A stretch of 64,000 nucleotides of DNA. Origin: Serinibacter salmoneus. Lineage in GTDB: Bacteria; Actinomycetota; Actinomycetes; Actinomycetales; Beutenbergiaceae. The position numbers were made by a program, and so were the translations under genes. Positions 1-64,000 of this stretch are shown in pieces. The stretch lies in the NCBI RefSeq assembly GCF_002563925.1, contig NZ_PDJD01000001.1, forward strand, positions 558,001-622,000, written 5' to 3'. Each line of letters begins with the position of its first letter. The first letter of the stretch is position 1. Under the pieces are notes generated by a model that was not told the DNA's origin, ran no database searches, and was given only the letters and a program-made list of their open reading frames with translations.

Positions 1-183
1 GAGCTCGCTCCTGCCGATCTCGAAGGACTCGCCGACCTGGAGTCGCGCGAGGTCCTGCTGGCGAAGGCTGCCGGCGCGATGAAGGCCAAGCTCAGCCAGG
101 CGGCTGCGCTCTTCAACGCTCCCGCGTCCAAGACCGTCCGCACCATCGAGGCCCTTCGCGAGAAGCAGGCCGACGCCGCCTGA
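1..183 (+). CDS. rplJ: 50S ribosomal protein L10, C-terminal part (5' truncated by the window)
   Basis: Open from the first base to a TGA at 181-183, giving 60 residues that start [10 protein letters not shown] and end EKQADAA. L10 anchors the L7/L12 dimers on the ribosomal stalk through its C-terminal helix, and this helical, Ala/Lys/Glu-rich tail (for example [12 protein letters not shown]) fits that part. Identification rests on this tail plus position: it lies 71 bp before rplL, the universal rplJ-rplL order. The N-terminal rRNA-binding domain lies outside the window. Confidence 0.85.
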
Positions 184-254
184 CGGCGGAATCACCCACA
201 CAGATCAGGCGGGTCGCGCTGTGCGCCCGACCAGACTAGGAAGGAACGCCCATC

Positions 255-644
255 ATGGCGAAGCTCACCAACGACGAGCTCATCGAGGCTTTCAAGGAGC
301 TCACCCTCATCGAGCTGTCGGACTTCGTGAAGAAGTTCGAGGAGGTCTTCGAGGTCACCGCTGCTGCTCCGGCCGCCGTGGCCGTGGCCGCCCCGGGTGC
401 CGGTGGCGGCGCCGAGGAGGCCGCTGAGGAGAAGACCGAGTTCGACGTCATCCTCGAGGAGATCGGCTCCGGCAAGATCGCCGTCATCAAGGAGGTGCGC
501 GCCATCACGGGTCTCGGCCTGAAGGAGGCGAAGGACCTCGTGGACGGCGCTCCGAAGCCGGTGCTCGAGGGCGCCACCAAGGAGGCCGCGGACAAGGCCA
601 AGGAGGCACTCGAGGGCGCCGGCGCCAAGGTCACCGTCAAGTGA
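255..644 (+). CDS. rplL: 50S ribosomal protein L7/L12
   Basis: 129 residues, normal for an actinobacterial L7/L12, the mobile stalk protein that recruits translation factor GTPases. Residues about 1-30 ([20 protein letters not shown]) form the dimerisation and L10-binding domain. An Ala/Gly/Pro/Glu hinge follows (about 35-58), then the conserved C-terminal factor-binding domain with [20 protein letters not shown]. The ATG lies 7-8 nt after the Shine-Dalgarno-like AGGAAGGA at 238-245. It is co-directional with rplJ, and a hairpin terminator or attenuator follows at 685-719. Confidence 0.97.
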
Positions 645-684
645 TCTGATCGCTTCTCCTGCGGCGCCACGTGCCGCATTCGGT

Positions 685-719
685 AAGGCCCGGACCGCCA
701 CCCGCGCGGTCCGGGCCTT
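685..719 (+). terminator. Hairpin terminator/attenuator between rplL and rpoB
   Basis: Two perfect 14-nt arms (AAGGCCCGGACCGC at 685-698 and its complement at 706-719) around a 7-nt loop. Only a weak T run follows, as is usual in GC-rich genomes. In bacteria generally the rplJL-rpoBC junction carries partial termination that lowers polymerase expression relative to L7/L12; the position fits that role. Confidence 0.75.
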
Positions 720-773
720 GCCTTAGGTCTCGGTCGTCGGCCCGACTGTGCCACGCCGCACGAGACCATGTGT

Positions 774-802
774 TTGACTCTGCTTCGCACGAGCGGTATG
801 CT
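774..802 (+). promoter_or_regulatory. Housekeeping-type promoter for rpoBC
   Basis: TTGACT (774-779), a 17-bp spacer and TATGCT (797-802), close to the primary sigma factor consensus. It lies downstream of the rplL hairpin and implies a leader of about 130 nt before the rpoB TTG start. The rest of 645-936 shows no gene I can support. Confidence 0.75.
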
Positions 803-936
803 CGCGCTTTGCGCTGCACTGTGCCCCTGGCGTTGCCCTGCCCGTGTTCGATCCGTGTGGATCGCGCCTGCTGCTCGGACCGCCGCGGTCGCGGGGTGGC
901 GCGCGAGAACACCCTTATCGTAGGGAAGGATCCCTC

Positions 937-4440
<3,504 letters not shown>

Positions 4441-4448
4441 GCCCGCTC

Positions 4449-4478
4449 GCCCCGGCGCGCCACGTGGCGCGCCGGGGC
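4449..4478 (+). terminator. Perfect 30-bp palindrome between rpoB and rpoC
   Basis: GCCCCGGCGCGCCAC at 4449-4463 is followed directly by its complement. As RNA it can fold into a stem of about 13 bp with a 4-nt loop. There is no T tract, so it is more likely a pause, processing or partial termination site within the rpoBC transcript than a full terminator. Confidence 0.5.
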
Positions 4479-4534
4479 ACGGTTCGGATCATCACAACTC
4501 TTTACCGGTGACACACCGAAGGAAGTAGGACATC

Positions 4535-8440
<3,906 letters not shown>

Positions 8441-8488
8441 TCACCCACCGCGCGCAGCGCGGTGAGCACCAGCCGGTGAACACCAGCA

Positions 8489-8522
8489 CGGCGGCCGGTC
8501 ACCTCAGGGTGGCCGGCCGCCG
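8489..8522 (+). terminator. Intrinsic terminator after rpoC
   Basis: 15-nt arms, CGGCGGCCGGTCACC at 8489-8503 and GGTGGCCGGCCGCCG at 8508-8522, pair completely with one T:G wobble around a TCAG loop. It closes the rpoBC unit upstream of the rpsL promoter. Confidence 0.75.
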
Positions 8523-8564
8523 TCGTCTCTGCCGGGTGGCGACCCGCGCCCGGGGAGAGGGCAG

Positions 8565-8593
8565 TTGACGCGGTCACCAGGTGCGGGTAGTGT
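8565..8593 (+). promoter_or_regulatory. Housekeeping-type promoter for rpsL-rpsG-fusA
   Basis: TTGACG (8565-8570), 17-bp spacer, TAGTGT (8588-8593). It fits the actinobacterial primary sigma consensus (TTGACN/TANNNT) and sits between the rpoC terminator and rpsL, so it should drive the streptomycin operon independently of rpoBC. Confidence 0.75.
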
Positions 8594-8807
8594 TTCCTCC
8601 GGTGCCCGCCACGGCGGGCTTCTGTGTGCGCGTGAACGCGAGCCTGAACGGTACCCCTCGGGGCGTCGGTCGCGGTCACAGTGTGGCTCGATGTCACCGG
8701 CGCCCCGGCGAGCGGCCTGACCCTCGCGGTGCGCCCAGCGTCGAGCGCAGCGTGACACGGCGGCCCACCCCAGGGCGTATCGAATCACCACTCACGACGG
8801 AGATGTA

Positions 8808-9182
8808 GTGCCCACTATCCAGCAGTTGGTCCGCAAGGGCCGGTCGGCCAAGGCCGCCAAGACGAACACGCCGGCGCTGAAGGGGTCCCCCCAGCGCCGC
8901 GGTGTGTGCACCCGCGTGTACACCACCACCCCGAAGAAGCCGAACTCCGCGCTGCGCAAGGTCGCACGCGTGAAGCTCTCCTCCGGCATCGAGGTCACCG
9001 CCTACATCCCGGGTGTGGGCCACAACCTGCAGGAGCACTCGATCGTGCTCGTCCGCGGCGGTCGTGTGAAGGACCTGCCCGGTGTCCGCTACAAGATCGT
9101 GCGTGGCGCGCTCGACACCCAGGGTGTCCGCGGCCGTCAGCAGGCTCGCAGCCGCTACGGCGCCAAGAAGGAGAAGAAGTAA
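8808..9182 (+). CDS. rpsL: 30S ribosomal protein S12
   Basis: 124 residues, full length. S12 sits at the decoding centre and controls proofreading. The signature [18 protein letters not shown] and the [10 protein letters not shown] loop are intact; the lysine in TPKKPNS that mutates to streptomycin resistance is wild type. The start is GTG ([12 protein letters not shown]) after GACGGAGATGTA. The TAA stop shares one base with the rpsG ATG (TAATG), so the two genes are translationally coupled. Confidence 0.98.
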
Positions 9183-9652
9183 TGCCTCGTAAGGGTCCCG
9201 CACCCAAGCGCCCCGTCGTCGTCGACCCGGTCTACGGTTCGCCCACGGTGACGCAGCTGGTCAACCGCGTGCTGCTGGACGGCAAGAAGTCCGTCGCCGA
9301 GCGCATCGTGTACGACGCCCTGGAGGGTGTCCGCGAGAAGACGCAGGGCGACCCCGCGGTCGTGCTCAAGCGCGCACTCGACAACGTCCGTCCCTCGCTC
9401 GAGGTGAAGTCCCGCCGCGTCGGTGGTACCACCTACCAGGTGCCCGTCGAGGTCCGTCCCGCCCGCGCGACCGCGCTGGCGATGCGGTGGCTCGTGGACT
9501 ACTCGCGGCAGCGCCGCGAGAAGACGATGACCGAGCGTCTGATGAACGAGATCCTCGACGCCTCCAACGGCCTCGGTGCCGCTGTGAAGCGTCGCGAGGA
9601 CACGCACAAGATGGCCGAGTCCAACCGGGCATTCGCGCACTACCGCTGGTGA
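9182..9652 (+). CDS. rpsG: 30S ribosomal protein S7
   Basis: 156 residues, standard for S7, the primary 16S rRNA-binding protein that nucleates the 30S head and in other bacteria feeds back on this operon. It starts [11 protein letters not shown] and shows the conserved [20 protein letters not shown] and ends in AFAHYRW. It overlaps rpsL by one base. Two small hairpins separate it from fusA. Confidence 0.98.
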
Positions 9653-9659
9653 TCCGCTC

Positions 9660-9709
9660 GGCGGGGCATGCCCCGCCGGCCTCACCCTCCGACCGCACGC
9701 CGTGCGGTC
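9660..9709 (+). other. Two tandem hairpins in the rpsG-fusA gap
   Basis: An 18-bp perfect palindrome (GGCGGGGCATGCCCCGCC, 9660-9677), then GACCGCAC / GTGCGGTC (9691-9698 and 9702-9709) around a 3-nt loop. No T tract follows. They could be processing or pause sites that tune EF-G output relative to S12/S7. Confidence 0.5.
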
Positions 9710-9745
9710 ACGTCCTTCGCTCATCACGACCAGAAGAGAGCATCT

Positions 9746-11848
9746 GTGGCAACCGACGTGCGTACCGACCTACGCCATGTCCGCAACATCGGCATCATGG
9801 CGCACATCGATGCGGGCAAGACCACCACGACCGAGCGGATCCTGTACTACGCAGGGGCGAACTACAAGATCGGTGAGACGCACGACGGCGCGTCGACCAC
9901 CGACTGGATGGAGCAGGAGAAGGAGCGCGGCATCACGATCACCTCGGCCGCGGTGTCCTGCTTCTGGAAGCAGAACCAGATCAACATCATCGACACCCCC
10001 GGGCACGTCGACTTCACCGTCGAGGTGGAGCGTTCGCTGCGCGTGCTCGATGGTGCGGTCGCGGTGTTCGACGGCAAGGAGGGCGTGGAGCCCCAGTCGG
10101 AGACCGTGTGGCGGCAGGCCGACAAGTACGAGGTCCCGCGCATCTGCTTCGTCAACAAGATGGACAAGCTGGGCGCCGACTTCTACTTCACGGTCGACAC
10201 CATCAAGACCCGTCTGAAGGCCAAGCCGCTGGTCATCCAGCTGCCGATCGGTGCCGAGAACGACTTCATCGGCATCGTGGACCTCGTGGAGATGAACGCG
10301 AAGGTCTGGCACGGCGAGACCAAGCTGGGGGAGACCTACGACACCGAGGAGATCCCCGCGGACCTGCAGGCCAAGGCCGAGGAGTACCGCGCGGAACTCA
10401 TCGAGGCCGTGGCCGAGACCAGCGAGGAACTGCTCGAGAAGTACCTCGGCGGTGAGGACCTCACGATCGAGGAGATCAAGACCGGTATCCGTGAGCTCAC
10501 GGTGAAGTCCGAGGCCTACCCGGTGCTGTGCGGCTCGGCGTTCAAGAACAAGGGCGTCCAGCCCATGCTCGACGCCGTGATCGACTACCTGCCCTCCCCG
10601 CTGGACGTCGACAATGTGCACGGTCACGACGTGAAGGACGAGTCGATCACCCTGACCCGTCCCGCCGACGAGACCGCGCCGTTCTCCGCGCTGGCCTTCA
10701 AGATCGCCGTCCACCCCTTCTACGGCAAGTTGACCTACGTCCGGGTGTACTCCGGCCGTGTCGAGCCGGGCGCCCAGGTGCTGAATGCCACCAAGGGCAA
10801 GAAGGAGCGCATCGGCAAGCTGTTCCAGATGCGCGCCAACAAGGAGATCCCGATCGAGGAGGCCGTGGCGGGCCACATCTACGCCTTCATCGGGCTGAAG
10901 GACGTGACCACGGGTGACACCCTGTGCGATCAGTCCGACCCGATCATCCTGGAGTCGATGACCTTCCCCGAGCCGGTCATCGAGGTCGCCATCGAGCCGA
11001 AGACGAAGGGTGACCAGGAGAAGCTCTCCGTGGCCATCCAGAAGCTGGCCGAAGAGGACCCGACCTTCCAGGTCATGCTCGACCCGGAGACCGGCCAGAC
11101 CAAGATCAAGGGGATGGGCGAGCTCCACCTCGACATCCTGGTCGACCGGATGAAGCGCGAGTTCAAGGTGGACGCGAACGTGGGTAAGCCCGAGGTGGCC
11201 TACCGCGAGACCATCCGCCGCAAGGTCGAGAAGGTCGACTACACCCACAAGAAGCAGACGGGTGGCTCCGGCCAGTTCGCGAAGGTCCAGGTGACCTTCG
11301 AGCCGCTGGACACCACGGACGGCGAGATGTACGAGTTCGCCAACGCTGTGACGGGTGGCCGCGTGCCGCGTGAGTACATCCCGAGTGTGGACGCCGGAAT
11401 CCAGGACGCCCTCGGTTCGGGTGTGCTGGCCGGCTACCCGATGGTGGGCGTGAAGGCGACCCTCATCGACGGTGCCTACCACGACGTCGACTCCTCGGAG
11501 ATGGCGTTCAAGATCGCCGGCTCCATGGTCGTCAAGGAGGGCATCAAGCGCGCCGACCCGGTGCTGCTCGAGCCCGTCATGGCGGTCGAGGTGCGTACGC
11601 CCGAGGAGTACATGGGCGACGTCATCGGCGACCTCAACTCCCGTCGTGGCCTCATCCAGTCGATGGAGGACGCGAGTGGCGTTAAGGTGATTCGCGCACA
11701 GGTGCCGCTCTCGGAGCTGTTCGGCTACATCGGCGACCTGCGGTCCAAGACCCAGGGTCGTGCGGTGTACTCGATGCAGTTCGACAGCTACGCCGAGGTT
11801 CCTCGGAACGTCTCCGAGGAGATCATCAAGAAGACCCGGGGCGAGTAG
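9746..11848 (+). CDS. fusA: Elongation factor G
   Basis: 700 residues. EF-G is the GTPase that moves tRNA and mRNA through the ribosome and helps recycle it. I chose the GTG at 9746 ([20 protein letters not shown]), which follows AGAAGAGAG and matches the family start; the in-frame ATG at 9668 would add 26 unusual residues. The GTP-binding G1 motif AHIDAGKTT is at residues 19-27, the DTPGH and NKMD motifs follow, and [16 protein letters not shown] in domain III and the [14 protein letters not shown] region in domain V are intact. It belongs to the rpsL-rpsG-fusA-tuf str cluster. Confidence 0.97.
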
Positions 11849-11954
11849 TCCCACGGGGCGTCAGCTCCACCAACCAGATACACCGACCCGTAGGGACACC
11901 GCCTGCAGATACCCTGCACGGTGACGAACTACCCGAGTTCCAGGAGGAACGAAA

Positions 11955-13145
11955 GTGGCGAAGGCCAAGTTCGAGCGGACCAAGCCGCACGTCAACATCG
12001 GCACGATCGGTCACGTCGACCACGGTAAGACGACGCTGACCGCTGCCATCTCCAAGGTGCTGCACGACAAGTACCCGGAGCTGAACCCCTTCACGCCGTT
12101 CGACGAGATCGACAAGGCGCCGGAGGAGAAGCAGCGTGGTATCACGATCAACATCGCGCACGTGGAGTACCAGACGGAGGCGCGTCACTACGCCCACGTC
12201 GACGCTCCCGGCCACGCCGACTACATCAAGAACATGATCACCGGTGCCGCCCAGATGGACGGCGCGATCCTGGTGGTCGCCGCGACCGACGGTCCGATGG
12301 CCCAGACCCGTGAGCACGTGCTGCTCGCGCGTCAGGTCGGCGTGCCGTACCTGCTCGTGGCGCTGAACAAGTCCGACATGGTCGACGACGAGGAGATCCT
12401 CGAGCTCGTCGAGATGGAGGTCCGTGAGCTGCTGTCCTCGCAGGAGTTCGACGGCGACAACGCGCCGGTCGTGCGCGTCTCCGGCCTGAAGGCCCTCGAG
12501 GGTGACCCGGAGTGGGTCAAGTCCGTCGAGGAGCTCATGGACGCCGTGGACGAGAACGTCCCGGAGCCCGTGCGTGACATGGACAAGCCGTTCCTGATGC
12601 CGATCGAGGACGTCTTCACCATCACCGGCCGCGGCACCGTCGTGACCGGCAAGGTCGAGCGCGGCAAGCTGGCGATCAACTCCGAGGTCGAGATCCTGGG
12701 TCTGCGCGCCGCGCAGAAGACCACGGTCACCGGCATCGAGATGTTCCACAAGCAGATGGACGAGGCGTGGGCCGGCGAGAACTGCGGTCTGCTGCTGCGT
12801 GGCATCAAGCGCGAGGACGTCGAGCGTGGTCAGGTCGTCGTGAAGCCGGGTTCCGTGACCCCGCACACGAAGTTCGAGGGCCAGGTCTACATCCTGAAGA
12901 AGGAGGAGGGCGGCCGTCACAACCCGTTCTACTCCAACTACCGCCCGCAGTTCTACATCCGCACCACGGACGTGACCGGTGTCATCGAGCTGCCCGAGGG
13001 CACCGAGATGGTCCTGCCGGGTGACCACACCGAGATGACGGTCGAGCTCATCCAGCCCATCGCGCTGGAGGAGGGCCAGGGCTTCGCGATCCGCGAGGGT
13101 GGCCGTACCGTCGGTTCCGGCACCGTGAGCAAGATCCTGGCCTGA
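11955..13145 (+). CDS. tuf: Elongation factor Tu
   Basis: 396 residues, exact family length. EF-Tu-GTP delivers aminoacyl-tRNA to the A site. The start is GTG ([20 protein letters not shown]) after a strong AGGAGGAACGAA site, consistent with very high expression. The G1 motif GHVDHGKTT is at residues 19-27, followed by DAPGHADY and NKSD, and by the C-terminal barrel ending [15 protein letters not shown] strong terminator follows. The 106-bp gap after fusA shows no clear promoter. Confidence 0.98.
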
Positions 13146-13177
13146 GCCACCCGCCCCACGGGGCAGGCACGTCAGGA

Positions 13178-13212
13178 GTGTGGGCCCGGCAGCGTTGCTG
13201 CCGGGCCCACAC
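13178..13212 (+). terminator. Strong intrinsic terminator after tuf
   Basis: Perfect 16-bp stem (GTGTGGGCCCGGCAGC at 13178-13193, complement at 13197-13212) with a 3-nt GTT loop. It ends the str cluster 33 bp after the tuf stop and separates it from the S10 operon. Confidence 0.85.
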
Positions 13213-13302
13213 CCATGTCTGGCAGCGGCGTGCGCCTTCGCGCGCTGTGCCGCAGGTCATCCAGGCCAGGCCGCTATCCGGCTGGCGTTGTGCGGCCCGA
13301 TG

Positions 13303-13311
13303 TGGCAGACT
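13303..13311 (+). promoter_or_regulatory. Candidate extended -10 promoter for the S10 operon
   Basis: TGGCAGACT (13303-13311) contains an extended -10 (TGN followed by CAGACT); CTGGCG at 13282-13287, with an 18-bp spacer, is the best -35. Transcription from here gives a leader of about 265 nt. The same 9-mer occurs upstream of the MerR-like gene at 58062-58070. Confidence 0.45.
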
Positions 13312-13474
13312 GTTCAGGTTGCCTCGTTGGGGCGGGGTTCGGCGTGCGCCTTGCGCGAGCCGGACCCGCGACCGGAGGCAAAACATGCCCACGGACGAAT
13401 GCCGGGACATCGGGCGGAGGAATCCGCTGCCGGTCCGGGTGGATCCGCGGGTGTAGACCCCGACTCGAGCACCG

Positions 13475-13535
13475 ACTCGTGAGCACGCGAGTGCACCGCG
13501 CGGGTGGGTCGCGAAAGCGACACGCCCGAGCGCGG
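13475..13535 (+). promoter_or_regulatory. Structured S10-operon leader with two adjacent hairpins
   Basis: Hairpin 1: ACTCGTG (13475-13481) pairs with CGCGAGT (13486-13492) around AGCA, with one G-U pair. Hairpin 2: CCGCG (13496-13500), CGGGTG (13501-13506) and GTCGC (13508-13512) pair with GCGAC (13517-13521), CGCCCG (13523-13528) and CGCGG (13531-13535), closed by a GAAA tetraloop with a G/A mismatch and an AG bulge. S10-operon leaders are known sites of ribosomal-protein feedback in other bacteria (L4 in E. coli); which protein would bind here is unknown. Confidence 0.5.
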
Positions 13536-13585
13536 GGGTCGGTCAGGTAGTTGTCAGCGGTAACGAGAGAGAGAGTCAGACAGCC

Positions 13586-13894
13586 ATGGCGGGACAGAAG
13601 ATCCGCATCCGGCTCAAGTCCTACGACCACGAGGTCATCGACAGTTCGGCGCGCAGGATCGTCGACACGGTGACTCGCGCTGGTGCGACGGTGGTGGGCC
13701 CGGTGCCGCTGCCGACGGAGAAGAACGTGTACTGCGTCATCCGTTCTCCGCACAAGTACAAGGACAGCCGCGACCACTTCGAGATGCGCACGCACAAGCG
13801 CCTCATCGACATCATTGACCCGACGCCGAAGGCCGTCGACTCGCTCATGCGACTCGACCTGCCGGCGGACGTCAACATCGAGATCAAGCTCTGA
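13586..13894 (+). CDS. rpsJ: 30S ribosomal protein S10
   Basis: 102 residues, full length ([39 protein letters not shown]). S10 is part of the 30S head and, as NusE, of antitermination complexes. It is the first gene of the S10 operon, after a long leader and a purine-rich GAGAGAGAG stretch. Only 10 bp separate it from rplC. Confidence 0.98.
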
Positions 13895-13904
13895 GGATCC
13901 GATC

Positions 13905-14564
13905 ATGACTTCCACCACCAATGCACGCGCGGTCACCGCGCTGCTCGGCTCCAAGCTGGGCATGACCCAGGTCTGGGACGCCGAGGGACGCCTTGTCCCG
14001 GTCACGGTCGTCCGGGTCGGCACCAACGTCGTCTCCGCGGTCCGTTCCGCCGAGACCGACGGCTACGAGGCCGTCCAGCTCGCCTTCGGCGAGATCGACC
14101 CCCGCAAGGTGACGCAGCCCGTCAAGGGCCACTTCGCCAAGGCCGGCGTGACCCCGCGCCGCCATGTCGCCGAGATCCGCACCGCGAACGCCGCCGAGTT
14201 CACCCTCGGTCAGGAGATCACCGCCGAGGCGTTCTCCGCGGGCGACGCGGTCGACGTGACCGGCACCACCAAGGGCAAGGGCACCGCCGGTGTGATGAAG
14301 CGTCACGGCTTCTCCGGCGTCGGCGCCTCGCACGGTGCGCACCGCAACCACCGCAAGCCGGGCTCGATCGGCGGCGCTTCGACGCCCTCGCGCGTGTTCC
14401 GTGGCCTGCGGATGGCCGGCCGCATGGGCAACGCCCGCAAGACCGTTCAGAACCTGACGATCCAGGCCGTGGACGCCGAGAAGGGTCTGGTGCTCGTCGC
14501 CGGTCCCATCCCCGGCGCCAAGAACTCCCTCGTCGTCATCCGTACCGCCGTGAAGGGGGCGTGA
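13905..14564 (+). CDS. rplC: 50S ribosomal protein L3
   Basis: 219 residues. L3 is an early-assembly 23S rRNA-binding protein whose extension reaches the peptidyl transferase centre. [14 protein letters not shown] marks the N-terminus and the loop [20 protein letters not shown] is intact. The start is the ATG at 13905 just after rpsJ ([17 protein letters not shown]). The rplD ATG lies one base after the stop. Confidence 0.97.
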
Positions 14565-14565
14565 C

Positions 14566-15210
14566 ATGACCTCCGTCAACGTCATCGACGCCGCGGGCAA
14601 GCAGGCCGGTTCGGTCGAGCTGCCCGACGAGGTGTTCGACGTCACGACCAACGTGCCGCTGATCCACCAGGTTGTGGTGGCCCAGCTCGCGGCTGCCCGT
14701 CAGGGCACGCACAAGGCCAAGACCCGCGCCGAGGTCCGTGGTGGCGGCAAGAAGCCGTACCGCCAGAAGGGCACCGGTCGTGCGCGTCAGGGTTCGACCC
14801 GCGCGCCGCAGTTCGCCGGCGGTGGCACCGTGCACGGCCCGCAGCCGCGTGACTACAGCCAGCGCACCCCGAAGAAGATGAAGGCCGCCGCCCTGCGTGG
14901 CGCCCTGTCCGACCGTGCACGCGCCGGCCGCGTGGGCGTCGTCTCCGAGCTGGCGCTCGAGAAGCCCTCCACCAAGGGCGCGCTGACCGTGCTGCGCGGC
15001 GTCACCGACGCCCGTCGCATCCTGGCCGTGGTGGGCCGTGACGAGGACCTCGCGTGGGTCAGCCTGCGCAACGTCCCCGAGATCCACCTGATCGCGCCGG
15101 ACCAGCTCAACACCTACGACGTGCTCGTGAACGACGACGTCGTGTTCACCAAGGCCGCCCTCGAGGCGTTCCTCGGTGAGGCCACCACGGCGAAGGAGGA
15201 CGCGAAGTGA
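14566..15210 (+). CDS. rplD: 50S ribosomal protein L4
   Basis: 214 residues. L4 lines the exit tunnel with an Arg/Gly/Lys-rich loop, seen here as [20 protein letters not shown]. In enterobacteria L4 represses its own operon by acting on the S10 leader. The ATG follows the rplC stop by 1 nt, and the stop overlaps the rplW start (GTGA). Confidence 0.97.
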
Positions 15211-15509
15211 GCGCCATCGACAAGGACCCGCGCGACGTTCTGCTCGAGCCGGTCATCACCGAGAAGAGCAACAACCTGCTCGACGTCGGCAAGTACACCT
15301 TCCTGGTGGACCCGCGAGCGAACAAGACCGAGATCAAGGTCGCCGTGGAGAAGATCTTCGGTGTGAAGGTCGCCGACGTGAACACGCTGAACCGCCCGGG
15401 CAAGTCCCGTCGGACCCGGTTCGGCATCGGTAAGCGCAAGGACACCAAGCGCGCGATCGTCACGCTGCGCGAGGGCACCATCGACATCTTCGGCGGACCG
15501 GTCGGCTGA
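15207..15509 (+). CDS. rplW: 50S ribosomal protein L23
   Basis: 100 residues ([55 protein letters not shown]). L23 sits at the tunnel exit, where trigger factor and SRP dock. The GTG start overlaps the rplD stop in a GTGA junction. Confidence 0.97.
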
Positions 15510-15538
15510 GGCCGTCGAGGAGAGAAGGACGCACAGCA

Positions 15539-16375
15539 ATGGCAATCCGTAAGTACAAGCCGACGACGCCGGGACGGCGGGGATCCTCCGTCGCCGACTT
15601 CGTCGAGGTCACGCGGTCGACGCCGGAGAAGTCGCTGGTCCGTCCGCTCAGCAAGAGCGGTGGCCGCAACTCCTCGGGCAAGATCACCACGCGTCACAAG
15701 GGCGGCGGGCACAAGCGCGCCTACCGTGTGATCGACTTCCGTCGTCACGACAAGGACGGCGTTCCCGCGACCGTCGCGCACATCGAGTACGACCCCAACC
15801 GCACCGCGCGCATCGCGCTGCTGCACTACGCCGACGGCGAGAAGCGCTACATCATCGCGCCGAACCGCCTGAAGCAGGGCGACCCGATCGAGCAGGGAGC
15901 CGGGGCAGACATCAAGCCCGGCAACAATCTGCCGCTGCGCAACATCCCCACCGGTACGGTCATCCACGCCGTGGAGCTGCGCCCCGGCGGGGGAGCGAAG
16001 ATCGCTCGTTCGGCCGGCGCCTCCGTGCAGCTGGTCGCCAAGGACGGTCCCTACGCCCAGCTGCGGATGCCCTCGGGCGAGATCCGCAACGTGGACGCGC
16101 GTTGCCGCGCCACCGTGGGTGAGGTCGGCAACGCCGAGCAGTCCAACATCAACTGGGGCAAGGCCGGCCGCATGCGGTGGAAGGGCAAGCGCCCGACCGT
16201 GCGTGGTGTCGCCATGAACCCGGTCGACCACCCGCACGGTGGTGGTGAGGGTAAGACCTCCGGTGGTCGCCACCCGGTGAGCCCCTGGGGTCAGCCCGAG
16301 GGCCGCACCCGTCGCCCGGGCAAGCCGAGCGACAAGCTCATCGTGCGCCGTCGGCGTACCGGCAAGAAGCGCTGA
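15539..16375 (+). CDS. rplB: 50S ribosomal protein L2
   Basis: 278 residues, standard. L2 is needed for subunit association and peptidyl transferase assembly. [20 protein letters not shown] starts it, and the C-terminal [19 protein letters not shown] contains the conserved histidine at the active-site-proximal loop. A GAGGAGAGAAGGA site precedes the ATG. Confidence 0.98.
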
Positions 16376-16390
16376 TAGGGAGTACGGAGA

Positions 16391-16672
16391 ATGCCTCGCA
16401 GCCTGAAGAAGGGTCCCTTCGTGGACGACCACCTTCAGAAGAAGGTGGATGCCCAGAACGAGAAGGGCACCAAGAACGTCATCAAGACGTGGTCGCGTCG
16501 GTCCATGATCACCCCGGACTTCCTCGGCCACACCTTTGCGGTGCACGACGGTCGCAAGCACACCCCCGTGTTCGTGACCGAGTCGATGGTCGGTCACAAG
16601 CTCGGCGAGTTCGCCCCGACCCGCACCTACCGCGGACACGACAAGGATGACCGGAAGGGTCGTCGCCGCTGA
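16391..16672 (+). CDS. rpsS: 30S ribosomal protein S19
   Basis: 93 residues ([56 protein letters not shown]). S19 contacts S13 and the A-site tRNA in the 30S head. It follows rplB by 15 bp with GGGAGTACGGAG as ribosome-binding site. Confidence 0.98.
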
Positions 16673-16722
16673 CCCCCGGTCAGTGAGCGATGCCTGACGG
16701 TCAGGAAACGAAGGACAGACAC

Positions 16723-17082
16723 ATGGAAGCCAAGGCGCAGGCGCGGTACGTCCGCGTCACGCCCCAGAAGGCTCGCCGCGTCGTGGACACCATCCGTGGC
16801 AAGCGGGCCGAGGAGGCCGTGGCACAGCTGGGGTTCGCACCCCAGGCCGCTGCGGTCGACGTTCGCAAGCTGGTCTCCAGCGCCATCGCGAACGCACGGG
16901 TGAAGGCGGACGCCGCGAGCGTCCGGTTCGACCCGAGCGAGCTCGTGATCGCGGAGGCCTACGTCGACGAGGGCCCGACCCTCAAGCGCATTCGGCCGCG
17001 TGCCCAGGGGCGCGCGAACCGCGTGCTCAAGCGCACCAGCCACATCACCGTGGTCGTCGCACCGAAGGAAGGGGCTCGCTGA
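16723..17082 (+). CDS. rplV: 50S ribosomal protein L22
   Basis: 119 residues. I chose the ATG at 16723 ([20 protein letters not shown]) after GAAGGACA rather than an in-frame ATG 33 bp upstream. The tunnel loop [20 protein letters not shown] is present with no change typical of macrolide resistance. The stop overlaps the rpsC ATG (TGATG). Confidence 0.97.
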
Positions 17083-17831
17083 TGGGTCAGAAGGTCAACC
17101 CGCTCGGGTTCCGGCTCGGCATCACCACCGAGCACCGTTCGAAGTGGTTCGCCGACTCCTCCAAGCCGGGTCAGCGCTACCGCGACTACGTGCGTGAGGA
17201 CGTCGAGATCCGCCGCCTGATGTCGGCGGGCCTCGAGCGCGCCGGTATCTCCAAGGTGCAGATCGAGCGCACGCGTGACCGCGTGCACGTGACGCTCCAC
17301 ACCGCGCGTCCCGGCATCGTGATCGGTCGCCGTGGCGCCGAGGCGGACCGCCTTCGTGGCGAGCTGGAGAAGCTCACGGGCAAGCAGGTCACCCTGAACA
17401 TCCTCGAGGTGAAGAACCCCGAGGTGGACGCCCAGCTCGTGGCGCAGGGGATTGCCGAGCAGCTCGCGAGCCGCGTGGCGTTCCGCCGCGCGATGCGCAA
17501 GGGCATGCAGTCGGCCCTGCGCGCCGGTGCCAAGGGTGTGCGGGTGCAGTGCTCCGGTCGACTCGGCGGTGCCGAGATGAGCCGCAAGGAGTTCTACCGC
17601 GAGGGTCGTGTGCCGTTGCACACGCTGCGCGCCTACATCGACTACGGGTTCTTCGAGGCCCGCACGACCTTCGGCCGCATCGGCGTGAAGGTGTGGATCT
17701 ACAAGGGTGACGAGACCGAGCGCGAGTACGCGGCCGAGCAGGCCCAGGCTCCCTCCCGTCCTCGCCGTGGTGGCCGTGGCCGCCGCGACGGCGACGCTCC
17801 CGCTCCCGCTCGCGCCGGAACGGAGGCCTGA
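17082..17831 (+). CDS. rpsC: 30S ribosomal protein S3
   Basis: 249 residues. S3 lines the mRNA entry channel. [20 protein letters not shown] is the standard start, the KH-domain motif [12 protein letters not shown] is at about residues 83-94, and the C-terminal signature [20 protein letters not shown] is intact. A low-complexity Arg/Gly/Ala/Pro tail of about 30 residues ([15 protein letters not shown]) follows the fold. Confidence 0.97.
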
Positions 17832-17834
17832 GAG

Positions 17835-18254
17835 ATGCTGATCCCTCGGCGGACCAAGTACCGCAAGCAGCACCACCCCCGCCGCAACGGCACCGCAACG
17901 GGCGGCACCGCCGTCTCCTTCGGTGACTACGGCATCCAGGCGGTGGAGGGCGGCTACCTGACGAACCGTCAGATCGAGGCCGCACGTATCGCGATGACCC
18001 GCCACATCAAGCGTGGTGGAAAGGTGTGGATCAACGTCTACCCCGACCGCCCGCTGACCAAGAAGCCCGCCGAGACCCGGATGGGTTCCGGTAAGGGTTC
18101 GGTCGAGTGGTGGATCGCCAACATCAAGCCCGGTCGTGTGCTCTTCGAGCTGGCCGGCGTCCCCGAGCCGCTTGCGCGCGAGGCTCTTCGTCGCGCCGAG
18201 CACAAGCTCCCGATGAAGACCCGCTTCGTGCGGCGCGAGGGTGGTGACCTGTGA
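17835..18254 (+). CDS. rplP: 50S ribosomal protein L16
   Basis: 139 residues ([60 protein letters not shown]). L16 helps position tRNA in the A and P sites. It follows rpsC by 3 bp, and its TGA overlaps the rpmC start. Confidence 0.98.
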
Positions 18255-18493
18255 TGGCAGTGGGTTCGAAGGACCTGCAGACCTCCGAGCTGGACGGTTT
18301 CGACAACGACCGTCTCGCGGCGGAGCTCAAGAAGGCCAAGGACGAGCTGTTCCACCTGCGTTTCGCAGCGGCGACCCGTCAGCTGGAGAGCCACGGCCGA
18401 CTCAAGGAGGTCCGTCGTGACATCGCGCGGATCTACACGATTCTGCGCGAGCGCGAGCTCGGCATCCGCACCGCTCCTGAGAGCGTGAAGTGA
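18254..18493 (+). CDS. rpmC: 50S ribosomal protein L29
   Basis: 79 residues from the ATG at 18254 ([20 protein letters not shown]); a GTG at 18251 would add one residue. [20 protein letters not shown] and the conserved [14 protein letters not shown] helix identify L29, which sits beside L23 at the tunnel exit. The start overlaps the rplP stop (TGATG), and the stop overlaps the rpsQ GTG. Confidence 0.95.
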
Positions 18494-18840
18494 GCGAGGA
18501 GACCATGGCGAACGAGACTGGCGCCGCGCCCGAGGAGAACGTCGAGGCAGCCCAGGCTGCCGAGGCGCACCGCCTCGGTCACGGTGGGGACCGTAACTAC
18601 CGCAAGACCCGTCAGGGCTATGTGGTGAGCGACAAGATGAACAAGACCGTGGTGGTCGAGCTGGAGGACCGGGTCAAGCACCCGCTCTACGGCAAGGTCC
18701 TGCGCCGCACCACCAAGGTCAAGGCTCATGACGAGGTCGAGGTTGCCGGTGTCGGCGACCGCGTCCTGATCATGGAGACGCGTCCGATCTCCGCCACCAA
18801 GCGGTGGCGCGTGGTCGAGGTCATCGAGAAGGCTCGCTGA
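18490..18840 (+). CDS. rpsQ: 30S ribosomal protein S17
   Basis: 116 residues from the GTG at 18490 (GTGA overlap with rpmC), or 111 from an ATG at 18505 that has GCGAGGAG just upstream; the true start is unsettled. The core [20 protein letters not shown] and [10 protein letters not shown]-type motif ([13 protein letters not shown]) is standard S17. The acidic, Ala-rich N-terminal extension of about 30 residues is typical of actinobacteria. Confidence 0.94.
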
Positions 18841-18910
18841 CCACAGGAAACTATCCGTTCGGCCAGGCTCGGTTTGCGCCGAGAACCAGCACGACGACAG
18901 GAGCAGGTGA

Positions 18911-19279
18911 ATGATCCAGCAGGAGTCGCGACTCAAGGTCGCCGACAACACGGGGGCCAAGGAGATCTTGTGCATCCGGGTGCTCGGCGGCTCGGGACGT
19001 CGCTACGCCGGCATCGGCGACACCATCGTCGCCACCGTCAAGGATGCGATCCCCGGCGGCAACGTCAAGAAGGGTGACGTCGTCAAGGCGGTCGTCGTCC
19101 GTACCCGTAAGGAGCGCCGTCGCCCCGACGGTTCCTACATCCGTTTCGACGAGAACGCAGCCGTCATTCTCAAGTCCGACGGCGACCCCCGTGGTACGCG
19201 CATCTTCGGACCGGTCGGCCGCGAGCTGCGTGACAAGAAGTTCATGCGCATCGTGTCGCTCGCCCCGGAGGTGCTGTAG
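18911..19279 (+). CDS. rplN: 50S ribosomal protein L14
   Basis: 122 residues ([60 protein letters not shown]). L14 forms an intersubunit bridge and is the docking site for the RsfS silencing factor. ACAGGAGCAGG precedes the ATG. The 70-bp gap before it marks the traditional S10/spc boundary; no clear promoter is visible there. Confidence 0.98.
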
Positions 19280-19281
19280 AG

Positions 19282-19629
19282 ATGGCGAAGATCAAGAAGG
19301 GCGACCTGGTGGTCGTCATCACGGGCAACCGTGAGGACCGTGGGAAGCAGGGCCGCGTGCTCGACGTGCTCACGGACTCCGACCGCGTGATCGTGGAGGG
19401 TGTGCGTCGCGTGACGAAGCACACCAAGGTCGGGCAGAGCCAACGCGGCGCCCGCACCGGTGGCATCGAGATCGTCGAGGCCCCGATCCACATCAGCAAC
19501 GTGATGCTGGTGGACCCCGAGACCAAGCGCGGCACCCGGGTGGGCTACCGCACCGAGGAAGTCGAGCGTGACGGTCGCACGCGCACCACGCGTGTGCGCG
19601 TCGCCAAGCGTTCGGGGGAGGACGTCTGA
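19282..19629 (+). CDS. rplX: 50S ribosomal protein L24
   Basis: 115 residues. The KOW motif [20 protein letters not shown] opens the protein; [20 protein letters not shown] and [20 protein letters not shown] follow. L24 initiates 50S assembly. It starts 2 bp after rplN and its last base overlaps the rplE ATG. Confidence 0.97.
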
Positions 19630-20216
19630 TGACCGAGACCATCGAGACCACGCAGGACGCCGCCGTCAAGGTGGCGCCGCGACTGCGTGAGCGCTACCGC
19701 GCGGAGATCGTGCCGGCGCTGCGCGAGGAGTTCTCCTTCGCGAACGTCAACCAGGTGCCGGGCCTCGTGAAGGTCGTCGTCAACATGGGTGTCGGAGACG
19801 CAGCGCGCGACTCCAAGCTCATCGACGGCGCGATCCGTGACCTGTCCCTGATCACCGGGCAGAAGCCGCAGGTGACGAAGGCCCGCAAGTCCATCGCACA
19901 GTTCAAGCTGCGCGAGGGTCAGCCGATCGGTGCGCACACCACGTTGCGCGGCGACCGGATGTGGGAGTTCCTCGACCGTCTGCTGTCGATCGCCCTCCCG
20001 CGTATCCGTGACTTCCGTGGGCTCTCGCCCAAGCAGTTCGACGGTCGCGGCAACTACACCTTCGGTCTCACGGAGCAGTCGATGTTCCATGAGATCGACC
20101 AGGACGCGATCGACCGGGTCCGCGGCATGGACATCACGGTCGTGACCACGGCGACGAACGACGACGAGGGACGCTCGCTGCTGCGCCACCTCGGCTTCCC
20201 CTTCAAGGAGAACTGA
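19629..20216 (+). CDS. rplE: 50S ribosomal protein L5
   Basis: 195 residues. L5 binds 5S rRNA and contacts P-site tRNA. Motifs seen are [40 protein letters not shown] and [20 protein letters not shown]. An acidic N-terminal extension ([14 protein letters not shown]) precedes the core. It is coupled to rplX by a one-base overlap. Confidence 0.97.
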
Positions 20217-20217
20217 T

Positions 20218-20403
20218 ATGGCGAAGACCGCGAAGGTCCAGAAGGCGGCCGCCAAGCCGAAGTTCGGCGTGCGCGGCTACACCCGGTGCAACCGTTGCGG
20301 GCGTCCCCGTTCGGTGTACCGCAAGTTCGGCCTGTGCCGGATCTGCCTGCGCGAGATGGCCCTGGCGGGTCAGCTCCCGGGTGTCACGAAGAGCAGCTGG
20401 TAA
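20218..20403 (+). CDS. rpsN: 30S ribosomal protein S14, zinc-binding type Z
   Basis: 61 residues, the short zinc form. The two CXXC pairs in [20 protein letters not shown] hold the zinc. Many actinobacteria also carry a longer zinc-free S14 that replaces this one under zinc starvation; none is in this window. It follows rplE by one base. Confidence 0.97.
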
Positions 20404-20470
20404 CAACTACACCGCAGGTCCCACCCACGCGCGCGTGGGGGAAACCACGGTGAGGAAGGGCTAAGGCCCG

Positions 20471-20869
20471 ATGACGATGACAGACCCCATCGCAGACATG
20501 CTGACGCGTCTGCGCAACGCGAACTCCGCGTACCACGAGACGGTCTCCATGCCGTACTCCAAGCTCAAGGCCCGCATCGCTGAGATGCTCCAGGCCGAGG
20601 GCTTCATCGCGGGGTGGCGCGAGGAGGAGGCCGAGGTCGGCAAGACCCTCGTGCTCACCCTCAAGTACGGACCGCAGCGCGAGCGTTCGCTCGCCGGCGT
20701 GCGCCGGGTGTCCAAGCCCGGTCTGCGGGTGTATGCAAAGTCCAACAACCTGCCGAAGGTGCTCGGCGGACTCGGCGTGGCGATCCTGTCCACGTCCTCG
20801 GGTCTGCTCACCGACCGTCAGGCCGAGTCCAAGGGCGTTGGCGGGGAAGTCCTCGCCTACGTCTGGTAA
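20471..20869 (+). CDS. rpsH: 30S ribosomal protein S8
   Basis: 132 residues ([40 protein letters not shown]). S8 organises the 30S platform and in E. coli represses the spc operon. The conserved end [20 protein letters not shown] is intact. A second ATG at 20477 would remove two residues; GAGGAAGGGCTAAGG upstream serves either. Confidence 0.97.
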
Positions 20870-20881
20870 GGGAGGAACCAC

Positions 20882-21418
20882 ATGTCCCGCATTGGGAAGC
20901 TCCCCGTCGTGGTGCCCTCCGCCGTGCAGGTGTCGCTCGAGGGTGACGTCGTGACGGTCAAGGGTCCGAAGGGAACGCTGACGCACCGCGTCCCGAGCCC
21001 GATCAAGGTCGAGGAGGCCGACGGCACCCTCGTGGTGACGCGGCCGAACGACGAGCGCGAGTCGCGTTCGCTGCACGGGCTCACCCGCACGCTGCTGGCG
21101 AACATCATCACCGGCGTGACGGACGGCTACGAGAAGAAGCTGGAGATCGTCGGCACCGGGTACCGCGTGCAGGCCAAGGGCAAGGACCTCGAGTTCGCGC
21201 TCGGCTTCAGCCACCCGGTCTCGGTTACGGCACCGGAGGGCATCACCTTCGCCGTCGAGTCGCCCACCAAGTTCTCGGTCTCCGGGATCAGCAAGCAGCA
21301 GGTCGGTGAGGTCGCGGCCAACATCCGCAAGATCCGCAAGCCCGAGCCGTACAAGGGCAAGGGTGTGCGCTACGCGGACGAGCAGGTCCGCCGCAAGGTC
21401 GGAAAGGCTGGTAAGTAG
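20882..21418 (+). CDS. rplF: 50S ribosomal protein L6
   Basis: 178 residues ([60 protein letters not shown]). L6 sits near the factor-binding site. GGGAGGAACCAC gives a good ribosome-binding site, and the gene is 2 bp from rplR. Confidence 0.98.
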
Positions 21419-21420
21419 CC

Positions 21421-21798
21421 ATGGTCGTCTCGATCAAGAACGCCGGAGCATCCAAGGCCACGGCCCGCCGTCGTCGGCACATGCGCCTGCGCAAGCACAT
21501 CACCGGGAGCGCCGAGCGCCCCCGCCTGGTCGTCACTCGCTCGTCCCGCCACATGGTCGCGCAGCTCGTCGACGACGCCACCGGCACGACGCTGGTCTCG
21601 GCCTCCACGCTGGAGGCCGACCTGCGCGCCAGCGGCGAGGCCAAGGTCGACAAGGCCAAGGTCGTCGGTGGACTCATTGCCGAGCGGGCCGCCGCAGCCG
21701 GCATCACGACCGCGGTCTTCGACCGCGGTGGTAACCGTTACCACGGGCGCGTCGCGGCCGTGGCGGACGGCGCACGGGAAGGCGGGCTGACCCTGTGA
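21421..21798 (+). CDS. rplR: 50S ribosomal protein L18
   Basis: 125 residues ([60 protein letters not shown]). L18 binds 5S rRNA with L5. The closing [11 protein letters not shown] motif is diagnostic. Confidence 0.97.
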
Positions 21799-21844
21799 GC
21801 ACCGTGACCAGCGCTTCCGACGCGAAGCAGGAGAGGAACGTCTG

Positions 21845-22525
21845 ATGGCTGCACCGCAGCGCAGCAGGTCCGCCGGCTCGGCCGGTGGCAACGAGAACGA
21901 GCGGGGCAACTCCCGCAACGACCGCAACAACGACCGTCGCGGCGGCGACCGGGGTGGTCGCGGCGGCCGCGACGAGCGCAATCAGTTCGTCGAGCGCGTC
22001 GTCACGATCAACCGCGTGGCGAAGGTCGTCAAGGGTGGTCGCCGCTTCAGCTTCACGGCCCTCGTGGTCGTGGGTGATGGCGACGGCACCGTCGGCGTCG
22101 GCTACGGCAAGGCCAAGGAGGTGCCCTCGGCGATCGCCAAGGGCGTCGAGGAGGCGAAGAAGAACTTCTTCCGCGTGCCGCGTATCGGCAGCACCATCCC
22201 GCACATGGTGCAGGGTGAGGCCGCCGCGGGCGTCGTGATGCTCCGTCCGGCCTCGCCGGGTACCGGTGTTATCGCCGGCGGTCCGGTGCGCGCCGTGCTG
22301 GACTGCGCCGGGATCCATGACGTGCTGAGCAAGTCGCTGGGATCCTCCAACGCGATCAACATCGTGCACGCCACGGTGGAAGCGCTGCGCTCCCTGGAGG
22401 AGCCGGCCGCCGTCGCCGCGCGTCGTGGGCTCCCGATCGAGGACGTCGTCCCGGCCCCGCTGCTGCGTGCACAGGCGCAGGCTCGGGCCGAGGCCGCCGC
22501 GAAGATCGCTGAGGGGGTGGCCTGA
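21845..22525 (+). CDS. rpsE: 30S ribosomal protein S5, with Arg/Gly/Asn-rich N-terminal extension
   Basis: 226 residues, longer than the roughly 165 of E. coli. Residues about 46-210 are normal S5: [20 protein letters not shown] then [21 protein letters not shown]5 helps unwind mRNA and governs accuracy. The first 45 residues are a low-complexity stretch rich in Arg, Gly, Asn and Asp, with [15 protein letters not shown]. The ATG at 21845 follows CAGGAGAGGAACG, so the extension looks genuine. The stop overlaps rpmD (TGATG). Confidence 0.96.
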
Positions 22526-22707
22526 TGGCACAGCTGCAGGTGACCCAGACGCGATCCGCCATCGGCGGCAAGCACAACCAGCGCGAGACGCTGCGCACCC
22601 TGGGCCTCGGGAAGATCGGGCGCAGCTCGATCCAGGAGGACAACTCCCAGGTGCGCGGCATGATCCGGGTGGTCGACCACCTGGTGACGGTCGAGGAGGT
22701 CGACTGA
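22525..22707 (+). CDS. rpmD: 50S ribosomal protein L30
   Basis: 60 residues ([40 protein letters not shown]). Full-length bacterial L30, coupled on both sides by one-base overlaps to rpsE and rplO. Confidence 0.97.
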
Positions 22708-23207
22708 TGGCCGAGAGCAAGAAGGCGGCACAGCCCGCCGAGTCCGAGCGCACGCCGGCGAGCCGCACCCTGAAGGTGCACCACCTGCGTCCCGCACCCG
22801 GTTCCCACCAGTCGAAGACCCGCGTGGGTCGTGGTGAGGGCTCCAAGGGTAAGACGGCGGGTCGCGGTACCAAGGGCACCAAGGCCCGCTACCAGGTGCC
22901 CGCCGGGTTCGAGGGCGGCCAGATGCCGATGCACATGCGGCTGCCGAAGCTGCGTGGTTTCACCAACCCGTTCCGGACCGAGTACCAGGTCGTGAACCTG
23001 GACCGGCTGGCGGAGCTGTTCCCGAAGGGCGGGACCGTCACGGTCACCGATCTGGTGGCGGCAGGTGCGGTCCGCGACGGCCACAAGGTCAAGGTGCTCG
23101 GCGCCGGCGACCTGGGCGGCGTGGCGCTCGACGTCACGGCCGACGCCTTCTCCGCGTCCGCGCAGGAGAAGATCGTCGCCGCGGGCGGTACGGTGACCAC
23201 GGCCTGA
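22707..23207 (+). CDS. rplO: 50S ribosomal protein L15
   Basis: 166 residues. A short Lys/Ala/Glu N-terminal tail precedes the canonical [20 protein letters not shown], the Gly/Lys-rich [20 protein letters not shown], and [19 protein letters not shown]15 is a late-assembly protein. Coupled to rpmD, and followed by a hairpin before secY. Confidence 0.96.
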
Positions 23208-23225
23208 TGGCCACATCGTGACGAC

Positions 23226-23260
23226 AGGGGTGGCGGCGTAGGATCTACGTCGCCACCCCT
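23226..23260 (+). terminator. Hairpin between rplO and secY, overlapping a possible secY promoter
   Basis: AGGGGTGGCGGCGTA (23226-23240) pairs with TACGTCGCCACCCCT (23246-23260) around a 5-nt loop, with one G-U pair, followed by TTTGTCG. This is a good intrinsic terminator for a GC-rich genome. TAGGAT at 23239-23244 inside the hairpin, with TCGTGA 17 bp upstream, could be the secY promoter, so termination and re-initiation may be superimposed. Confidence 0.6.
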
Positions 23261-23321
23261 TTGTCGTCCCACGACCGGTGCGCACCTCGGCGCACCGGCC
23301 CATCCAGACCTGGAGGAATGA

Positions 23322-24629
23322 GTGCTAGGCGCATTCGCACAGGCGTTCCGGACGCCGGACCTGCGGCGCAAGCTGCTGTTCACGATGGGGATCATCGTGA
23401 TCTTCCGGCTGGGGTCGTTCGTCCCCTCACCCGGCGTCGACTACATCAACGTGCAGCAGTGCGTGGCGTCGACCGCGGACAGTGACGTCCTCGGACTGAT
23501 CAATCTCTTCTCCGGCGGTGCGCTGCTGCAGCTCTCCGTGTTCGCGCTCGGGATCATGCCGTACATCACGGCGAGCATCATCACTCAGCTGCTGCGCGTG
23601 GTGATCCCGCACTTCGAGGCGCTGCACAAGGAGGGGCAGGCAGGCACGGCGAAGCTCACGCAGTACACCCGCTACCTGACGATCTTCCTCGCGGTGCTGC
23701 AGGCAACGGTCATCGTGACGACCGCCCGCACCGGCGTGCTGTTCAACGGCTGTGGCGCGGCGGGTGACAGCCTCGCGGTGATCGCGAACGACACCGTCCC
23801 GGGCATCCTGCTGTTGATCCTGACCATGACGGCCGGTACCGGCCTGGTGATGTGGCTCGCGGAGCTGATCACCGAGCGCGGCGTCGGGAACGGCATGTCG
23901 CTGCTGATCTTCGTCTCCATCGCCGCGACCTTCCCGTCGGCCCTGTGGGCGGTGGCAACGGCGCAGGGTGGGCTCACCACCTTCGCGCTCGTGCTCGTGC
24001 TGGCGCTCGTGCTGATCACCGTGGTGGTCTTCGTCGAGCAGTCGCAGCGCCGGATCCCGGTGCAGTACGCCAAGCGGATGATCGGCCGGCGCATGTACGG
24101 CGGTACGAGCACCTACATCCCGCTGAAGATCAACATGGCGAACGTGATCCCCGTGATCTTCGCGAGCTCGATCCTGATGCTCCCGCCGCTCGCTGCGCAG
24201 TTCGGGGACCCGAACGCCGGGTGGGTGCGGTGGATCGTGGAGCACTTCACCACACAGTCCTCGCCGTTCTACCTCGCGACGTTCTCGGTGCTGATCGTCT
24301 TCTTCGCGTTCTTCTACACCTCCATCACCTTCAACCCGGACGAGGTGGCGGACAACATGAAGCGCTATGGCGGCTTCGTGCCAGGGATCCGCGCCGGGCG
24401 ACCCACGGCCGAGTACCTGCGCTACGTGGTGAACCGCATCACCTCCGCCGGCTCGATCTACCTGCTGCTGGTGGCGCTCCTGCCCACGATCGGCTTCGTG
24501 TTGCTGAACATCCAGGGCGTGCCGTTCGGTGGCACCTCGCTGCTGATCATCGTGAGCGTCGGCCTGGAGACCGTGAAGCAGATCGACTCCCAGCTCCAGC
24601 AGCGTCACTACGAAGGGATTCTCAAGTGA
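23322..24629 (+). CDS. secY: Preprotein translocase subunit SecY
   Basis: 435 residues, about ten membrane segments. It is the central pore of the Sec translocon for export and membrane insertion. RRKLLFTMGIIVIFRLGSFV opens it, and ALGIMPYITASIITQLL and RYGGFVPGIRAGRPTAEYL are conserved family blocks. The GTG start (VLGAFAQAFRTPDLRRKLLF) follows TGGAGGAA. The stop overlaps the adk GTG. Confidence 0.97.
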   Translation: MLGAFAQAFRTPDLRRKLLFTMGIIVIFRLGSFVPSPGVDYINVQQCVASTADSDVLGLINLFSGGALLQLSVFALGIMPYITASIITQLLRVVIPHFEALHKEGQAGTAKLTQYTRYLTIFLAVLQATVIVTTARTGVLFNGCGAAGDSLAVIANDTVPGILLLILTMTAGTGLVMWLAELITERGVGNGMSLLIFVSIAATFPSALWAVATAQGGLTTFALVLVLALVLITVVVFVEQSQRRIPVQYAKRMIGRRMYGGTSTYIPLKINMANVIPVIFASSILMLPPLAAQFGDPNAGWVRWIVEHFTTQSSPFYLATFSVLIVFFAFFYTSITFNPDEVADNMKRYGGFVPGIRAGRPTAEYLRYVVNRITSAGSIYLLLVALLPTIGFVLLNIQGVPFGGTSLLIIVSVGLETVKQIDSQLQQRHYEGILK

Positions 24630-25195
24630 ACCGTCTCCTGATCATGGGTCCGCAGGGATCCGGCAAGGGCACACAGGCCGCGAGGCTCGCGGAGGCGCTG
24701 GGCGTCGTGGCGATCTCTACCGGTGACATCTTCCGCGCGAACATCAAGGGTGGCACCGAGCTCGGCACGCTGGCGCAGTCCTACAGCGCGCGTGGGGAGC
24801 TCGTGCCCGACGAGGTGACCAACGACATGGTGCGCGACCGACTGCAGCAGGAGGACGTCGCCAACGGCTTCATCCTTGACGGCTACCCGCGCAATGCGGC
24901 CCAGGTCGGTGCGCTCGACGTCACGCTCGCCGAGCTCGGCGTGAGACTGGACGCCGTGGTCGACCTGACGGTGGAGCGCGATGAGCTGCTGAGCCGGCTC
25001 GCCAAGCGTGCCGAGCAGGAAGGCCGTGAGGACGACACCGCCGAGGCGATCGAACGGCGCCTGGCGGTCTACGAGCAGGAGACTGAGCCGCTGCTGGCTC
25101 TCTACGCCGAGCGTGGTCTGCAGGTCAGCGTGCAGGGGACCGGTGAGGTTTCGGAGATCACCGAGCAGATCCTGCAGGCGCTGCGCGCCCGCTGA
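24626..25195 (+). CDS. adk: Adenylate kinase
   Basis: 189 residues, the short form without the zinc-finger LID insert, as usual in actinobacteria. It converts AMP + ATP to 2 ADP. The P-loop GPQGSGKGTQ is at residues 8-17, AMP-binding STGDIFR and GFILDGYPRN follow. The GTG start overlaps the secY stop (GTGA). In many bacteria map follows adk; here it does not. Confidence 0.97.
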   Translation: MNRLLIMGPQGSGKGTQAARLAEALGVVAISTGDIFRANIKGGTELGTLAQSYSARGELVPDEVTNDMVRDRLQQEDVANGFILDGYPRNAAQVGALDVTLAELGVRLDAVVDLTVERDELLSRLAKRAEQEGREDDTAEAIERRLAVYEQETEPLLALYAERGLQVSVQGTGEVSEITEQILQALRAR

Positions 25196-25238
25196 TCCGG
25201 TCGGTTCGGTCGGTTCGCCCGTGCGGCCGGCCACCGAG

Positions 25239-25267
25239 TTGGAGCACGCAGATCCATGGCGTATGAT
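25239..25267 (+). promoter_or_regulatory. Housekeeping-type promoter for the infA-rpmJ-rpsM-rpsK unit
   Basis: TTGGAG (25239-25244), 17-bp spacer, TATGAT (25262-25267). It gives a leader of roughly 105 nt before infA and an entry point independent of the secY-adk transcript. Confidence 0.7.
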
Positions 25268-25379
25268 GTCTCGTTGGGTTCGCCTGCCGTGACTTCACAG
25301 GGCGCCCGGTGTCGCAAGGCGGCGCCACACTGAGCCAGCGGCCGCAAGGCTGGTCAGCCACCAGGAGTTAGCGGAGGAT

Positions 25380-25601
25380 ATGGGGAAGAAGGACGGTGTC
25401 ATCGAGATCGAGGGCGTCGTGGTCGAGGCCTTGCCGAACGCGATGTTTCGCGTGGAGCTGAGCAACGGTCACAAGGTGCTCGCGATGATCTCGGGCAAGA
25501 TGCGCCAGAACTACATCCGGATCCTCCCCGAGGACCGGGTCGTGGTGGAGCTCACTCCCTACGACCTGAGCCGCGGCCGGATCGTCTACCGCTACAAGTA
25601 A
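25380..25601 (+). CDS. infA: Translation initiation factor IF-1
   Basis: 73 residues, an S1/OB-fold protein that occupies the 30S A site during initiation ([50 protein letters not shown]). GCGGAGGAT precedes the ATG. Own promoter upstream; rpmJ follows after 52 bp. Confidence 0.98.
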
Positions 25602-25653
25602 CCACCACGAGGAGTCGCCGCCCCTGCGGGCGCGCGGCGGCAAGGGAACCATC

Positions 25654-25767
25654 ATGAAGGTCAAGCCCAGCGTCAAGCCGATGTGCGAGCACTGCCAGGT
25701 CATCCGCCGGCACGGCCGCGTCATCGTCATCTGCTCCAACCCGCGCCACAAGCAGCGCCAGGGCTGA
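25654..25767 (+). CDS. rpmJ: 50S ribosomal protein L36, zinc-binding form
   Basis: 37 residues from ATG 25654 to TGA 25765-25767: [20 protein letters not shown] then [17 protein letters not shown]. Cys11, Cys14, Cys27 and His32 form the zinc site, so this is the zinc-containing (C+) paralog. It has its standard place between infA and rpsM. Confidence 0.96.
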
Positions 25768-25906
25768 GCAGCACCCCACGGTGGCGCACCTGCCACCAGC
25801 GTTTCGCCGAGTCCCGCCAGCGCGGGAGACGCCCGGTCCGGAGGCCGGGGCCCCTTGGGGGCGGCGAGGCGACCGACCTCCGGTTGCATGACGAAAGAGT
25901 GTGCAC

Positions 25907-26284
25907 ATGGCACGTCTAGTCGGCGTCGACCTCCCCCGCGAGAAGCGGCTCGAGGTTGCGCTCACCTACATCTACGGCATCGGTCGCACGCGCGCCGCCG
26001 AGACCCTCCAGGCCACGGGCATCAGCCCCGACCTGCGGGTGCGGGAACTCGAGGACTCCCACCTCGTGGCCCTGCGTGACTACATCGAGGCGAACTTCCA
26101 GACCGAGGGTGACCTCCGCCGCGAGGTCGCTGCCGACATCCGTCGCAAGGTCGAGATCGGGTCCTACGAGGGACTGCGTCACCGTCGCGGCCTCCCCGTG
26201 CGTGGACAGCGCACCAAGACCAACGCGCGCACCCGCAAGGGCCCGAAGCGCACCGTGGCCGGCAAGAAGAAGGCCGGTCGCTAG
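25907..26284 (+). CDS. rpsM: 30S ribosomal protein S13
   Basis: 125 residues from the ATG at 25907 ([20 protein letters not shown]); a GTG at 25901 would add two residues. [14 protein letters not shown] and the basic tail [20 protein letters not shown] are standard. S13 contacts P-site tRNA and forms the B1 bridges. Confidence 0.97.
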
Positions 26285-26340
26285 CAGCCGCCTGACCTCG
26301 GTCAGCAGCGGTCCGACGACCTCGACGAAGGAACTCACAG

Positions 26341-26751
26341 ATGCCTCCCAAGACTCGTGCCGCCGCCGGCGGCGCACGTAAGGCGCGCCGCAAGGAGCGG
26401 AAGAACGTCTCCCACGGCCACGCGTACATCAAGTCCACGTTCAACAACACGATCGTCTCGATCACCGACCCGAGTGGCGCAGTGATCGCGTCCGCGTCCT
26501 CCGGGCAGGTCGGCTTCAAGGGCTCGCGCAAGTCGACCCCGTTCGCGGCGCAGCTCGCGGCCGAGGCCGCTGCCCGCCGCGCGCAGGAGCACGGCATGAA
26601 GAAGGTCGACGTGTTCGTGAAGGGCCCGGGTTCGGGCCGCGAGACTGCGATCCGCTCCCTGCAGGCCACCGGGTTGGAGGTCGGTTCGATCTCCGACGTG
26701 ACGCCGCAGGCTCACAACGGCGTTCGTCCCCCCAAGCGCCGCCGCGTCTGA
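26341..26751 (+). CDS. rpsK: 30S ribosomal protein S11
   Basis: 136 residues ([56 protein letters not shown]). S11 lies on the platform near the Shine-Dalgarno duplex. The next gene is rpoA; rpsD, often found between them, is absent. Confidence 0.98.
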
Positions 26752-26757
26752 TTCGTT

Positions 26758-26787
26758 GCCCGGCCCTCGCTTCGGCGGTGGCCGGGC
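26758..26787 (+). terminator. Hairpin after rpsK
   Basis: GCCCGGCC (26758-26765) and GGCCGGGC (26780-26787) form an 8-bp stem around a 14-nt loop that can itself partly pair. Probably a partial terminator or processing site before rpoA. Confidence 0.45.
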
Positions 26788-26825
26788 TCGTCGCGCGCCG
26801 TCCCGGTGCGCGGCTGTCACCTATT

Positions 26826-26846
26826 GACGTCATATAGCGGACGTCA
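26826..26846 (+). repeat. GACGTCA direct repeat just upstream of the rpoA ribosome-binding site
   Basis: GACGTCA at 26826-26832 and again at 26840-26846, start-to-start distance 14 bp, separated by TATAGCG. Each copy contains the palindrome GACGTC. The repeat ends 2 bp before AGGAAGGA. It may be a protein-binding site or have no function. Confidence 0.4.
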
Positions 26847-26862
26847 CAGGAAGGAATGACAC

Positions 26863-27873
26863 GTGCTCATTGCACAGCGCCCCGCTCTGTCCGAGGAGGT
26901 CGTGGACGAGTACCGGTCCCGGTTCGTGATCGAACCGCTGGAGCCCGGCTTCGGCTACACCCTCGGGAACTCGCTGCGCCGCACCCTGCTGTCCTCGATT
27001 CCCGGCGCAGCCGTGACCAGCATCCGCATCGACGGTGTGCTGCACGAGTTCACGACTGTCGAGGGAGTCAAGGAGGATGTCACGGAGATCATCCTCAACA
27101 TCAAGAACATCGTCGTCTCCTCCGAGCACGACGAGCCGGTCGTGATGTACCTGCGCAAGCAGGGCCCGGGCACGGTCACCGCCGCCGACATCACGCCGCC
27201 GGCCGGTGTCGAGGTGCACAACCCCGACCTGCACATCGCGACGGTCAACGGCAAGGGCAAGCTCGAGGTCGAGTTGACCGTGGAGCGTGGCCGCGGCTAC
27301 GTCTCCGCGGCGCAGAACAAGGCCTTCGACAACGAGATCGGACGGATCCCGGTCGACTCGATCTACTCGCCGGTGCTGAAGGTCACGTACAAGGTCGAGG
27401 CCACCCGTGTGGAGCAGCGTACGGACTTCGACCGCCTGGTGGTCGACGTCGAGACGAAGCGGGCCATCTCGCCGCGTGACGCGCTGGCCTCGGCCGGCAA
27501 GACGCTGGTGGAGCTGTTCGGTCTCGCACGTGAGCTGAACACCGCCGCCGAGGGCATCGAGATCGGCCCCTCGCCCACGGACGTCGAACTCGCCCAGGAC
27601 CTCGCGCAGCCGATCGAGGACCTCGATCTGACGATCCGGTCCTACAACTGCCTCAAGCGTGAGGGCATCCACACCGTGGGTGAGCTCGTGGCGCGCAGCG
27701 AGGCCGATCTCCTGGACATCCGCAACTTCGGCGCGAAGTCGATCGTGGAGGTCAAGGAGAAGCTCGCGGGTCTCGGACTCGCGCTGAAGGACAGCCCCGC
27801 TGACTTCGACCCGTCTCTCGTGTCCGACAGCTACGCCAGCGAGGACACCGAGTACGGCGACACCTACAACTGA
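26863..27873 (+). CDS. rpoA: DNA-directed RNA polymerase subunit alpha
   Basis: 336 residues. The N-terminal domain ([20 protein letters not shown], about 28-47) dimerises and assembles core polymerase; the C-terminal domain after about residue 245 ([40 protein letters not shown]) binds UP elements and activators. The GTG start follows AGGAAGGA by 7 nt. An acidic tail ends the protein ([11 protein letters not shown]). rplQ follows after 51 bp. Confidence 0.98.
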
Positions 27874-27924
27874 GCCCAGACCACTTTGAGGTCACGGACC
27901 GTGACCTTGCGATGAGGAGACACC

Positions 27925-28437
27925 ATGCCTACGCCCACTAAGGGCCCCCGCCTCGGAGGCGGGCCGGCGCACGAGCGGCTGATCCTGGCCAACCTGGCGA
28001 CCTCGCTCTTCGAGCACCGCCGTATCACGACCACCGAGACCCGCGCCAAGCGCCTGCGTCCGCTCGCCGAGCGCATGGTGACCTTCGCCAAGCGGGGCGA
28101 CCTGTCCTCCCGCCGTCGCGTGATGACGGTGATCAAGGACAAGTCCGTGGTCCACGAGCTGTTCACCGACATCGCCCCGCAGATGGCTGAGCGTCAGGGT
28201 GGCTACACGCGTGTGACCAAGATCGGTCCCCGCAAGGGTGACAACGCACCGATGGCCGTGATCGAACTGGTGCTGGAGCCGCTGAGCCCGAAGCAGGCGA
28301 CCGTGGCGGAGGCCACGGCCGCGACCAAGCGTGCCGCGAAGCCCGAGACCGAGGCCACCGCCCCGGTGCAGGAGACGCCGGCTGCGCCGGAACCTGCCGA
28401 GGAGAGCGCCGAGGAAGGCACCGACGAGGCCAAGTGA
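27925..28437 (+). CDS. rplQ: 50S ribosomal protein L17, with acidic Ala/Glu-rich tail
   Basis: 170 residues. The first 115 or so are standard L17 ([60 protein letters not shown]). The last 50 residues are a low-complexity Ala/Pro/Glu/Thr extension of the kind common in actinobacteria. Last gene of the alpha operon; a terminator follows 13 bp later. Confidence 0.97.
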
Positions 28438-28758
28438 GCCCGCGATGACCAAGGGCCCGGATCCGTGAGGATCCGGGCCCTTCGTGTGTAGAACTGCCCG
28501 CGTCGAACGGGATCATACGTCGGGGGAGGCGTCGTGAACGGGGTCCGTCCGCCTGCGGACAGTGGCACCCGGGGGCGGGGTCGAGGTGTAGGGGGCGGAC
28601 ACCTCGGCCCCGCTGACCCGGGTAGTGAGGGGCTTGCGTCCTTCACTGCCTCCACTATGCCCACGGCGGTGCCGATCGGATACTGGGGTTCTCCCCAGCG
28701 GTAGGAGATCGGGATCGGCCCTAGTATGTCGTAGCGGCGGACGGAGAAGGGGGATGGT
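28438..28758. other. Gene-free region before the LuxR-type regulator (321 bp)
   Basis: Contains the rplQ terminator. Toward the regulator gene there is a 6-bp inverted repeat, CTGGGG TTCT CCCCAG (28683-28698), and TTGCGT (28634-28639) 16 bp from TATGCC (28656-28661) as a weak promoter candidate. TAGTAT at 28722-28727 is another possible -10, without a good -35. The inverted repeat could be an operator. No gene is supported. Confidence 0.4.
28451..28482 (+). terminator. Strong intrinsic terminator after rplQ
   Basis: AAGGGCCCGGATCC (28451-28464) pairs perfectly with 28469-28482 around a GTGA loop. It closes the ribosomal superoperon. Confidence 0.85.
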
Positions 28759-31563
28759 GTGACCAGGGCGCTCTGCGTCGGGCGTGAAGCGGAGATCGCG
28801 GCGATCCTGACTGAAGCGGATGCCGCGGTCCAAGGCACGCGCGCAGCGGTGTTGCTCGTGCGTGGCGCACCGGGCTCGGGGAAGACGACCGTGCTCGACC
28901 AGGCCGTCGTGAGCATGCGCGAGCGGGGCTATTCGGTTGCCCGTGGCCGGGCGGATGCCCTGGACGCGGCGCGCCCGTACGCGGCTCTGCTCGACACGAT
29001 CAATCGCTCAGAGTTGCTCTCGGACGCCATGCGGGAGGCCTTGGAGACCCTCCGCGCAGTGGTGGATCCGGTCGCCGTCAGGGCGCGGCCGGGTGCCGAG
29101 GCAGCACGTGGCTCCGAACGTGTGCTCGACCTGACGGTGCGAGCCCTGCGCACCGCGGCGCAGGAGGGCCCCCAAGTGGTGGTGCTGGAGGACCTGCATC
29201 ACGCGGATGCCGCGATGATGCAGATGCTCGCCACCGGCCTGCGAAGCCTGGACCATGTGCCGGTCGTCTTCCTCCTCTCGCTGCGTCACGGGTTCGAGGA
29301 CCGGACAGGTGAGCTGGAGTCGTTCGTCAATCGTCGAGCCGCGGACAAGCGTGCCGTCGTCCTTGACCTGGAACCGCTGTCCCGCGCCGATGCGCGTGAA
29401 CTCGTCCAGGCGCGGGTGGCCCAGGCGGGCAGTGGGATCGGTCCCCAGGACATCGATGCGCTGGCCGCGGACGCGTACGAACGCACGGGCGGGCTTCCTC
29501 TGTTCCTTGATACCTATGTACACCAGCATCTCGAGGGCGCCGCCAACGCGTCCACGTATCCGCGGCGCACGAGGATGCACCTGCAGGAGTGGTTGCTCGG
29601 GTACGACGCACTGGCGCTTCGCGTGGCACAGGCGCTCAGCGTCCTCACCTCGATCCGCCTCGTGGACCTGGAGTGTGTGCAGGAGGCCATCGGCTATCCG
29701 GCATCGGACCTCGAGGGCGCATTCGATCGCCTGGTCCGGATGGGTGTGCTGTACGAGGAGGGGCGCGAGTTCCACTTCGCGCAACCGATGTTGCGCGAGG
29801 AACTCTACGACGCGCTCGGGGCAGCGCAGCGGGTGCGGATGCACGCAAGAGCGGCGAGACACCTGGAGGCGCGCGGTGGCCGGGTCACCGATCTGGTGGG
29901 CTGGGCGACACACGTTGTGAAGTCGACCGAACCGGGAGACGACGCCGGGTTCAATGCGGCACTCGAGGTTGCCGAGCACGTGGGACTGTCAGCCCCGCTG
30001 GTGGCGGCGGAATGGGTCGGGCTCGCCCGTGAGCGCCTGCTCCCCGGCGATCCACGGGAGTTCGATGTCGATGCCACCCGGGTCGGACTGCTGTCCTACG
30101 GTGGCAGGCTCGCCGAGGCCATTGCGCTGTCGGAGGAGGTCCTGGAGAAGAACGGGATCGGGGGGCGGACCGCCCGCCTCGCGCGGGAGCACTCCATGAA
30201 CCTCCTCGGGGTGGGTCGATTCGCGGATGCGCTGGAGGTCCTGACGCGCGCTGAGCGCAGCGGGGTCGTCGATCCCGCGCACGCCCCGGTCAGGGCACAT
30301 GCGCTGTACAGCCTGGGTCGGCGGGAGGAGGCCGACGCCGCGGCGCTCCTCGCCGCCAGGAACGAACCGATGGAACGCGATGCGTACTTCGCCTGGCTGG
30401 TGATGAGTGCGTTCGACGCCCAGGTGCTCGCCCGTGAGGACCGCGATGCACTGCGTGAGCGCCTCGAACGGGAGGCGGGTGAGTTCGGTCCACTTCTGGA
30501 GCGCGAGGCGCGGGCCGCGCTCATGGTGCTGGCCATGGAAGGTGGCGGTGGTGCCAACGAGGCGCGCCGCCACGCCCGGCGGATCGCCGAACTCACCGGA
30601 GAGGACTGGGCCCCGAGGCTGGACAGCACGCAGATGCTGGCACAGACCGAGCTGTCCTTCGTGGAGGGTGCCTGGGACGAGGCCTTGGCGTGGGCGGACC
30701 TGGGCCGCAGCGGCGAGGAGTCCGCCGGCATGTCCGTCGCTCGGGACGCGGTCAGGGCACTCGGCGTGTTGATGCTGGACGACCTGGCCAGGCCGCGAGA
30801 GGCAGCGGACCTCTCGCGGGGGCTGGTGGCGCGGGCACCAGCAGGCGCGCCATTGGTCGAGGCGGCGCACGCCCGCGTTCTCGTCAGCGGCGGTGAGATC
30901 GCCTCGGCCAGGGACCGGCTCATCCGCCAGATCGACTGGCAGCTCGAACGTGGTCTACCGATCTTCATCGGGCTGGTCGCGGAGGAGCTGGCGCGTCTGC
31001 CTGAATCCGACACGGACGATGAGGTGCTGTCCCACATTCGAGGCGCGCACGAACTGGCGGCGCCGTTGGGTTGGCCCGCCAACGACGTCTACCTCAACCG
31101 CACGCTCGCTCGGATGTACTGCGCGACCGACCCGGACACGGCGGCCCGGCACGCGTCCGTGTCCTGGGAGATCGCCCACGCACACGGGATGCATGCCGAG
31201 TCCGCGCGCAGCGGGCTGGTCCTGGGAGCCCTCGGTGTCGATGCCTCCTCCCACCTCGTGGCGGCGCACGATCTCTTCCGCACGCTCGGTGCCGCAGACC
31301 TGGTCAGTACGGCTCGCCGGCACATGCGTTCGGCCGGCATCCCGATACCCCGGCAGCGCCGGCGGCGGGGGAAGGCGAGCGAGGTCGAGGGCGTGGTGGC
31401 CCGGCTCGCGATCGAGGGCCTGACCAATCATCAGATCGCGCAGCGTCTGCACTACAGCGTCAAGACCGTGGAACTGTATCTCTCACGCGTCTACCAGCAG
31501 TACGGGGTCTCGGGCCGCGTGGCGCTGGCCAGTGGCGTGGCGAGCGGCGCCATCGAGCTGTGA
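28759..31563 (+). CDS. Large ATP-binding LuxR-family transcriptional regulator (LAL/MalT-like)
   Basis: 934 residues. An N-terminal AAA/NACHT-like ATPase has Walker A GAPGSGKTT at 36-44 and Walker B VVVLEDLHHAD at 140-150. A long helical, TPR-like middle follows. The C-terminal LuxR helix-turn-helix spans about 873-934 (EGLTNHQIAQRLHYSVKTVE). This layout is that of LAL regulators, which sense a ligand or partner protein through ATPase and repeats, then activate nearby genes. The GTG start follows GAGAAGGGGG. The stop overlaps the start of a hydrolase gene, so the hydrolase is probably co-expressed with it. The inducer and targets cannot be read from sequence. It lies where truA usually follows rplQ, so it appears inserted. 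Confidence 0.88.
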   Translation: MTRALCVGREAEIAAILTEADAAVQGTRAAVLLVRGAPGSGKTTVLDQAVVSMRERGYSVARGRADALDAARPYAALLDTINRSELLSDAMREALETLRAVVDPVAVRARPGAEAARGSERVLDLTVRALRTAAQEGPQVVVLEDLHHADAAMMQMLATGLRSLDHVPVVFLLSLRHGFEDRTGELESFVNRRAADKRAVVLDLEPLSRADARELVQARVAQAGSGIGPQDIDALAADAYERTGGLPLFLDTYVHQHLEGAANASTYPRRTRMHLQEWLLGYDALALRVAQALSVLTSIRLVDLECVQEAIGYPASDLEGAFDRLVRMGVLYEEGREFHFAQPMLREELYDALGAAQRVRMHARAARHLEARGGRVTDLVGWATHVVKSTEPGDDAGFNAALEVAEHVGLSAPLVAAEWVGLARERLLPGDPREFDVDATRVGLLSYGGRLAEAIALSEEVLEKNGIGGRTARLAREHSMNLLGVGRFADALEVLTRAERSGVVDPAHAPVRAHALYSLGRREEADAAALLAARNEPMERDAYFAWLVMSAFDAQVLAREDRDALRERLEREAGEFGPLLEREARAALMVLAMEGGGGANEARRHARRIAELTGEDWAPRLDSTQMLAQTELSFVEGAWDEALAWADLGRSGEESAGMSVARDAVRALGVLMLDDLARPREAADLSRGLVARAPAGAPLVEAAHARVLVSGGEIASARDRLIRQIDWQLERGLPIFIGLVAEELARLPESDTDDEVLSHIRGAHELAAPLGWPANDVYLNRTLARMYCATDPDTAARHASVSWEIAHAHGMHAESARSGLVLGALGVDASSHLVAAHDLFRTLGAADLVSTARRHMRSAGIPIPRQRRRRGKASEVEGVVARLAIEGLTNHQIAQRLHYSVKTVELYLSRVYQQYGVSGRVALASGVASGAIEL

Positions 31564-32402
31564 GCACGACCACGGCTCCCGGCCCGTGCGCGCCGTCGGA
31601 CCCGATGCCGCTTGCGGGCCTCGGCGTCGTGTTCCTGCACGGCGTGCGGACCTCGGGCACCATGTGGCGCGACCAGGTCGACCTCCTGCGCAGGCAGGGC
31701 GCCGAGGTGACTGCTGTCGATCTGCCGGGCCACGGCACCGCGCTCGCTGAGCGCTTCAGCCTCGACGCCTGCGATCAGCGCATCCAGGAGGCTGTCGAGG
31801 CCCTTCGCGTGCGTTGCCCCCGCGTGGCGGTGGTCGGCTTGTCGCTGGGGGGCTACCTCGCGCTGCACTGGGCGGCGCGGACCTGCTGCCCACCCGAGAT
31901 CCTGGTGGTGAGTTCGTGCACGGCGCGAACCGGGGGCGTGCTGCATCGTGGCTTCCTCGCGCTCACGCGCGTGCTCGGGGACTCGGGCGGGCGCCGGCTC
32001 AGCGCCCGCGCCGCCCGCCTCGCGGTGGGGGAGCAGGCCGCGCACGACATCTCCGCCGGCGGGGTGAGCGTGGGCGGGCAACTGGCGGCGCTGCGCGCGC
32101 TACTGCCCCTGGATCCGCTCGGGGACCTCGAACGGGTCCTGATGCGCGGGATGGACACCACGTTCCTGATCGGGGAGTTCGACCACTTCCGTCTGCACGA
32201 GCGCGAGTTCCGGGCCGTGGCCGCGGGTCGGGCGCGGTGGGTGCTGATACGGCGGGCCCACCACCTGGTGAGCCTGCATCGGCCCCGTGCCTACAACCGG
32301 GCACTGCTGGGCGAACTGATGCGGACCCAGGCAGAGTCCGTCACCGCGGCAGGGACCACGCGCGCACCCCGCCGACGATCCCCGCGGAGTTCGGCACGAT
32401 GA
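31560..32402 (+). CDS. Alpha/beta hydrolase
   Basis: 280 residues from the GTG at 31560 (GTGA overlap with the LuxR gene), or shorter from an ATG at 31605. VVFLHGVRTSGTMWRDQVDL carries the oxyanion-hole HG; the nucleophile elbow GLSLGG places Ser at residue 95; an acid (IGEFDHFR) and a histidine (RRAHHLVSLHRP) complete a plausible triad. The fold is that of the AB-hydrolase_1 group (esterases, lactonases, thioesterases); the substrate is unknown. Coupling to a LAL regulator suggests that it either makes or destroys the signal, or is the main target; this is inference. Its last 62 bp overlap the convergent ROK gene. Confidence 0.85.
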   Translation: MSTTTAPGPCAPSDPMPLAGLGVVFLHGVRTSGTMWRDQVDLLRRQGAEVTAVDLPGHGTALAERFSLDACDQRIQEAVEALRVRCPRVAVVGLSLGGYLALHWAARTCCPPEILVVSSCTARTGGVLHRGFLALTRVLGDSGGRRLSARAARLAVGEQAAHDISAGGVSVGGQLAALRALLPLDPLGDLERVLMRGMDTTFLIGEFDHFRLHEREFRAVAAGRARWVLIRRAHHLVSLHRPRAYNRALLGELMRTQAESVTAAGTTRAPRRRSPRSSAR

Positions 32403-33090
32403 CCACGTCCTCACCCAGCCGAGCGCGTGCCACCGCCGTGATGCGGCGGGAGTTGCCCCCGCCGAGGTACAGGCGGTCCCATGCGATCACTGGGCGCAGG
32501 GCGTCCACCACGCGGCGTACACGCCGCGACCAGTGCGAGTCGCCCAGACGTAGTCGCTCGTGTTCGCCGATGTAGTCGTCGTAGGTCAGCCCCCACCGCA
32601 GCGGTGCCTGGGAGAGCTCCAGGTGCGGAGCGAGCCGCCCGCCGTCGAACACGGCGTTCCCGAGGCCCGTGCCCAGGGTCACGATCACCTCGAGTCCGGT
32701 CCCGGCCACGCTGCCCGCCCCGTGCACCTCGGCATCGTTGAGCACAAGGGCGGGCACGCCGAAGCGCGCCGCCACGGCGGCTCGCATGTCGAAACCCTCC
32801 CACGCCGCCCTCAGGTCCGGCAGCACGCGCGTGCGCGGACCCGCCTTGGTGACGTAGTGCGGCGTGGACACCACCACGCCGTGCCGGATCATCCCGGGCA
32901 TCCCGAGGGTGATCCGTTCGAACGGCGGGAGCCGGTCCACGAGGCTGGAGACGACACCGAGCAGCGACTCGGGCGGGAGCGGGTACACGGTGGGTTCGCG
33001 CAGCGCGGCGCAACGGGGGGTGCCGGTCTCGTCCAGGACCGACGCCTTGATCCCGCCGCCGCCGCAGTCGACGGCGAGCGTGGCGTCCAT
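32341..33090 (-). CDS. ROK-family sugar kinase, polyphosphate-glucokinase-like
   Basis: 249 residues. The N-terminal phosphate-binding loop is AVDCGGGGIKASVLDETG, the catalytic Asp lies in VLNDAEVHGAG, and TLGTGLGNAVFDGGRLAPHL plus LYLGGGNSRRI and a SAGIVGG ending resemble polyphosphate/ATP glucokinases (PpgK) of actinobacteria. It would phosphorylate glucose or a related sugar using polyphosphate or ATP; the substrate is inferred. The ATG at 33090 lies 6 nt after a TACGTT -10, implying a leaderless transcript. It is divergent from truA and overlaps the hydrolase gene tail to tail by 62 bp. Confidence 0.8.
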   Translation of the reverse strand: MDATLAVDCGGGGIKASVLDETGTPRCAALREPTVYPLPPESLLGVVSSLVDRLPPFERITLGMPGMIRHGVVVSTPHYVTKAGPRTRVLPDLRAAWEGFDMRAAVAARFGVPALVLNDAEVHGAGSVAGTGLEVIVTLGTGLGNAVFDGGRLAPHLELSQAPLRWGLTYDDYIGEHERLRLGDSHWSRRVRRVVDALRPVIAWDRLYLGGGNSRRITAVARARLGEDVVIVPNSAGIVGGVRAWSLPR

Positions 33091-33096
33091 GAGGCC

Positions 33097-33102
33097 AACG
33101 TA
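33097..33102 (-). promoter_or_regulatory. Candidate leaderless -10 for the ROK kinase gene
   Basis: On the minus strand TACGTT (33102 to 33097) is followed by 6 nt and the ATG. No ribosome-binding site is present. Confidence 0.5.
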
Positions 33103-33138
33103 CCGATACCTCGGACGCCGCCGCGACGCCTGGGGCGG

Positions 33139-33144
33139 TAGGTT
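33139..33144 (+). promoter_or_regulatory. Candidate leaderless -10 for truA
   Basis: TAGGTT ends 6 nt before the truA GTG, and no Shine-Dalgarno sequence is visible, so the transcript probably begins at the start codon. Confidence 0.5.
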
Positions 33145-33150
33145 CGTGCG

Positions 33151-34077
33151 GTGACCGACGCATTCCCGAACGAGTCGATCCGGGTACGGCTCGATCTGGC
33201 CTACGACGGCGCGGCGAGCCACGGCTGGGCGCGTCAGCCCGGGTTGCGCACGGTGCAGGGGGTCCTGGAGGAGGCGCTGAGCACACTGCTGCGCAGACCC
33301 GTCCCCGTCACCGTGGCGGGCCGAACCGACGCCGGTGTCCATGCCCGCGGGCAGGTGGTGCACCTCGACGTGACCCAGCGGGAGTGGGCCGCCCTGCCCG
33401 GGCGCAGCGAGCGCACACCGGAATCGTCGCTGCTGGCCCGGATGGCGGGCCTGCTCCCGCCGGACATCGTGGTGGGGCGGGTCGAGGTGGTGCCCGCCGC
33501 CTTCGACGCCAGGTTCGCCGCGCTGTGGCGACGGTACAGCTACCGGATCCACGACGGCGCGGCGCCCGACCCCCTGCTGCGTTCCTGGGTGGTCCACCAC
33601 CGCCGCCCGCTCGACGAGCTCGCGATGGCGCAGGCGGCGGGCACACTCGTGGGGGAACACGACTTCCTGGCGTTCTGCAAGCCACGCGCGGGTGCCACCA
33701 CGATCCGGACCCTGCTCGGTCTGTCGGTGGCCCGCGCGGGGGACATCGTGACGATCGAGGCGCGCGCGGATGCCTTCTGCCACTCGATGGTGCGCTCGCT
33801 GGTAGGCGCCTTGATGGTGGTGGGGGAGGGACGCCGCGCAGTGGCGTGGCCCCGGGAGGTGCTCGATCGGCGACATCGCGACGGCGCGGTACCGCTGGCG
33901 CCGGCGCCGGGCCTGGTGTTGGAGGAGGTCGGCTACCCACCTTCGCAGGGCCTCGCCCAGCGAGCGAGGCAAGCACGCGCGGTCCGTGGCCCTGTCCATG
34001 GCCCCGTCCAAGGCGCACGGCGTGGCGTGGGCGGCGCCGGGTGTGCCCCGCAGGAGGGTCAGTCCTCCTCGTCGTAG
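33151..34077 (+). CDS. truA: tRNA pseudouridine(38-40) synthase TruA
   Basis: 308 residues. It isomerises U38-U40 in the anticodon stem. The catalytic motif AGRTDAGVHARGQVVHLD contains the essential Asp; FDARFAALWRRYSYRI, FLAFCKPRAGATTIRTL and FCHSMVRSLVGALMVVGEGR are family blocks. The last 40 residues are a poorly conserved Ala/Gly/Arg/Pro tail. It starts with GTG and has its own putative leaderless promoter because the usual rplQ-truA linkage is broken here. The 3' end overlaps the DUF5709 gene by 19 bp. Confidence 0.94.
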   Translation: MTDAFPNESIRVRLDLAYDGAASHGWARQPGLRTVQGVLEEALSTLLRRPVPVTVAGRTDAGVHARGQVVHLDVTQREWAALPGRSERTPESSLLARMAGLLPPDIVVGRVEVVPAAFDARFAALWRRYSYRIHDGAAPDPLLRSWVVHHRRPLDELAMAQAAGTLVGEHDFLAFCKPRAGATTIRTLLGLSVARAGDIVTIEARADAFCHSMVRSLVGALMVVGEGRRAVAWPREVLDRRHRDGAVPLAPAPGLVLEEVGYPPSQGLAQRARQARAVRGPVHGPVQGARRGVGGAGCAPQEGQSSSS

Positions 34078-34535
34078 CCGTCCAGACCCTCGCGCTCGCG
34101 CGCCTCCACGCGTTCCAGTTCCTCCAGCGAGGTGGTGTGCATGGCCGCCTCCTCACTGCTTGCCGCGCCGCCGGCGACCCCGGCGTCGCGCGCGAAGGAG
34201 TCCTGGCCCCACGCGCCGTCGCGCACGGCCTCGAGACGCCCGGCGCGGTCGGGTTCCTGACCCCGTCGGACCGAGTCGGCGGTGTCCGGGAGTTCCTGGG
34301 CCAGGCGGGAGTCCAGCGGTTCGGCGTGCCGTGCCTCCCAGGCGGTCTCACCCCAATGGTCCCGCGTGTCCCGTTCGCGCGGGATGACCCCCTCGTCCAG
34401 CGCGTCCTCCACCCGCGAGGACTCCAGGGTGTCGTCCTGGTCGAGCTGGTCGCCGTCGATCTCGGCGCCGTTCTCGCCCGGGACGATGTCCGAGTGGTGG
34501 TCCCAGTCCGCCTGTGAACCCGGCTGTGCGTCCAT
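34059..34535 (-). CDS. DUF5709-family acidic protein
   Basis: 158 residues, strongly acidic and without predicted membrane segments. It shows the pattern I associate with DUF5709: DTLESSRVEDALDEGVIPRE, a tryptophan-containing DHWGETAWEARHAEPLDSRL, and GVAGGAASSEEAAMHTT. The family is widespread in actinobacteria and has no established function. The 3' end overlaps truA by 19 bp tail to tail. CACAGT lies 6 nt before the ATG on the minus strand, a weak leaderless -10. Confidence 0.75.
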   Translation of the reverse strand: MDAQPGSQADWDHHSDIVPGENGAEIDGDQLDQDDTLESSRVEDALDEGVIPRERDTRDHWGETAWEARHAEPLDSRLAQELPDTADSVRRGQEPDRAGRLEAVRDGAWGQDSFARDAGVAGGAASSEEAAMHTTSLEELERVEAREREGLDGYDEED

Positions 34536-34917
34536 TGCCCTACTGTGTCACTGCCGCGATGCTCACGCCAGGGCATGCGGACGGCGTGTGCGGTCGTCGA
34601 ACGGGTGGCGGCGAGCAGTCCCCGCGGGGCGTAGCCGGCCGTTTTGACCACCTGCACACCGAGGCAGTACAGTAGTGACTCGTTGTGCGCTCGTGTCGGC
34701 CCTGCCGACCCACGGTCGCGACGCTGACGCGGACCCAGGAGTCCGCCCCGGCGTCCTTCCTCAGGGCGGTGCCACGTGGCGGAGTCTTGCGACCCGCGCA
34801 TGTGCACCGGATCGGCGCACTCGCCGAAACCACCCGGCGTCGCCGGTGGGGAGGGGTCGTGTTCGTCGGCCCCAACCCTGCCAGTGAGGCCCATGCACCG
34901 AAATGAAGGCTACGACT
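34536..34917. other. Gene-free region between DUF5709 and rplM (382 bp)
   Basis: Holds divergent promoter signals: the weak -10 of the DUF5709 gene at the left edge and the rplM promoter at 34644-34673. The remaining 240 bp would be rplM leader; I see no clear stem-loop and no supported gene there. Confidence 0.5.
34644..34673 (+). promoter_or_regulatory. Housekeeping-type promoter for rplM-rpsI
   Basis: TTGACC (34644-34649), 18-bp spacer, TACAGT (34668-34673). It gives a leader of about 240 nt before rplM, long enough for feedback control. Confidence 0.65.
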
Positions 34918-35370
34918 GTGCGTACGTTCACCCCGAAGCCGTCTGACGTCGACCGCACCTGGTACGTCATCGACGCGACCGACGTCGTCCTCGGGCGTCT
35001 GGCAAGCCACGCGGCCACCCTGCTGCGCGGAAAGCACAAGGCGACGTTCGCCGCCCACGTCGACACTGGCGACTTCGTCATCGTCGTGAACGCGGACAAG
35101 GTCGTCCTCACGGGCGACAAGGCGGACAAGAAGCTCGCCTACCGCCACTCCGGTCACCCCGGTGGCCTCAAGGCGGTGACCTACTCGGAGCTGCTCGCCA
35201 CCAAGCCGGAGCGAGCCGTGGAGAAGGCCATCGCGGGGATGCTCCCCAAGACCTCTCTCGGACGCGCCCAGCTGCGCAAGCTCAAGGTCTACGCAGGCCC
35301 TGAGCACCCGCACGCCGCCCAGCAGCCGCAGTCCTACGAGTTCAGCCAGGTCGCGCAGTCCCGCGCCTGA
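34918..35370 (+). CDS. rplM: 50S ribosomal protein L13
   Basis: 150 residues from the GTG at 34918 ([20 protein letters not shown]). I prefer this start to the ATG at 34903 because GAAGG lies at the right distance before it and L13 proteins start [45 protein letters not shown] and [17 protein letters not shown] are diagnostic. L13 is an early-assembly 50S protein. It forms the usual pair with rpsI. Confidence 0.96.
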
Positions 35371-35392
35371 CGACATCACCTGAAGGAGAATC

Positions 35393-35878
35393 GTGGCTCA
35401 GCCCATGACTGACGAGCTGGACGAGAACGCACCCGCCAGCTACACCACCGAGTCGGACGCCCCTGTCGCCAACCGCGGCCAGAGCATCGCCGCTCCCAGC
35501 GCCGCCGTCGGCCGCCGCAAGGAGGCCGTGGCGCGTGTCCGCCTCGTCCCCGGCAGCGGCAACTGGACGATCAACGGCCGCACCCTCGAGGACTACTTCC
35601 CGAACAAGCTGCACCAGCAGCTCGTGAACTCCCCGTTCACGCTGCTCGAGCTGGTCGACCGCTTCGACGTGGTCGCCCGCATCGACGGCGGCGGCGTGTC
35701 CGGCCAGGCCGGAGCGCTGCGGCTGGGCATTGCCCGCGCACTGAACGCGATGGACGTGGAGTCCAACCGCCCCGCGCTGAAGAAGGCCGGATTCCTGACC
35801 CGCGACGCCCGCGTCACGGAGCGGAAGAAGGCCGGTCTGAAGAAGGCCCGCAAGGCGCCCCAGTACTCCAAGCGCTGA
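35393..35878 (+). CDS. rpsI: 30S ribosomal protein S9
   Basis: 161 residues. The core from about residue 38 ([60 protein letters not shown]) ends in QYSKR, the C-terminal arginine that touches P-site tRNA. The first 35 residues are the acidic extension seen in actinobacteria. The GTG follows TGAAGGAGAA. Only 11 bp separate it from glmM. Confidence 0.97.
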
Positions 35879-35889
35879 TCCACGCAGCC

Positions 35890-37278
35890 ATGGCGAGAAT
35901 CTTCGGCACCGACGGAGTCCGAGGCCTCGCGAACCGCGACGTCACGCCCGAGCTCGCGCTCGGGCTTGGCGTCGCGGCTGCGCATGTGCTCGCTTCGCAC
36001 CGCGGCGAGGATGAGGACATCTCCGCACCCCACCCGGGGCACCTCACGGCGCACGACGACCGTCCGCTCGCACTGATCGGGCGTGACTCGCGGGCCTCCG
36101 GCGAGTTCCTCAGCGCCGCGCTGGCCGCTGGCATGGCCTCCGCGGGTGCCGATGTGGTCGACGTGGGTGTGCTGCCCACGCCGGCGATTGCGCATCTGAC
36201 CGCGGTGCGGCGCGCCGATGTCGGCGTCGTGGTCTCCGCCTCTCACAATCCGATGGCGGACAACGGCATCAAGTTCCTCGCGCGCGGTGGGCACAAGTTG
36301 GCCGACAGCGTGGAGGACGAGATCGCCGCGCGGATGGCCGACCCGTGGCAGCGGCCCATCGGCCCGGACGTCGGGCGCCTGGCGCGGGACGCCGGGGGTG
36401 CCGGCCACGAGTACGTGGAGCACCTGCTCGCCTCGACCAACACCTCCCTCAAGGGGCTGCGGATCGTGGTGGACTGTGCAAACGGAGCCGCGAGCCAGGT
36501 CGGGCCCGAGACCTTGCGGGCGGCCGGCGCCGATGTGGTGGCGATCAATGCCTCGCCCGACGGCCGCAACATCAACGAGAAGTGCGGCTCCACCCACCCC
36601 GAGCAGCTGCAGGCCACGGTGGTGGCCTCCGGCGCCGATCTCGGGGTCGCCTTCGACGGCGACGCCGATCGTTGCCTCGCCGTGGACAGCACCGGTGCCC
36701 TCGTGGACGGCGACCAGATCATGGGGCTGATGGCCCGCATGATGCACCGCGCCGGCACCCTGGCCCACGACACCCTCGTGGTGACCGTGATGAGCAACCT
36801 CGGCCTGCTGCAGGCCATGCGTGCCGAGGGGATCGCCATCGAACAGACCGGGGTGGGGGACCGCTACGTCCTGGAGCGGATGCGACAGGGCGGCTTCAAC
36901 CTCGGCGGCGAGCAGTCCGGGCACATCATCTTCTCCGACCACGCCACCACCGGCGACGGCACCCTGACCGCGCTCCAACTGGCCGCGCTCGTGGCCAACG
37001 AGGGCGACCTGGGTGAACTCGCCTCGTTCGTGCGGCGCCTGCCGCAGGTCCTGATCAACGTGGGCGGCGTGGATCGCACCCGCGCGGGTAGCGACCAGGC
37101 GCTCGCTGAGGCCGTGGCCTCGGCCGAGGCGGACCTCGGGGAGTCCGGGCGGGTCCTGCTGCGCCCCTCGGGTACAGAACCTCTCGTGCGCGTCATGGTG
37201 GAGGCCGATACCGCGCGCCGCGCGACGCGCGTGGCGGAGTCGCTCGCCGAGGTGGTCCGGGCGCGCCTGGCGCTGTGA
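35890..37278 (+). CDS. glmM: Phosphoglucosamine mutase
   Basis: 462 residues, slightly longer than the usual 445-450 because of an insert around residues 38-58 ([20 protein letters not shown]). It interconverts glucosamine-6-P and glucosamine-1-P for UDP-GlcNAc and peptidoglycan. [20 protein letters not shown] starts it. The active phosphoserine is in [16 protein letters not shown], the metal loop is FDGDADRC, and the substrate loop [10 protein letters not shown] and [15 protein letters not shown] are present. Its partner glmS is 2 kb downstream. Confidence 0.95.
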
Positions 37279-37284
37279 GGCCGA

Positions 37285-37302
37285 GTCGCCCACGAGGGCG
37301 AC
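37285..37302 (+). terminator. Small hairpin after glmM
   Basis: GTCGCCC (37285-37291), ACGA loop, GGGCGAC (37296-37302). The stem is short and there is no T tract; it may be a weak terminator. Confidence 0.4.
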
Positions 37303-37468
37303 GGCGCGCCTGACCGCTTCGCGGGCCGACACCGAGGCGGCCCGCAGGTTCTCCGGGTGGTCCCTGGGGTGGATCCCCGTGGCGGTATCAGTCCGCGGGC
37401 GGAGGCGCCCGCTGCTCCCGCGTGCCACGGTGGAATGGAGCAACCGGCGGATCAGGAAGGTGCGGGGC

Positions 37469-38116
37469 GTGGAGATCATCTCGGCGATCGAGGAGTGGGT
37501 GGTGGCTGCCGCCGGCCAACCCTGGGTGCTCCTGGTCGTGTTCGCGCTGTGCTTCATCGACGGGTTCTTCCCGCCGCTCCCCAGCGAGTCCATTGTGATC
37601 ACGATGGCGACGCTCGCGATGACCGGCGTCGGGCAGCCGCTGTGGGCCGTGATCCTCGCAACCGCGCTGGGTGCGCTCGCGGGTGACTGCGTGGCCTACC
37701 TCATCGGCCGCACGGTCCCGTTCCGCACGCTCCCCTACCTGCGCAGCGAGCGGGGTGCGGCGCTCATCCGGGGCGCCGAGAGGCAATTGACCAAGCGTGG
37801 CGGCACCTACATCATCGCCGCCCGCTACATCCCGGTCGGACGCATGCTCGTGAACATGTCTGCCGGGATGGTGGGCTTCCCGTTCCGTCGGTTCGTGGCC
37901 TTCGACGCGATCGGGGCCACCCTGTGGGCCCTGTACAGCGTCGCGATCGGCACGGTCTCGGGCGCCCTGTTCGGGTCCTCGCCGCTCGTGGCGATCGTGG
38001 TGGGGGTGGCCGGCGGCATCGCGCTGGGTGTGGTCATCGATCGGGTGCTGCGCGCGGTGGGCGTTGCGCCCGCGGAACTGCAACCCCGTACGGCCCAGGC
38101 CGCCCCGCGCGGGTGA
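37469..38116 (+). CDS. DedA-family membrane protein
   Basis: 215 residues from a GTG at 37469 preceded by AGGAAGG; longer in-frame starts exist back to 37379. Several hydrophobic helices are visible. DGFFPPLPSESIVITMATLA and YIIAARYIPVGRMLVNMSAG are the two half-helix regions typical of DedA/SNARE-associated proteins, which include undecaprenyl-phosphate flippases (UptA-type) and polymyxin-resistance factors. A role in lipid-carrier recycling would suit its position beside glmM, but the exact activity is not shown by sequence. Convergent with coaA. Confidence 0.85.
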   Translation: MEIISAIEEWVVAAAGQPWVLLVVFALCFIDGFFPPLPSESIVITMATLAMTGVGQPLWAVILATALGALAGDCVAYLIGRTVPFRTLPYLRSERGAALIRGAERQLTKRGGTYIIAARYIPVGRMLVNMSAGMVGFPFRRFVAFDAIGATLWALYSVAIGTVSGALFGSSPLVAIVVGVAGGIALGVVIDRVLRAVGVAPAELQPRTAQAAPRG

Positions 38117-38140
38117 GCGTGGACCCCCGGGCGTGCCTGC

Positions 38141-39142
38141 TCAGGGTTTGCGCAGCAGCACCCGCTGGATGCGGTGGTCGGCGTCCTTGGTCATCACCAG
38201 GGTGGCGCGGGAGCGGGTCGGCAGCACGTTCTCGCGCAGGTTGGGCTCATTGATCCGCGACCAGATGCCACTGGCGACATCCTGCGCGGCGTCGTCGTCC
38301 AGATCCGCGTACCGGCGGAAGTAACTCTCCGGCTGGGTGAAGGCGGTCCGCCGCAGCCGAAGGAAGCGCTCCACGTACCACCGTCGGATGTCCTGCACCT
38401 CGGCATCCACATAGATCGAGAAGTCGAAGAAGTCCGAGACCGCCAGTCCCCGCTGCGTGCCGGGCTCGATCACCGGCGGCGCCAGCACGTTGAGCCCCTC
38501 GACCACCAGGACGTCGGGCCGATCCACCACCTGCCGCTTCTCGGGGATCACGTCGTAGGTGACGTGGCTGTAGACCGGCGCCGTGACCTCGGGGATCCCC
38601 GACTTCACCTGCGCGAGGAAGCGCAGGAGCGCCCGTCGGTCGTAGGACTCGGGGAACCCCTTGCGTTCCATCAGTCCGCGCCGCTTCAGCTCCTCGTTGG
38701 GGTGGAGGAAGCCGTCGGTGGTGATCAACTGCACGCGCGGCATCTCGGGCCAGCGCCGCAGCATCTCCACCAGCACCCGGGCGGTCGTGGACTTGCCCAC
38801 CGCCACCGACCCCGCGATCCCGATCACGAACGGGGTGGGCCGGCCGCCCTCCGCGAGGAAGGTGGTGACCGCCTGGTGCACCCCGCGCACCCCCGCCACG
38901 TACAGGCCGAGCAACCGGGACAGCGGCCGGTAGACCGTGTCCACCTCACGCAGGTCGATCGGATCGGACAGTCCGCGCAGGCGCACCACGTCGTGCGTGG
39001 TCAACGGCAGCGGCGTGGAGGCCGACAGCCTGCTCCAGTCCGCCCGGTCCAACTCCACGAACGGACTCGCACCCGGTGCCCCCGATGCGGCGGAATCGGG
39101 CAGGCGGACCTCGTCGATGAGGTCGGGGACATGGCGGCTCAC
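38141..39142 (-). CDS. coaA: Type I pantothenate kinase
   Basis: 333 residues. It phosphorylates pantothenate, the first step of CoA synthesis. The P-loop GSVAVGKST is at residues 111-119; [15 protein letters not shown] and [17 protein letters not shown] are family blocks, and RADLDDD-type [17 protein letters not shown] and [20 protein letters not shown] close it. The GTG at 39142 has GAGACT 6 nt upstream, suggesting a leaderless transcript. Divergent from glmS. Confidence 0.95.
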
Positions 39143-39148
39143 GGCACC

Positions 39149-39154
39149 AGTCTC
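39149..39154 (-). promoter_or_regulatory. Candidate leaderless -10 for coaA
   Basis: GAGACT on the minus strand (39154 to 39149), then 6 nt, then the GTG start. Confidence 0.45.
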
Positions 39155-39201
39155 CCGCACGCCGAGGATGTGCGCGTCCGGCCACACCCCGGGTCGGCGG
39201 C

Positions 39202-39207
39202 TATCGT
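39202..39207 (+). promoter_or_regulatory. Candidate leaderless -10 for glmS
   Basis: TATCGT ends 7 nt before the ATG and there is no Shine-Dalgarno sequence, so transcription probably starts at or next to the A of the ATG. No glmS ribozyme is present, since there is no room for a leader. Confidence 0.55.
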
Positions 39208-39214
39208 GTCCCCC

Positions 39215-41062
39215 ATGTGCGGAATCGTGGGATACGCAGGGGGCGCGAGCCCATCGGTCCGGCCCCTGGAGGTCGTCTTGGCCGGTCTTGGCCGGCTGGA
39301 GTACCGGGGGTACGACTCCGCCGGCGTCGCGGTGGTGGGCCCGGACGGACTGAGCACCGCCAAGCGCGCCGGGAAACTGGTGAACCTGACCTCTGCGCTG
39401 GAGTCCGAGCCGCTCCCGCCGGCGACCGCTGCCATCGGGCACACCCGGTGGGCCACGCACGGCGCCCCCACCGACGCCAATGCGCACCCGCACCGCGTGG
39501 GGGACCTGGCGCTGATCCACAACGGGATCGTGGAGAACTACGCCGAACTCAAGCAGGCCCTCCTGGCGGACGGCGCGCACTTCCAGTCCGAGACCGACAC
39601 CGAGGTGGTGGCCCACCTCCTGGAGCGCGCCTACACCGGGGACCTCACCCAGGCGATGCGCGCCGTCGTGGATCGCCTCGAGGGCGCCTTCACCCTGCTG
39701 GCCGTGCACACCAACCAGCCCGGGGTCGTGGTGGGTGCCCGGCGCAACTCCCCGCTCGTCGTCGGCCTCGGGGACGGGGAGAACTTCCTGGGCAGCGACG
39801 TCGCCGCGTTCATCTCCGCGACCAACCGCGCCCTGGAGATCGGGCAGGACCAGATCGTCACGATCACCGGCGAGGAGGTCCGCGTGGAGACCTTCGCCGG
39901 TGAGCGGGTGGAGCCCACCGCCTTCACGGTGGACTGGGACGCCAGCGCGGCCGTGAAGGAGGGATACCCCTCCTTCATGGACAAGGAGATCCACGACCAG
40001 CCCAAGGCCGTGGCCGACACGCTGCTCGGGCGCACCAGCCCCACCGGTGCCCTCGTGCTGGACGAGTTGCGCATCGAGGAGTCGGTGCTGCGCGCCGTGG
40101 ACAAGATCATCGTGGTGGCCTGCGGCACCGCCGCCTACTCCGGCCACGTGGCCAAGTACGCCATCGAGCACTGGTGCCGCATCCCCGTCGAGGTCGAGCT
40201 CGCCCACGAGTTCCGCTACCGCGACCCCATCGTGAACCCGCGCACCCTCGTGGTCGCGATCTCGCAGTCCGGGGAGACCATGGACACCCTCATGGCCGTG
40301 CGGCACGCCCGCGAACAGGGCGCCCACGTGCTGGCGATCGTCAACACCCACGGCTCCACCCTGCCGCGCGAGGCGGACGCCGTGCTGTACACCCACGCCG
40401 GCCCCGAGGTCGCGGTGGCCTCCACCAAGGCCTTCCTCGCGCAGATCACCGCGTGCTACCTGCTCGGCCTCTACCTCGCCCAGCTGCGCGGCACGAAGTT
40501 CCCCGAGGAACTGCGTGACGCCCTCGCCGAGTTGCAGTCGATCCCGGACAAGGTCGCCGAGGTGCTCTCCCGGGAGGAGGAGGTCCGCGCCGAGGCGCGG
40601 GCCATGCACGAGGCCACCTCGGTGCTCTTCCTCGGCCGCCATGTCGGCTACCCGGTTGCCCTGGAGGGCGCGCTCAAGCTCAAGGAGATCGCCTACATCC
40701 ACGCGGAGGGGTTCGCCGCCGGCGAACTCAAGCACGGGCCGATCGCCCTGGTGGAGCCGGGGCAGCCGGTCTTCATCATCGTGCCCTCCCCGCGGGGGCG
40801 GGACGTGCTGCACCAGAAGGTCGTCTCCAACATCCAGGAGGTCCGCGCCCGGGGGGCGCGCACCCTGGTGATCGCCGAGGAGGGCGACGAGGCCGTGGTG
40901 CCCTACGCGGATGTCATCTTCCGGGTGCCGCAGACCTCCACGCTGCTGTCCCCGCTGGTGGCCGTGGTGCCGCTGCAGATCTTCGCCAGCGAGCTCGCCA
41001 CCGCCAAGGGTCTGGACGTGGACCAGCCGCGCAACCTCGCCAAGTCCGTCACCGTGGAGTAG
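39215..41062 (+). CDS. glmS: Glutamine--fructose-6-phosphate aminotransferase (isomerizing)
   Basis: 615 residues. It makes glucosamine-6-P from fructose-6-P and glutamine. [10 protein letters not shown] supplies the N-terminal Cys nucleophile of the glutaminase domain; [19 protein letters not shown] is conserved. Two SIS domains follow (about 285-430 and 455-600: [40 protein letters not shown]), ending in [11 protein letters not shown]. The ATG at 39215 is fixed because Cys2 must be exposed. acpS follows after 2 bp. Confidence 0.97.
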
Positions 41063-41064
41063 CC

Positions 41065-41415
41065 GTGATCGTCGGGATCGGCGTGGACGTGGTCGACATC
41101 GCCCGGTTCATCGCCACCCTCGAGCGGACCCCGCGGCTACGGGAGAAGCTGTTCACGACGGCGGAGCGCGAGTTGCCCGACGCCTCCCTGGCCGCGCGTT
41201 TCGCGGCCAAGGAGGCGATCGCGAAGGCGCTCGGGGCACCGGGCGACCTCGTCTGGCACGACGCCACCGTGCACCGCACACCCGGCGGGCCGCCGACGGT
41301 GGACCTGCGGGGAACGGTGCTGCGGCGCGCGCAGTCACTCGGCATCACCACCTGGCACCTGTCGATCTCGCACGACGCGGGAATCGCCTCCGCGTTCGTG
41401 ATCGCCGAGGGCTGA
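41065..41415 (+). CDS. acpS: Holo-[acyl-carrier-protein] synthase
   Basis: 116 residues. It transfers 4'-phosphopantetheine from CoA to [23 protein letters not shown] holds the magnesium-binding Asp and [15 protein letters not shown] holds the catalytic Glu/Lys. The closing [18 protein letters not shown] is standard. GTG start, 2 bp after glmS, so cotranscribed. In related genomes nnr usually comes next; here the oxalate genes intervene. Confidence 0.94.
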
Positions 41416-41466
41416 CCTACTCCACGCACGGGCAGGCGCGCGCTGGGAAATTGCGCCCGATCCCGT

Positions 41467-41519
41467 TTGAGGTGCTTACCCGCTGGCAACACGCCGTCCG
41501 GCAACTTAGGGTTGAGGTG
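41467..41519 (+). promoter_or_regulatory. Repeat-containing upstream region of the oxalate operon
   Basis: TTGAGGTG occurs at 41467-41474 and 41512-41519, and GGCAAC at 41485-41490 and 41500-41505, nested between them. The best promoter in the same stretch is CTGGCA (41483-41488), 18 bp, TAGGGT (41507-41512), which would leave a leader of about 100 nt. The repeats are plausible operator half-sites; no regulator gene lies next to the operon. Confidence 0.35.
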
Positions 41520-41622
41520 TGACGCGCACGCGGCGACCCCCGTCGCCCCTGGACCGGATTCGCTTCGGGAACACCCGGTGCGCGCGTATTCCCAGCAGCT
41601 GGGCCTTGAGAGGACTTGTGGA

Positions 41623-43326
41623 ATGACACTGCAGAACGAATCAGCGCAGACCAATGGATTCAACGTGGTCATCGACGCGCTGCAGGCCAATGGCGTCGAG
41701 ACGATGTACGGGGTGGTCGGGATTCCGGTGACGGACCTCGCGCGTTTGGCCCAGGTCCGCGGAATGCGCTATCTCGGGTTCCGCCACGAGGGGCCGGCGG
41801 GCACCGCGGCCGCCGCCGCCGGGTACCTCACCGGGAAGCCGGGGGTCGCGCTCACGGTCTCGGCCCCCGGGTTCCTCAACGGGTTGGTCTCCCTTGCCGC
41901 CGCCACGGTGAACTGCTTCCCGATGATCCTCATCTCCGGGTCCTCCGAGCGCGAGATCGTCGACCTCTCCCGGGGTGACTACGAGGAACTCGACCAGTAC
42001 AACGCCGCCAAGCCGTACGCGAAGGCCGCCTACCGGGTGGACCGCCCGGAGGACATCGGCCTCGCCGTGGCGCGCGCCGTGCGCACGGCCACCTCGGGAC
42101 GCCCCGGCGGTGTCTACCTCGACCTGCCGGCCAAGACCCTCTCCGCGCTCATCGACGCCGAGAAGGCCGCGGCCTCGGTGTTCACCGTCACCGACCCGGC
42201 CCCCGCCCAGCTGCCGGCCGACGATGCGGTGGCCCGCGCCGTCGACGTGATCGCGGCCGGGAAGAAGCCGCTCATCATCTTCGGCAAGGGCGCTGCCTAC
42301 GCCAAGGCGGAGCAGGAGGCGCTCGAGCTCGTGGAGGCCACCGGCATCCCGTTCCTGCCGATGTCCATGGCCAAGGGACTCATCCCGGACACCCACGAGG
42401 CGTCCGTGGCTGCCGCGCGCTCGCTCGCGCTGAAGGAGGCCGATGTGGTCATCCTCGTCGGCGCCCGGCTGAACTGGCTGCTCTCCCACGGCGAGGCGCC
42501 GCACTTCAACCCCGACGCCCGCTTCGTGCAGGTGGAGATCGACGCCACCGAGTTCGACTCCAACCAGCCGGTGGCCGCCCCGCTGGCGGGGGACATCGTC
42601 TCGGTGCTCGGCAAGCTCACGCCCGCGCTGCGCGCCGCCGGGGTGCAGGCCGACGGCGACTGGCGCGCCGAACTCGCCACCAAGCGCGAGGCGAACGCCG
42701 CCAAGATGGCCGCCAGCCTGCAGGCGCCGCACACCCCGATGGGCTACTTCGGGGCGCTGGGGGTGCTGAAGAAGGCCATCGACGCCGAACCGGACACCTA
42801 CCTGGTGAGCGAGGGCGCGAACACGCTCGACATCGGCCGCAACGTCATCGACATCCACCTGCCGCGCCACCGCCTGGACACCGGCACGTGGGGCGTGATG
42901 GGCGTCGGCATGGGGTACGCGATCGCCGCCGCGGTGGAGACCGGACGACCCGTGATCGCGCTGGAGGGCGACTCCGCCTTCGGGTTCTCCGGTATGGAGG
43001 TGGAGACGATCTGCCGCTACCGGCTGCCGATCGTCGTGGTCATCCTCAACAACGGCGGCGTCTACAAGGGCGACGGCGTCAACACCCACGGCAGCGACCC
43101 GGCACCCACCGTGCTGGACCTCCAGGCCCGCTACGACATGCTCGCGACCGCGTTCGGCGGCACCGGCTACCACGTGACCACCCCGGCCGAACTGGACGAG
43201 GCCCTCACCGCGGCGCTCGCCGCCGGGACGCCCACGGTGATCAACGCCGTCATCGATCCGACGCTGGGCACCGAGAGCGGGCACCTGACGAACCTCAACC
43301 CGGCCACGGCCATCCCCACGAAGTAA
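41623..43326 (+). CDS. oxc: Oxalyl-CoA decarboxylase
   Basis: 567 residues, the family length. This ThDP- and magnesium-dependent enzyme converts oxalyl-CoA to formyl-CoA and CO2. FRHEGPAG contains the ThDP-activating glutamate (residue 56); the diphosphate motif runs from EGDSAFGFSGMEVETICRYR (residue 448 on) to ILNNGG. NGFNVVIDALQANGVETMYG, GVYLDLPAKTL and the C-terminal GTESGHLTNLNP match oxalyl-CoA decarboxylases rather than acetolactate synthases. The ATG follows GAGAGGA. The neighbouring frc supports the assignment. It lies in a probable insertion between acpS and nnr. Confidence 0.93.
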   Translation: MTLQNESAQTNGFNVVIDALQANGVETMYGVVGIPVTDLARLAQVRGMRYLGFRHEGPAGTAAAAAGYLTGKPGVALTVSAPGFLNGLVSLAAATVNCFPMILISGSSEREIVDLSRGDYEELDQYNAAKPYAKAAYRVDRPEDIGLAVARAVRTATSGRPGGVYLDLPAKTLSALIDAEKAAASVFTVTDPAPAQLPADDAVARAVDVIAAGKKPLIIFGKGAAYAKAEQEALELVEATGIPFLPMSMAKGLIPDTHEASVAAARSLALKEADVVILVGARLNWLLSHGEAPHFNPDARFVQVEIDATEFDSNQPVAAPLAGDIVSVLGKLTPALRAAGVQADGDWRAELATKREANAAKMAASLQAPHTPMGYFGALGVLKKAIDAEPDTYLVSEGANTLDIGRNVIDIHLPRHRLDTGTWGVMGVGMGYAIAAAVETGRPVIALEGDSAFGFSGMEVETICRYRLPIVVVILNNGGVYKGDGVNTHGSDPAPTVLDLQARYDMLATAFGGTGYHVTTPAELDEALTAALAAGTPTVINAVIDPTLGTESGHLTNLNPATAIPTK

Positions 43327-43340
43327 GGAGCGCACTCGTC

Positions 43341-44558
43341 ATGAGTATTCCCCCCGTCACGCCCGAGGTCGCCCCCGAGCCGGACTACGAGAACCTCGAG
43401 GCGAAGAACGCCCACCTCGACCGCAGCAAGCCCTACCCGCTGGAGGGGCTGCTCGTGGTGGACCTGACCCGGGTGCTGTCCGGACCGACCTGTGCGCGCA
43501 TGCTCGCCGATGCCGGTGCCCGCGTGATCCATGTGGAGCGCCCGCCCAAGGGCGACGACACCCGCGCCATGGGCCCCTACGTCGAGGACGGTTCGAGCGA
43601 GTACTTCCGCCTGGCGAACGTGGGCAAGGAGTCGATCACGCTGGACTTCACCGACGCCGACGACTTCGCGTTCCTGAAGAAGCTCATCGCCAAGGCCGAC
43701 GTGGTGGTGGAGAACTTCCGCCCCGGCGTCATGGCGAAGCTCGGGATCGCGCCGGAGACGCTGGTCCAGGAGAACCCCCGCCTGATCGTCGCCTCGATCT
43801 CCGGGTTCGGGCAGTACGGCCCGATGAGCAGCCAGGCCGCGTACGACACGATCATCCAGGCGCTGTCCGGCGTGATGGCCTCCACGGGCTTCCCCGACGG
43901 TCCCGCCACCCGCGTGGGCACCTCGCTCTCCGACATCATCGCCGGGATCTTCGGGTACTCCTCGATCGTCACGGCACTCGTGGCGCGCGAGCGCACCGGC
44001 AAGGGCTCCACGGTGGACGTCTCCATGCTCGACTCCACGTTCGTGCTGCTCGAGCACGGACTCATGGACGCCCTCGGCCTGCACGAGCGCCCCACCCGGA
44101 TCGGGAACCGCCACCCGTTCATGTACCCGTTCGACACCTTCGAGGCCAAGGACCAGCCGCTGGCGGTCTGCGTGGGCAACGACCACCTCTGGAAGGTGTT
44201 CTCCGAGGCACTCGGGCACCCCGAGTGGGTCACCGACGAGCGGTTCGTCACCAACTCCGACCGCGCCACCAATTGGGCGGACGTGAAGGCCGCGATCGAG
44301 TCGGTCACCACCACCGATGTCGCCGAGGTGTGGCGTGACGCCCTGGAGACCGCGGGTGTGCCGGTCGGCATCGTGCTGAACGTGGACGACACCCGCCGCC
44401 TGCCGCAGATCATCGAGCGCGGCATGGTCAAGGTCGTGGACGGCCGCGAGGTGCCGGGCTCGCCGATGAAGTTCGGCACCTGGAACTCCTACGGGGCGCA
44501 GCACGACGCGCCCACGCTGAACCAGCACGGTGAGGCGATCCGGGCGGAATTCGCCTGA
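43341..44558 (+). CDS. frc: Formyl-CoA:oxalate CoA-transferase (CaiB/BaiF class III)
   Basis: 405 residues. It moves CoA from formyl-CoA to oxalate, regenerating oxalyl-CoA for Oxc. PLEGLLVVDLTRVLSGPTCA and FRLANVGKESITLDF are class III CoA-transferase blocks; the Asp in QAAYDTIIQALSGVM is residue 169, the position of the catalytic Asp in Oxalobacter Frc. KGSTVDVSMLDSTFVLLEHG also fits. It lacks the canonical N-terminus of Frc (there are about 30 extra residues), so a succinyl- or acetyl-CoA donor is possible. It follows oxc by 14 bp and its stop overlaps the next ATG (TGATG). Confidence 0.9.
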   Translation: MSIPPVTPEVAPEPDYENLEAKNAHLDRSKPYPLEGLLVVDLTRVLSGPTCARMLADAGARVIHVERPPKGDDTRAMGPYVEDGSSEYFRLANVGKESITLDFTDADDFAFLKKLIAKADVVVENFRPGVMAKLGIAPETLVQENPRLIVASISGFGQYGPMSSQAAYDTIIQALSGVMASTGFPDGPATRVGTSLSDIIAGIFGYSSIVTALVARERTGKGSTVDVSMLDSTFVLLEHGLMDALGLHERPTRIGNRHPFMYPFDTFEAKDQPLAVCVGNDHLWKVFSEALGHPEWVTDERFVTNSDRATNWADVKAAIESVTTTDVAEVWRDALETAGVPVGIVLNVDDTRRLPQIIERGMVKVVDGREVPGSPMKFGTWNSYGAQHDAPTLNQHGEAIRAEFA

Positions 44559-44968
44559 TGGCCACTCCGTTCACCGAGGTCGCCGCCACCCCGTTCGTTC
44601 CCGGTCTGACCGGGTTCGCCGAGCACAGCATCACCCACGGCTCGGGTGGCGGCGAGGAGACGACCCACACCCTGTACGCCGGGGCAGTGGCGAGCTCCTT
44701 CATGGCCGAGGTGTGGGCGAAGGCCGTGGCGGCGGGTAAGCCGGAGGAGGGGTGGGGCGCGATCGAGCTGCACTCCCGGGTCACGGTCGAGCACATCCCC
44801 GACCCCGAGGCGGCGCAGGGGGAGCGGGTGGTGGCGGACATCCAGATCAACTCCACCACCATGACGCTGCCCGACGTCGCGGCCTGGGTCGAGCAGGCGA
44901 GCCGGACCTGGGATGCGCAGGCGGTCCTGCCCGCCGACGCCCGGTGGACGGCCGCCGCACGCGGCTGA
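44558..44968 (+). CDS. Unrecognised 136-aa protein of the oxalate operon, possibly OsmC-like without cysteines
   Basis: Translationally coupled to frc (TGATG) and the last gene before a terminator, so it belongs to the oxalate transcript. I do not recognise it with confidence. No signal peptide or membrane segment is visible. The order of elements resembles the OsmC/Ohr fold: a Gly-rich strand (HGSGGGEETTH), a helix HTLYAGAVASSFMAEVWAKA where OsmC proteins have AACF, a strand ELHSRVTVEHIP, strand VVADIQINSTTM and a helix PDVAAWVEQASRTWDAQAVL where OsmC proteins have CPYSN. Both cysteines are replaced and the protein has no cysteine at all, so peroxidase activity is excluded. A binding or CoA-related role would be a guess. 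Confidence 0.6.
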   Translation: MATPFTEVAATPFVPGLTGFAEHSITHGSGGGEETTHTLYAGAVASSFMAEVWAKAVAAGKPEEGWGAIELHSRVTVEHIPDPEAAQGERVVADIQINSTTMTLPDVAAWVEQASRTWDAQAVLPADARWTAAARG

Positions 44969-44989
44969 GGTCGACCTGCCGCACACACG

Positions 44990-45019
44990 AGCGCCCGCGA
45001 CCCATGGGTCGCGGGCGCT
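44990..45019. terminator. Bidirectional terminator between the oxalate operon and the DUF1275 gene
   Basis: Perfect 30-bp palindrome: AGCGCCCGCGACCCA (44990-45004) followed by its complement. It lies between convergent genes and can serve both. An 11-bp tandem duplication, TGAGCGTGTGC, follows at 45031-45052. Confidence 0.8.
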
Positions 45020-45065
45020 TGTGGTTGTCCTGAGCGTGTGCTGAGCGTGTGCCGGCGTCAGCCGG

Positions 45066-45890
45066 TCACGGGATCAGGCCGCCGGCGGTCGGGTCCGGGT
45101 CGAGGTTGCGGTGCTTCTGGCGGCCGGCGATGAGCGCCAGGATGATCGTCAGCGCGGCGGGCAGCAGCAGCGCCCACCCGGTCCCCGCCACCGGGGTGCC
45201 GTTGACCAGCACACCGTCCTGGGTCGCGTCGTGTTCCCAGCCGAGCCACACGTTGGTCAGGGCGCCGATCGCGCCACCGCCGGCGAAGCCCAGCAGCACC
45301 AGGAAGAAGATCCCGGACCACTTCAGGTTCGGCTCGCCGTTGATGCCCTTCTTGTTGATGAAGGACTGCACGAGGAAGTTGAACGCGGCCTGCACCACGA
45401 AGGTGACCGCCACGTTGCCGTAGAGCATGCCGTGGTTCTTGTGGAAGGAGTTGCCCTGGGCGCCGGCCACGAAGCTCACCACGAAGCAGACGATCTGCGC
45501 GCCGGTCTTGGTCTCGGGGATCACGCTGGTGGCCCACAGCACGGCCATGAGGGCGATGATGAGGCCCTCCGCCCACAGCACCGGCACCGTGTAGACGCGA
45601 CCCTTGCGCAGCCAGGTGGTCATGAAGTAACCGCAGACGAAGGACCCGAGGCCGAACGCGATCACCGAACCCCAGGCGAACAAGAACTTCGACCACTCAC
45701 CGGTGGCCAGGTAGATGCCGGAGGAGGCCACGTTGCCGGACTGCACGGTCGCGAACGTGGCGGCATTCATCAGCGTCCACGCGTTCAGCGTTCCGCAGAC
45801 GAACGCGAGGACGAATCCGATGACGGGCAGTTCCATCAGCGGGAACCGCACCGCCTCGGGGTGGGAATCGATCTGCTTGTAGGTCGTCAC
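45066..45890 (-). CDS. DUF1275 (YoaK-type) membrane protein
   Basis: 274 residues with about six hydrophobic segments. GTLNAWTLMNAATFATVQSG followed by NVASSGIYLATGEW is the family signature (TGN-like NV motif), and HGMLYGNVAVTFVVQAAFNF is the second conserved block. The family is widespread and uncharacterised. It is transcribed toward the oxalate operon from its own promoter region (45891-46019), which has a GGCGCG/CGCGCC inverted repeat at 45928-45943. Its place within the acpS-nnr insertion makes it a candidate carrier for oxalate, formate or a related anion, but sequence alone does not show transport. GTG start. Confidence 0.75.
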   Translation of the reverse strand: MTTYKQIDSHPEAVRFPLMELPVIGFVLAFVCGTLNAWTLMNAATFATVQSGNVASSGIYLATGEWSKFLFAWGSVIAFGLGSFVCGYFMTTWLRKGRVYTVPVLWAEGLIIALMAVLWATSVIPETKTGAQIVCFVVSFVAGAQGNSFHKNHGMLYGNVAVTFVVQAAFNFLVQSFINKKGINGEPNLKWSGIFFLVLLGFAGGGAIGALTNVWLGWEHDATQDGVLVNGTPVAGTGWALLLPAALTIILALIAGRQKHRNLDPDPTAGGLIP

Positions 45891-46019
45891 GAGGGGAGAC
45901 TCCAGGAATACCGAGAAAATGTGCGAGGGCGCGTAAGCGCGCCTGACGACACGCTAACCCGTTTGCGGCGATATTGCCCCCTCGGTCGCACGGGCCCTGT
46001 GCGCGGGTGGGGCGCGCGG

Positions 46020-46025
46020 CAGGAT
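46020..46025 (+). promoter_or_regulatory. Candidate leaderless -10 for nnr
   Basis: CAGGAT ends 6 nt before the nnr ATG; no ribosome-binding site. Confidence 0.45.
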
Positions 46026-46031
46026 AGGGGC

Positions 46032-47651
46032 ATGAGAACCGCGCACCGGGTGACGGACGTCGTCGACGCCGAGACGCCCCTGCTGGCAGCCGGGGTCCCG
46101 CTGATGGAGCGCGCCTCGTTCGCCCTCGCCCTCGCGGTCGCGAGTGACCTGCGCGCGCGGCGCGGCCGCGTGGTCGGAGCCAGGATCGGGGTCCTGGTGG
46201 GTGGCGGCAACAACGGGGGCGACGCCCTCATCGCCGCCGCCCACCTGGCGCGGCGCGGGGCGGCGGTGGAGATCGTGGGCGTCGGGCGGGCGATGCACGA
46301 GGCCGGTGCCGCGCGGGCGCGGGCGGCCGGGGCGCGGTTCCTGGACGCCGACCAGGACGCGGGCGAGCTCGCGGGGCGCCTCGCCGGCTGCGCGGCGCTG
46401 CTGGACGGCATCACGGGGATCGGCGCCTCCAGCGGCCTGCGCGGGCGGGCGCTGGAGGTCGTGACCGCGCTGCGAGGCGCCATGGCCTCCCGGCCACGTG
46501 GTGAGCGGCCCTGGGTCGTGGCGGTGGACGTGCCCAGCGGTGTGGGGGTGGACGACGGCGCGCTCCCCGAGGGCGTTCTCCCCGCCGACCGCACGGTCAC
46601 CATGGGCACCGCGAAGCCGGCACTGCTCCTGCCGCCGGCCGAGGTCGCGGCCGGGGAGGTGACCACGGTGGCGCTCGGCCTCGACCTGACGGGGGCGAGC
46701 CACGCCGTCGTGCGCCTCGAGGCGGGTGACCTCGCCGAGGAGTGGGCCGTTCCCGGACCGGCCGACCACAAGTACACCCGCGGCGTGCTCGGCATCGCCG
46801 CGGGGTCGGACACCTACCCCGGCGCTGCGGTGCTCGCCACGAGCGCGGCCGTGCGCGCGGGCGCGGGCATGGTCCGCTACGCCGGGCCCGACGCCGCGGC
46901 CGCCCAGGTGCTCACGCGGCACCCCGAGGTGGTGCGCGGACTGGGTGAGGCCGACCAGGTGGGCCGCGTGCAGGCGTGGCTGCTGGGCTCCGGGGTCGGG
47001 GCGGGGGACACCGAGCGCCTGGCGTGGCTGGAGCGGACCCTGACCCACGCCGTCGAGCGCGGGATCCCCGTGGTCGCCGACGCCGGGGCGCTCGCGGTGC
47101 TGCCCGAGCGGCTGCCCGCCACCGTGCTGCTCACGCCGCATGCCGGGGAGCTCGCGGGGCTGCTCGCCGCGCGCGACCCCCGCGCCGGCTGGGACCGTGC
47201 CCGGGTGGAGGCACTGCCGGTGCGGGCGCTGCGCCGCGCCGTGGACCTCACCGGGGCGACCGTGCTGCTCAAGGGCGCCACCACGCTGGTGGCCGGGCCG
47301 AGCGGGCCGGTCCACTCCCAGGCCGAGGCGACGCCGTGGCTCGGCACCGCCGGCGCCGGGGACGTGCTCGCCGGGCTCGCCGGGATGGTGCTCGCCTCCC
47401 GGGCGGGCGACCTCACGGGCGCCGGCGCCGATCCCGAACTCACCGCGCGGCTGGGGGCGGTGGCCGCCTCGGTGCACGGGCGCGCGGCGCGGCGGGCGGC
47501 CGGGGTGGAGGGGGCCGCAGGGGTGGAGGCGTCGAGGACCAGGCGTGCGCCAGCCGGCGGGTCGGTGGGTGGCCCGATCACGGCGCTCGACGTGGCCGAG
47601 GCGCTCCCGTCCGTGATCCGTGACCTGCTCGATGGGACACTGGGAGGGTGA
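46032..47651 (+). CDS. nnr: Bifunctional NAD(P)H-hydrate epimerase / ADP-dependent dehydratase
   Basis: 539 residues, two domains. Residues 1 to about 215 are the YjeF_N epimerase (RIGVLVGGGNNGGDALIAAA; VAVDVPSGVGVDDG). The rest is the carbohydrate-kinase-like dehydratase (TPHAGELAGLL; GATVLLKGATTLVAG; the GTAGAGDVLAGLAG phosphate-binding and Asp motif). Together they repair hydrated NADH/NADPH. The usual order acpS-nnr-alr-tsaE is kept on this side of the oxalate insertion. The stop overlaps alr (GTGA). An Ala/Arg-rich low-complexity stretch lies near residues 480-510. Confidence 0.92.
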   Translation: MRTAHRVTDVVDAETPLLAAGVPLMERASFALALAVASDLRARRGRVVGARIGVLVGGGNNGGDALIAAAHLARRGAAVEIVGVGRAMHEAGAARARAAGARFLDADQDAGELAGRLAGCAALLDGITGIGASSGLRGRALEVVTALRGAMASRPRGERPWVVAVDVPSGVGVDDGALPEGVLPADRTVTMGTAKPALLLPPAEVAAGEVTTVALGLDLTGASHAVVRLEAGDLAEEWAVPGPADHKYTRGVLGIAAGSDTYPGAAVLATSAAVRAGAGMVRYAGPDAAAAQVLTRHPEVVRGLGEADQVGRVQAWLLGSGVGAGDTERLAWLERTLTHAVERGIPVVADAGALAVLPERLPATVLLTPHAGELAGLLAARDPRAGWDRARVEALPVRALRRAVDLTGATVLLKGATTLVAGPSGPVHSQAEATPWLGTAGAGDVLAGLAGMVLASRAGDLTGAGADPELTARLGAVAASVHGRAARRAAGVEGAAGVEASRTRRAPAGGSVGGPITALDVAEALPSVIRDLLDGTLGG

Positions 47652-48808
47652 GCGACTACCCGGCACGCGCCCTGATCAACCTCGCGGCGATCCAGCGCAA
47701 CGTCGCCGCCCTGCGCGAGCGGGCCACCGCGCCGGTGATGGCCGTGGTCAAGGCGGACGCCTACGGGCACGGCCTGGTGCCCAGTGCCCGCGCGGCGCTG
47801 GCAGGCGGGGCGACCTGGCTCGGTGTGGCGCAACTGTCCGAGGCATTGGACCTGCGCGCCGCCGGGGTCGACGCGCCCCTGCTGACGTGGATCTACGCCC
47901 CCGGGGCACCGCTGGCGCGGGCCGTTCGGGCCGGTATCGACCTGTCGGTCGGGGCACCGTGGGCGCTCGCGGAGGTGCGCGCCGCCGTCGCCGCCACCGG
48001 GCGCACCGCCCGGATCCACCTCAAGGTCGACACCGGCCTCGGGCGCGGCGGGCAGTTCCTGCCCGCCTGGCGCGACATGCTCGACCAGGCCCTGCGCGCG
48101 CAGGCGGCCGGCGAGGTCGAGGTCGTCGGGGTGTGGTCGCACCTCGCCTCCGCGGAGGACGTCACCTCCGCCACCACCGCCTCCCAGCGCGAGGTGTTCC
48201 TGGAGGCGGTGGCGCTCGCCGAGGCAGGCGGCGCCCACCTGGAGCTGCGCCACCTGGCAAACTCCGCCGCGACCCTGGTGCGCCCGGACCTGCACTTCGA
48301 CCTGGTGCGGCCAGGGCTCGCCGTGTTCGGGCTCAGCCCGCTGCCCGGCGTGAGCGCCGGGGAGGTGGGCCTGGAGCCCGCGATGCGGCTGGAGGCCTCC
48401 CTCATGGTGGTCAAGCACGCGCCCGCCGGACAGGGCGTCAGCTACGGCCACACCTACACCACCACCGCGCAGACGGTCCTGGCCGACGTGCCACTGGGCT
48501 ACGCCGACGGGATCCCGCGGCACGCCGGGTCCGCAGGACCGGTCCAGGTGGCCGGGCGGCGGTACACGATCGCCGGCCGGGTCTGCATGGACCAGTTCGT
48601 GCTCGACCTCGGCGCCGACTCGAGCGCGGCCGCCGGGGACGTGGCGGTGCTGTTCGGCGCCGGCACCGACGGCGAACCCACCGCCCAGGACTGGGCCGAG
48701 GCCGCCGGGACCATCAGCTACGAGATCGTCACGCGACTCGGGGTGCGGGTGCCGCGCGTCCACCACCGCGACGGGGCGATCCAGCCCACCACCCAGAGGA
48801 CCCCATGA
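47648..48808 (+). CDS. alr: Alanine racemase
   Basis: 386 residues. It makes D-alanine for peptidoglycan. The PLP lysine is in MAVVKADAYGHGLVPSARAA; LKVDTGLGRGGQ and the second-domain catalytic Tyr region GVSYGHTYTTTAQTVLADVP, then GRVCMDQFVLDLG, are standard. GTG start coupled to nnr, and its stop overlaps the tsaE ATG (ATGA). Confidence 0.96.
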   Translation: MSDYPARALINLAAIQRNVAALRERATAPVMAVVKADAYGHGLVPSARAALAGGATWLGVAQLSEALDLRAAGVDAPLLTWIYAPGAPLARAVRAGIDLSVGAPWALAEVRAAVAATGRTARIHLKVDTGLGRGGQFLPAWRDMLDQALRAQAAGEVEVVGVWSHLASAEDVTSATTASQREVFLEAVALAEAGGAHLELRHLANSAATLVRPDLHFDLVRPGLAVFGLSPLPGVSAGEVGLEPAMRLEASLMVVKHAPAGQGVSYGHTYTTTAQTVLADVPLGYADGIPRHAGSAGPVQVAGRRYTIAGRVCMDQFVLDLGADSSAAAGDVAVLFGAGTDGEPTAQDWAEAAGTISYEIVTRLGVRVPRVHHRDGAIQPTTQRTP

Positions 48809-49299
48809 CTCAGACTCAGACCGCCATCGAGATCCATCTGCCCGACGCCGACGCCACCCGCGCCCTCGGCGCGGCGCTCGCCTCGCTGCTGCGCGCCGGC
48901 GACCTGCTCGTGCTCACCGGCGACCTCGGCGCCGGGAAGACCACGCTGACCCAGGGCATCGGCACCGGTCTCGGGGTGCGCGGTCAGGTCGCCTCGCCCA
49001 CCTTCGTCATCGCTCGCGAGCACCCACCGCTCGGGGAGGGCCCCGGCCTCGTGCACGTGGATGCCTACCGCCTCGGCGGCCTGGAGGAGCTCGACGCCCT
49101 CGACCTGGACTCCTCGCTGGAGGAGTCCGTCACGGTCGTGGAGTGGGGCGAGGGCCTCGCGGAGAACCTCAGCGACGACCGGCTGGAGGTGCGCATCGAT
49201 CGGGCCCGCGGGGACGAGGTCGAGCGCGGCCGCAGCGTGACGTTGGTCGCCGTGGGGGAGCGCTGGGCCGGCGTGGACCTCACCCCGCTGCGGGTCTGA
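48805..49299 (+). CDS. tsaE: tRNA t6A biosynthesis ATPase TsaE
   Basis: 164 residues. It drives the TsaB-TsaD threonylcarbamoyl transferase. Walker A is LTGDLGAGKTTLTQGIGTGL; SPTFVI, HVDAYRL and VVEWGEG are the remaining family motifs. It overlaps alr. tsaB and tsaD lie downstream, separated by repeats, a fusion gene and a nitroreductase. Confidence 0.95.
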   Translation: MTQTQTAIEIHLPDADATRALGAALASLLRAGDLLVLTGDLGAGKTTLTQGIGTGLGVRGQVASPTFVIAREHPPLGEGPGLVHVDAYRLGGLEELDALDLDSSLEESVTVVEWGEGLAENLSDDRLEVRIDRARGDEVERGRSVTLVAVGERWAGVDLTPLRV

Positions 49300-49323
49300 G
49301 GCGCGCTGCGGGTCCGGTCCGGC

Positions 49324-49410
49324 CTGGTGAGGGTGGGGGCCGCTCTGCCCAGGCGCTCGTTCCTCGCGCCTCACGCCCAGCCACTCCGGAGCGGCCCCCA
49401 CCCTCACCAG
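49324..49410. repeat. Perfect 21-bp inverted repeat with 45-bp loop
   Basis: 49324-49344 is the exact reverse complement of 49390-49410, with arms ending in AGGGTGGGGGCCGCT. It starts 25 bp after tsaE. It can form a cruciform or a very stable RNA stem; it may terminate the nnr-alr-tsaE transcript, or be a small mobile or structural element. Confidence 0.7.
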
Positions 49411-49502
49411 ACCTCCTGCCTCTGCCCGCCACCGAGCGTGCTGTTGTGCAGGCACCCTCTCGCCGAGCGGGTGGTTGTGCCGGGTTTCGGTGTTGCGGGG
49501 CT

Positions 49503-49563
49503 GCGTAACTCATCGTTCGGCGGGTATGGGGGCGGCGTAACTCATCGTTCGGCGGGTATGGGG
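49503..49563. repeat. Two 29-bp direct repeats upstream of tsaB
   Basis: An identical 29-bp unit at 49503-49531 and 49535-49563 (core AACTCATCGTTCGGCGGGTA), 3 bp apart, period 32 bp, about three helical turns. It ends 18 bp before the tsaB -10, so it covers the region where an activator or repressor would bind. Confidence 0.75.
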
Positions 49564-49581
49564 TGCGCGCGCGGGGGGATC

Positions 49582-49587
49582 TAGGCT
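49582..49587 (+). promoter_or_regulatory. Candidate leaderless -10 for tsaB
   Basis: TAGGCT ends 6 nt before the tsaB GTG; the same hexamer precedes tsaD. Confidence 0.55.
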
Positions 49588-49593
49588 GGTGGG

Positions 49594-50274
49594 GTGGCCA
49601 CGATCCTCGCCCTCGACACCTCCTCCGGCAGCGCCGTCGCCCTCGTGCGCGACGGCGTGACGCTCGCGAGCGCGAGCAGTCCCGACCCGCGGGGGCACGC
49701 CGAGCGCCTGACGCCCCTGGTCGCCGGCGTCCTCGAGGAGGCGAGTGTCGGCATCGGTGATCTCGACGCGATCGCCGTGGGCACCGGTCCCGCTCCCTTC
49801 ACCGGTCTGCGCGTGGGGCTCGTGACCGCCGCCATGCTCGCCCGGCCCCGCGACCTGCCGGTGTGGGGGGTGCCGAGCCTGGACGCATGGGCCGCGGGCG
49901 TCGCGGCCCACGCACCCGAGGGTCTCTCCGAGGTGCGCATCGTCACCGATGCGCGCCGCAAGGAGGTCTACACCGCGCGTTACCGCCTCGAGCCCGGGAG
50001 CGCCGGCGGGATCCGCCTGAGCGAGCCCCACGCCGTCGTGCGCTCCGCCGGCCTGGCGGCCACGGGTGAGGCGGTGGCCGGACCTGGCACCGACCTGTAC
50101 CCGCAGGAGTTCGCCGCGGCCCGCGTGCTCGCGGCGAGCTTCGACGTCTCCCAGATCGCGCTGCTCGCCGCGGCGCGGGTGGAGCGCGGCGAGGCGGTAC
50201 CGACCGAACCGCTGTACCTGCGGCGACCCGATATCCACGGCAAGCCCGCCTCGGCGATGGCGGGCGGCCGATGA
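49594..50274 (+). CDS. tsaB: tRNA t6A biosynthesis protein TsaB
   Basis: 226 residues. It is the inactive-kinase partner that scaffolds TsaD and TsaE. ILALDTSSGSAVALVRDG, GTGPAPFTGLRVGLVTA and VTDARRKEVYTARY are family blocks. GTG start, no ribosome-binding site, and a promoter-like hexamer just before it. The stop overlaps the next ATG (ATGA). Confidence 0.93.
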   Translation: MATILALDTSSGSAVALVRDGVTLASASSPDPRGHAERLTPLVAGVLEEASVGIGDLDAIAVGTGPAPFTGLRVGLVTAAMLARPRDLPVWGVPSLDAWAAGVAAHAPEGLSEVRIVTDARRKEVYTARYRLEPGSAGGIRLSEPHAVVRSAGLAATGEAVAGPGTDLYPQEFAAARVLAASFDVSQIALLAAARVERGEAVPTEPLYLRRPDIHGKPASAMAGGR

Positions 50275-51677
50275 GGCTGCGGCCGCTCACGCCCGAGGAC
50301 CTCACCACGGTGATGGACCTCGAGGCGGTGCTGTTCGGCGCGGGCTCATGGTCCCGGGCCTCCTACGAGGCCGAACTCGCTCACCCCGGCAAGACCTACG
50401 TCGCCGCGGTGGAGGACGAGGACCCCACAGTGTTGCTCGGCTGGGCCGGCGTGGCGCTCGACCCGGAGTGGACGGTCACCACCATCGGGGTCTCCCCGCA
50501 CGCCCAGCGCCGCGGCGTGGGAACGGCGCTGCTGGACGCCCTGATCGCGGCGGTCCGCGAGGCCGGTGGCGAGGAGTTGTTCCTCGAGGTGCGCGCGAAC
50601 GACGGCGCCGCCGCCCAGATGTACCGCAACGCCGGGTTCTCCCCGGTGGCGCTGCGGCGCAAGTACTACCAGCCCGAGGGGCTGGACGCGGTGGTGATGC
50701 GGTTGCCGCTCGCGCCCTCCCGCACGGCCGGCGTCGGGCCGGTGGGGGCCGAGGCCACCCTGCCACCGGCCGAGCCCCAGACGCCGACGACGGCGCCGAC
50801 GCCGCCGCCGCCGATCGCCCCCGCCTTCGTGGATGTCACCGCGGTGCGTCGCGCGGTGTGGAGCCCGCACGCACCCGTCCTGCTGGACGTCCGCTGGGCC
50901 CTCGGGCGCAGTGATGGGCGCGAGTCCTACCTCGCCGGGCACCTGCCGGGCGCCGTGTTCGTGGACCTGGAGACCGAGCTGGCGGCACCCGCCTCACCCG
51001 CGCTCGGGCGGCACCCGCTGCCGACCACCGCAACCCTGCAGGAGGCCGCGCGCCGCTGGGGCATCACCGCGCAGCGGGACGTGGTGGTGTACGACGACGC
51101 CGGCGGCACCTCCGCGGCCCGCGCCTGGTGGCTGCTGCGCGCCGCCGGCGTGAGGAGGGTCTCGATCCTGGACGGCGGCCTGCGCGCCTGGGTGGCGGCG
51201 GGGGAGCACCTCGAGGAGGGCGCGGTGCGCCCACGACCGGGCGACATCACCCTCGAGGACCCCGCAGCGGGAGCGCACCTGGCGGTGGTGGATGCCGACG
51301 GCGCGGCGGCGCTGGCCGCCTCGGCCGACGGCGTCCTCCTGGACGCGCGGGCGGGCGAGCGATTCCGCGGTGAGGTGGAGCCGGTCGATCCGCGAGCGGG
51401 CCACATCCCGGGCGCCGTGAGCGCGCCGACCACCGAGAACCTCACCGGCGACGGGCACCTGCGGGCGGACCTGCGGGACCGCTTCGCCGCCCTCGGGGTG
51501 GTGGCGCAGGCGCACGACGCCGCAGCCGAGGTCGCGGTGTACTGCGGTTCAGGCGTCACCGCGTCCCACACCGTCGCGGTGCTGGCCTCGCTCGGCATCG
51601 ACGCTGCGCTCTACCCCGGATCGTTCTCCCAGTGGAGCAACGATCCCGACCGCGAGGTCGCCGCCGGGCCCGCCTGA
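50271..51677 (+). CDS. RimI-type N-acetyltransferase fused to a tandem-rhodanese sulfurtransferase
   Basis: One uninterrupted 468-residue frame. Residues 1 to about 145 are RimI (GNAT): LRPLTPEDLTTVMDLEAVLF, the acetyl-CoA loop QRRGVGTALLDA at 79-90 and YRNAGFSPVALRRKYY at 118-133; RimI acetylates the N-terminus of ribosomal protein S18. Residues 146-186 are a Pro/Thr/Ala linker. Residues 187 to about 315 are a non-catalytic rhodanese domain (HLPGAVFVDLETEL; DGGLRAW), and about 338-468 a catalytic one with CGSGVTA at 425-431, the loop type of 3-mercaptopyruvate sulfurtransferases. The ATG overlaps the tsaB stop. RimI is normally a stand-alone protein of about 150 residues between tsaB and tsaD. 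No frameshift or good internal start separates the halves. Confidence 0.88.
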   Translation: MRLRPLTPEDLTTVMDLEAVLFGAGSWSRASYEAELAHPGKTYVAAVEDEDPTVLLGWAGVALDPEWTVTTIGVSPHAQRRGVGTALLDALIAAVREAGGEELFLEVRANDGAAAQMYRNAGFSPVALRRKYYQPEGLDAVVMRLPLAPSRTAGVGPVGAEATLPPAEPQTPTTAPTPPPPIAPAFVDVTAVRRAVWSPHAPVLLDVRWALGRSDGRESYLAGHLPGAVFVDLETELAAPASPALGRHPLPTTATLQEAARRWGITAQRDVVVYDDAGGTSAARAWWLLRAAGVRRVSILDGGLRAWVAAGEHLEEGAVRPRPGDITLEDPAAGAHLAVVDADGAAALAASADGVLLDARAGERFRGEVEPVDPRAGHIPGAVSAPTTENLTGDGHLRADLRDRFAALGVVAQAHDAAAEVAVYCGSGVTASHTVAVLASLGIDAALYPGSFSQWSNDPDREVAAGPA

Positions 51678-51735
51678 CCGAGGCCGTCCCGCTCCGATCG
51701 CGAGGTAGTCCGGACATGCCGGCTCGGTGTTGTCG

Positions 51736-52344
51736 CTACAGCGTGCGGACGGCGAGCTCCGCATCCAGGCGTGGTGCACGCGGGTGCGCTCCGCCGTCGG
51801 CCATCCCCCACCCGAGGTTGAGCACCAGCAGGCTGCGCCACCCCGACCCGGCGAAGAACGCGGCGTCCACCCCGGCGGCGTCGAAGCCCGCCATCGGCCC
51901 CACCTGGAGACCACGGGAGCGCAGCGTGGGGATCAGGTAGCCGATCTGGATCAGCGCGTTGGTGCGGGCGAATGCGGCCCGCTGCTCCGGGTTCTCGGCC
52001 AACTGCGCCGCCCACGCGGCGCGGTGGGGCGCCAGCAGCGGGATCTGCTCGTGGAAGTCGGAGTCGGCGGCGGCGATCACCACCAGCGGCGCCGCCACGG
52101 TCTTGTCCCGATTGCCGGCGCTCATGTGCGGCGCCAGGGCCTCCCGCGCCTGGCCCTGCGGAACCACGGCGAGGCGCAGGGGAGAGGCGTTCATTGCCGT
52201 CGGCCCCCACTTGATCACCTCGTAGGCCGCGTACACCTCGGCGGGATCCACCTCGCCCCCGGTGAAGTGGTTCACCGTGCGGCCCTCGGTGAAGAGGGCA
52301 GCGACGATCTCGGACTCCTGCGTAGTGGTCGACTCGGCGGTCAT
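51736..52344 (-). CDS. Nitroreductase-family flavoprotein, RutE/HadB-like
   Basis: 202 residues from the ATG at 52344 (GAGGGA lies 11 nt upstream); a longer GTG start at 52398 is possible. LFTEGRTVNHFTGGEVDPAE, VIKWGPTAMNASPLRLAVVP and VGPMAGFDAAGVDAAFF follow the order in E. coli RutE, which reduces malonic semialdehyde with NAD(P)H and FMN. No other rut pyrimidine genes are here, so the physiological substrate is open. It runs against the flanking tsaB-rimI and tsaD genes, breaking a normally collinear block. Confidence 0.83.
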   Translation of the reverse strand: MTAESTTTQESEIVAALFTEGRTVNHFTGGEVDPAEVYAAYEVIKWGPTAMNASPLRLAVVPQGQAREALAPHMSAGNRDKTVAAPLVVIAAADSDFHEQIPLLAPHRAAWAAQLAENPEQRAAFARTNALIQIGYLIPTLRSRGLQVGPMAGFDAAGVDAAFFAGSGWRSLLVLNLGWGMADGGAHPRAPRLDAELAVRTL

Positions 52345-52413
52345 GATCTGGGCAATCCCTCGTGGTGGCGGAGTATTCCGCGCCGTGGCGCGTGTCACAG
52401 ATCCCGGCGCCGG

Positions 52414-52419
52414 TAGGCT
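52414..52419 (+). promoter_or_regulatory. Candidate leaderless -10 for tsaD
   Basis: TAGGCT, 8 nt before the GTG at 52428; identical to the hexamer at tsaB. Confidence 0.5.
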
Positions 52420-52427
52420 CGGTGCCC

Positions 52428-53483
52428 GTGACTGAACCCCTCGTTCTCGGTATCGAGTCCACCTGTGATGAGACCGGCATCGCCCTGGTGCGCGGCCGCG
52501 AGCTGCTCGCCGACGTCACGGCCACCTCGATGGACGAGCACGCGCGCTACGGCGGGATCGTGCCGGAGGTCGCCTCGCGCGCCCACCTCGAGGCGCTGCG
52601 CCCCACCCTGGACGAGGCGCTGAACCGCGCCGGGGTGGACCTGGGCGATGTGGAGGCCGTGGCCGTCGCCGCCGGCCCGGGCCTGGTGGGCTCACTGACG
52701 GTGGGGACCGCCGGGGCGAAGGCGCTCGCGCTCTCCCTGGGGGTGCCGCTGTACGGCGTCAACCACGTGGTGGGCCACGCCGCCGTCGACGAACTGGTGC
52801 ACGGCGCGTTCCCGGAGCGATTCCTCGCGCTGGTGGTCTCCGGCGGGCACTCCTCGCTGCTGCTGGTCAACGACATCGCCACCGACGTGGTCGAGCTCGG
52901 GCAGACCATCGACGACGCCGCGGGGGAGGCGTTCGACAAGGTGGGTCGCCTGCTGGGCCTGCCCTACCCCGGCGGGCCGCACGTGGACCGGCTCGCGAAG
53001 GAGGGCGATCCGGCGGCTATCGCGTTCCCGCGCGGCCTGTCCAAGGGCAAGGAGCTCGCGCGCCACCCCTACGACTTCTCCTTCTCCGGCCTGAAGACGG
53101 CCGTGGCGCGCTACCTGGAGGCCCACGAGGCCTCGGGAGAGGCGTACTCGCGGGCCGACGTCGCCGCCTCCTTCTCCGAGGCGGTCGCCGATGTGCTGGT
53201 CACCAAGACCCTGCGGGCATGCGCCGCCTACGACGCCTCCACGCTGGTGATCGGGGGTGGGTTCTCGGCGAACTCGCGGCTGCGGGAGCTCGCCGCGCAG
53301 CGGTGTGAGGAGGCCGGGGTGGAGGTGCGGATCCCGCCGATCCGGTACTGCACCGACAACGGCGCGATGATCGCGGCGCTCGGCTCCGCGGTGGCGCGCG
53401 CCGGCCTGCCCGCCTCGCCGTGGGACCTGCCGGTGGACTCCCAGATGCCGCTGGGCGTCACGGTGGTGCCGCCCGCCGCCTAA
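52428..53483 (+). CDS. tsaD: tRNA N6-adenosine threonylcarbamoyltransferase TsaD
   Basis: 351 residues from the GTG at 52428 ([20 protein letters not shown]), chosen by family start and spacing from TAGGCT; a GTG two codons upstream would be too close. The metal site [12 protein letters not shown] (HXXXH) and the substrate motif [11 protein letters not shown] are intact, as are [19 protein letters not shown] and SFSGLKTAV. With TsaB and TsaE it makes t6A37 in ANN-decoding tRNAs. A repeat array begins 4 bp after the stop. Confidence 0.95.
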
Positions 53484-53486
53484 ACG

Positions 53487-53618
53487 CCGCGAGGTGGTTC
53501 TGCGGGTACCGCGTGGCAACTCTGCGGGCGCCGCGAGGCGGTTCTGCAGGCACCGCGAGGCAACTCTGCAGGTACCGCGAGGCGGTTCTGCAGGCGCCGC
53601 GAGGCAACTCTGCAGGTG
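53487..53618. repeat. Array of six 22-bp tandem repeats in two alternating versions
   Basis: Six exact-length 22-bp units without spacers. Units 1, 3 and 5 have the form CCGCGAGGCGGTTCTGCAGG plus two bases; units 2, 4 and 6 have CAAC in place of CGGT (CCGCGAGGCAACTCTGCAGG). The true period is therefore 44 bp, repeated three times. Unit 1 and unit 2 have slightly diverged. Each late copy contains CTGCAG. Two more copies in inverted orientation lie at 54307-54348. Confidence 0.9.
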
Positions 53619-53628
53619 CCACCTGTGC

Positions 53629-53634
53629 CAGCAT
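53629..53634 (+). promoter_or_regulatory. Candidate leaderless -10 for the GNAT gene, with an operator-like palindrome
   Basis: CAGCAT ends 6 nt before the ATG. Just upstream, CAGGTG C CACCTG (53613-53625) is a 13-bp palindrome overlapping the end of the repeat array where a -35 or operator would sit. Confidence 0.45.
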
Positions 53635-53640
53635 CGGCAC

Positions 53641-54306
53641 ATGGACCTCACCGAGATATGGCCCGCCGCGGGCCTGCGCGCCCGCGCCGGCGACCTGGAG
53701 CTGCGGTGGATCGGCGACGCTCTGATGGTCGACCTCGCCGACCTCGCCTCGCGCGGCATCCACGACCCGGGCGCGATGCCGTTCTACCAGCCCTGGACCC
53801 GCGGGACGCCCCTCGAGGTCGCCCGGAACGTGGTGACCTATCAGTGGCAGGTGCGCGGCGCCGTCGGGCCCTCGCGTGTGGTGCTCGAGCTCGGCGCGCT
53901 CGTGGCCGGGGTCCCCGTCGGGATCCAGGGCGCCTCGGGCGCCGACTGGTCGGTGCTCGGGGAGGTCGAGACCGGTTCGTGGCTCGGCCGTGAGTACCAG
54001 GGGCGCGGGATCGGGACCCGGATGCGGGCGCTCATGCTCGAGCTGCTCTTCGACGGGCTCGGCGCGCAGGTGGTGCGCTCCGGTGCGTTCGCGGACAACC
54101 CGGCCTCGAACGCCGTCTCCGCGCGGGTGGGCTATGTGCCCGACGGCGCCGCTCGCCTCGTGCGGGAGGGCGCGGCCGTCGAGCAACGACGCTGGGTGAT
54201 GACCCGGGAGCGGTTCGCGCAGGTTCGGGAGGCGAACCAGGCACTGTTGGGCGGGCCCGTGGTGCTCGACGGCGTCGAGCCGGTCCGGGCCATCCTGAGC
54301 GACTGA
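53641..54306 (+). CDS. GNAT-family N-acetyltransferase
   Basis: 221 residues. The acetyl-CoA motif YQGRGIGTRMRALMLELLFD is present and the C-terminal ADNPASNAVSARVGYVPDGA is typical of RimJ/RimL-like GNATs that act on protein N-termini or small amines. DLASRGIHDPGAMPFYQPWT near residues 36-55 is shared by many actinobacterial members of unknown substrate. The ATG has no ribosome-binding site but has a -10 six bases upstream. Repeat units of one family flank the gene in opposite orientation, immediately after the stop on the right. Confidence 0.85.
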   Translation: MDLTEIWPAAGLRARAGDLELRWIGDALMVDLADLASRGIHDPGAMPFYQPWTRGTPLEVARNVVTYQWQVRGAVGPSRVVLELGALVAGVPVGIQGASGADWSVLGEVETGSWLGREYQGRGIGTRMRALMLELLFDGLGAQVVRSGAFADNPASNAVSARVGYVPDGAARLVREGAAVEQRRWVMTRERFAQVREANQALLGGPVVLDGVEPVRAILSD

Positions 54307-54348
54307 CCTGCAGAACTGCCTCGCGGTGGCTGCAGAACTGCCTCGCGA
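54307..54348. repeat. Two inverted copies of the 22-bp repeat after the GNAT gene
   Basis: CCTGCAGAACTGCCTCGCGG (54307-54326) and a near copy at 54329-54348, period 22 bp. They are the reverse complement of the units at 53487-53618. The first copy abuts the GNAT stop codon. Confidence 0.85.
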
Positions 54349-54364
54349 AGGAGGGGAACGGGGC

Positions 54365-55534
54365 TCAGGCGCCGCGCGCGGGGTTGGGGAGCGGCCGCCC
54401 GGCGCGCATCTCCCGGATCAGCGAGCCCACCACGGCGTCCAGCTCGCCGCCGTTGCGGCGCGCCACGGCGCGCTGACGCTGGTAGGAGGCCCCGAGCCGC
54501 AGGACGACGCGGAGGTTCGCGAGGTCCTGCTCGCACCCCAGGTCGCGGGCGATCGGGAGCAGGTCCTCCACCCACCGCGCCACGGAGTCGGTGACGAGCT
54601 CCTCGTTCGCGGCGCGGTCGGTGATGATGATCGCGTCCATGCCGTAGCGCGCCGAGCGCCACTTGTTCTCCTGCACGAACCAGCTCGGCATCGTCGGCAG
54701 GTCCTCGCCCGCGTCCAGCATCCGGGAGAAGTGCTCCACGAGGCAGTGCACCATCGCGGCCAGCGCCCGCAGCTCCATCGCGTTGGTGGTGCCGTCGCAC
54801 ACCCGCACCTCGATGGTCCCCAGCCGGGGCGAGGGGCGGATGTCCCAGCGCACCTCGTCGAAGGTGTCGATCACGCCGGTGTGCATCATGTCGCCGACGT
54901 ACTGTTCCAGCTGACCCCAGGTCTCGAACTGGAACGGCAGCCCGGCCGTGGGAAGCTGCTGGAAGATCAGCGCCCGGTTGGAGGCGTAGCCGGTGTCGTC
55001 CCCGCCCCAGAACGGCGAGGACGCCGAGAGGGCCTGCAGGTGGGGCACCACCGTCAGCAGCGCGCGCATGATCGGCAGCACCTTGGCGGGGTCCTCGATG
55101 CCGACGTGCACGTGCACGCCGTAGATGAGCATCTGCCGCCCCCACCACTGGGTGCGGTCGATCAGGGTGGCGTAGCGCTGCTTGTTCGTGACCTTCTGCC
55201 GCCGCCACCGCGCCGTGGGGTGGGTGCCCGCGCACAGCAGTTCCACGCGCAGCGGATCGGTGATCCCGCGGATCTCCTCGATCGCCCGATCGAGATCGGT
55301 GGCGGCGCCGTCGACCGTGGTGTTGATTCCCGAGACGACCTCGACGGTGTTGAGCAGCAGCTCCTGCTTGATGTTGGGGTGCTCCCCACCGCCGGGGGGC
55401 GCGACCGCCTCGATGATCGGCTCGGCCACCTGGCGCAAGTCACCGGAGTCCACGTCCACCAGGGCGAGTTCCCACTCCAGGCCGATGGTGCCGCGTGCGG
55501 ACTCGGCGAAGGTGAGCGGGTGAGGCTGGGCCAT
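54365..55534 (-). CDS. YbdK-type carboxylate-amine ligase (glutamate-cysteine ligase family 2)
   Basis: 389 residues. The ATP-grasp-like GCS2 fold shows IGLEWELALVDVDSGDLRQV, EHPNIKQELLLNTVEVVSGI, YGVHVHVGIEDPAK and GTIEVRVCDGTTNAMELRAL. E. coli YbdK has weak glutamate-cysteine ligase activity; actinobacteria make mycothiol or ergothioneine rather than glutathione, so the true substrates are uncertain. Its ATG overlaps the stop of the methyltransferase gene upstream (ATGA-type), so the two form an operon. Confidence 0.87.
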   Translation of the reverse strand: MAQPHPLTFAESARGTIGLEWELALVDVDSGDLRQVAEPIIEAVAPPGGGEHPNIKQELLLNTVEVVSGINTTVDGAATDLDRAIEEIRGITDPLRVELLCAGTHPTARWRRQKVTNKQRYATLIDRTQWWGRQMLIYGVHVHVGIEDPAKVLPIMRALLTVVPHLQALSASSPFWGGDDTGYASNRALIFQQLPTAGLPFQFETWGQLEQYVGDMMHTGVIDTFDEVRWDIRPSPRLGTIEVRVCDGTTNAMELRALAAMVHCLVEHFSRMLDAGEDLPTMPSWFVQENKWRSARYGMDAIIITDRAANEELVTDSVARWVEDLLPIARDLGCEQDLANLRVVLRLGASYQRQRAVARRNGGELDAVVGSLIREMRAGRPLPNPARGA

Positions 55535-56748
55535 CAGGTCTCCTCGGCGTGGGGCACCCGCTCGACGACCAGGACCTGCGCCGCCCCACGAATGCGTGTG
55601 AGCACGATCGTGGCGGAGTTCGGGCCACGAAGCGAGAGTTGTCCACGGAGCGTCGCGGGGTCCAGGGCGCTGCCGCGCTTCTTGATCTCCAGGCGCCCCA
55701 CGCCGCGCTCGCGCAGGTAGGCCCGCAGCCGCTTGAGGGAGAAGCCCATGGAGTCCAGCACGCGGAACGCCGTCGCCAGGGGGGTAGGGGTGAGGGTGGC
55801 CGAGGTGATGTACGCGATCGTCGGGTCGATGAGGTGCCCACCCACGGTGCGCGCCACCTCGGCGACCAGGCCGGCGCGGATGATCGCGCCGTCGGGTTCA
55901 TAGAGATACCCGGCCAGGGGGCCGTCCGGGGCCTGCTCGACGGCGGAGCTCGCCGTGCCCTGCCAGGTCAGGTTGGTGGCCGACTCGCCCTGGATCACCA
56001 GGGCGCTGCGCCCTGGGCCCTCGGGAGCGAGCGGGCCGAACCAGAGGTCGGCCTCCAGGGTCTGGCCGTCCACGCTGATCCACTGGGCGTGGGCGTCATC
56101 GGGGATCTCCCGGTGGGCGAGGGCGGACCCGAGCTTCATGCCCAGAGCGGGGACGCGTTCGCGCAGCGCCATGAGGGTGTGGGGGTCGGGGGAGTGGTCG
56201 GCAAGGCGGTGCACGCGCCCCTTGCCGGTGCGGCGCGCGGGGTCGGCCCAGATGCCGTCCACCGCGTTCAGGTCCACGGCCGCGGGGTCCAGGGCGTCGG
56301 CTTGGATCACCCGGGCCTCGGGGAGCTGACGGAGGTTGACGCCGGCGACCAGGGCGGTGGCGGGATCGCGCTCGACGGCCAGCACCCGCAGGTCCATGCC
56401 GGCCAGCGCCATCGCGTCCGCCCCGATGCCGCAGCCGAGGTCCGCCACGGTGCGCACGCCGGCCTGGGCGTAGCGGTGGGCGTGCCTCCCGGCCAGGCTC
56501 AGCCGGGTGGCCTGCTCCAGGCCGTCGGGGGTGAAGAGCATGTCGCGCGCGAGGTCGCCGAACTTGGTGACCGCCTTGGCTCGCAGCCGGGACTGGGTCA
56601 AGGCAGCAGCGACGAGGGCGGGATCGAAGCCGGCCTCCCGCAGCGCCGAGCCGAGCGCGAGGCTCCGCTTCTCGTCGTAGGGCGGGAGCTCGGCCAGGAG
56701 CGCCCATCCCGCGGGTTCGGCCAGGGCGGAGAGTGCGTCGAGGTCCAC
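55534..56748 (-). CDS. Class I SAM-dependent methyltransferase with THUMP-like C-terminal domain
   Basis: 404 residues from the GTG at 56748, chosen because CAGGAT lies 6 nt upstream; an ATG at 56766 is the alternative. The SAM motif is TVADLGCGIGADAMALAG (about 112-129), followed by VLAVERDPATALVAGVN and the motif WADPARR. The C-terminus (LKRLRAYLRERGVGRLEIKK; GSALDPATLRGQLSLRGPNS) is the THUMP-like domain found in actinobacterial members of unknown target, probably an RNA. Divergent from groES, with the CIRCE element 39 bp upstream. Confidence 0.85.
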   Translation of the reverse strand: MDLDALSALAEPAGWALLAELPPYDEKRSLALGSALREAGFDPALVAAALTQSRLRAKAVTKFGDLARDMLFTPDGLEQATRLSLAGRHAHRYAQAGVRTVADLGCGIGADAMALAGMDLRVLAVERDPATALVAGVNLRQLPEARVIQADALDPAAVDLNAVDGIWADPARRTGKGRVHRLADHSPDPHTLMALRERVPALGMKLGSALAHREIPDDAHAQWISVDGQTLEADLWFGPLAPEGPGRSALVIQGESATNLTWQGTASSAVEQAPDGPLAGYLYEPDGAIIRAGLVAEVARTVGGHLIDPTIAYITSATLTPTPLATAFRVLDSMGFSLKRLRAYLRERGVGRLEIKKRGSALDPATLRGQLSLRGPNSATIVLTRIRGAAQVLVVERVPHAEET

Positions 56749-56754
56749 CCCACG

Positions 56755-56760
56755 ATCCTG
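56755..56760 (-). promoter_or_regulatory. Candidate leaderless -10 for the methyltransferase-ligase operon
   Basis: On the minus strand CAGGAT (56760 to 56755), 6 nt, then GTG; same hexamer and spacing as nnr. Confidence 0.45.
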
Positions 56761-56786
56761 CCGCATTCTCGGTGCGGAGCGGACCG

Positions 56787-56813
56787 TTGGCACTCGCCTT
56801 GACCGAGTGCTAA
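56787..56813. promoter_or_regulatory. CIRCE element (HrcA operator)
   Basis: TTGGCACTC (56787-56795), 9 bp, GAGTGCTAA (56805-56813). It matches the CIRCE inverted repeat (TTAGCACTC-N9-GAGTGCTAA) with one change in the left arm. It overlaps the groES -35, so HrcA binding should repress groES and release it on heat shock. Confidence 0.92.
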
Positions 56814-56828
56814 TCGGCTTCCTAGACT
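56799..56828 (+). promoter_or_regulatory. groES promoter
   Basis: TTGACC (56799-56804) lies within CIRCE, followed by 18 bp and TAGACT (56823-56828). The transcript would have a leader of about 140 nt. Confidence 0.8.
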
Positions 56829-56974
56829 GGCGGCGGATCGAGGTCGCACCCGTGAGGGCGCGGTCCTCGCCCAGTACCCGAGCTCGTGGTGGTTCGACCC
56901 CCGCGACGGCGGACCCGTGCGAGGGAGGGTGCTGAACCTGTCGTTCCCATCAGATACGGAAGGGGAGGTCCGAC

Positions 56975-57271
56975 GTGTCGGTCTCCATCAAGCCGCTCGA
57001 GGACCGGATCGTCGTTCAGACGCTCGAGGCCGAGCAGACCACGGCATCGGGGCTCGTGCTCCCGGACAGCGCCAAGGAGAAGCCCCAGGAGGGCAAGGTG
57101 CTCGCGGTGGGCCCGGGTCGCGTGGACGACTCCGGCAACCGCGTCCCGGTGGACGTCGCAGTCGGCGACGTCGTCATCTACTCCAAGTACGGCGGCACCG
57201 AGGTGAAGTACTCGGGTGAGGACTACCTCATCCTCTCGGCTCGCGACATCCTCGCGATCGTCGAGAAGTGA
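56975..57271 (+). CDS. groES: Co-chaperonin GroES
   Basis: 98 residues ([60 protein letters not shown]), including the mobile loop that caps GroEL. The GTG start follows GGAAGGGGAGG. CIRCE and a strong promoter lie upstream and a long terminator directly downstream, so it is monocistronic; no groEL is adjacent. Confidence 0.97.
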
Positions 57272-57296
57272 TTCGCGGCGGGCGCTGACCCGCGCA

Positions 57297-57343
57297 ACGA
57301 CAAACGCCCCGCTCCGGCCATGCCGGAGCGGGGCGTTTGTCGT
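57297..57343. terminator. Very strong terminator after groES
   Basis: 22-bp perfect stem (57297-57318 and 57322-57343) with a CAT loop. The right arm contains GTTTGTCGT. The left arm begins with ACGACAAACG, so it can also act on transcripts from the right. Confidence 0.9.
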
Positions 57344-57467
57344 CGGTGTCAGCACCTCTCACGCGCAATCCCGCATTGCGATTCCCGGTCGAGGGGCATC
57401 GAGGACCGGCGCGCTCGCGAATGCCGTCGTCGATTCCCGAGCGCGCGCCGGTTGCGGGAAGGGCGAT

Positions 57468-57758
57468 TCAGCCGGCCCGGCGCAGCGAGCCGTCGAGGAT
57501 GGCGACCCGCTCGTCCTCGGACAGTCCGCCCCACACGCCGTAGGGCTCGCGGACGGACAGCGCGTGCTCGCGGCACATCGCCACCACGGGGCATTGTGCG
57601 CACACTGCCTTTGCTGCCTCGTCCCGGCGGCGCCGCGCGCTGCCGCGCTCACCCTCGGGGTGGAAGAAGATCGACGGTTCTGCCTTGCGGCAGGCGCCCT
57701 CGTACTGCCATTCCCAGTGATGCATCGCGGGTCCGGGGAGGCGGGAGAGTTCAGCCAT
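57468..57758 (-). CDS. WhiB-family iron-sulfur regulator, WhiB3/WhiD type
   Basis: 96 residues. Four cysteines (Cys23 in GACRKAEPSIFFHPEGERG, then the VCAQCPVVAMCREHAL cluster) hold a 4Fe-4S cluster; REPYGVWGGLSEDER is the C-terminal turn that, in this family, binds sigma region 4 and precedes the basic DNA-binding end (SLRRAG). The start MAELSRLPGPAMHHWEWQYE is close to Streptomyces WhiD and Mycobacterium WhiB3, as is the location near groES. It probably tunes redox, cell-division or stationary-phase genes with the primary sigma factor. Confidence 0.9.
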   Translation of the reverse strand: MAELSRLPGPAMHHWEWQYEGACRKAEPSIFFHPEGERGSARRRRDEAAKAVCAQCPVVAMCREHALSVREPYGVWGGLSEDERVAILDGSLRRAG

Positions 57759-57801
57759 GAGGGCTTCCGTTCCTGTCGGGGGGCTGACGGGCTGAGACGA
57801 C

Positions 57802-57828
57802 CTTATATTCGACTCAATTCCGATTCAA
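57802..57828 (-). promoter_or_regulatory. Candidate whiB promoter in an AT-rich patch
   Basis: On the minus strand TTGAAT (57828 to 57823) and TATAAG (57807 to 57802), with a short 15-bp spacer. GAAT-type repeats in the same patch (CGGAATTGAGTCGAAT) could bind a regulator. The short spacer suggests an activated or alternative-sigma promoter. Confidence 0.4.
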
Positions 57829-58061
57829 GGGGCGTCCGTGACCAGTTCGCGGCATTAGGCGTCTCGGAGGTGGCTCGGAGGTGAACGCATGAGGACCTGC
57901 GCATCTGGTCGCGACCGGGGTCGTGGAGCGTCGTTGCGCTCTTGACCTGGGACGACGTTGTGCGCGGGTATGTGGTTCGTGGGCGGCCTCGGGGTCGTTC
58001 GCTGCGGTCTGAGGCGGTGTGACTGCACGCAAAACTTCTTCCGCACCCGGGGCCGTCCTCC

Positions 58062-58070
58062 TGGCAGACT
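58062..58070 (+). promoter_or_regulatory. Extended -10 candidate for the MerR-like gene
   Basis: TGGCAGACT, identical to the candidate before rpsJ, 37 nt before the ATG at 58108; no clear -35. Confidence 0.35.
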
Positions 58071-58107
58071 CGTCGTGTGGCTGCATGACCGAGGTAAGGG
58101 GGAACCG

Positions 58108-60634
<2,527 letters not shown>

Positions 60635-60785
60635 CGGGCAGAACGCCCGCAACACCGCGTGGACGCGTGGGCTTCCCGGTCACGCTGATCGCGAACGTCA
60701 GGTGAGACTTCTCCGCCTGCGGTATCCGTGGTGGGCGTGGTGTGGTTAGCCTCGAGGGTCACCCGCGACCCACGAGGAGCCTGTC

Positions 60786-61748
60786 ATGACCACCACGCGG
60801 ACCCTGCTGACCTCCCTGACGCTCGCCGGCGCCCTGGCGTTGGCCGCCTGCTCGGGGGGTTCGGACCCGTTGAGCACGGATGGCGGCGAGAGCGAGGACT
60901 CGGGCTCGGAGACCTCCGCCGGGACGGAGGGCGGCGGCACGATCGCGATCGGTTCGGCGAACTTCACCGAGTCGGAGATCATCGCGAACATCTACTCCAT
61001 CGCGTTGCAGGACGCCGGGTTCGAGGTGACCGAGCGCTTCCAGATCGGCTCGCGCGAGGCGTACATCCCGGCGCTGCAGGACGGCAGCATCGACCTCATC
61101 CCGGACTACACCGGCAACCTCTTGCTGTACGTGGACAACGAGGCGACGGCGACCTCCGCCGAGGACGTCAACGCCGCCCTCCCGGACGCCCTGGCCGAGC
61201 AGGACCTCGTGATGCTGGAGCCCGCGCCGGCCGAGGACAAGGATGCGGTCGTGGTGACCGGGGAGCGCGCCGAGGAGTGGGACCTGGTGACCATCGGTGA
61301 CCTGGCCGAGTACAACGAGGAGGTGCGGTTCGCCTCCAACGCGGAGTTCGCCGAGCGGGTCTCCGGCCTGCCCGGGCTCGCCGAGCTCTACGGCTTCGAG
61401 CCGGTGGAGTTCGTCGCGATCGCGGACGGCGGCGGCCCCGCCACCGTGCAGGCCCTCGCCAACGACGAGGTGCAGGCCGCGAACATCTACACCACCACGC
61501 CCGCGATCGAGGAGAACGGCTTCGTGGTCCTGGAGGACCCCGAGAACAACTTCGCCGCGCAGAACGTAGTGCCGGTGATGTCGGCCGAGGCGATGACCGA
61601 GGAGATCGCCGCGGTACTGGATGCGGTCTCGGCGCAGCTGACCACGCAGGACCTGCTCGCTCTCAACGGCGAGGTGGCCGGGGGCGGGATGGAGCCCGCC
61701 CAGGCCGCCCGGGCCTGGCTGGAGGAGAAGGGCCTGATCCAGGGCTGA
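60786..61748 (+). CDS. Osmoprotectant (glycine betaine/choline-type) ABC transporter substrate-binding lipoprotein
   Basis: 320 residues. A signal peptide with lipobox LALAAC places the lipid-modified Cys at residue 22, followed by a Ser/Gly/Glu/Asp linker. The OpuAC/ProX-type domain starts IAIGSANFTESEIIANIYSI and has DLIPDYTGNLLLYV and AIADGGGPATVQALANDEVQ. OsmF/OpuCC-type proteins bind betaine, choline, carnitine or related compounds; the ligand is not decided. ATG after GAGGAGCC. First gene of a four-gene operon; TAGCCT at 60747-60752 is a weak -10. Confidence 0.9.
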   Translation: MTTTRTLLTSLTLAGALALAACSGGSDPLSTDGGESEDSGSETSAGTEGGGTIAIGSANFTESEIIANIYSIALQDAGFEVTERFQIGSREAYIPALQDGSIDLIPDYTGNLLLYVDNEATATSAEDVNAALPDALAEQDLVMLEPAPAEDKDAVVVTGERAEEWDLVTIGDLAEYNEEVRFASNAEFAERVSGLPGLAELYGFEPVEFVAIADGGGPATVQALANDEVQAANIYTTTPAIEENGFVVLEDPENNFAAQNVVPVMSAEAMTEEIAAVLDAVSAQLTTQDLLALNGEVAGGGMEPAQAARAWLEEKGLIQG

Positions 61749-61761
61749 ACGGGGGCGGGCG

Positions 61762-62873
<1,112 letters not shown>

Positions 62874-62874
<1 letters not shown>

Positions 62875-63611
62875 TGGACCTGTGGGGCATCCGCAACTGG
62901 AGCACCGCCGTCCAGCCCTACCTGGTGGAACACATCTACCTGGCGGTGATCCCCACGGTGGTCGGGGTGATCCTGGCAGTCCCGATCGGCCTGGCGTTGC
63001 ACGGCCGCCCGGCCGCTCGCAGCGTGGCCGTGGTGGTGTCCTCCGCGATCTTCACCATCCCCAGTCTCGCCCTGTTCGTGGTGCTCCCGGGATTGATCGG
63101 CACGCAGGTGCTGGACCCACTGAACGTGATCATCGCGCTGTCGCTGTACACCCTGGCGCTCTCGGTGCGGAACACCTTCGAGGCGCTCGACGCCGTCCCG
63201 CAGGTGACGCGGGAGGCGGCGGAGGCCATCGGGTACTCCAGGCTGGGGCGGACGGCCGCGGTCGACCTGCCGCTGGCGGTGCCGGTCCTCACCGCCGGCA
63301 CCCGCGTGGTGGCGGTCACGAACGTCTCGATGGTCTCGGTCGGTGCGGTCATCGGGATCGGTGGGCTCGGCCAGCTCTTCACCTCCGGCTACCAGCGCAA
63401 CTTCCCCGAGCAGATCCTCACCGGCATGGTGCTGATCCTCATCCTCGCCATCATCTTCGACCGGCTGATCGCCCTGCTCGGGCGTGCGCTGACGCCGTGG
63501 ATCCGCGGCTCGAGCATGGCGTCCTCACAGCGTCGGCTGCGCCGCCTCGCACGGGAGATCCCCGGCTCCGCGAGCCTGCGGGAGGCCGCCGATGCCCCGG
63601 GAGGTCGCTGA
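62874..63611 (+). CDS. Osmoprotectant ABC transporter permease
   Basis: 245 residues. HIYLAVIPTVVGVILAVPIG, then about five to six membrane spans; the cytoplasmic EAA loop is TREAAEAIGYSRLGRTAAVD, followed by GAVIGIGGLGQLFTSGYQRN. It resembles OpuCB/ProW-like half permeases. Overlaps both neighbours by 1 base. Confidence 0.92.
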
Positions 63612-64000
63612 TGTTCGCTGACTTCGCCGCCTATCTCGCCGACGGCGCGAACTGGGTCGGCCCGAACGGCATCACCACCCGCGTGCTGCAGCACCTCTAC
63701 TACACCGTGCTCGCCCTCGGCATCGGCGCCCTGATCGCGGTGCCCGCCGGCATGGTGATCGGGCACACCGGCCGCGGGGAGGGGCTCGTGGTGGGGCTCG
63801 CGAACACCATGCGTGCGCTGCCGAGCCTCGGGCTGATGACGCTGCTGGTGCTGCTCATCCCCTCCACGCTGATCCCCCCGATCACGGCGCTGGTGGCGCT
63901 CGCGGTGCCCCCACTGCTGGCGGGGGTGTACGCCGGCATCGCGAACGTGGACCGCACCGTGGTGGACGCGGCGCGCGCCATGGGGATGTCCCCCTGGCAG
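63611..64000 (+). CDS. Second osmoprotectant ABC transporter permease (3' end outside the window)
   Basis: 130 residues seen: MFADFAAYLADGANWVGPNG, then HLYYTVLALGIGALIAVPAG and VVDAARAMGMSPWQ at the window edge, the beginning of the EAA loop. It pairs with the preceding permease to form a heterodimer, as in OpuCB/OpuCD. The ATG overlaps the upstream stop (TGATG). Confidence 0.9.
   Translation, partial: MFADFAAYLADGANWVGPNGITTRVLQHLYYTVLALGIGALIAVPAGMVIGHTGRGEGLVVGLANTMRALPSLGLMTLLVLLIPSTLIPPITALVALAVPPLLAGVYAGIANVDRTVVDAARAMGMSPWQ

Follow-up and report, generated by a model that had tools for sequence, protein, structure and literature searches.

A RimI–sulfurtransferase gene fusion in the t6A gene block of Serinibacter salmoneus and its relatives, best read as two independent enzymes in one chain

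The fusion gene and its surroundings

In the window of Serinibacter salmoneus DNA analysed here (the whole stretch of 64,000 nucleotides, whose numbering is used below), a RimI N-acetyltransferase and a tandem-rhodanese 3-mercaptopyruvate sulfurtransferase (MST) are read as one protein inside the t6A gene block, raising the question of whether the joining is real, how it came about and whether the two enzymes work together. The rimI–MST gene (50271..51677, + strand) is a single intact open reading frame of 468 codons, and its ATG overlaps the tsaB stop codon as ATGA; reading of the frames and of the sequence bears out what the first-pass annotation had described here.

Upstream on the same strand lie alr, encoding alanine racemase (47648..48808; TIGR00492, 305 bits, over cutoff), tsaE (48805..49299), named from the block order, its position being the same in each of the 84 loci that have both rimI and MST, and tsaB (49594..50274; TIGR03725, 161 bits, over cutoff). 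Downstream lies tsaD (52431..53483, +; TIGR03723, 402 bits, over cutoff), separated from the fusion by an opposite-strand gene for a malonic semialdehyde reductase-type nitroreductase (51736..52398, −; PRK05365, 212 bits, over cutoff). The placement within the t6A block thus stands, with this one gene intervening before tsaD. The malonic semialdehyde reductase gene is found between rimI–MST and tsaD in 6 of the 24 genomes of the window's family, Beutenbergiaceae (f1, including Serinibacter arcticus by NCBI placement), these being the six members of the window's fused clade; in another family, f9, it lies close to the block in 15/19 genomes (first set). Two repeats were also observed: a 32-base unit present twice between tsaE and tsaB (49497-49563), the core of which occurs nowhere else in the window, and, directly after tsaD (53485-53620), a 44-base unit with 22-base half-units, repeated about three times.

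GC3 was 0.88-1.00 in each of nine blocks spanning the fusion gene, linker included, and so gives no hint of a shift in frame; the frameshift that had been named as the finding that would split the two halves is not indicated. Since 10 further Beutenbergiaceae genomes have the same in-frame architecture, an error of sequencing is very unlikely. That an artefact of sequencing or assembly joined two genes is hardly conceivable, the rarity of the architecture being the sole point in its favour: against it stand the steady GC3, the presence of the fusion in 15 genomes from eight genera, the total found, and its presence in the assembly of Serinibacter arcticus K3-2. The joining is a genuine, inherited gene fusion.

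Two complete halves and a variable linker

The RimI domain comprises residues 1-147 (50271..50711, +). Residues 10-143 match NCBIfam TIGR01575 at 87.2 bits, narrowly over the curated cutoff of 86.4, which upholds the earlier naming of the domain; in the scan of the own genome the fusion scored 90.8 bits and was the only one of 14 matches over the cutoff. Glu106 and Tyr118, which we take to be the catalytic residues, align with the Glu and Tyr of Salmonella RimI (2cnm) and are invariant in 12/12 aligned fused proteins, and the LEV...Y...GF stretch is also kept in the remaining three of the 15 fused proteins. The window protein therefore resembles RimI in its domain and in these aligned residues, and differs from 2cnm in bearing a C-terminal MST. 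RimI prefers Ala N-termini as substrates of acetylation; ribosomal protein S18 encoded in the own genome starts Met-Ala-Lys (MAKP), a predicted start that is compatible, and no more, with acetylation by the RimI half.

The C-terminal half contains a first, cysteine-free rhodanese domain (50874..51197, +) and a second one with the CGSGVTA loop (51312..51641, +; genome C1:609312-609641), both matching PF00581, and the codon of Cys425, the only cysteine of the protein, is TGC at 51543..51545 (+); the two domains and the loop are as first annotated. Residues 217-461 match PRK11493 (MST) at 145 bits, below the 250-bit equivalog cutoff, so the name MST is given by fold and loop and not as that equivalog. 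The best solved relative is E. coli SseA (1urh, E 4.9e-37); SseA and human MPST (4jgt) were also recovered in a fold search, at 32-34% identity, and the CGSGVTA loop is common to the fusion, 1urh and 5wqj. The half is thus like these MSTs in its tandem rhodanese domains and loop, and unlike them in its N-terminal RimI and its sub-cutoff PRK11493 score. Cys425, Arg364 and Arg375, the latter two presumably the substrate-binding arginines, are invariant in 12/12 aligned fused proteins, and CGSGVTA is also kept in the other three. Of the nine rhodanese stretches detected in the own genome, the fusion and a second tandem protein hold two each, and five further proteins hold one each. Apart from the fusion, the six proteins have the loops CRIGERS, CASGMRS, CAVGFRS, CRSGGRS, CRSGNRS and CSAGIRA, and CGSGVTA is absent from all six.

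Between the halves lies a linker rich in Pro, Thr and Ala (residues 148-184; 50712..50822, +), close to the Pro/Thr linker of some 40 residues noted before, with pLDDT below 50 at residues 153-167. It is the least conserved part of the 12 fused proteins, with an identity of 0.39 compared with 0.60 for RimI and 0.67 for MST. Within it VGPVGAEA (residues 155-162; 50733..50756, +) represents what was once the tail motif at the C-terminus of RimI. A GPVGAE-like tail motif is found in 21/24 Beutenbergiaceae genomes, in the genome of a third family, f13, and in 3/19 f9 genomes (first set); several split Beutenbergiaceae genomes end RimI with GPVG(A/S)EA-IEE, of which the GAGGAG codons could act as Shine-Dalgarno sequence for MST, and the fused proteins of this family retain the tail inside the linker. 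It is a possible short binding motif. As a docking signal for MST it was rejected, since 16/19 f9 genomes (first set) have MST adjacent and no motif, and since AlphaFold leaves the motif disordered. In three genomes of genus g8 (loci L083, L084 and L085; G012, G007 and G016) rimI and MST are separated by 5.5-7.1 kb of other DNA, and these genomes have lost the tail motif.

AlphaFold predicted the window protein (69 rows) with a mean pLDDT of 91.6 and a pTM of 0.84, and the independent fusion of G184, an f9 genome, with a mean pLDDT of 90.4 and a pTM of 0.65. A rough formula predicts about 0.55 if the domains float and 0.74-0.76 if they are docked. Judged by pTM alone, the model suggests that the halves of the window protein are docked; the value of G184 falls between the floating and docked expectations, nearer the floating one.

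Distribution and repeated origin

Comparison of this locus among relatives, as had been proposed, showed that the fusion is inherited, being present in 11/24 Beutenbergiaceae genomes. Split relatives have the gene order alr-tsaE-tsaB-rimI-MST-tsaD, and MST is downstream of rimI in all 24 genomes of the family, adjoining or fused in 21 and apart in 3. In f9 the fusion was found in at least 4 of 221 genomes (G184, G842, G837 and G865), a lower bound drawn from the seven genomes with full-length matches at E <= 1e-95, three of which hold an in-frame TGA and were classed as split. Here rimI and MST share one block in 59/60 fetched loci, in two of which the genes lie 1.3 kb apart; in the remaining locus, of G228, the best MST lies outside the block, and it was left out of the 84-genome set. 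One of the two f13 genomes was matched, in the split state, and the other (G052, 88% complete) gave no match. Over the three families rimI and MST thus stand in one block in 84/85 fetched loci. The order scan gave at least 396 genomes among the matches listed to about E 1e-74 and the class scan at least 394 among the matches listed at E <= 1e-75, a few of the latter reaching as far as the RimI part of the query (e.g. G647 and G479).

Around MST in other families, alr, tsaE, tsaB and rimI were not seen in any of 14 fetched loci (one stretch being 3.2 kb); at one of them, of G206, tsaD was matched on the opposite strand at a distance of about 4 kb. At 20 rimI loci of other families, tsaD follows rimI within 50 bases in 12, is 0.6-1.6 kb away in four and was not seen within the fetched stretch in four.

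Fused and split states are mixed within genera, with five fused and three split genomes in g6, and two of each among the genomes read in g229. Five loci are near-fusions, in which MST is in frame with rimI but the RimI part is followed by a TGA (L177, L178 and L179 of G797, G796 and G864; L080 and L086 of G022 and G020). Local deviations were also seen: L099 and L100 (G093 and G031) have no tsaD match within the 12 kb stretch and keep the other gene order, and L118 (G285) has tsaD on the opposite strand with the remaining order kept.

An MST start codon is at −4 to the rimI stop in 17/32 split loci (first set); loose counts of NTGA at stops, which take no account of frame, were set aside. On the 84-genome tree, a quick tree without bootstraps to which the RimI and MST domains also contributed, the fusion state needs five changes, five being forced by starred branches. 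By parsimony this would correspond to four or five independent gains, four being the cautious count because G865 and G184 may share one gain, with loss in G320/G106. AU tests on a 44-genome tree, likewise quick and without bootstraps but made with the columns of RimI and MST left out, rejected a single fused clade (p 1.1e-4, 12 rows) and one clade for the 11 Beutenbergiaceae fusions (p 7e-37).

Fusion in this operon is not restricted to rimI and MST. In 5/84 genomes alr and tsaE are in one open frame (L087, L089, L090, L091 and L092; G010, G018, G014, G003 and G002), with two separate changes on the tree; functionally unrelated neighbours fuse in this operon too. The pairs tsaE-tsaB and tsaB-rimI share one frame in 0/84 genomes. 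The rimI–MST junction accounts for 5/7 changes over four junctions (binomial 0.013 if all are equal, 0.038 without the window's own event), to be read with the facts that this junction was picked because it is fused, that match score played a part in the choice of genomes and that the four junctions may differ in their tolerance of fusion. The excess hints at more than chance, which is suggestive only.

We propose that in an ancestor of these families an MST gene would have come to stand after rimI and before tsaD, often with a start codon that overlapped the stop of rimI, and that loss of this stop in frame with MST in four or five lineages would have left the variable linker.

Independent enzymes or a coupled module

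The product would be one bifunctional chain. From the residues retained, the N-terminal half most likely acetylates the N-terminus of S18 like a stand-alone RimI, and the C-terminal MST probably loads Cys425 with sulfur taken from 3-mercaptopyruvate, which it then hands on to soluble acceptors. Independent action of the two sites is most likely, and the gain, if any, may be that both enzymes are made in equal amounts from one start. An inherited, repeatedly arisen fusion of two independently acting enzymes is in our judgement the probable explanation. The active residues retained in both halves of 12/12 aligned fused proteins speak for it; the repeated fusion at the same junction and the pTM of the window protein, above the floating value, speak against it. 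Of the two inferences offered by the first-pass annotation, co-expression of two unrelated enzymes fits best and the tie to sulfur supply is unsupported: the window protein has one cysteine, no cysteine is conserved in the RimI halves, S18 has none, and MST is away from tsaB-rimI in all 14 genomes fetched from other families. An intrachain sulfur relay from MST to RimI was rejected for want of a conserved cysteine in the RimI half, where 4/12 aligned fused proteins have one extra cysteine each, at three different positions. Sulfur transfer onto S18 was rejected as well, the S18 of the own genome having no cysteine, and so was a partner shared with MST elsewhere, because ten neighbours at six other-family loci showed no recurring family (one is a PLP-dependent enzyme and one had no match). 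Sulfur supply in trans is possible, MnmA being encoded in the own genome (284 bits, over cutoff).

A functional module was weighed against this, in which the MST persulfide feeds a translation-related acceptor positioned by RimI, in tRNA thiolation or on a ribosomal or t6A protein, and the fusion hardens an existing complex. The same pair was fused repeatedly and is kept in one block almost throughout the three families, and the pTM of the window protein and the presence of MnmA agree with such a module. t6A itself contains no sulfur. Eukaryotic MST/TUM1 serves tRNA thiolation (PMC5372717, PMC9856076), and a protein-fragment complementation assay showed an interaction of M. tuberculosis RimI with TsaD (PMC4926160). 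We nevertheless consider the module unlikely, since neither the RimI half of the window protein nor its S18 offers a cysteine, the pTM of G184 is nearer the floating value, MST lies apart from tsaB-rimI in the genomes fetched from other families and shows no shared partner among the ten neighbours scanned there, and MST persulfidates proteins to which it is not fused (PMC10060159). The narrower proposal that RimI and MST are physical partners here, and that the fused complex would bring a carrier of persulfide to the ribosome or to the t6A machinery, is considered rather improbable. Another possibility is that a start within the linker yields free MST alongside the long form, so that the fusion is partly nominal. 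Five fused g6 genomes have GAGGA/AGGAGG no more than 16 bases before an in-frame linker ATG located at the old MST start, and these relatives may still produce free MST, to judge from their sequence; in the window's clade, GGAGG precedes an ATG in G009, and GGAG (G004) and GAGG (G013) precede a GTG. The four in-frame GTG codons of the window linker, however, were all without a Shine-Dalgarno sequence in the scan, and the stricter scan found no site in four f9 fusions, although a looser one gave GGAG before a GTG in G184. An internal start appears a poor candidate, and two independent enzymes in one chain is the reading we prefer.

Comparable fusions are known. TsaB-RimI fusions occur in M. leprae, Bordetella and Neisseria (PMC4926160, PMC5335608); RimI is there likewise joined to a neighbour from the t6A block of the operon, but that neighbour is TsaB, which flanks RimI on its opposite side, a state seen in 0/84 genomes here. 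MOCS3 (PMC5372717) consists of a MoeB-like domain and a rhodanese domain, and so also joins a rhodanese domain to another enzyme; its rhodanese gives sulfur to the product of the partner, whereas the window chain shows no acceptor. Halobacteria have a rhodanese domain fused to NirA, not RimI (PMC11237513). As far as their accessible text goes, the nearest papers (PMC11237513, PMC12419801, PMC2948915) contain no RimI-rhodanese fusion, and none is named in the open-licence literature searched, in agreement with the earlier statement that the architecture was not known as described. RimI–MST is a new domain architecture, added to both RimI and MST and best read as two independent enzymes in one chain. 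The relatives form a natural series, from overlapping genes through in-frame neighbours one stop apart to fusions with and without a remnant start, and the fused and split species within g6 and g229 are natural pairs for testing the effect of the fusion on either enzyme. If RimI and MST are physical partners, cysteine-sulfur status would be linked to translation, and cooperation of the halves, if real, would tie sulfur metabolism to it.
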